DNA of 35,783 nucleotides, taken from assembly GCA_026982705.1 (NCBI GenBank), contig JALSGP010000001.1, positions 1 through 35,783 of the forward strand, written 5' to 3'. This DNA comes from Alphaproteobacteria bacterium. Lineage in GTDB: Bacteria; Pseudomonadota; Alphaproteobacteria; Geminicoccales; Geminicoccaceae. The notes beneath the pieces were generated by a model. That model ran no database searches. It saw nothing but the letters and a program-made list of their open reading frames with translations, and had not been told where the DNA came from. A program made the position numbers and the translations under genes. Of this stretch, positions 1 through 35,783 are shown piece after piece; position 1 is the first letter of the stretch; the number at the start of each line of letters is the position of its first letter.

Positions 1-124
1 CCTTCCCCTGCTCCGCCAACACCTTCGTGATCGCCGCCGTCAACGTCGTCTTGCCGTGATCCACGTGACCGATCGTCCCAATGTTCACATGCGGCTTCGT
101 CCGCTCAAACTTCGGCTTGGACAT
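1..124 (-). CDS. tuf: Elongation factor Tu, N-terminal fragment (cut by window edge)
   Basis: EF-Tu is the GTPase that carries aminoacyl-tRNA to the ribosome. Only about the first 41 residues are present, beginning [16 protein letters not shown], with the P-loop GHVDHGKT at residues 19-26. The remainder lies beyond position 1. It is the last gene of the str operon, 31 bases after the fusA stop, with a GGGAG ribosome-binding site upstream of the ATG. Codon choice differs from its neighbours: it uses ACG, GGG and TTG and several T-ending codons (TTT, CAT, ATT, GAT, GGT), while fusA uses almost only C-ending codons. The identity is certain from the highly conserved N-terminus. Confidence 0.97.
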
Positions 125-155
125 GGCTCCAGCTCCCTCGTGCGTCCCCGCCGGC

Positions 156-2231
<2,076 letters not shown>

Positions 2232-2252
2232 GGTTCTTCGGATCCCGTCTCG

Positions 2253-3108
<856 letters not shown>

Positions 3109-3472
3109 GCTCGTTCGATCCTCGATCCGAGGTTTCCACACCCGATCCACGGAGACACGCGGGCCCCGACCGGCCCGGGCCGGCCGCGAGCTCCTCCAGG
3201 ACCCGTGACTGGCGAGTTCGGCGCTGCGTCTGATCCGCGAGGGTCACCGCCAGCGCCAAAGGCGAGCGGCACGCTTGTAAGCCGCGCCCGCCACGCCGTC
3301 AAGCGCGGCGGCGCCGCGACTTCCCCGCGCCTCAGCACGCATCGACGCGCCATCGCGCGCCGACGGCGGGAAACATAAGCATCCGCCCCGCCGTGACAAG
3401 GCCCGTTCGTGCGCGCTGGTCCTCGGTCGCCCGCCCCCCCATCTTGAAGTCCGGAACCTCGGGAGGATCTCC
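3109..3472. other. Intergenic region with the str-operon leader (364 bases)
   Basis: This is the spacer between rpsL (leftward) and the zinc-ribbon gene (rightward). It holds the putative str promoter at 3372-3399 and, if that is right, a leader of roughly 250 bases before rpsL. Inside the leader is a perfect 14-base palindrome, CCGGCCCGGGCCGG, at 3170-3183, which could fold in the rpsL mRNA. Open frames across this stretch are arginine/proline-rich and resemble no family. I see no RNA gene and no clear promoter for the rightward gene apart from its GGGAGG ribosome-binding site at 3461-3466. Confidence 0.6.
3372..3399 (-). promoter_or_regulatory. Putative housekeeping promoter of the str operon
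   Basis: On the minus strand TTGTCA (3394-3399; five of six matches to TTGACA) is followed after 16 bases by TATGTT (3372-3377). It lies upstream of rpsL in an otherwise GC-saturated stretch. The -10 resembles those found upstream of rpsB (TATGTG) and of the nitronate monooxygenase-like gene (TATGAG). The transcription start would be near 3364. Confidence 0.55.
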
Positions 3473-3715
3473 ATGCCCCTATTGGTTTGCCCGAATTGCG
3501 ACGAAGGCATGCGCGAGGTCGAACGACGGGGCGTGCGCATCGACGTCTGTCCCCGCTGCCGCGGGGTCTGGCTCGACCGCGGCGAACTCGAAAAACTCCT
3601 GGAAACCGCGGCCGACGGGAGGTCGACCGTGTCGCCACCTCCGACACCGCCCACGCACCGCCGCAAGCGACGTTCCTTTCTCGAGGACATCTTCGACTTC
3701 GATCTGTTCGACTGA
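3473..3715 (+). CDS. Small zinc-ribbon protein (zf-TFIIB family)
   Basis: This 80-residue protein has two CxxC knuckles, CPNC at residues 6-9 and CPRC at about 26-29, followed by GVWLDRGELEKLLE. That is the signature of the bacterial zf-TFIIB (TFIIB-type zinc ribbon) family. A Ser/Thr/Pro-rich linker leads to a basic patch and an acidic aromatic tail ending FLEDIFDFDLFD, also common in the family. It presumably binds one zinc ion; the cellular role is unknown. The ATG has a good GGGAGG ribosome-binding site. It lies divergent from the str operon and 69 bases before mobB, and a functional link to either is not established. Confidence 0.85.
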   Translation: MPLLVCPNCDEGMREVERRGVRIDVCPRCRGVWLDRGELEKLLETAADGRSTVSPPPTPPTHRRKRRSFLEDIFDFDLFD

Positions 3716-3784
3716 GACGGCCTTCGCCTTCCCTCGGACCCACGGTGAACCAACTTCCTTCCGGATCGGGAGCGGGGCAGGTCC

Positions 3785-4300
3785 ATGGCGCGGGCACCGG
3801 TCTTCGGCATCGTCGGCTACAAGAACAACGGCAAGACCACCCTCCTCGTGCGGCTGGTGCGGCATCTGAGCGCGCGCGGTCTCGTGGTCTCCACCGTCAA
3901 GCACGCCCACCACAGTGTCGAGCTCGACCAGCCGGGCAAGGACTCCTACGAGCACCGGCGCGCCGGCGCCCGCGAGGTGATGCTGGCCACCGCCCGCCGC
4001 TGGTTCCTCGTCCACGAGCTGGCGGACGCGGGGGACGAGCCACCGCCGCTGGCGCGCCTGCTGGCCCGCATGTCGCAGGCCGATCTGGTGCTGGTGGAGG
4101 GTTTCAAGACCTGCGACCATCCCAAACTGGAGGTGCACCGGCGGGCCCGCGGCACCCCGCTCCTCGCCCGCGGCGATCCCACCGTGCTGGCGGTGGCGAG
4201 CGACGGACCGCTGGAGGACCTCGACCGGCCCGTCTTCCATCTCGACGACATCCCCGCCATCGCCGACTTCGTGCTGCGTCACGCGAGGAGGTGGCCGTGA
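3785..4300 (+). CDS. mobB: Molybdopterin-guanine dinucleotide biosynthesis protein B
   Basis: MobB is a GTP-binding P-loop protein that assists attachment of GMP to molybdopterin, making the MGD cofactor of many oxidoreductases. The 171 residues start MARAPVFGIVGYKNNGKTT, with the Walker A at residues 11-18. They continue with the family segments STVKHAHH, DSYEHRRAGA and LVLVEGFKTCDHPKLEV. The stop overlaps the moeA start as GTGA, so the two genes are translationally coupled. No mobA is visible in the window; its partner may be elsewhere. Confidence 0.94.
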   Translation: MARAPVFGIVGYKNNGKTTLLVRLVRHLSARGLVVSTVKHAHHSVELDQPGKDSYEHRRAGAREVMLATARRWFLVHELADAGDEPPPLARLLARMSQADLVLVEGFKTCDHPKLEVHRRARGTPLLARGDPTVLAVASDGPLEDLDRPVFHLDDIPAIADFVLRHARRWP

Positions 4301-5547
4301 GCGCCCGCGACTGTCTCGACTACGGGCGGATGACGCCGGTGGCGGAGGCCCGCGCCATCCTCGCCCGTCACGCCCGTCCCCTCGCCGGCATCGAGCGCGT
4401 TCCCCTCGCCGCCGCCCGCGGCCGCATCCTCGCCCGCGACCTGGTGAGCCCGCGCGACGTGCCGCCCTTCGACAATGTGGCGGTGGACGGCTACGCCTTC
4501 GCCGCCGCCGCCCTCGCCGGCGGTCGCCGCGAGCTCCGGCTGCTGGCCGGCGTCGCCGCCGCCGGTCATCCCTTCCCCGACCCCGTGCCCGAGGGGCGGG
4601 CGGTGCGCGCGCTCACCGGCGCGCCGCTGCCGGCCGGCTGCGACACGGTGGTGATGCAGGAGGAGGTGGAGGTGGCCGGCGACCGCCTGCGCCTGCCCGG
4701 ACACGTGCGTCCCGGCGCCAACGTCCGCCGCCGCGGCGAGGACGTGACCCGCGGCGGTCGCGTCGTCGTCGCCGGCACCCGTCTCGGCCCCCAGCATCTG
4801 GGGGTGGCCGCCGAGCTCGGCCTCGCCGAGCTGGAGGTGCGCACGCCGCTGCCGGTGGCCCTCTTCTCCAGCGGTGACGAACTGGTGGAGCCGGGTGGCA
4901 CGCCCGGTCCCGGCGGCATCTACGACGCCAACCGCCCCATGCTGCGGGCGCTGCTCGGCGATCTGCCCGTGACCGTCACCGATCTCGGCATCCTTCCCGA
5001 CCGGCGGGAGGCGGTGGAGGAGGCGGTGCTCGGGGCGGCGCGCCGGCACCCTCTGGTGATCACCTCCGGCGGCGCCTCCACCGGCGACGAGGACCATCTC
5101 TCGCGTCTGCTGGAGGCGCGCGGCGAGGTGCTGTTCTGGCGGGTGGCCATGAAGCCCGGCCGCCCTCTCGGCTTCGGCCGGCTGGAGGACGCCTTCCTCT
5201 TCGTGCTGCCGGGCAATCCGGTGGCCGCGGCCCTGGGGTTCCTGCTGTTCGCCCGGCCCTTCCTGCTGGCGCTGGCCGGTGCCTCCTTCGCGCTCCCCGA
5301 GCCGCTGCCGCTGCCGGCCGCCTTCGCCCTCACCAAGCGCGGCGACCGCACCGAGTTCGCCCGCGCCCGGCTGGTGCGCGAGTCCGACGGCACCGTCGCC
5401 GTGGCGCGCATTCCCCGGGAGGGCTCGGGCATCCTCACCTCCCTCACCGAGGCCGACGGCATCGTCGAGCTGCCGCCGGAGGTGACCCGGGTGGAGCCGG
5501 GTGATCCCGTCCTCTACCGTTCGCTCGTGGACCTCGGCTGTCGCTGA
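4297..5547 (+). CDS. moeA: Molybdopterin molybdenumtransferase MoeA
   Basis: MoeA inserts molybdate into adenylylated molybdopterin. The 416-residue length is normal. Motifs include PPFDNVAVDGYAF near residue 60, SSGDELVEPG and GGIYDANRPML in the middle, ITSGGASTGDEDHL in the MPT-binding domain, and KPGRPLGFG and LPGNPVAAA further on. The GTG start at 4297-4299 was chosen because AGGAGG (4286-4291) lies 5 bases upstream and the codon overlaps the mobB stop. An in-frame GTG at 4291 lies on top of that ribosome-binding site. It forms an operon with mobB. Confidence 0.95.
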   Translation: MSARDCLDYGRMTPVAEARAILARHARPLAGIERVPLAAARGRILARDLVSPRDVPPFDNVAVDGYAFAAAALAGGRRELRLLAGVAAAGHPFPDPVPEGRAVRALTGAPLPAGCDTVVMQEEVEVAGDRLRLPGHVRPGANVRRRGEDVTRGGRVVVAGTRLGPQHLGVAAELGLAELEVRTPLPVALFSSGDELVEPGGTPGPGGIYDANRPMLRALLGDLPVTVTDLGILPDRREAVEEAVLGAARRHPLVITSGGASTGDEDHLSRLLEARGEVLFWRVAMKPGRPLGFGRLEDAFLFVLPGNPVAAALGFLLFARPFLLALAGASFALPEPLPLPAAFALTKRGDRTEFARARLVRESDGTVAVARIPREGSGILTSLTEADGIVELPPEVTRVEPGDPVLYRSLVDLGCR

Positions 5548-5606
5548 GGGGCGAGGATCGCGCGCCTCGCACCGGCGGGGCCGCGGGGGCGGATGGCGGC
5601 GGACGG

Positions 5607-8330
5607 ATGCGGGAGGAGACCGTGGCACCACGCGGGGAGTTCCCTTGGCACGCGTGCACCGTCGAGGAGGTCCTCGCCCGTCTCGAGGCCGGGCCCGACG
5701 GCCTGTCCGGCGAGGAGGCGAAGCGCCGGCTCGCGCACTTCGGCCCCAACCGCCTGCCGGAGCCGCCCCGGCCCTCGCCCTTCCGACGCTTCGTCCGCCA
5801 GTTCCACGACGTGCTGATTTACATGCTGCTGGCGGCCGCCGCCGTCACCCTCGCCTTGGGCGAGGGCGTGGACACCCTCGTCATTCTCGCGGTGGTGGTG
5901 GCCAATGCCCTCATCGGCTTCTGGCAGGAGGGCCGGGCGGAGCGGGCCATGGAGGCCATCCGCCGGCTGCTGGCGCAGCGGGCGCTGGTGGTCCGCGACG
6001 GCCATCGCCGCACCGCGCCGGCCGAGGAGCTGGTGCCGGGCGACGTGGTGCTGGTGACGGCCGGCGACCGGGTGCCGGCCGATCTGCGGCTGATGGAGGC
6101 GGCGGGGCTGGAGGTGGACGAATCGCCGCTCACCGGCGAATCCGTGCCGGTGCGCAAGGACCCGGAGCCGGTGCGGCCCGACGCGCCCCTGGCCGAGCGC
6201 CGGGACATGCTCTACTCCGGCACCCTCGTCACCCGTGGACGGGGACGGGGCGTGGTGGTGGCCACCGGCCGGGCCACCGAGGTGGGGCGCATCGGCGGCC
6301 TGCTGGAGCGCATCGCCCCCACCCCCACGCCCCTCGCCCGCCGCTTCGCCCGCTTCTCCCGCTATCTCACGCTCGGCATCCTGCTGCTCGCCGCCGCCAC
6401 CCTCGCGGCGGGCGTGCTGCTGCACGGGCGGCCCCTCGGCGAGGCGTTCATGGCGGCGGTGGCCCTGGCGGTGGCCGCCATTCCCGAGGGCCTGCCCGCC
6501 ATCGTCACCATCACCATGGCCATCGGCGTCGAGCGCATGGCCCGCCGTCGCGCCATCGTCCGCCGCATGCCGGCCATCGAGACGCTGGGCTCGGTGGACG
6601 TGATCTGCTCCGACAAGACCGGCACCTTCACCCGCAACGAGATGACGGTGGAGGCGGTGGTCCTCGCCCGCGGCCTCGTCACCGTCACCGGAGAGGGCTA
6701 CGCACCCCACGGCGAGTTCCTGGCGGACGGCCGTCCCCTCGCGCCGGAGCGCGACGCCACGCTGCGGGAGCTGCTCACGGCCGCCGTGCTCTGCAGCGAC
6801 GCCGAACTGCGCGTGCGTGACGGCGAATGGACGGTGGAGGGCGATCCCACCGAAGGGGCCCTGCTGGCCGCCGCCCTCAAGGCCGGGCTCGAGCCGCGGC
6901 GCCTGCGTGCCGACCTGCGCCGTCTCGACGAGATCCCCTTCGATCCCGAACGGCGCTTCATGGCGGTGCTGGTGGAGGACCGCGACGGTCGCCGCTTCGT
7001 GCACGTCAAGGGCGCCCTCGAGGCGCTGCTGGCCATGTGTGCCGCCCAGCGAACCGAGGACGGCGGCGAGGCGCCGCTCGATCTGGACGTCTGGGTGGCC
7101 CGCATGGAGCAGCTCGCCGCCCGCGGCGATCGGGTGCTGGCGGTGGCGAGCCGGGAGGTGGAGGCCGGAACCGGCCGGCTGCCGCCGCCCGGGGAGCTGG
7201 ACGGCCGGCTGGTGCTGCTGGGCCTCGTGGGGCTTCTGGATCCGCCGCGGCCGGAGGCCGTCGCCGCGGTGGCCACGTGCCGGGCCGCCGGCATCCGTGT
7301 GAAGATGATCACCGGCGACCACGCCGCCACCGCCCGCACCGTCGCCGAACGTCTGGGACTCGCCGAGACGGCGACGGTGCTCACGGGGGCCGATCTCGAC
7401 CGTCTCAGCGACGCCGAACTGGCCGACCGGCTGGAGCGGGTGGACGTGTTCGCCCGCACCACGCCCGAACACAAGCTGCGGCTGGTGACGCTGCTGCAGC
7501 GGCGGGGCCACGTGGTGGCCATGACCGGCGACGGCGTCAACGACGCTCCGGCCCTGCGGCGGGCCGACGTGGGCATCGCCATGGGCCGGCGGGGCACCGA
7601 GGCGGCGAAGGAGGCCGCGGACATCGTCCTCGCCGACGACGATTTCGCCACCATCGCCGCCGCCGTCGAACAGGGACGCCTCGTCTACGACAACATCCGC
7701 AAGGCGGTGGCCTGGATCCTGCCCACCAACGGCGCCGAGAGCCTGGTGGTGTTCGCCGCCATGTCGCTGGGACTGGTGCTGCCCCTCTCGCCAGTGCAGG
7801 TGCTGTGGGTCAACACCGTCACCACCGTCACCCTCGCCCTGGCCCTCGCCTTCGAGGGACCGGAGCCGGACGTGATGGCGCGCCCGCCGCGGCGGCCCGA
7901 CGAACCCTTCCTGTCGACGGTGCTGCTGCAGCGGCTGCTGCTGGTGAGCCTGCTCGGCAGCGGGGCCACCTTCGCCGTCTTCGAATGGTACGGGGCGGCC
8001 GGCGCCGGCCTCGCCGAGGCGCGCACCGCCGCCGTCCACGCCCTGGTGGCCTGTGAGGCCTTCTATCTCTTCGCGGCCCGCCGTTTCGCCGATCCCGCCT
8101 TCGCCAGGCCTGCCCTCGCCACGATCCGGCCGGCACTGGTGAGCTTCCTGCTGGTGTGGCTGGCCCAGCTCGCCTTCACCTACGGCGGTCCCCTCGCCCG
8201 CGCCCTCGACGCGGCGCCGGTGGGACCCGGCGCCTGGGCGGCGGCGACGGCGGCGGGTCTCGTGGTGCTGGCGGCGGTGGAAGTGGAGAAATGGTTGCGC
8301 CGGCGACGGGCGGGCCCGTCCGGCCCCTGA
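5607..8330 (+). CDS. P2-type cation-transporting ATPase, substrate uncertain
   Basis: This is a 907-residue P-type ATPase of the Ca2+/cation (P2) class that would pump ions across the inner membrane. It has an N-terminal cation-ATPase domain, the actuator motif TGES at residues 176-179, PEGLP in TM4 from residue 293, the phosphorylation site DKTGT with Asp336, and the hinge TGDGVNDAP from residue 640. Two features stand out. The phosphorylation loop reads DKTGTFT rather than the near-universal DKTGTLT. In TM6 the residue matching SERCA Asp800 is Thr740 (LWVNTVTT), while equivalents of SERCA Asn768, Glu771 and Asn796 are kept (Asn708, Glu711, Asn736). The transported ion therefore cannot be named. 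A GTG at 5622, with GGAGG 5 bases upstream, may be the true start (902 residues). Confidence 0.93.
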   Translation: MREETVAPRGEFPWHACTVEEVLARLEAGPDGLSGEEAKRRLAHFGPNRLPEPPRPSPFRRFVRQFHDVLIYMLLAAAAVTLALGEGVDTLVILAVVVANALIGFWQEGRAERAMEAIRRLLAQRALVVRDGHRRTAPAEELVPGDVVLVTAGDRVPADLRLMEAAGLEVDESPLTGESVPVRKDPEPVRPDAPLAERRDMLYSGTLVTRGRGRGVVVATGRATEVGRIGGLLERIAPTPTPLARRFARFSRYLTLGILLLAAATLAAGVLLHGRPLGEAFMAAVALAVAAIPEGLPAIVTITMAIGVERMARRRAIVRRMPAIETLGSVDVICSDKTGTFTRNEMTVEAVVLARGLVTVTGEGYAPHGEFLADGRPLAPERDATLRELLTAAVLCSDAELRVRDGEWTVEGDPTEGALLAAALKAGLEPRRLRADLRRLDEIPFDPERRFMAVLVEDRDGRRFVHVKGALEALLAMCAAQRTEDGGEAPLDLDVWVARMEQLAARGDRVLAVASREVEAGTGRLPPPGELDGRLVLLGLVGLLDPPRPEAVAAVATCRAAGIRVKMITGDHAATARTVAERLGLAETATVLTGADLDRLSDAELADRLERVDVFARTTPEHKLRLVTLLQRRGHVVAMTGDGVNDAPALRRADVGIAMGRRGTEAAKEAADIVLADDDFATIAAAVEQGRLVYDNIRKAVAWILPTNGAESLVVFAAMSLGLVLPLSPVQVLWVNTVTTVTLALALAFEGPEPDVMARPPRRPDEPFLSTVLLQRLLLVSLLGSGATFAVFEWYGAAGAGLAEARTAAVHALVACEAFYLFAARRFADPAFARPALATIRPALVSFLLVWLAQLAFTYGGPLARALDAAPVGPGAWAAATAAGLVVLAAVEVEKWLRRRRAGPSGP

Positions 8331-8537
8331 TGGACGAGGCGGCGCCGGCGGCGCGGGTGGAAACGCGGGCCGACGAGACGGCCGCCCGGTTGCCGGAGGA
8401 GCCCTCGCGGCGCGAGGTGAAGGTTCCCCTCGACGTCCGCGGCTTCACCGTGCCGGACGTGTTCAGGATGGATGCCGGCATCGACTGCGGCAGGCGCCGG
8501 CCGGAACCGCCCCGGCTCGGCCACCGGGCGCGCGGAC
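8331..8537. other. Convergent spacer with a possible gene remnant
   Basis: These 207 bases lie between the convergent ATPase and anti-sigma genes. A rightward frame opens at an ATG (8330-8332) that overlaps the ATPase stop as TGATG. It is protein-like for roughly the first 60 codons (acidic and basic residues, GC-ending third positions). It then runs to 8884 antisense to the anti-sigma gene, where composition becomes shadow-like. It matches no family I know. It could be a decayed or truncated gene or chance coding. No terminator with a U-tract is visible. Confidence 0.3.
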
Positions 8538-9140
8538 TCAGGCGGCGCGCCGGTCCGGGGAGCCGAGGGGACGTCGGCAGCAGAGGAGCGAGAGGAAGAG
8601 ACAGCCGTCCCTCCCCGCCGCCGGCGCGTGCAGCGTGGTCTCGTCGCACACGGCGAGATCGCCGCGGAGAAAGCGGGCACCGCCGTCCCTCAGTTCCCCC
8701 TCCAGCACCAGCGTCACCTCGAGGCCGGGATGGCCGTGCGGTGGCAGGGCGGCACCGGGCGCCAGCCGCGAGAGGGTGGCGCACATGCCGGCCCGGGGAC
8801 CGCCGGGGACCGGCACCGGCCGCTGCACCACCGGTACGCCGTCGGCGGCGGGCGGCAGCGGCACCCCGGCGAGGAGACGGGTGAGGGAGTCGCGCGGGCC
8901 GGTGGCCGGGGGGTCGGCGATGACGGCGCGGGCCAGCACCGCCTCGGGATCGGTGCGGACGAGGGCGGCCGGCTCCAGTCGCTCGAACAGGAGGCCGCCC
9001 AGTTCCAGCAGCAGGCCGAAGCGCCGGCGCGAGCGCGGTGAAAGGGCGAGATGGGCATCCACCAGCAGGGCGAGGGGCGGCGGCAGGCGGCCGGCCGCGT
9101 GGGCCAGCAGCAGATCGTCGAGATCCGCCGCCGGCGTCAT
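8538..9140 (-). CDS. ChrR-like cupin anti-sigma factor with degenerate N-terminal zinc site
   Basis: ChrR proteins hold their ECF sigma factor inactive and release it on oxidative (for example singlet-oxygen) stress. The 200 residues give an N-terminal anti-sigma domain (about 1-85) and a C-terminal cupin (about 105-185). Against Rhodobacter sphaeroides ChrR, the cupin ligands H141, H143, E147 and H177 correspond to H135, H137, E141 and H171, all present with a constant offset. In the anti-sigma domain the ligands H6, H31, C35 and C38 correspond to A5, H30, S34 and S37, so three of four are lost (DAHLALSPRS). Near the C-terminus one cysteine (C180, DGCLFL) remains where ChrR has a C-x-C pair. 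The start overlaps the sigma stop as ATGA. Placement in the ChrR family is secure; the zinc-free inference rests on recalled residue numbers. Confidence 0.88.
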   Translation of the reverse strand: MTPAADLDDLLLAHAAGRLPPPLALLVDAHLALSPRSRRRFGLLLELGGLLFERLEPAALVRTDPEAVLARAVIADPPATGPRDSLTRLLAGVPLPPAADGVPVVQRPVPVPGGPRAGMCATLSRLAPGAALPPHGHPGLEVTLVLEGELRDGGARFLRGDLAVCDETTLHAPAAGRDGCLFLSLLCCRRPLGSPDRRAA

Positions 9141-9703
9141 GAGGCCTTCTCCCCGAGTCGCTCGCGCAGCTTGTCGAGGGCGAGGCGGATGCGCGACTTC
9201 ACCGTCCCCAGCGGGAGTCCCAGCGCGTCGGCGATCTCGCCGTGCGACCTGCCCTCCAGATAGTAGATGCGCAGCACCTCGGCCTGCTCCGGCGGCAGCT
9301 CCTCGATGGCGCGTTCCAACTGACGGCGCAGCAGCGCGATCTCCCGCTCGGCGAACTCCGGCTCCTCGCGGGCGATCTCCCGCGCCTCCTCCTCCGGGCG
9401 GAACTCGGCCCGCGGCGCCCGCCGGAACGCGTCGATTCTTTTGTTGCGCGCGATGGCGAAAATCCAAGTGGCGGGAGTCGCCCTGCGGGGGTCGAACTGA
9501 CCCGCCCGTTCCCACACCGTGAGCATCACCTCCTGGGCCAGTTCCTCGGCCTGCTGATCGTCCAGCCCCAGCCGCCGCAGGTACGCCTTGACCCGCGGTG
9601 CGAAATGGGCGAACAGCCGCGCGAACGCCCGCCGGTCGCGCCGTTCGGCCACGGCTCGGAGATCGGCGGCGAGGCGGGCGGAGGTGTGCTCGGCGGAGCT
9701 CAT
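9137..9703 (-). CDS. ECF RNA polymerase sigma factor (RpoE/ECF11-like)
   Basis: This is a group IV sigma factor of 188 residues. The region 2 core runs from about residue 25 to 100, with AYLRRLGLDDQQAEELAQEV followed by ATPATWIFAIARNKRIDAFRR. The region 4 helix-turn-helix follows, as LPPEQAEVLRIYYLEGRSHG and LGLPLGTVKSRIRLALDKLR. The pairing with a ChrR-type protein points to the ECF11 group, whose known members respond to singlet oxygen. The ATG at 9701-9703 (MSSAEHTS) was chosen; the frame is open further upstream but runs into the divergent gene. Autoregulation is expected for the family, but I could not identify a matching promoter. Confidence 0.93.
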   Translation of the reverse strand: MSSAEHTSARLAADLRAVAERRDRRAFARLFAHFAPRVKAYLRRLGLDDQQAEELAQEVMLTVWERAGQFDPRRATPATWIFAIARNKRIDAFRRAPRAEFRPEEEAREIAREEPEFAEREIALLRRQLERAIEELPPEQAEVLRIYYLEGRSHGEIADALGLPLGTVKSRIRLALDKLRERLGEKAS

Positions 9704-9776
9704 GGCTCCCTTGAAGCCCCCCTCGGATCGCGGTGCAAGGGGCGGGGTCGGTTGCACGAAGGCGGAGAGGTCTCGG
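9704..9776. promoter_or_regulatory. Divergent promoter region with an inverted repeat
   Basis: These 73 bases separate the sigma-factor gene from the FAD oxidoreductase gene and must hold the starts of both transcripts. The clearest element is an inverted repeat TGCAA-N13-TTGCA (9734-9738 and 9752-9756), of operator-like size. The ribosome-binding site GGAGAGG (9764-9770) belongs to the rightward gene. I found no convincing -35/-10 pair for sigma-70 and no TGATC-type ECF11 element. Confidence 0.35.
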
Positions 9777-10916
9777 GTGGAGACGGTCGACGCGCTGGTG
9801 GTGGGTGCGGGCGTGGTGGGACTGGCCACCGCCCGCCGCCTCGCCATGGCCGGCCTCGAGACGCTGGTGGTGGAGCGACACGCCGGCCCTGGCGAGGAGA
9901 CCAGCTCCCGCAACAGCGAGGTGATCCACGCCGGCCTCTACTATCCGCCGGGCAGTCTGCGCGCCCGCTGCTGCATCGCCGGTCGCGACTTCCTCTACCG
10001 CTATCTCGCCGAGCGCGGCGTCTGGCACCGCCGCCTCGGCAAGCTGGTGGTGGCCACCGACGAACGCCAGCATCCGCGCCTCAGGGCGATCCTGGACAAC
10101 GCCCGGGCCAGTGGCGCGGGTGCGCTGGAATGGTGGGACGCCCGGCGGGTCCACCGTGTGGAACCGGAGCTCGCGGTCACCGCCGCCCTGTGGTCGCCCG
10201 CGAGCGGCGTCCTCGACGCCCACGGCCTCATGACGGCCTATCTGGCCGATGCCGAGGCCCACGGCGCGGTGCTGGTGCCCCGCACCCCCCTCACCGGGGT
10301 GACGGTGGAGGCCGATCGCTTCGTCTGCCGCTTCGCCGATGCCGCCGGGACGGTGCTGGCCACCCGCCGCCTGGTGGTGGCGGCGGGACTGGCGGCACCG
10401 GAGCTCGCCCGCCGCATCCGTGGCCTCGATCCCCGCCAGGTGCCCCGCCAGTGGCTGTGCAAGGGGAACTACTTCACCCTGCGCGGCCGCTGTCCCTTCC
10501 GCCATCTCGTCTATCCGCTGCCGGACGAGGCCAGTCTCGGCATCCACGTGACGCCCGACCGCAGCGGCCGCTGCCGCTTCGGCCCCGATGCCGAATGGGT
10601 GGACCGGGTGGACTACCGGGTGGATCCCGGCCACGCGCCCGCCTTCGTCGCGGCCATCCGCCGCTACTGGCCCGATCTGCCGGCGGACGCCCTCGCACCG
10701 GACTATGCCGGCATCCGTCCCAAGCTACACCCGCCCGGCACGCCGCGCCCGGACTTCCGGGTGGACGGCCCCGAGGTCCACGGCATCCCGGGGCTGGTGC
10801 TGTTCTTCGGGATCGAGAGTCCGGGACTCACCGCCTCGGCGGCCCTCGCGGAGGTAGCGGCGCGGCGGCTCGGCCTGCCCCCCTCCGCCGAGTTCAGCGA
10901 TCTCGCCGTCCCATGA
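9777..10916 (+). CDS. FAD-dependent oxidoreductase, LhgO (L-2-hydroxyglutarate dehydrogenase)-like
   Basis: This 379-residue flavoprotein belongs to the DAO superfamily. The N-terminus carries the Rossmann motif DALVVGAGVVGLATARRL. The segment SSRNSEVIHAGLYYPPG is characteristic of the LhgO/L2HGDH group, which oxidises L-2-hydroxyglutarate to 2-oxoglutarate. Later matches include KGNYFTL, HLVYPLPDE, GIHVTPD and FFGIESPGLTAS. The GTG at 9777-9779 was chosen because GGAGAGG lies 6 bases upstream and no ATG is suitably placed. The 3' end overlaps fabZ, read the other way, by 23 bases. Its exact substrate is inferred from the family only. It is divergent from an oxidative-stress-type sigma factor, so co-regulation is possible. 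Confidence 0.88.
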   Translation: METVDALVVGAGVVGLATARRLAMAGLETLVVERHAGPGEETSSRNSEVIHAGLYYPPGSLRARCCIAGRDFLYRYLAERGVWHRRLGKLVVATDERQHPRLRAILDNARASGAGALEWWDARRVHRVEPELAVTAALWSPASGVLDAHGLMTAYLADAEAHGAVLVPRTPLTGVTVEADRFVCRFADAAGTVLATRRLVVAAGLAAPELARRIRGLDPRQVPRQWLCKGNYFTLRGRCPFRHLVYPLPDEASLGIHVTPDRSGRCRFGPDAEWVDRVDYRVDPGHAPAFVAAIRRYWPDLPADALAPDYAGIRPKLHPPGTPRPDFRVDGPEVHGIPGLVLFFGIESPGLTASAALAEVAARRLGLPPSAEFSDLAVP

Positions 10917-11379
10917 GCTTGGCGCCGAAGGCGGCCTCGCTCACCACCTCGCCGTCCACCCGCGCCGTCGCCTCGTATTTGAAGACGCCGAGCTTCGCCC
11001 GCACCAGCCGCACCTCCAGCGCGAGCCGGTCGCCCGGGCGCACCGGCCGGCGGAAGCGGGCGCCGTCGATGCTCATGAAATAGACGCTGCTGCCCTCGTA
11101 GGCGGGACCGTAGCTGGCGATGGTCATGACGGCCGCCGTCTGGGCCATGGCCTCGATGGTGAGCACCCCCGGCATGATGGGATCGTCGGGAAAGTGGCCG
11201 GGGAAGAAGGGTTCGTTGACGGTGACGTTCTTGATCCCCACCGCCCGTTCGAAGGCGGTGATCTCCACCACCCGGTCGATCAGCAGGAAGGGATAGCGGT
11301 GGGGAATGATCCGCGTGATCCCCGCGATGTCCACGTCGGGAAGCGGGGTTCCCTTTTCGGGAACGGAGCGGTCGCTCAT
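10894..11379 (-). CDS. fabZ: 3-hydroxyacyl-ACP dehydratase FabZ
   Basis: FabZ removes water from 3-hydroxyacyl-ACP in fatty-acid elongation. The 161-residue protein has HRYPFLLIDRV and then the active-site helix FFPGHFPDDPIMPGVLTIEA, with catalytic His62 and Glu76. A short N-terminal extension precedes the hot-dog fold. It is the last gene of the long leftward cluster, 12 bases after skp, with AGGGAGA as ribosome-binding site. In most Gram-negatives lpxD lies between skp and fabZ and lpxA follows fabZ; both are missing here, and the next gene downstream is convergent. The last 23 bases overlap the oxidoreductase gene. Confidence 0.96.
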   Translation of the reverse strand: MSDRSVPEKGTPLPDVDIAGITRIIPHRYPFLLIDRVVEITAFERAVGIKNVTVNEPFFPGHFPDDPIMPGVLTIEAMAQTAAVMTIASYGPAYEGSSVYFMSIDGARFRRPVRPGDRLALEVRLVRAKLGVFKYEATARVDGEVVSEAAFGAKLMGRRDR

Positions 11380-11391
11380 GCGGGGTCTCCC

Positions 11392-12024
11392 TCAGCGGTC
11401 CCGGGTGCCGGCGTCGGAGTCCGCTTCCGGCACCGTCACGTCGGGAAGCCGGCGATCGACGGCGGCCAGCACCTCCTCGGTGAGGTCGAGCCGGGGCGCG
11501 AACAGGAGGACGGCGGTGCTGGGCAGGACCAGGTTGAAGCCCTTCTCGTCGGCCATCTCGCTCACCACCTGGACGATGGTGTCGCGCACCACCGCGAAGG
11601 CCTCGGCCGAGGCCCGATCCAGCTCCCGCCGCCGCTGCTGCACCAGGCGCTGCACCCGCGCCGCCTCCTCCTCGAAGGCGCGGCGCTTCTCGGCGAAGGC
11701 CTCAGGCGAGAGCAGCCCCTTCTGACGGGCGAGTTCGCGCTCGCGCGCCACCAGCCGCCGTTCCAGCTCGCGGATCTCCCGCTGATAGCGGGCACGCCGC
11801 GCCTCGAGCTGGTTGCGGATGCTCCGGGCCGCCTTGGCCTCGCGCAGCACGCGCTGATAGTCCACCACCGCCACCACCGCCGGCGGCAGCGGTTCGGCGG
11901 CGGCGCGCCACGGCAGGGCGAGGACGACCACGGTCACCAGCAGGGCGAGGGCGGGGCCGAACCACCCGCGCTCAGAAGCGGGTGCCGAAGCTGAGCCGGA
12001 AGCGTTCGGTCTCGTCCTCGTCAT
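11392..12024 (-). CDS. skp: OmpH/Skp-family periplasmic chaperone
   Basis: Skp-type proteins hold unfolded outer-membrane proteins in the periplasm before BamA-dependent insertion. The 210-residue product has an N-terminal hydrophobic segment (about residues 23-40, PALALLVTVVVLALP) ending in AAAE, which looks like a signal peptide. The family start AVVDYQRVLREAKAARSI follows. Then comes a long charged coiled-coil (about 75-150) and the C-terminal segment EKGFNLVLPSTAVLLFAP. The only good start, the ATG at 12022-12024, lies 53 bases inside bamA, because the signal peptide needs residues encoded in the overlap. The position after bamA is the classical one. Confidence 0.88.
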   Translation of the reverse strand: MTRTRPNASGSASAPASERGWFGPALALLVTVVVLALPWRAAAEPLPPAVVAVVDYQRVLREAKAARSIRNQLEARRARYQREIRELERRLVARERELARQKGLLSPEAFAEKRRAFEEEAARVQRLVQQRRRELDRASAEAFAVVRDTIVQVVSEMADEKGFNLVLPSTAVLLFAPRLDLTEEVLAAVDRRLPDVTVPEADSDAGTRDR

Positions 12025-14263
12025 TCTTCACCACGGCCTGGGCGAAGTCGATGGAGAGCGGCCCCAGCGGCGAGACCCAGGAGACGCCGACGCCGGCACC
12101 CACCCGGACGTCGCCGCTGTCCACCAGATTGGGACCGCTCACGTCGACGTCGGTGAGGGTCCCGGCATCCACGAAGGCACGCCCGAACATGCGCAGTTCC
12201 TTGGGCAGCCCCAGCGGGAACCGCAGCTCGGCGGTGCCCACATAGTACAGATTGCCGCCGAGGGCATCGCCCGTGGTGCGGTCCCGGGGACCGATGCCGG
12301 CGAAGCGGAAGCCCCGCAGGGTGGAGCCGCCGATGAAGAAACGGTCGGCGAGATGGACGTCCCCACCGAGTCCGAGGATGTGGCCGGCGCGGATCCCCAG
12401 GTTCACCACCACGTCGGGTACCACGGAATAGTACCACGCCGCCCGCAGTTCGTGGCGGACGTAGCGGTTGTCACCCCCGAGACCGGCGAAGTCCTGATCG
12501 ATGCGCACCACGAAGCCCTCGCTGGGCAGGAACACGTTGTCCCGCCGGTCCCACTTCAGGGTGTGGCCGATGGCGGAGGTGACCCGGCCGCCCTGCTCGC
12601 GCCGGATAAAGGCCGAGGCCGCCGGATCCACGTTGTCGATCTCGATGCGACGCAGCGCGTAGCGGACGGAATGGCGCAGGAACTCGGAGAGGGGATAGCC
12701 GACGCGGATGCGTCCGCCGTCCCGACGCTGATCGAAGGAGGCCTCGGTCTGGAAGTCGGTCACCGTGTGGAAGAGGTCGATGCCCGCCGACAGTTCGTGC
12801 CCGAGGAAGTAGGGCTCGGTGAAACTGAAGTCGAAGCGCGTGGTCCGGCCGGAGACGGTGAAGGAGAGGTCCAGCTTCTGCCCGCGGCCGAGCAGGTTGC
12901 GCTCCGACAGCCGGGCGTCGGCCAGGAAGCCCTCGGCGGTGGAGTAGCCGCCGCCGAAGGAGAGCTCGCCCGTGGGCTGCTCCTCCACCTCCACCTCCAC
13001 CACCAGCCGGTCCGGGGCGCTGCCCTGGCGGGTGCGCACGTCGACCCTGGAGAAATAGCCGAGGTTGCGCACCCGTTGGATCGACCGGCGCAGGAGGGAG
13101 GCGTTGAAGGGATCTCCCTCGGCGAGGCGGAACTCGCGCCGGATCACCCGGTCGAGGGTGCGGACGTTGCCGCGGATCTCGATGCGCTCGACGTAGACCC
13201 GCGGGCCGCGGCTGATGCGGAAGACGATGTCCACCACCCGCTTCTCGCGGTCGAGGCGTTCCTCCGGCTCGATGCGCGCGAAGGCGTAGCCGAGTTCGCC
13301 CAGCTTTTCCGTGATGGCCTGGACGGTGCGCTCGATGGCATCGGCATCGTAGATCCCACCCTCGCGCACCTCCACGAGCCGCCGCAGCTTCTCCGGTTCC
13401 AGTTCGGGGATGTCCGAGACCAGCTCCACCTTCCCGAAACGGTAGCGCGGTCCCTCGTCGACGGCGAAGGTGAGATAGTAGCAGCGCCCGTCGGGACCGA
13501 GCTGGGCGGTGACCGCCGTCACCTCGAATTCGGCATAGCCGCGGGCACGATAGTGACGGCGCAGGCGCTCCTTGTCGAGCTCGACCCGGTCGGGGTCGTA
13601 GACGTCGGCGCTGCTGAAGAAGCGATACCAGGCGGTCTCGCGGGTGGAGACGACACCCCGCAGCGTACTGTCGGAGAAGGCGCGGTTGCCGACGAAGGCG
13701 ATCCCGCACACGCGGGTCACCGGCCCCTCGCGGATCTCGAACACGAGGTCCACCCGGTTCTGCGGGCGACGGATGATCTTGGGCTCGACCCGCGCCGCGT
13801 AGCGGCCGTTGCGGCGGTAGAGGTCGAGGATGCGCTCCACCGCCTCCTGCACCCGCCGGCGGCTGAAGACGCTGCGGGGTGCGATGCCCACCTCGGCCCG
13901 GAGCTGCTCGTCGTCGATGGCCGAATTGCCCTCGAAGGCCACCCGGCTGACCACGGGGTTCTCCACCACCCGCACCACCAGCACGTCGCCGCGGCGTTCG
14001 AGACGCACGTCCTCGAACAGACCGGTGGCGAAGAGGGTCTTGAGGGAGCGGTCGAGGCGGTCGGGGTCGAAGGGATCGCCCGGGCGCACGGCCAGATAGC
14101 CCAGGACGGTGGCGTCCTCGACGCGCCGGTTGCCCTCCACCACGATCTCGCGGATGCGGACCTCGGCGGGACCGGCCTGGGCGTGGACCCGCGGTGCGGT
14201 CAGAGGCGATGCGAAGAATGTCAGTGTCAGCCCGAAGGCGAGCACCCGAGCGATGGGACCCAT
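11972..14263 (-). CDS. bamA: Outer-membrane protein assembly factor BamA
   Basis: BamA is the central Omp85-family insertase for beta-barrel outer-membrane proteins. The 763 residues comprise a signal peptide (MGPIARVLAFGLTLTFFA, cleaved near VHAQ), five POTRA domains (roughly 30-430) and a 16-strand barrel. The barrel is visible from FGGGYSTAEG and RNLLGRGQ through FFIGGSTLRGF (the conserved loop-6 region). It ends in RLSFGTRF, with the C-terminal phenylalanine of a beta-signal. The ATG at 14261-14263 has GGAAGG upstream and begins the signal peptide, although the frame is open further upstream. It is flanked by rseP and skp, the usual order. Confidence 0.96.
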   Translation of the reverse strand: MGPIARVLAFGLTLTFFASPLTAPRVHAQAGPAEVRIREIVVEGNRRVEDATVLGYLAVRPGDPFDPDRLDRSLKTLFATGLFEDVRLERRGDVLVVRVVENPVVSRVAFEGNSAIDDEQLRAEVGIAPRSVFSRRRVQEAVERILDLYRRNGRYAARVEPKIIRRPQNRVDLVFEIREGPVTRVCGIAFVGNRAFSDSTLRGVVSTRETAWYRFFSSADVYDPDRVELDKERLRRHYRARGYAEFEVTAVTAQLGPDGRCYYLTFAVDEGPRYRFGKVELVSDIPELEPEKLRRLVEVREGGIYDADAIERTVQAITEKLGELGYAFARIEPEERLDREKRVVDIVFRISRGPRVYVERIEIRGNVRTLDRVIRREFRLAEGDPFNASLLRRSIQRVRNLGYFSRVDVRTRQGSAPDRLVVEVEVEEQPTGELSFGGGYSTAEGFLADARLSERNLLGRGQKLDLSFTVSGRTTRFDFSFTEPYFLGHELSAGIDLFHTVTDFQTEASFDQRRDGGRIRVGYPLSEFLRHSVRYALRRIEIDNVDPAASAFIRREQGGRVTSAIGHTLKWDRRDNVFLPSEGFVVRIDQDFAGLGGDNRYVRHELRAAWYYSVVPDVVVNLGIRAGHILGLGGDVHLADRFFIGGSTLRGFRFAGIGPRDRTTGDALGGNLYYVGTAELRFPLGLPKELRMFGRAFVDAGTLTDVDVSGPNLVDSGDVRVGAGVGVSWVSPLGPLSIDFAQAVVKNDEDETERFRLSFGTRF

Positions 14264-14307
14264 GGTGCCTTCCCGTCCTCTCCCAGATCGCCGCCGCGGG
14301 CGACGGA

Positions 14308-15402
14308 TCAGCCGGAATCGGATCCGAACAGCTCGAGCTGGCGGAGGTCGTTCCAGGTGGCGAACAGCATGAGCGTCACCACCATGGCCAGCCCGATGCG
14401 GAACAGGATCTCCTGGCTGCGCTCCGACAGCGGCCGCCCGCGCGCCGCCTCGATCGTGTAGAGGAGAAGGTGACCGCCGTCCAGCATGGGGATCGGGAAC
14501 AGATTGATGAGGCCGAGGTTGAGTGACAGGATCGCCGCGAACCAGAGCACCGGCACCAGCCCCTGGCGGGCGATCTCGCCCGACATCTGGGCGATGCGCA
14601 GGGGCCCGCCCAGCTCTTCGGTGCCGCGGGTGCCGACGATCATCTGCCCCACCGCCTGCAGCGTGCCGGCGATCATGCGGCCGGTCTCCGCCACCGCCTC
14701 GACGAGGGCGCTGCCGGGGCCGAGACGGCGGTACTCGAGCCCGCGGCTGGTGACGCCCACGAGACCGATGCGCACCGTCCCCGCCGGCGTCTCCACCTCC
14801 CGTAGCTCCGGCACCACCGTGAGCTCCAGCGTACGGCCGTCGCGGCGGACGGTGAAGACGAGCGGCGTGCCCGGCGCGTCGCGGACGATGCGCTGGAGGT
14901 CCTCGAAACTGTCCACCGTCTCGCCGTTCACGGCGAGGATGCGGTCGCCCGGCAGCAGTCCCGCCGCGGCCGCCGGCGAGTCCGGCATCACGTCTCCCAC
15001 CACCGGCGGCGCGTAGGGCTTGCCGTAGACCAGGAACAGCAGGGCGAAGACCAGCACCGCGAAGAGGAAATTGGCGAGGGGCCCGGCGGCGACGATGGCC
15101 ATGCGCTGCCCGACGCGCTTGGCCGGGAAGGCGTCGGGGGTGCGGGCCGCGCCCGGCGTCTCCTCCTCGCCCAGCATCTTCACGTAGCCCCCCAGCGGCA
15201 CCAGCGCGAACTTCCAGCGGGTGCCCCGGCGGTCGGTCCAGCCGAAGAGTTCGGGGCCGAAGCCGATGGAGAAGACCTCCACCCGCACGCCGTTGCGGCG
15301 TGCCACCCAGAAGTGGCCGAACTCGTGGACGAAGACCACCACCGAGAGGATGAGGAGGAAGGGGACGAAATAGCCGACGACGAGCTGGACGAGGTCGATC
15401 AT
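14308..15402 (-). CDS. rseP: RIP metalloprotease RseP (site-2 protease)
   Basis: This is an inner-membrane zinc protease that cuts transmembrane segments, such as those of anti-sigma factors and signal-peptide remnants. Of 364 residues, the first transmembrane helix carries HEFGH (His26, Glu27, His30). PLGGYVKMLGEE follows at about 69-81. There is one PDZ domain (about 133-185). The second metal motif is LFPIPMLDGGH, with Asp308 in TM3. E. coli RseP has two PDZ domains; the shorter single-PDZ form is common in alphaproteobacteria. The start overlaps the dxr stop as ATGA. The ChrR-like factor in this window has no transmembrane segment and is therefore not an obvious substrate. Confidence 0.95.
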   Translation of the reverse strand: MIDLVQLVVGYFVPFLLILSVVVFVHEFGHFWVARRNGVRVEVFSIGFGPELFGWTDRRGTRWKFALVPLGGYVKMLGEEETPGAARTPDAFPAKRVGQRMAIVAAGPLANFLFAVLVFALLFLVYGKPYAPPVVGDVMPDSPAAAAGLLPGDRILAVNGETVDSFEDLQRIVRDAPGTPLVFTVRRDGRTLELTVVPELREVETPAGTVRIGLVGVTSRGLEYRRLGPGSALVEAVAETGRMIAGTLQAVGQMIVGTRGTEELGGPLRIAQMSGEIARQGLVPVLWFAAILSLNLGLINLFPIPMLDGGHLLLYTIEAARGRPLSERSQEILFRIGLAMVVTLMLFATWNDLRQLELFGSDSG

Positions 15403-16622
15403 GCGCGGTCCGCGCTCCCGTGCTGGCCGGCGAGGCGCAGCCGCCGGCGGGTCCAGGTGCGCGCCTCGGCATCGAGCCGCAGCACCTCTTCGAGCGTGCC
15501 CGGACGGACGGCGGCGAGCGGTGTGGCCAGGGCCTCCTCCACCGTCCGGGCGATGTCGAGGAAGCCGATCCGACCGGCGAGGAAGGCCTCCACCGCGATC
15601 TCGTTCACGGCATTGAGGACAGTTGGGGCCCCGCCCCCGCGTCTCAAGGCCTCGCGGGCCAGCGTCAGGGCGGGGAAGCGTGCCGGATCGGGAGCCTCGA
15701 AGTCGAGGCGCCCGAGGGCCACGAGATCGAGGCGGGCGACGCCGGTGGCGAGCCGCGACGGCCAGGCCAGCACGTGGGCGATGGGCACGCGCATGTCGGG
15801 CGGGCCGAGCTGGGCCAGCACCGAGCCGTCGGTGAAGACCACGAGGCCGTGGACCACCGACTGGGGATGGACCACCACCTCGATGGCCCGCTCGTCGAGA
15901 CCGAAGAGATGGTGGGCCTCGATGATCTCGAGACCCTTGTTCATCATGGTGGCGGAATCGACGGTGATTTTGGCCCCCATGCGCCAGTTGGGATGGGCCA
16001 GCGCCCGGTCCGGCGTGGCGCGGGCCATCTCCTCGCGGCTGGCGGTGCGGAAGGGACCGCCCGAGGCGGTGAGGACGATGCGCTCCAGGTGGCGGCGGGG
16101 ATTGCCGGCCAGCGCCTGGAAGACGGCGTTGTGTTCGGAGTCCACGGGCAGCAGGACGGCGTCGTGGGTGGCCACCTCGCGCACGAACAGTTCGCCGGCG
16201 GAGACCAGACACTCCTTGTTGGCGAGGCCGACGACGGCACCCCGCCGGACGGCGGCGAGGGTGGGCTCGAGGCCGGCGGCGCCGACGATGGCGGCCATCA
16301 CCAGCTCGCTCGGCCGCATGGCCGCCTCCACCACCGCCCGCGGGCCCGCCGCCGCCTCGATGCCGCTGCCGGCGAGCGCCTCCCGCAGCTCGCCGTAGGC
16401 GGCGGGGTCGGCCACCACGGCGAGGCGGGCGCGGTGGCGGCGGGCGAGACGGGCGAGCTCGCCGGCGCGACGGTGGGCGGTCAGCGCCTCGATCTCGAAG
16501 CGGCCCGGATCCTCGGCCACCACCTCGAGGGTGGCGCGGCCGACGGAACCGGTGGCGCCCAGCACCGTGAGCCGGCGCGGCCAGTGGGGCGCACAGTCGC
16601 CGGCACCCGCGGCCGGGATCAC
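15399..16622 (-). CDS. dxr: 1-deoxy-D-xylulose 5-phosphate reductoisomerase
   Basis: Dxr converts DXP to 2-C-methyl-D-erythritol 4-phosphate, the committed step of the non-mevalonate isoprenoid pathway. The 407 residues show the NADPH motif LGATGSVGRATL, then LANKECLVSAGE, LPVDSEHNAVFQ, TASGGPFR, and the metal/substrate segment WRMGAKITVDSATMMNKG. The GTG start at 16620-16622 overlaps the cdsA stop as GTGA, with GGGGAGG about 6 bases upstream; a second GTG one codon earlier is equally possible. The neighbouring uppS uses products of this pathway for undecaprenyl diphosphate, which fits the cluster. Confidence 0.96.
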   Translation of the reverse strand: MIPAAGAGDCAPHWPRRLTVLGATGSVGRATLEVVAEDPGRFEIEALTAHRRAGELARLARRHRARLAVVADPAAYGELREALAGSGIEAAAGPRAVVEAAMRPSELVMAAIVGAAGLEPTLAAVRRGAVVGLANKECLVSAGELFVREVATHDAVLLPVDSEHNAVFQALAGNPRRHLERIVLTASGGPFRTASREEMARATPDRALAHPNWRMGAKITVDSATMMNKGLEIIEAHHLFGLDERAIEVVVHPQSVVHGLVVFTDGSVLAQLGPPDMRVPIAHVLAWPSRLATGVARLDLVALGRLDFEAPDPARFPALTLAREALRRGGGAPTVLNAVNEIAVEAFLAGRIGFLDIARTVEEALATPLAAVRPGTLEEVLRLDAEARTWTRRRLRLAGQHGSADRA

Positions 16623-17458
16623 CACCCCCCTCCCCCGCCGGTCAGCGCCAGCACCAGGGCGAAGGCCGGGGCGGCGAAGAGGAGACCGTCGAGCCGGTCC
16701 AGCACGCCGCCGTGGCCCGGCAGCAGCCGGCCGCTGTCCTTGTACCCGGAGCGGCGCTTGAGCCAGGACTCGAAGAGATCGCCCGCCTGTTCCACGAGGG
16801 CGAGGACGGCGGCGAGCAGCGCGGCGAGTGCGCTCGTACGGTCGAGGCGGCCGTGGGCGAGGGCCGCGAGCGCGCCGCCGGTCGCGGCGGCGAACAGCAC
16901 GCCACCGGCGAGACCGGACCAGGTCTTGTTGGGACTCAGAACGGGTGCGAGGCGCGGCCCGCCCAGGGTGCGCCCCACGAAATAGCCGCCCATGTCGGTG
17001 GCGGCCACCACGGCGACGATCCACAGGGTGAGCCAGGCGCCGGTGGGACCACCGTGGCGCAGCCACCACAGGGAGAGAAGGGGAATGCCGAGATAGAGCG
17101 GACCCAGCATCCAGGCCCAGGCGCGGCCGCCGGCGGCCCGCGCCAGCGGGGCGCCGAGGGCGGCGGCGAGGACCAGCAGCGTCAGACCCTGGACGGTCGC
17201 GAGGCCGGCGGCGAGGACGAGGGCCGCGGCCAGCGCCGTGGTCAGGAAGGCGGTGAGGCGCCGCTGCCGTACGAGCGCGCGTTCCTGCAGCCGTGCGTAT
17301 TCGAAGGCCATGGCCGCGGCGGCCGCGGCCAGCAGCAGGAGGAAGGGGAACCCACCCCACAGGATGAGGAGGCCCGCCACCGTGGCGAGGGTGACGGCGG
17401 TCACCACGCGCCGCCCGAAGTCGCGGTCGCCGAAGGCTTCACCCGGCCGAGGCCCCAT
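16619..17458 (-). CDS. cdsA: Phosphatidate cytidylyltransferase
   Basis: CdsA makes CDP-diacylglycerol from phosphatidic acid and CTP at the inner membrane, the branch point of phospholipid synthesis. The 279-residue protein is strongly hydrophobic, with about eight membrane segments. Near the C-terminus it carries the family signature LKRRSGYKDSGRLLPGHGG followed by VLDRLD, which holds the catalytic aspartates. The region ATDMGGYFVGR and SPNKTWSG also matches the family. Its start overlaps the end of uppS by 20 bases and its stop overlaps the dxr start, so the three genes are translationally linked. Confidence 0.95.
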   Translation of the reverse strand: MGPRPGEAFGDRDFGRRVVTAVTLATVAGLLILWGGFPFLLLLAAAAAAMAFEYARLQERALVRQRRLTAFLTTALAAALVLAAGLATVQGLTLLVLAAALGAPLARAAGGRAWAWMLGPLYLGIPLLSLWWLRHGGPTGAWLTLWIVAVVAATDMGGYFVGRTLGGPRLAPVLSPNKTWSGLAGGVLFAAATGGALAALAHGRLDRTSALAALLAAVLALVEQAGDLFESWLKRRSGYKDSGRLLPGHGGVLDRLDGLLFAAPAFALVLALTGGGGGW

Positions 17459-18185
17459 AGCGTCGCTCGCGTCGACCGTACTCCAGCAGCGCCTCCACCA
17501 GATGCTCCTCGCCGAACTCGGGCCACAGCACCGGCAGGAAGACCAGCTCGGTGTAGGCGAGCTGCCAGAGCAGGAAGTTGCTGATGCGCTGTTCGCCGCT
17601 GGTCCGGATGAGGAGGTCGGGATCGGGCACGCCGGCGGTGTCGAGGCAGGCGGCGAAGCGGTCCTCGTCGATGGCGGCGGGATCCAGCCGGCCGGCCCGC
17701 ACCGCCTCGGCGATGCGGCGGCAGGCGCGCACGATTTCCTGCCGGCCGCCGTAGTTGAGGGCCACCAGCACGTCGATGCGACGGTTGTCGGCGGTGCGCC
17801 GTTCCGCCTCCTCGATGAGGGCGACGATGTCCGACGCGAGCCGGGCGCGGTCGCCGATGACGCGGATGCGCACGTCGTTCTCGTGGAGATGGTCGATCTC
17901 CCGCTGCAGATAGTAGCGCAGCAGGTTCATGAGCTCGTCCACCTCCTGGGGCGGCCGGCGCCAGTTCTCCGAGGAGAAGGCGTAGAGGGTGAGGTAGCGG
18001 ATGCCGAGGCGGGCACAGGCCTCGACGGTCCGGCGCACCGCCTCCGCCCCCTTGCGGTGGCCCCAGGCGGGGGGATGCCCGCGGGCCCGCGCCCAGCGTC
18101 GGTTGCCGTCCATGATGATGGCGACGTGGACCGGCAGCGGGGTCTCCGCGAAGACCGCCTCGAGCCGCTCGGACAAGGGGTTCAC
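17439..18185 (-). CDS. uppS: Undecaprenyl diphosphate synthase (cis-prenyltransferase)
   Basis: UppS condenses eight isopentenyl units onto farnesyl diphosphate to make the lipid carrier of peptidoglycan and other envelope polymers. The 248-residue protein has HVAIIMDGNRRWA with catalytic Asp26, then WGHRKGAEAVR, LTLYAFSSENWRRP, ALNYGGRQEI and the C-terminal DLLIRTSGEQRISNFLLWQL. The start is GTG at 18183-18185, 7 bases after the frr stop. The upstream GCGAG is a weak ribosome-binding site, so translation probably relies on coupling to frr. Confidence 0.96.
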   Translation of the reverse strand: MNPLSERLEAVFAETPLPVHVAIIMDGNRRWARARGHPPAWGHRKGAEAVRRTVEACARLGIRYLTLYAFSSENWRRPPQEVDELMNLLRYYLQREIDHLHENDVRIRVIGDRARLASDIVALIEEAERRTADNRRIDVLVALNYGGRQEIVRACRRIAEAVRAGRLDPAAIDEDRFAACLDTAGVPDPDLLIRTSGEQRISNFLLWQLAYTELVFLPVLWPEFGEEHLVEALLEYGRRERRYGASAG

Positions 18186-18192
18186 CTCGCGC

Positions 18193-18753
18193 TCATACGG
18201 TGAGGATGTCCCGTTCCTTCTGCTCCAGCAGCCGGTTGATGGCGTCCACGTGCTCGTCCGTGAGCTTCTGCACCCGCTCCTGCAGGCGGTGGAACTCGTC
18301 CTCGGAGATCTCGCCGTCCCGCAGCCGGCGACGCAGGGTGTCGATGGCGTCCCGCCGCACGTTGCGGACCGCCACCCGTGCCTGCTCGGCGTATCGGTGC
18401 GCCACCTTGACGAGCTCCTGGCGCCGCTCCTCGCTGAGCTCGGGCAGCGGCACCCGCACGAGATTGCCGTCGGTCATCGGGTTGAGGCCGAGACCCGCGT
18501 TGCGGATGGCCTTCTCCACCGCCTTGACGAGGCCGCGGTCCCAGACCTGGACGGTGAGCAGGCGCGGCTCCGGCGCCGAGACGGTGGCCACCTGGTTGAG
18601 GGGCATCTCGGTGCCGTAGGCCTCCACCGTCACCGGCTCCAGCAGGCTGGTGGAGGCGCGGCCGGCCCGGAGACCGGCGAGCTCGCGGCGCAGGACCTCG
18701 ACCGCGCCGTCCATGCGCTTCTTGATGTCCTTGAGGTCGAACGTCGCGCTCAT
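18193..18753 (-). CDS. frr: Ribosome recycling factor
   Basis: RRF splits post-termination ribosomes together with EF-G. The 186 residues are standard length. They begin [20 protein letters not shown] and contain [40 protein letters not shown] and a C-terminal helical bundle segment ending in [12 protein letters not shown]. The start at 18751-18753 overlaps the pyrH stop as ATGA. The pyrH-frr pairing is one of the most conserved in bacteria. Confidence 0.97.
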
Positions 18754-19493
18754 GCCTCCGCCTCCTCGATGACGGTGTGCGGTGCCTCTCCGCGCAGCAC
18801 CCGGGGGAAGTTGCCCGGCTCCCGGACCGAGAACACGATAATGGGGATCCGGCTCTCCCGCGCAAGCGCGATGGCCGAGGCGTCCATGACGCGGAGATCG
18901 CGCGCCAGCACCTCGAGATAGGAGAGGCGGTCGTAGCGCACGGCGTCGGGACGGGTGCGGGGATCGGCGGAATAGACGCCGTCCACCCGGGTGCCCTTGA
19001 GGAGCACCTGGCAGTCCATCTCGGCCGCCCGCAGCGCCGCCGCCGTGTCGGTGGTGAAGAAGGGATTGCCGGTGCCGGCGGCGAAGATCACCACCCGCCC
19101 CTTCTCGAGATGGCGCAGCGCCCGCCGGCGGATGTACGGCTCGCACACGGCCGACATGGGGATGGCGGACATCACGCGGGTGGGCACGCCGCGCCGCTCG
19201 ATCACGCTCTGCACCGCCAGCGCGTTGATGACGGTGCCCAGCATGCCCATGTGATCGGCCGTCACCCGCTCCACGCCGGCGGCCGCCAACGTGCTGCCGC
19301 GGACGATGTTGCCGCCGCCGATGACGAGGCAGAGCTCCACCCCCATGGCGTGGACGGCGGCGACGTCGTCGGCCAGGGCCTGCAGCACGCGACTGTCGTG
19401 GCCGAACTCGCGTTCCCCCATCAGCGCCTCGCCGGACATCTTGAGCAGGACCCGGCGCCAGCGCGGTGGGGGTGGCTCCGTCTCTTCCCGCAT
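18750..19493 (-). CDS. pyrH: UMP kinase
   Basis: PyrH phosphorylates UMP to UDP; the bacterial enzyme is a hexamer of the amino-acid kinase fold. The 247 residues include [12 protein letters not shown] (phosphate binding), [27 protein letters not shown], the ATP-site region [22 protein letters not shown] (abridged from a longer conserved run) and [14 protein letters not shown]. The start is the ATG at 19491-19493; a GTGAGG stretch immediately upstream could be its ribosome-binding site, though spacing is short. The 62-base gap to tsf holds a strong GC hairpin. Confidence 0.97.
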
Positions 19494-19521
19494 GTCCTCA
19501 CCCGGCCGCTCTCACGCAGGA

Positions 19522-19544
19522 GCCCCGGCGCCGCGGGCCGGGGC
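19522..19544. repeat. Perfect 8-bp stem hairpin between tsf and pyrH
   Basis: GCCCCGGC (19522-19529) and GCCGGGGC (19537-19544) are exact inverted repeats with a 7-base loop. They sit in the 62-base gap between the tsf stop and the pyrH start. No U-tract follows on the minus strand, so it is not a classical intrinsic terminator. It could protect or process the rpsB-tsf message or lower read-through into pyrH. Confidence 0.55.
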
Positions 19545-19555
19545 CCGCCGTCGCC

Positions 19556-20482
19556 TCACCGCCCACTCATCTGCGCGACTTCCGCGGCGAAGTCCTCCTC
19601 CTTCTTCTCCAGCCCCTCGCCGAGGGCCACGCGCACGAAGTCCGCCACCTCCACCGGCGTTCCCGTCTCCTTCGCGAAGGCGGCGAGGACGTCCCGCACC
19701 TTGCGGTCGGGATCCATGACGAAGCGCTGCTCCAGCAGCACCGCCTCCTCGTAGAACTTGCGCAGCCGCCCCTCCACCATCTTCTGGACGATGTGGTCGG
19801 GCTTGCCGGAGGCGCGGGCCTGTTCGGCGAGGATCTCGCGCTCGCGGGCCACCACCGCCGGATCCAGCCCCTCCACCGTCACCGCCTGGGGGCTCGCCGC
19901 CGCCACCTGCATGGCCAGCTGCTTGCCGAGCTCGGCCAGCTGTTCCGGCGCCGCCTCGGAGCGCAGCGCCACCAGCACGCCGATACGGCCCATGCCCGGC
20001 GCCGACTGGGCGTGGACGTAGCCGGCCACCACGCCCGGCGCCACCTCCAGATAGGCCGCCCGCCGGAGGCGGATGTTCTCGCCGATGGTGGCGACGGCGT
20101 GGGTGATCTCCTCCTCGACGCTGCGGCCGGTCTCCGCCACCCGCGCCCCCTTCAGCGCCTCGAGATCGCCCCGCACGGCGAGGGCGAGGCGGGCGATGCG
20201 CCCCACCAGCTCCTGGAAGGTCTCGTTGCGGGCGACGAAGTCGGTCTCGGAGTTGACCTCCACCACGGCGCCGCGGCCGTCCTCCACGACGACGGCCACG
20301 AGCCCCTCGGTGGCGGCCCGTCCGGCCTTCTTGGCCGCCGCCGCCAGCCCCTTCTTACGCAGCCAGTCGACCGCCGCCTCGAGATCGCCGCCGGTCTCCT
20401 GCAGGGCCTTCTTGCAGTCCATCATGCCGGCGCCGGTGCGCTCGCGCAGCTCCTTGACGAGCGATGCGGTGATCTGGGCCAT
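19556..20482 (-). CDS. tsf: Elongation factor Ts
   Basis: EF-Ts exchanges GDP for GTP on EF-Tu. The 308-residue protein has the N-terminal UBA-like domain [20 protein letters not shown] followed by KKAL, and the core signature [16 protein letters not shown]. The C-terminal part includes [16 protein letters not shown]. The ATG at 20480-20482 was chosen, giving MAQITASLV; an AGGAG lies about 11 bases upstream. It follows rpsB by 46 bases, the near-universal arrangement. Confidence 0.97.
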
Positions 20483-20528
20483 GGTTCGCGCGACTCCTGT
20501 CCTGTTGCGGAAAACCGAGCGCGGAGGT

Positions 20529-21413
20529 TCAGCCGGCCTGTCGATTCCCGTCGGAGGCCGCCGCCGCGGGGGACGCCGGGGCGGTCTCGCCCCCGCCACC
20601 GCCCACCGGCTCCGCCGGCACCTCCTCCGCCGGGATCTCCTCCGCCGGCACCTCCTCGGCCGGGATCTCCTCCGCCGGCACCGTCTCGAGGGCACCGATG
20701 TCCTCGCCGCTCCTCGCGAGTTCGGCCTGGATGCCGTCCAGCACCGCCTTGGCCATCAGATCGCAGTAGAGCTCGATGGCGCGAGTGGCGTCGTCGTTGC
20801 CGGGGACGGGATAGGCGATGCCGGTGGGATCGGCGTTGGTGTCGCAGATGGCGACGACGGGGATGCCCAGCTTCCGGGCCTCGGTGACGGCGATGGCCTC
20901 CTTGGGCACGTCGATGACGAAGAGGATGTCGGGCAGACCGCCCATGTCCTTGATGCCGCCGAGGGCCCGCTCGAGCTTCTGGCGCTGACGCTCGAGATGG
21001 AGGAGCTCCTTCTTGGTGAGCCCCTCCGTCTGCCGGGAATCGGCCAGCTTCGCCTCGAGGTCGCGCAGCCGGCGGATGGACTGGGAGATGGTCCGCCAGT
21101 TGGTGAGGGTACCACCCAGCCAGCGGTGGTTGACATAGTACTGGCCGCAGGATTTCGCGGCGCGGGCGACGGGGTCCTGGGCCTGGCGCTTGGTGCCGAC
21201 GAACAGCACCCGGCCACCCTCGGCCACCACGTCGCGCACCGCCTGGAGGGCGCGGTGGAGCATGGGGACGGTCCGGGTGAGGTCGATGATGTGGACGCCG
21301 TTGCGCACCCCGTAGATGTACGGCGCCATCTTCGGGTTCCAGCGGCGGGTTTGGTGCCCGAAGTGGACGCCGGCCTCGAGGAGCTGGCGCAGGGTGAAGG
21401 TGGGCAGGGCCAT
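20529..21413 (-). CDS. rpsB: 30S ribosomal protein S2 with repeat-bearing C-terminal tail
   Basis: S2 binds late to the 30S subunit and recruits S1. The core (residues 1 to about 240) is canonical: [54 protein letters not shown] and [17 protein letters not shown]. After it comes a tail of about 50 residues made of five PAE-type pentapeptides, then a glycine run and an Ala/Ser/Pro-rich end; total length is 294. S2 is often extended in alphaproteobacteria, but the tail is of low complexity and acidic. The ATG at 21411-21413 has GAGGG upstream. It is first in the leftward cluster, behind a putative promoter at 21520-21548. Confidence 0.96.
20604..20678 (-). repeat. Five in-frame 15-bp repeats in rpsB
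   Basis: Five consecutive 15-base units encode [20 protein letters not shown] and PAEPV, about residues 246-270 of S2. The units are nearly identical in DNA, with changes mainly at the last codon, so copy number may vary between strains. Confidence 0.9.
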
Positions 21414-21453
21414 GATTCGCTTCCCTCGTCCGGTTGGGCCTCCGCGGGCGATG

Positions 21454-21469
21454 GTCCGCCTCGGCGGAC
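21454..21469 (-). repeat. Inverted repeat in the rpsB leader
   Basis: GTCCGCC and GGCGGAC, separated by two bases, form a perfect 7-bp inverted repeat about 40 bases upstream of the rpsB ATG. It lies downstream of the putative promoter, so it would be transcribed. S2 autoregulates its own leader in some bacteria; whether this structure plays that part is unknown. Confidence 0.4.
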
Positions 21470-21519
21470 ACCGGAACGTGACGCGCGGATGCGCGCCGCC
21501 CGCGTGCGGTGTCGGCGCC

Positions 21520-21548
21520 CACATAGGGGCGGGCGTCCGTGCCGGCAA
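21520..21548 (-). promoter_or_regulatory. Putative promoter of the rpsB-fabZ cluster
   Basis: On the minus strand TTGCCG (21543-21548) is followed after 17 bases by TATGTG (21520-21525). The start of transcription would be near 21512, giving a leader of about 100 bases. The pattern matches the proposed str promoter. The spacer 21414-21625 shows no other candidate. Confidence 0.5.
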
Positions 21549-21625
21549 GGTGACGTGCCATCCCGCATCTTGTGCGCGTCGGCCCGGCCCGCCAGTCTCC
21601 GGCCGGAGCGGCCCGGGAGGCAGCC

Positions 21626-22543
21626 ATGCTGGTGGTGTTCGGCTCCGTCAACGCCGATCTGGTCTTCCCCGTCCTCGAACTGCCGCGGCCGGGCGAGACC
21701 GTGCTCGCCACCGCCCATCGCCAGGAGGCCGGCGGCAAGGGCGCCAATCAGGCGGTGGCGGCGGCGCGCGCCGGCGCCGAGGTGCGCTTCGTGGGCTGCG
21801 TGGGACGCGACGCCTTCGGGGCCGAGCTGCGGCGCGGGCTGGTGGAGGCCGGGGTGGACGACCGTGCCCTGCGGACGGTGGTGGACCTGCCCTCGGGGCT
21901 CGCGGTGGTGGCGGTGGACGCCCGCGGCGAGAACCAAATCCTGGTGGCGGGCGGCGCCAATCTCGCCGCCCGCGCCGACGACGTCCCGGCCGACTGGCTC
22001 GGCCCCGGCACCACCCTCCTCTGCCAGAACGAGCTGCCGCCGGCCGAGACCCACCGCGCCCTCGCCCGCGCCAAGGCCGCGGGGGCGCGCACCGTCCTCA
22101 ATCTGGCGCCGGCGGCACCGGTGCCGGAGGCGGTGCTGCGGACGGTGGACGTGCTCGTCGTCAACCGCATCGAGGCGGAGGCGCTGCTGGGCGCGCCGGT
22201 CCGCGATCCGGACGCGGCGGCGCGTGAACTGCACCGCCGCTTCGGCGTCCACGCCGTCCTCACCCTCGGCGGCGAGGGGGCCGTCTCGGTCCATGCCGGC
22301 GGTCACCACCGGGTGCCCGCGCTGCCCGTGGAGCCGGTGGACACCACCGGCGCCGGCGACGCCTTCTGCGGCGTGTTCGCGGCCGGTCTCGACCGGGGGC
22401 TGCCGCCGGAGGCGGCCCTGGCCGAGGCGGCGGTGGCCGCGGGTCTCGCCACCACCGCCGTCGGCGCCCGCGCCGGCCTACCCGACGCCGTCCGCATCCG
22501 GGCGCTGCTGCCGCGCCTCGGCCCGGTCCGCCGCCTCGCCTGA
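21626..22543 (+). CDS. rbsK: Ribokinase-family (PfkB) sugar kinase
   Basis: This 305-residue kinase probably phosphorylates ribose or a related sugar. It begins [14 protein letters not shown] and continues [29 protein letters not shown] (PfkB signature 1), [10 protein letters not shown], and the C-terminal [17 protein letters not shown] with the catalytic Asp and anion hole (signature 2). NAD and NQIL patterns fit ribokinases more than fructokinases, but the substrate is not proven. The ATG has GGGAGG 5 bases upstream. No ribose transporter or regulator adjoins it. The last 66 bases overlap the convergent TerC-like gene. Confidence 0.88.
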
Positions 22544-23341
22544 GACCGCGACGTCCGTCGCCGCGCGTGCGGTCCCGTCCGCCGTCCCCGAAGCGGGCGC
22601 GGGCGTCTCCCCGTCGCCCGCCCCCGGCCGCCGGCGGGCCCGTCTGCGCCGCGCCAGCTGGTTGAGCCCCTCCACCAGTGCCGAGAAGGCGATGGCGAAG
22701 TAGAGGTAGCCCCGCGGGATGTGGAAGCCGAATCCCTCGGCCACCAGCGCCACGCCCACCAGCAGCAGGAAGGCGAGGGCCAGCATCTTGACGGTGGGAT
22801 GGGCCAGCACGAAGCGACCGACGGGATCGGCCGCCACCATCATCACCAGGATCGCCACCACCACCGCCGCCACCATCACCTCCACGTGCTCGGCCATGCC
22901 CACGGCGGTGATGATGGAGTCGAGGGAGAAGACCAGATCGAGCACCGCGATCTGGGCGATGGCCGAACCGAAGCCGAGGGGCCGGGCGGCGGGGCTCCCG
23001 TCGCCGTGTCCCTCCACGTCGTGATGGATCTCAAGGGTGGCCTTGACCAGCAGGAACAGACCGCCGGCCAGCAGCACCAGATCCCGCCACGAGAAGACCT
23101 GCCCGCCGAGGACCAGGATCGGCGTGGTCAGGCGCACGATCCAGGCGATGGAGAAGAGCAGCAGGATGCGCAGCGCCAGCGCCAGCAGCAGGCCGAAGCG
23201 GCGGGCGAAGGACCTCCGTTCCGGTGGCAGCCGGGCGGTGACGATGGAGATGAAGACCAGATTGTCGATGCCGAGGACGATCTCGAGGGCGGCCAGCGTG
23301 AGGAAACTGGCCCAGACCGCGGGATCGGACAGGAGTTCCAT
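22478..23341 (-). CDS. TerC-family integral membrane protein
   Basis: This 287-residue protein of the TerC/Alx/YgdQ family has about seven transmembrane segments. It shows the paired family motifs LEIVLGIDNLVFI (near residue 20) and LDLVFSLDSIITAVG (near 130), whose acidic residues lie in the membrane. Family members affect manganese homeostasis, alkaline response or tellurite resistance; which applies here is unknown. The C-terminus adds about 60 Arg/Ala/Gly-rich soluble residues. The ATG at 23339-23341 overlaps the MaoC-like stop as TGATG, with a GTG one codon earlier also possible. The 3' end overlaps rbsK by 66 bases. Confidence 0.88.
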   Translation of the reverse strand: MELLSDPAVWASFLTLAALEIVLGIDNLVFISIVTARLPPERRSFARRFGLLLALALRILLLFSIAWIVRLTTPILVLGGQVFSWRDLVLLAGGLFLLVKATLEIHHDVEGHGDGSPAARPLGFGSAIAQIAVLDLVFSLDSIITAVGMAEHVEVMVAAVVVAILVMMVAADPVGRFVLAHPTVKMLALAFLLLVGVALVAEGFGFHIPRGYLYFAIAFSALVEGLNQLARRRRARRRPGAGDGETPAPASGTADGTARAATDVAVSGEAADRAEARQQRPDADGVG

Positions 23342-23808
23342 CACGCCCCCGCCGTCTCCTGCGGCCGCCGGCGCAGCATGTGGGGGATGGTGAAGCGCAT
23401 CACCGGACGGTCGTCCTGATCGAAGACGGTGTAGCGGATGGTGACGAAGCCGCGGTCCGGCATGCTGCGGGATTCACGCACCGCCACCACCTCCCCCACC
23501 ACGTGGATGGTGTCGCCGGGCCGCACCGGCGCCAGCCAGCGAATCTCGTCCATCCCCGGGGCCCCCAGCGAGGCGGCGTTGACGATGCGTTCGGCGTAGA
23601 CGAGACGGAACGCCACCAGCAGCGTGTGGAAGCCGCTGGCGATGAGGCCGCCGTAGGGGCCCTCCGCGGCCGCCACGCGGTCGACGTGGAAGGGCTGCGG
23701 ATCCCACTGCCAGGCGAAGTCGAGGATCTGCGCTTCGCTCAGCGTGGCGCCGCGGGTGCGGAAGCTCTGCCCCACCCGGAAGTCCTCGAACCACAGGTCC
23801 CGCTGCAT
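23341..23808 (-). CDS. MaoC-like (R)-specific hydratase/dehydratase
   Basis: This is a 155-residue hot-dog protein of the MaoC family, which hydrates or dehydrates acyl-CoA-type substrates. The N-terminus DLWFEDFRVGQSF is typical. The active-site segment WQWDPQPFHVD gives Asp36 and His41, the expected dyad of the D-x-N/Q-P-x-H motif. LVRPGDTI-type wording (here APVRPGDTIHV) and FTIPHMLRR close the fold. The ATG at 23806-23808 was chosen; the frame upstream lies inside the preceding gene. It is 7 bases after the nitronate monooxygenase-like gene and coupled to the TerC-like gene. The substrate is unknown. Confidence 0.88.
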   Translation of the reverse strand: MQRDLWFEDFRVGQSFRTRGATLSEAQILDFAWQWDPQPFHVDRVAAAEGPYGGLIASGFHTLLVAFRLVYAERIVNAASLGAPGMDEIRWLAPVRPGDTIHVVGEVVAVRESRSMPDRGFVTIRYTVFDQDDRPVMRFTIPHMLRRRPQETAGA

Positions 23809-23815
23809 GGTCGTC

Positions 23816-24766
23816 TCATCCCTCCCCACCACAGAGATCGCGACGGGCGGCGTGGTATTCCCGCTCCAGCCGCGCCACCAGCTCCGCCACCGCGGGCACG
23901 TCCGCGATGGCCGCCACCCCCTGCCCCGCCGACCACACGTCCCGCCAGGCGCGGATCTCGCCACGCGCGAGCTCGGCCGCGATGTCGCCCCGCGGGCGTT
24001 CGTGGAGACGGTCCGGGTCGAGGCCGGCCCGTTCGAGGCTCTGGCGGAGGAAACTGCCGGGGATGCCCGAGATGCGGTCGGTGTAGACGATGTCGGTGGC
24101 CGAGGCGGTCACCAGCATGCGCTTGTACGCCTCGGGCGCGCGGGCCTCGCGGGTGGCGATGAAGCGGGTGCCCATGTAGGCGAGGGCGGCGCCGGCGGCG
24201 CGGGCGGCCAGCACGTCGCGGCCGGTGGCGAGGGCGCCGGCCAGGATCAGGGGGCCGGGGAAGCGCCGCCGCGCCTCGGCCAGGAAGGCGAAGGGATTGA
24301 GGGTCCCGGCATGGCCACCGGCACCGCCGCAGACCAGGATCACCGCGTCCACCCCGGCCTCGGCCGCCTTCTCCACGTGGCGGGGCGTGGCCACGTCGTG
24401 GAAGACGAGACCGCCGTAACGGTGGATCTCCCCCACCAGGTCCGGCACCGCGCCCAGCGAGGTGATGACCACCGGCACCCGGTGGTGCACCACCCGTTCC
24501 AGGTCCCGCTCGAGCCGCCGGTTGCCGCGGTGGACGACGAGATTGACCCCGAAGGGGGCGGCCTCGGGAACCCCGGCGAGCTCGCGGCCGATGGTGGCGA
24601 GCCAGGCGTCGAGCTCCTCGTCGGTGCGGGCGTTGAGGGCGGGGAAGGTGCCGAGGATGCCGCTGCGGCAGGCGGCGGTCACCAGTTCCGGTCCTGAGAC
24701 CAGGAACAGGGGCGCCGCCACCACCGGCAGGCGCAGGCGGGCCTCGAGTTCGACGAAGCTGGGCAT
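23816..24766 (-). CDS. Nitronate monooxygenase-like FMN protein (NMO/NPD family)
   Basis: This 316-residue TIM-barrel flavoprotein of the 2-nitropropane dioxygenase/NMO family oxidises nitronates in characterised members; others are enoyl reductases or unknown. It begins MPSFVELEARLRLPVVAAPL and has GILGTFPALNART, FGVNLVVHR, VILVCGGAGGHAGTLNPFAF with the conserved His (in GGHAG), GALATGRDVLAARAAGA, and AYMGTRFIATREA. The ATG at 24764-24766 was chosen, 17-20 bases from the predicted transcription start. It is first of three tightly packed leftward genes (NMO-like, MaoC-like, TerC-like). Confidence 0.88.
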   Translation of the reverse strand: MPSFVELEARLRLPVVAAPLFLVSGPELVTAACRSGILGTFPALNARTDEELDAWLATIGRELAGVPEAAPFGVNLVVHRGNRRLERDLERVVHHRVPVVITSLGAVPDLVGEIHRYGGLVFHDVATPRHVEKAAEAGVDAVILVCGGAGGHAGTLNPFAFLAEARRRFPGPLILAGALATGRDVLAARAAGAALAYMGTRFIATREARAPEAYKRMLVTASATDIVYTDRISGIPGSFLRQSLERAGLDPDRLHERPRGDIAAELARGEIRAWRDVWSAGQGVAAIADVPAVAELVARLEREYHAARRDLCGGEG

Positions 24767-24790
24767 GGACGGGCTCCGGGGACCGGCCGC

Positions 24791-24819
24791 CTCATAGCCG
24801 GCCGGGACCCCGTCGCCAA
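24791..24819 (-). promoter_or_regulatory. Putative promoter of the NMO-like/MaoC-like/TerC-like genes
   Basis: On the minus strand TTGGCG (24814-24819) and TATGAG (24791-24796) are separated by 17 bases. The start would be near 24783, giving a leader of only about 17 bases before the ATG at 24766. The pattern matches the str and rpsB candidates. Confidence 0.5.
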
Positions 24820-24893
24820 GGGACCGGGGACCCGCCTTGACGGCGGGCGCGGGCGGGCGACTCTCGCGGCCGGATCCGTGGGGAGACGGACCG

Positions 24894-25622
24894 GTGACGG
24901 CGGAGACGGCGGTGGTGGACGTGGCGGCCAATCTCGCCGAGGTGCGCCGGCGCATCGCCGCGGCCTGCCGGGAGGTGGGCCGCGATCCCGCCGAGGTGAC
25001 CCTCGTCGCGGTGGCCAAGGCGCAGCCGCCGGCGCGCATCCTCGCCGCCCTCGAGGCGGGCCAGCGGGTCTTCGGCGAGAACTACGTGCAGGAGGCGGCC
25101 CGCCGCTGGCCGGAGCTTAGGCGGCGCTTTCCCGACGTGGAGCTGCACATGGTGGGGGCGCTGCAGACCAACAAGGCGGAGGAGGCGGTGGCGCTCTTCG
25201 ACGTGATCCAGACCGTCGATCGCGAGCGTCTCGCCGCCCGTCTCGCCCGCGCCATGGAGAAGCGGGGCCGGCGGCTGCCGGTGATGGTGGAGGTGAACAC
25301 CGGCGAGGAGCCGCAGAAGGCCGGGGTGGCACCGGCGGAGGTGGACGGCTTCGTGCGGCTGTGCCGCGAGACCTACGGGCTGGACGTCGTGGGGCTGATG
25401 GCGATCCCGCCCGTGGACGAGGACGTGGCGCTGCACACGGCTCTCCTGAAGAAGCTCGCCGCGCGCAACGGACTCGCCGCCGTCTCCGTCGGCATGAGCG
25501 CCGATTTCGAGGTGGCGGTGCGCTTCGGGGCCACCCACGTGCGGGTGGGCACCGCCATCTTCGGTCCGCGCCCGCCCAGGGCTCAGCGCGGCAGCGGATC
25601 GGAACCCGGGAGCGCCTCGTAG
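24894..25622 (+). CDS. YggS/PLPBP family pyridoxal-phosphate homeostasis protein
   Basis: This 242-residue protein adopts the alanine-racemase TIM-barrel fold and binds PLP without known catalysis; family members keep vitamin B6 and amino-acid pools in balance. LVAVAKAQPPARI carries the PLP lysine; the family usually has SKT where this has AKA. GQRVFGENYVQEA, HMVGALQTNKAEEA, VEVNTGEEPQKAGV, GLMAIPP and the phosphate-binding GMSADFEVAVRFGATHVRVG (abridged) follow. The GTG at 24894 was chosen, with GGGGAG 8 bases upstream. The 3' end overlaps the convergent S4-domain gene by 40 bases. Confidence 0.93.
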   Translation: MTAETAVVDVAANLAEVRRRIAAACREVGRDPAEVTLVAVAKAQPPARILAALEAGQRVFGENYVQEAARRWPELRRRFPDVELHMVGALQTNKAEEAVALFDVIQTVDRERLAARLARAMEKRGRRLPVMVEVNTGEEPQKAGVAPAEVDGFVRLCRETYGLDVVGLMAIPPVDEDVALHTALLKKLAARNGLAAVSVGMSADFEVAVRFGATHVRVGTAIFGPRPPRAQRGSGSEPGSAS

Positions 25623-25863
25623 AGGGTCCGGGCCTCGGCGGCCGGCCCGCGTCTCGTGCCCAGGGCCACCACCCGCACCAGATAGACCCGGCGACCGATG
25701 CCGAGGGTGAGCACGTCGCCCGCCCGCACCGGCCGATGGGGGCGGGTCACCAGTTCGCCGTTGAGGCGCACGCAGCGCCGTTCCACCAGTGCCGCCACCA
25801 TCTCCCGCCGGCGGACGAAGCGGGCGTGCCAGAGCCAGCGGTCGAGGCGCAGGCTCGCGTCGC

Positions 25864-25867
<4 letters not shown>
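25583..25867 (-). CDS. RNA-binding S4-domain protein, Hsp15 (HslR)-like
   Basis: This is a 94-residue basic protein whose first two thirds form an S4 RNA-binding domain: SLRLDRWLWHARFVRRREM, then RRCVRLNGELVTRPHRPVRA and GDVLTLGIGRRVYLVRVVAL. E. coli Hsp15 binds 50S subunits with stalled nascent chains; the same role is inferred, not shown. The GTG at 25865-25867 overlaps the helicase stop as GTGA. This helicase-S4 pair is commonly followed in alphaproteobacteria by fdxA and carD; neither is here, and the next gene is convergent. Confidence 0.9.
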
Positions 25868-28362
<2,495 letters not shown>

Positions 28363-28376
28363 GGCGACTCCAGAAT

Positions 28377-28419
28377 GGGGCGGCGGTGGGAGGCCGGCAA
28401 GCCGGCCCCGCGCCGCCCC
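28377..28419. repeat. Two-tier inverted repeat upstream of the helicase gene
   Basis: The outer arms GGGGCGGCG (28377-28385) and CGCCGCCCC (28411-28419) are exact reverse complements. They enclose a second exact pair, GGCCGGC (28392-28398) and GCCGGCC (28401-28407), around an AA loop, with internal bulges of 6 and 3 bases. In all, 32 of 43 bases would pair. It begins only 6-10 bases upstream of the helicase ribosome-binding site. It lacks a U-tract on either strand. Confidence 0.8.
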
Positions 28420-28511
28420 GCACGATATCGGAGGATGCGGGGCCGTACCGTGCCCTTGCCGGTGACGGACGGGTGGCGCATGCTCGTCGCCGGTCCGCGG
28501 GGAGGATGGTC

Positions 28512-29207
28512 GTGGACGTCACCACGGCGTCCCGTCTGCTGGCGTGGGTGGACCGGGTGGAACGGCTGGTGCCGCCACGCCTGGTCCAGCCCTGGCTGGC
28601 CCGGGCCGGCCGTCTCGTCGGCAAGCGGGAGCTGGATCTGCTGCCGCGTCTGGTGCCGCGGCAGCGGGTGGCGGTGGACGTGGGCGCGGCCCGCGGGGTG
28701 GTGACCTGGCATCTCGCCCGTCTCGCCGCGGCGGTCCACGCCTTCGAGGCCAACCCCCGCCTCGCCCGCCGTCTCGCCCGGGCGCTGCCGGATGTCAGGG
28801 TGCACGCCTGCGCCCTCTCCGACCGGGGCGGCGAGGTGGAGCTGCGGGTGCCGGCGGTGGCCGGGCGCGAGCTGGAGGGACTCGGGACGGTGGACCCGGC
28901 GAACCGGCTCGCGCGGGTGGCGGCGGACGAGATCCGCCGCGTGCGGGTGCGCCTCGCCCGTCTCGACGATTTCGAGCTGGGTGACGTGGGCTTTCTCAAG
29001 ATCGACGTGGAGGGACACGAGGCGGCGGTGCTGCGGGGAGGCGCCGCGCTGCTGCGCCGCTGCCGGCCGCGGATCCTGCTGGAGGCGGGCGATCTCAACC
29101 GGCCCGGCACGGTGGAGGAGGTGCGGGCGGTGCTGGACGGGCTCGGCTACGTCCTGGAGACCCTGCCCTTCCCCGGCCTGTGGCTGGCACGACCGCACGC
29201 CGGCTGA
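28512..29207 (+). CDS. FkbM-family SAM-dependent methyltransferase
   Basis: This is a class I methyltransferase of 231 residues. The SAM-binding motif is [17 protein letters not shown] (about residues 55-70; the family more often has DVGANxG). [15 protein letters not shown] (motif II acidic residue) and [20 protein letters not shown], the characteristic FkbM segment, follow. FkbM proteins O-methylate sugars or other small molecules; no glycan cluster adjoins it, so the substrate is unknown. The GTG at 28512 is preferred because GGAGG (28501-28505) is 6 bases upstream; an in-frame ATG at 28506 abuts that site. It lies divergent from the helicase and 71 bases before uvrA. Confidence 0.9.
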
Positions 29208-29278
29208 ATCCCCGATCTTGCCCGGTCGGCGGGCGGCGGACATTTCTCGACGCCGGGCGACGGCGACGACGGGGCGTC

Positions 29279-32131
29279 ATGGAACGCTACATCCGCGTGC
29301 GCGGCGCGCGCGAGCACAATCTCCGCGACATCGACGTGGACATCCCCCGCGACCGGCTGGTGGTGATCACCGGCCTTTCGGGATCGGGCAAGAGCTCGCT
29401 GGCCTTCGACACCATCTACGCGGAGGGGCAGCGGCGCTACGTGGAGAGTCTCTCCGCCTACGCCCGCCAGTTCCTGGAACTGATGCAGAAGCCGGACGTG
29501 GACCGCATCGAGGGGCTCTCGCCGGCCATCTCCATCGAGCAGAAGACCACCTCGCGCAACCCGCGCTCCACCGTCGGCACCGTCACCGAGATCTGGGACT
29601 ACATGCGGGTGCTGTGGGCGCGGCTGGGCCTGCCGCACTCGCCGGTCACGGGTCTGCCCATCGAGGCGCAGACGGTCTCGCAGATGGTGGACCGGCTGCT
29701 GGCGCTGCCCGCGGGCACCCGTCTCTATCTGCTGGCGCCGGTGGTGCGCGGGCGCAAGGGCGAGTTCCGGCGCGAACTCGCGGAGCTGCAGCGGCGCGGC
29801 TTCCCGAGGGTCAAGGTGGACGGCACCCTCTACGAGATCGACGAGGTCCCGCCCCTCGACCGGAAGCGCCGCCACGAGATCGAGGTGGTGGTGGACCGGC
29901 TGGTGATCGGACCGGATCTGGCGGGCCGCCTCGCCGATTCGCTGGAAACGGCGCTGGAGCTGGCCGACGGACTGGCGGTGGCGGAGGACGCCGATTCCGG
30001 GGAGCGCATCCTGCTCTCGGCCCGATTCGCCTGTCCCGTCTCCGGCTTCACCGTGCCGGAGATCGAACCCCGGTTGTTCTCCTTCAACAGCCCCTACGGC
30101 GCCTGTCCGGCCTGCGACGGTCTCGGCCGCCATCTCGTGGCCGATCCCGAACTGGTGGTGCCGGATCCCGACCGCTCCATCGCCGAGGGGGCCATCGAAC
30201 CCTGGGCCAACGGCACCCTGCCCTGGTACCAGCAGGTGCTGCGGGCGCTCTGCCGCCATTTCGGGGTCGATCCGGCGACGCCCTGGAAGCGGCTTCCGAA
30301 GCGGGTGCGTCGGGCCATCCTCCACGGCACCGGCGAGGAGCCGGTGACCCTCCGTTTCACCGACGGGGGCCGCCGCTTCGAGACCCGGAAGCCCTTCGAG
30401 GGGGTGATCCCGAACCTGGAGCGGCGGCTGAGGAGCAGCGAGGCCGGCTTCCGCGAGGATCTGCGTCGATACTTCACGGAACGGCCGTGCGAGGCCTGCG
30501 GTGGCCACCGTCTGCGTCCGGAGGCGCTGTGCGTGCGGATCGACGGGCTCCACATCGGCGAGGTGGCGGCCATGGACATCGCCCGCGCGCGGGCCTGGTT
30601 CGAGGCGCTGCCGGCGCGGCTCACGGAGAAGCAGCGGACCATCGCCGAGCGGTTGCTGCGGGAGATCCGCGAACGGCTCGGCTTCCTCGTGGACGTGGGC
30701 CTCTCCTATCTCACCCTCGCGCGCGACGCGGGCACCCTCTCCGGCGGCGAGAGCCAGCGCATCCGCCTCGCCTCGCAGATCGGCTCCGGGCTCACCGGCG
30801 TGCTCTACGTGCTGGACGAGCCCTCCATCGGGCTCCACCAGCGGGACAACGACCGGCTGCTGCGCACCCTCGAGCACCTGCGCGATCTCGGCAACACGGT
30901 GCTGGTGGTGGAGCACGACGAGGAGGCCATCCGCCGCGCCGACCACGTGATCGACATGGGACCGGGCGCCGGCGTCCACGGCGGCCGGGTGGTGGCGGAG
31001 GGGCCGCCCGAGGTGGTCGCCCGCCATCCCGAGAGTCTCACCGGCCAGTATCTCTCGGGCCGGCGCGAGATCCCGCTGCCGCGGACGCGACGGCGCCCCG
31101 ACCCGGCCCGCCGGCTGGTGCTGGAGGGCTGTCGCGCCCACAATCTGCGCGACATCGACGTGGCCATTCCCCTCGGCCTGTTCGTCTGCGTCACCGGCGT
31201 GTCGGGTTCGGGCAAGAGTTCGCTGGTGGTGGACACCCTCTATCCGGCCCTCGCCCGCCACCTCCACGGTGCCCGCCTGCCGGTGGGCGACCACCGGGCG
31301 CTCCACGGGCTCGAACACGTGGACAAGGTGGTGGAGATCGATCAGTCGCCCATCGGCCGCACGCCCCGCTCCAACCCGGCCACCTACACCGGCGTCTTCA
31401 CCCCCATCCGCGAGTGGTTCGCCGGCCTGCCCGAGGCGCGGGCCCGCGGCTACCGGCCGGGACGCTTCTCCTTCAACGTCCGTGGCGGGCGCTGCGAGGC
31501 CTGTCAGGGCGACGGCGTGCTGCGCATCGAGATGCACTTCCTGCCGGACGTCCACGTCACCTGCGACGCCTGCAAGGGCGCCCGCTACAACCGCGAGACG
31601 CTGGAGGTGACCTGGAAGGGGCGGTCCATCGCCGACGTGCTGCGCATGACCGTGGACGAGGCGAGGGAACTGTTCGCCTCGGTGCCGACGGTGCGCCAGC
31701 GCCTCGAGGTGCTGCAGCGGGTGGGCCTCGGCTACATCCAGCTGGGCCAGCCGGCCACCACCCTCTCCGGCGGCGAGGCCCAGCGGGTGAAGCTGGCGCG
31801 GGAACTGTCGCGGCGGGCGACGGGGCGGACCGTCTACATCCTCGACGAGCCCACCACCGGCCTCCACTTCGAGGACGTGCGCCGGCTGCTGGAGGTGCTG
31901 CACGCGCTCGTGGACCAGGGCAACACGGTGATCGTCATCGAGCACAATCTCGACGTGGTGAAGACGGCCGACTGGATCGTCGATCTCGGTCCCGAGGGCG
32001 GCGACGGCGGTGGCCGGGTGGTGGCCGAGGGCCCGCCGGAGGCCGTCGCCGCCGTGTCCGAGAGCCACACCGGCCGCTATCTGGCGCCGCTGCTGGCCCG
32101 CCACCGCGCCCGACTGCGCACGCCCGCCTGA
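29279..32131 (+). CDS. uvrA: Excinuclease ABC subunit A
   Basis: UvrA is the damage-sensing ATPase dimer of nucleotide excision repair. The 950 residues hold two ABC modules: Walker [10 protein letters not shown] at 32-40 and [10 protein letters not shown] in the second half, with signatures [11 protein letters not shown] and [11 protein letters not shown]. Zinc motifs are [28 protein letters not shown] and [10 protein letters not shown]. The first knuckle reads CPVSGF instead of CPxC, a substitution I recall as common in alphaproteobacterial UvrA. The ATG at 29279 gives [15 protein letters not shown], the usual N-terminus; GGGG is a weak ribosome-binding site. No GTTC-N7-GTTC SOS box is present between 29100 and 29278, so LexA control is not evident. 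Confidence 0.97.
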
Positions 32132-32190
32132 TCTCCCTTCCTCGACTTCCGTTCGTTCTCCCCGCCGCCACCCGTGTCTCCACCCACCCG

Positions 32191-32208
32191 CCGGATCCGG
32201 TGCACCGG
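32191..32208. repeat. Overlapping GC palindromes after uvrA
   Basis: CCGGATCCGG (32191-32200) and CCGGTGCACCGG (32197-32208) are perfect palindromes sharing four bases, about 60 bases after the uvrA stop and upstream of the AT-rich island. Such palindromes are not rare in GC-rich DNA; an operator role is only a possibility. Confidence 0.3.
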
Positions 32209-32245
32209 GACGGGCACCGCGGCTCCGGACGGAAGTCATATTTAG

Positions 32246-32264
32246 CATGAATTTCATGTATGAA
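32246..32264. promoter_or_regulatory. Candidate operator of the sulfur-assimilation operon
   Basis: CATGAATTTCATG (32246-32258) is a perfect palindrome around a central base, and TTCATGTATGAA (32253-32264) is a second inverted repeat sharing its right half. The half-site ATGAA thus occurs three times in alternating orientation. It lies in an AT-rich island (about 32236-32345), immediately upstream of a -35-like TTGACT. The position and symmetry suggest a repressor or activator site; the regulator is not encoded nearby. Confidence 0.5.
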
Positions 32265-32275
32265 TGATATTTTTC

Positions 32276-32304
32276 TTGACTAGCCACGTTCAATCAGATA
32301 ATAC
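32276..32304 (+). promoter_or_regulatory. Putative promoter of the DUF2849-cysI-DUF934-cysH operon
   Basis: TTGACT (32276-32281) is followed by the AT-rich AGATAATAC. GATAAT (32297-32302) gives a 15-base spacer, and TAATAC (32299-32304) gives 17. The -35 matches five of six consensus bases. Transcription would start near 32310, leaving a leader of only 10-25 bases before DUF2849. Confidence 0.5.
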
Positions 32305-32319
32305 GCGCCCGGATCGTAA

Positions 32320-32700
32320 ATGAGCGTATTTCACATGACACATAAGGATGAACCCGCCGCCCGCCCCGGCGGACGACGTGCCGGCACGGCCCGGATCGCC
32401 GTCGCCCACCGCCTCACCGACGGCCGCGTGGTCTACCTCGCCGCCTCCGGCTGGCGCGAGTCGCTGGCGGAGGCGACGGTGGCCCACGGCGACCCGGAGG
32501 CCGAGGCCCTCGCTGCACGGGCCGCACGGGACGCGGCGGCGGGCCTCGTGGTGGATCCGACCCTCGTCGAGGTCACCGTCGACCACGGTCTGCCGGTGCC
32601 CGTGCGCCTGCGCGAGCGCATCCGCGCCCTCGGCCCCACCGTCCATCCCGAGCTCCAGCGCGATCCCGATCCGCGGGGAGGCCGCCGTGTACCGCTATGA
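32320..32700 (+). CDS. DUF2849 protein, partner gene of sulfite reductase
   Basis: This 126-residue protein belongs to DUF2849, found in alphaproteobacteria directly before the nitrite/sulfite reductase gene. The recognisable core is IAVAHRLTDGRVVYLAASGW, then EATVAHGDPEAEALAARAAR, VVDPTLVEVTVDHG and PVRLRERIRALGPTVHPEL. No catalytic motif is visible; a small accessory role in sulfite reduction is inferred from its fixed neighbourhood. Two starts are possible, ATG at 32320 or ATG at 32335 (MTHKDEP); neither has a strong ribosome-binding site. The 3' end overlaps cysI by 14 bases. Confidence 0.85.
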   Translation: MSVFHMTHKDEPAARPGGRRAGTARIAVAHRLTDGRVVYLAASGWRESLAEATVAHGDPEAEALAARAARDAAAGLVVDPTLVEVTVDHGLPVPVRLRERIRALGPTVHPELQRDPDPRGGRRVPL

Positions 32701-34375
32701 CGCCCACGACCGCGAGCTGGTGCGCGCCCGCGTGCGCCAGTTTGCCGACCAGGTCCGGCGCCGGCTGGAAGGCCGTCTCGACGAGGAGACCTTCCGCCGT
32801 CTACGCCTCCTGAACGGCCTCTACCTCCAGCTCCACGCCTACATGCTGCGGGTGCCGATCCCCTACGGCACGCTGCGGGCCGACCAGCTCCGCACCCTCG
32901 CCGAGGTGGCCGAGCGCTTCGACCGCGGCTACGCCCACGTCACCACCCGTCAGAACGTCCAGTTCCACTGGATCCGTCTCGTGGACGCGCCGGCCGTCCT
33001 CGAACGGCTGGCCGAGGCGGACCTCGCCCCCATCCAGGCCTGCGGCAACAGCATCCGCAACATCACGAGCGATCCCTTCGCCGGCGTCGCCCCCGACGAG
33101 GAGGTGGATCCGCGCCCCTGGTGCGAGCTGCTGCGCCAGTTCCTCACCCTCGACCCGGAGGTCCACTTCCTGCCCCGCAAGTTCAAGATGGCGGTGATCG
33201 GCGCCCGCCGCGACCGCGCCATGATCCGCGCCCACGACATCGGCATCCGCCTGTGGCGGGACGACGGCCGGGTGCGGGCTGAGGTGCTGGCGGGCGGCGG
33301 TCTCGGACGCACGCCCATGCTGGGCCAGCGGCTGCGCGAGGACCTGCCGGCGGAGGAACTGCTGCCCTACGTGCGGGCCATCCTCCGCACCTACAACCGC
33401 TTCGGCCGCCGCGACCATCTCTACAGATCGCGCCTCAAGATCCTCGTCCACGATCTCGGAATCGAACGCTTCCGCGCCGTGGTGGAGGCGGAATACGCCG
33501 CCGGCCGCGATCCGGAACTGGTGGACCTCGGCCGCCGCGAGCTCGCCCGCATCGCCCGCCACTTCGCCTCCCCGGCCCACGCGGTGGACGCGGCGGCGGA
33601 GGAGGCACGGCTCGCGGCCGACCGACGGCACGATTCCGCCTTCGACGCCTTCGTCGCCACCAACGTGCTCCGCCATCGCCACCCCGGCCACCGGGCGGTG
33701 GTGGTCACCCTCAAGCGGCCGGGGGCCGTGCCCGGCGATCTCGACGCCGCCGCCATGCGCCTTCTGGCCGATCTGGCGGAGCGCCACAGCTTCGGCGAGA
33801 TCCGCACCACCCACGAGCAGGACCTGGTGCTGCCCCACGTGCGCGCCGGAGCGCTACGGGCGCTGTGGGCGGAGCTGGCGGCGGCCGGCCTCGCCACGCC
33901 CAACTGGCGCCGCGCCACCGACCTCGTCTCCTGCCCCGGCCTCGACTACTGCCAGCTCGCCACCGCCCGCTCCATCCCGGTGGCGCAGGAGCTGGCCCGC
34001 GCCCTCGCCGCCCGCGGTCTCGACCGCGAGCTGGGAGAGCTGGCCATCCGCATCTCCGGCTGCATCAACGCCTGCGGCCAGCACCACGTGGGCCACATCG
34101 GCGTGCTCGGCCTCGAGAAGCGGGGACGCGAGGCCTATCAGATCACCGTGGGCGGCAGCGACGCCGAGGACGCCGCCCTCGGGACCGTCCTCGGCCCGGC
34201 CCTCTCCCGCGAGGAGATCGTCCCCGCCCTCCTCCGCATGCTCGACCTCTATCGGGCCCGCCGGCGGGACCCCCGCGAGCGTTTCCTCGACTTCGTCCGC
34301 CGCGTCGGCCCCGCCGCTCTCCGGGAGGTGATCCATGCCCCTACTCCGGCTCGCCCCGCCCGCGATCCTGCGTGA
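32687..34375 (+). CDS. cysI: Assimilatory sulfite (nitrite/sulfite) reductase hemoprotein
   Basis: This 562-residue siroheme/[4Fe-4S] enzyme reduces sulfite to sulfide by six electrons. Two ferredoxin-like half domains each precede a siroheme-binding domain. HVTTRQNVQFHWI and CGNSIRNITSDP lie in the first half. The cluster ligands are Cys416 and Cys422 (SCPGLDYCQLA) and Cys459 and Cys463 (SGCINACGQHH). No flavoprotein subunit (cysJ) is present, so ferredoxin is the likely donor. A nitrite-reducing role cannot be excluded, but the cysH neighbour favours sulfite. The GTG at 32687 has GGGGAGG 5 bases upstream. It overlaps both DUF2849 (14 bases) and the DUF934 gene (41 bases). Confidence 0.94.
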   Translation: MYRYDAHDRELVRARVRQFADQVRRRLEGRLDEETFRRLRLLNGLYLQLHAYMLRVPIPYGTLRADQLRTLAEVAERFDRGYAHVTTRQNVQFHWIRLVDAPAVLERLAEADLAPIQACGNSIRNITSDPFAGVAPDEEVDPRPWCELLRQFLTLDPEVHFLPRKFKMAVIGARRDRAMIRAHDIGIRLWRDDGRVRAEVLAGGGLGRTPMLGQRLREDLPAEELLPYVRAILRTYNRFGRRDHLYRSRLKILVHDLGIERFRAVVEAEYAAGRDPELVDLGRRELARIARHFASPAHAVDAAAEEARLAADRRHDSAFDAFVATNVLRHRHPGHRAVVVTLKRPGAVPGDLDAAAMRLLADLAERHSFGEIRTTHEQDLVLPHVRAGALRALWAELAAAGLATPNWRRATDLVSCPGLDYCQLATARSIPVAQELARALAARGLDRELGELAIRISGCINACGQHHVGHIGVLGLEKRGREAYQITVGGSDAEDAALGTVLGPALSREEIVPALLRMLDLYRARRRDPRERFLDFVRRVGPAALREVIHAPTPARPARDPA

Positions 34376-34835
34376 CGATCCCTGGCGGACATGGGACGGC
34401 ACCGGCCCGCGGCCCGCCCGCGGTCCGGTGATCGTCCCCCGTGACCGGCTCGCCGACCTCGCCGTCCGTCCCCTCGGCGTCGATCTGGCGCCCGTCGACG
34501 ATCCCGCCGATCTCCGCCCGCATCTGCCGGATCTGGCGCTGGTGCGGCTGCACTTCGCCTTCCCCCACGACGGCCGCCCCCACTCCCAGGCCCGCCTGCT
34601 GCGGGCACGGCTGGGTTTCACGGGCGAGCTGCGCGCGGCCGGGGCCCTGGTGCTCGATCTGGTGCCCCATCTGGAGCTGGCCGGTTTCGACAGCGCCGAG
34701 CTGCCCGCCCTCGAGGAAGGCGATCTCGCCATCCTCGCCCGCATCCGCCTGCCGCGCATCTACGCCCCCGAGGCGGGTGCCCGCTCCATCTGGCGGGCGC
34801 GTCACGCCGCGGGCGGCGGGGAGGCGGAGCCGTGA
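34335..34835 (+). CDS. DUF934 protein of the sulfur operon
   Basis: This 166-residue protein of DUF934 typically lies between cysI and cysH. The central FPHDGRPHSQARLLRARLGF and TGELRAAGALVLD match the family pattern (DGRGYSxARLLRxRxGYxGELRAxGDVLxD), but GDVL is replaced by GALV. The N-terminal strand VIVPRDRLADLAVRPLGVDL also fits. The biochemical role is unproven; it is thought to assist sulfite reduction. The ATG has GGGAGG 6 bases upstream and starts 41 bases inside cysI. Its stop overlaps the cysH start as GTGA. Confidence 0.86.
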   Translation: MPLLRLAPPAILRDDPWRTWDGTGPRPARGPVIVPRDRLADLAVRPLGVDLAPVDDPADLRPHLPDLALVRLHFAFPHDGRPHSQARLLRARLGFTGELRAAGALVLDLVPHLELAGFDSAELPALEEGDLAILARIRLPRIYAPEAGARSIWRARHAAGGGEAEP

Positions 34836-35593
34836 GGGTGGCGGTCTGGCGGGCGCGGGCGCCCCTGCCTCCGGCCGATGCGCCCTTCGCCGAGATCGCG
34901 GCGGCCCTGGCCCACGTCGGCGGGCTCGAGCTGTTGCGGCGGGCGCGGGCCATCTTCGGCCGCGACCTCGCCCTCGTCTCCTCCTTCGGCACCGAGAGCG
35001 CCGTCCTGCTGGACATGGTGGCCTCCGTCGATCCCGCGCTGCCGGTGATCTTCCTCGACACCGGCAGGCTGTTCCCGGAGACCCTCGCCTATCGCGACCA
35101 CCTGGTGGCCCTTCTGGGCCTGCGGGACGTCCGCACGGTGTGCCCCGATCCCGCCGATCTCGCCCGCCTCGACCCCGACGGCGATCTCCACCGCCGCGAT
35201 CCCGATCTCTGCTGTCATCTCCGCAAGACGGAACCTCTGGATGCCGCCCTCGCCGGCATCCGCGCCTGGATCACCGGCCGCAAGCGCTACCAGGGCGGGC
35301 TGCGACGCACGCTGCCGCCGGTGGAGCGGGATCCCGCCCGCGGCATCGTCCGCCTCAATCCCCTCGCCACCTGGACGCCGGAGGAGGTGCGGCTCTACCG
35401 CCGCCTGCGCGGCCTGCCGCCCCATCCGCTGGAGATCCGTGGCTACGCCTCGGTGGGCTGCGCCCCCTGCACCACCCCGGTGCGGCCCGGCGAGCCGCCG
35501 CGGGCGGGACGCTGGCGTGGCCTCGACAAGAGCGAGTGCGGCATCCATCTCGCCCGCACACCCGCGCGTGTCTCCCGTCCCGGTCCCGGCTGA
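34832..35593 (+). CDS. cysH: Adenylyl-sulfate (APS) reductase, iron-sulfur type
   Basis: CysH reduces activated sulfate to sulfite. The 253-residue protein has the PP-loop-like SSFGTESAVLL (50-60), LDTGRLFPET, and RRDPDLCCHLRKTEPL with Cys127-Cys128. GCAPC (Cys210, Cys213) and the C-terminal catalytic Cys236 in KSECGIH follow. The four cysteines bind a [4Fe-4S] cluster, typical of APS rather than PAPS reductases. That fits a pathway ATP sulfurylase, then APS reductase, then CysI. The start is GTG overlapping the DUF934 stop. No cysD/cysN or sat gene is in the window after it. Confidence 0.94.
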   Translation: MRVAVWRARAPLPPADAPFAEIAAALAHVGGLELLRRARAIFGRDLALVSSFGTESAVLLDMVASVDPALPVIFLDTGRLFPETLAYRDHLVALLGLRDVRTVCPDPADLARLDPDGDLHRRDPDLCCHLRKTEPLDAALAGIRAWITGRKRYQGGLRRTLPPVERDPARGIVRLNPLATWTPEEVRLYRRLRGLPPHPLEIRGYASVGCAPCTTPVRPGEPPRAGRWRGLDKSECGIHLARTPARVSRPGPG

Positions 35594-35688
35594 GGGCGGT
35601 GGCGTTTGCGCCATATCAAGGAATGCGAATACGCATCCGCGGACAAGGACGAGGCGGCCGCGGCCGCGCGACGACGGAGGCCCTTCCC
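35594..35688. promoter_or_regulatory. Upstream region of the korA-like gene with inverted repeats
   Basis: Within 95 bases, TGGCG-TTTG-CGCCA (35608-area, a 5-bp stem just after cysH) could be a weak terminator. ATGCG-AATA-CGCAT (35623-35636) is a perfect 5-bp inverted repeat of operator size. The bases are less GC-rich than the surroundings. I could not assign a clear -35/-10 pair. Confidence 0.35.
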
Positions 35689-35783
35689 ATGGCGGTGGCC
35701 GAGGAGAGCGGACGGACCCGGGAGGCGGGGCGCGAGGTGCGGGAGCTGGAGACGGCGGTGGTGCGCTTCGCCGGCGATTCCGG
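35689..35783 (+). CDS. 2-oxoacid:ferredoxin oxidoreductase subunit alpha, start only
   Basis: Only 31 complete codons are present before the window ends. The translation MAVAEESGRTRE... leads into LETAVVRFAGDSG, which matches the beginning of the gamma/alpha domain of 2-oxoglutarate (KorA-type) ferredoxin oxidoreductases, where GDSGDGMQ-like sequence follows. These enzymes interconvert 2-oxoglutarate and succinyl-CoA with ferredoxin. The ATG has ACGGAGG 8 bases upstream. Substrate and completeness cannot be judged. Confidence 0.75.
   Translation, partial: MAVAEESGRTREAGREVRELETAVVRFAGDS

Follow-up and report, generated by a model that had tools for sequence, protein, structure and literature searches.

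A ChrR-like anti-sigma factor that lacks its N-terminal zinc site and keeps its cupin metal site: a probable zinc-independent regulator of ECF11 type

The reverse-strand gene at 8538-9140 of the window (the whole stretch of 35,783 nucleotides that was analysed) encodes a ChrR-like protein that is probably, at roughly three chances in four, a zinc-independent anti-sigma factor of ECF11 type, with zinc-free folding and sigma sequestration, a cupin sensor and a small regulon led by rpoH. In the proposed mechanism, the N-terminal domain would fold and sequester its sigma factor without structural zinc, ordinary protein packing taking over from the metal cluster. Ser34 would serve as a helix-capping residue in place of the first cysteine and Ser37 as a small residue in place of the second, while the hydrophobic residues L7 and F41 near the end of the bundle may form part of the substitute packing. 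Sensing would fall to the cupin domain, whose His-His-Glu-His metal site is intact; the signal, for which singlet oxygen or organic hydroperoxides are the most likely candidates, would free the sigma factor to transcribe a small regulon, for which the second rpoH is the best candidate target. We infer zinc-free folding, inhibition of the sigma factor, the identity of the signal and sensing by the cupin from comparisons of sequences.

The open reading frame translates without frameshift into 200 amino acids with the layout of ChrR, an N-terminal anti-sigma domain followed by a C-terminal cupin with an HHEH site (Table 1). Against TIGR02451, the ChrR family model, the protein scores 87 bits (E = 1.4e-24; 82 bits in the genome search), which is below the curated cut-off of 124.5 bits and leaves it outside the family by score. 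Residues 8-182 align with ChrR in the PDB (2Q1Z/2Z2S chain B; phmmer, E = 1.4e-17), Foldseek with a weak model of the protein also ranks 2Z2S/2Q1Z at the top, and Pfam Cupin_7 matches at 38 bits, with a cut-off of 27 bits. The best PDB match of the partner sigma factor is R. sphaeroides SigE (2Q1Z_A, E = 2e-40), followed by SigK (7.5e-17), so that by PDB match the adjacent sigma factor is closest to SigE, as in ECF11.

Table 1. Positions of the anti-sigma gene, its partner and their features in the window
Feature	Position	Strand	Basis
ChrR-like anti-sigma factor, 200 aa (stop codon 8538-8540)	8538..9140	-	TIGR02451, PDB ChrR, Foldseek
N-terminal anti-sigma domain without HHCC zinc site, residues 1-72	8925..9140	-	alignment; dN/dS against L002
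Cupin domain, residues 101-193; H135, H137, E141, H171 and Cys180 kept	8562..8840	-	Pfam Cupin_7, alignment
Ala5 codon GCG, at ChrR His6	9126..9128	-	alignment, codon comparison
His30 codon CAT, kept, at ChrR His31	9051..9053	-	alignment, codon comparison
Ser34 codon TCA, at ChrR Cys35; between predicted helices 21-33 and 35-54, putative N-cap position	9039..9041	-	codons; low-confidence model
Ser37 codon TCG, at ChrR Cys38	9030..9032	-	codon comparison
Partner ECF sigma factor, 189 aa; stop overlaps anti-sigma start codon (ATGA)	9137..9706	-	PDB match; Sigma70_r2, r4_2
Stretch upstream of sigma gene without TGATCC-N16-CGTA	9707..9950	-	strict scan negative

Residues were compared in an alignment of 202 distinct full-length proteins, among them R. 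sphaeroides ChrR, whose first eight residues were added by hand. The residue assignments of the original prediction hold in this alignment: A5, H30, S34 and S37 stand at ChrR H6, H31, C35 and C38, and the ZAS motif H/C-x24/25-H-x3-C-x2-C is not matched by these four residues. The cupin ligands H135, H137, E141 and H171 correspond to ChrR H141, H143, E147 and H177 at a constant offset, as had been claimed, and the reported absence of one cysteine of the C-x-C pair is borne out, with Cys187 kept as C180 and Cys189 replaced by Phe. Both serine codons, TCA for S34 and TCG for S37, are clean and free of any frameshift, as first described. A relative of the same genus, L002 (MAG Rhodospirillales bacterium S141_52), encodes Ser at both places with the opposite codons (TCG and TCA), which makes sequencing error at these positions very unlikely. 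The numbering of the ChrR ligands in the alignment agrees with the published one (PMC6852236). The cysteine at ChrR 187 (codon of C180 at 8601-8603, reverse strand) is present in all 202 proteins; in R. sphaeroides ChrR, C187 and C189 are dispensable for induction (PMC6852236).

Gene order over 3487-15472 is as in L002, running moeA, P-type ATPase, (HPRT), anti-sigma, sigma, FAD oxidoreductase, fabZ, skp and bamA. Between the P-type ATPase and anti-sigma genes lies a forward-strand gene remnant (8288-8540), which is probably hypoxanthine phosphoribosyltransferase-like. Its two ends match an intact 186-aa gene of L002 (5597-6154, reverse strand), while about 93 residues in between are absent from the remnant, and Pfam returned no match for it.

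Relatives were collected by searching TIGR02451 in the taxonomic family and order of the window's genome (31 genomes), in the class (385) and in the phylum (299). The count of homologues that the original prediction had called for gives the HHCC site in 138 of the 202 proteins and its absence in 64 (32%), so that loss of the zinc site is a recurrent, clade-wide state rather than a singleton. The protein had been treated as exceptional, a view that does not survive: about one third of the sampled ChrR-like proteins are alike, including 23 of the 28 alignment rows from its own family. No protein in the alignment has three of the four HHCC ligands; because the N-terminus, close to the first His, is variable, a one-residue shift there could alter a few ligand counts, though not those of the Cys pair. 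The cupin ligands are conserved in 202/202, a figure that is partly built in, as the sampling favours good scores over both domains. No ChrR-like relatives were found in viral contigs. A link between zinc loss and loss of photosynthesis was considered and rejected, both kinds of protein occurring with and without reaction centres.

A tree built from 185 alignment columns, none of them a ligand column (unrooted, quick search), places the protein in a 20-member clade drawn entirely from its own taxonomic family, in which no member has the zinc site (0/20; SH-aLRT 95). The state of the zinc site changes 19 times at fewest, and at least six changes are forced by well-supported branches, the direction of change being our reading of the tree. 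Inside the clade of R. sphaeroides ChrR, three proteins that lack the Cys pair branch among HHCC members, an arrangement best read as loss. L101, L106 and L108, close relatives of R. sphaeroides ChrR that belong to its clade and come from a single family, keep His6 and His31 and carry S/N-x-x-A at the Cys pair. In comparison with L002, the N-terminal domain (residues 1-72) has dN 0.12 and dS 0.65, a dN/dS of about 0.19 that indicates a constrained domain under purifying selection; the value for the cupin domain is about 0.28, and long stretches are invariant between the two proteins.

Of the 64 proteins without HHCC, 39 carry Ser, Asn, Asp or Thr at position 35, and 49 carry Ala, Ser or Gly at position 38. 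Because Asn and Asp need more than a one-base change from Cys, helix capping is a reasonable guess for what may replace the first cysteine. Within the 20-member clade, Leu at position 8 and Tyr or Phe at position 42 are frequent. The aromatic at position 42 (F41) was rejected as a general replacement for zinc, since it occurs in 15 of 20 members of this clade and in only 4 of 21 site-less lineages, and is lineage-specific. Sign tests for compensating columns on independent pairs had just six supported pairs and little power. The AlphaFold prediction for the protein, made from a four-sequence alignment, was poor (mean pLDDT 51), and analysis of packing on this model was dropped for that reason.

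The sigma gene lies directly upstream of the anti-sigma gene in 51 of 64 site-less cases and in 122 of 137 HHCC cases. A pattern spotted upstream in relatives' loci, TGATCC-N16-CGTA, fits the ECF11 promoter consensus. In its strict form it stands before the sigma gene at 78 of 122 HHCC loci and 23 of 48 site-less loci, with at most 0.1 expected from shuffles. A strict scan upstream of the sigma gene found it neither at the protein's own locus nor in L002, and within 300 bp upstream of the sigma domain the closest match carries three mismatches, which is no better than shuffled sequence; the ECF11 autoregulatory promoter, common and not universal in the family, is thus missing from this sigma gene.

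The regulon of the window's own genome was probed through pattern and family searches. Five strict sites were found, compared with none for the reversed pattern, and one of them precedes an RpoH gene, 66 bp from its start. When the sites are set against the TIGR02392 matches, the lower-scoring of which is taken as the second rpoH, a site falls 70-160 bp upstream of this gene in 19 of 26 judged family genomes, among the matches listed. The site is present in the whole genus (all four genomes, G000, G006, G007 and G008), and between G000 and G007 both promoter boxes are kept and the spacer differs. From the motif and its co-occurrence with rpoH, we infer that the partner sigma factor may act at this site. 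In six genomes a DUF1365 gene lies about 1.4-1.5 kb downstream of the site on the same strand, an arrangement read as a furan-fatty-acid type operon. Family searches of the window's own genome found no DUF1365, photolyase or photosynthetic reaction-centre genes, and the lack of photolyase and DUF1365 genes, together with the missing promoter motif of the sigma gene, points to a reduced regulon. In G000 and G007 alike, the pattern also precedes a prfB-like gene (L246 and L239, position 1501), which makes this gene a candidate second target of the sigma factor.

Indirect support for the original suggestion that the sigma factor may be held without zinc comes from the overlap with the sigma gene, from purifying selection, from the 20-member site-less clade and from the ECF11-type rpoH promoter in the genus. 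A rival possibility is that anti-sigma function was lost, leaving a decaying or re-used cupin protein and a free sigma factor. The loss of all zinc ligands but one, the TIGR02451 score under the cut-off and the absent autoregulatory promoter would be expected of such a gene, but selection on the N-terminal domain, its long invariant stretches in comparison with L002, the retained gene overlap and conservation of the state across the clade make this very improbable. It is also quite improbable that the N-terminal domain still binds metal via other residues, for example His14 and His30. Within the clade, His is found at the place of ChrR Tyr15 in 17 of 20 members and His31 is kept in 18 of 20, yet these are the two candidate ligands that remain, no new shared Cys column appears in the domain, and His at the Tyr15 place, present in 20 of the 64 site-less proteins with 17 of those in this clade, is rare in other site-less lineages.

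A zinc-free anti-sigma factor could also be at work under a signal that differs from that of ChrR, and the original prediction had proposed a different signal sensed through the cupin alone. The cupin part of that proposal fits, its ligands being conserved throughout the alignment; the other part fares less well, since the usual ECF11-type promoter is kept at rpoH, which speaks for a signal like that of ChrR and not for a new one. A changed signal would suit a genome without reaction-centre, photolyase and DUF1365 genes and a sigma gene without the usual promoter. It is nevertheless unlikely in view of the genus-wide rpoH site, the invariant cupin ligands, the occurrence of site-less proteins in genomes both with and without reaction centres, and the promoter that some relatives also have about 1.4-1.5 kb ahead of DUF1365, as expected for a furan-fatty-acid operon. 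The preferred reading is still a zinc-independent anti-sigma factor with a cupin sensor.

In R. sphaeroides ChrR, zinc binding by the N-terminal domain is required for sigma inhibition, and E147 and H177 of the CLD are needed, while RseA-type domains keep the same fold by protein contacts and not by zinc (PMC6852236). According to the ECF11 review (PMC6852236), it is unknown what part the N-terminal zinc of ChrR plays when cells respond to singlet oxygen, and a model-peptide study proposed this zinc as a reactive target (PMC6432622). Non-zinc class I anti-sigma domains amount to about 44% overall and 28% of soluble ones and are mixed within groups (PMC7406223). The readable literature yielded no account of ChrR-cupin proteins that lack the zinc site; zinc-free anti-sigma domains in general are already known, and what is new is how the loss is distributed among ChrR proteins and that the regulon is retained. 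It is tentatively suggested that site-less ChrRs still release their sigma factor on singlet oxygen or organic hydroperoxides. If they do, the cupin alone would sense the signal, and the N-terminal zinc finger would be a mere structural option, lost many times. Natural ChrR relatives in which the site was lost repeatedly, with the cupin and part of the regulon kept, let the question of the sensing metal site be asked directly.

Among known systems, the protein is most like R. sphaeroides ChrR (PDB 2Q1Z, 2Z2S), with which it shares two domains, an operon with a SigE-like sigma factor, cupin ligands at a constant offset and an ECF11-type promoter in the family; it differs from ChrR in lacking H6, C35, C38 and the second cysteine of the C-x-C pair and in its shorter C-terminal tail. 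An anti-sigma domain without the H-x3-C-x2-C motif is also found in RseA, RskA and other non-zinc ASDI (Wu et al. 2020, PMC7406223), although RseA and RskA are membrane-bound and have no ChrR cupin. The proteins L101, L106 and L108 resemble it in the replaced Cys pair, the retained cupin and the retained promoter, but they keep His6, and their change is independent on the tree.
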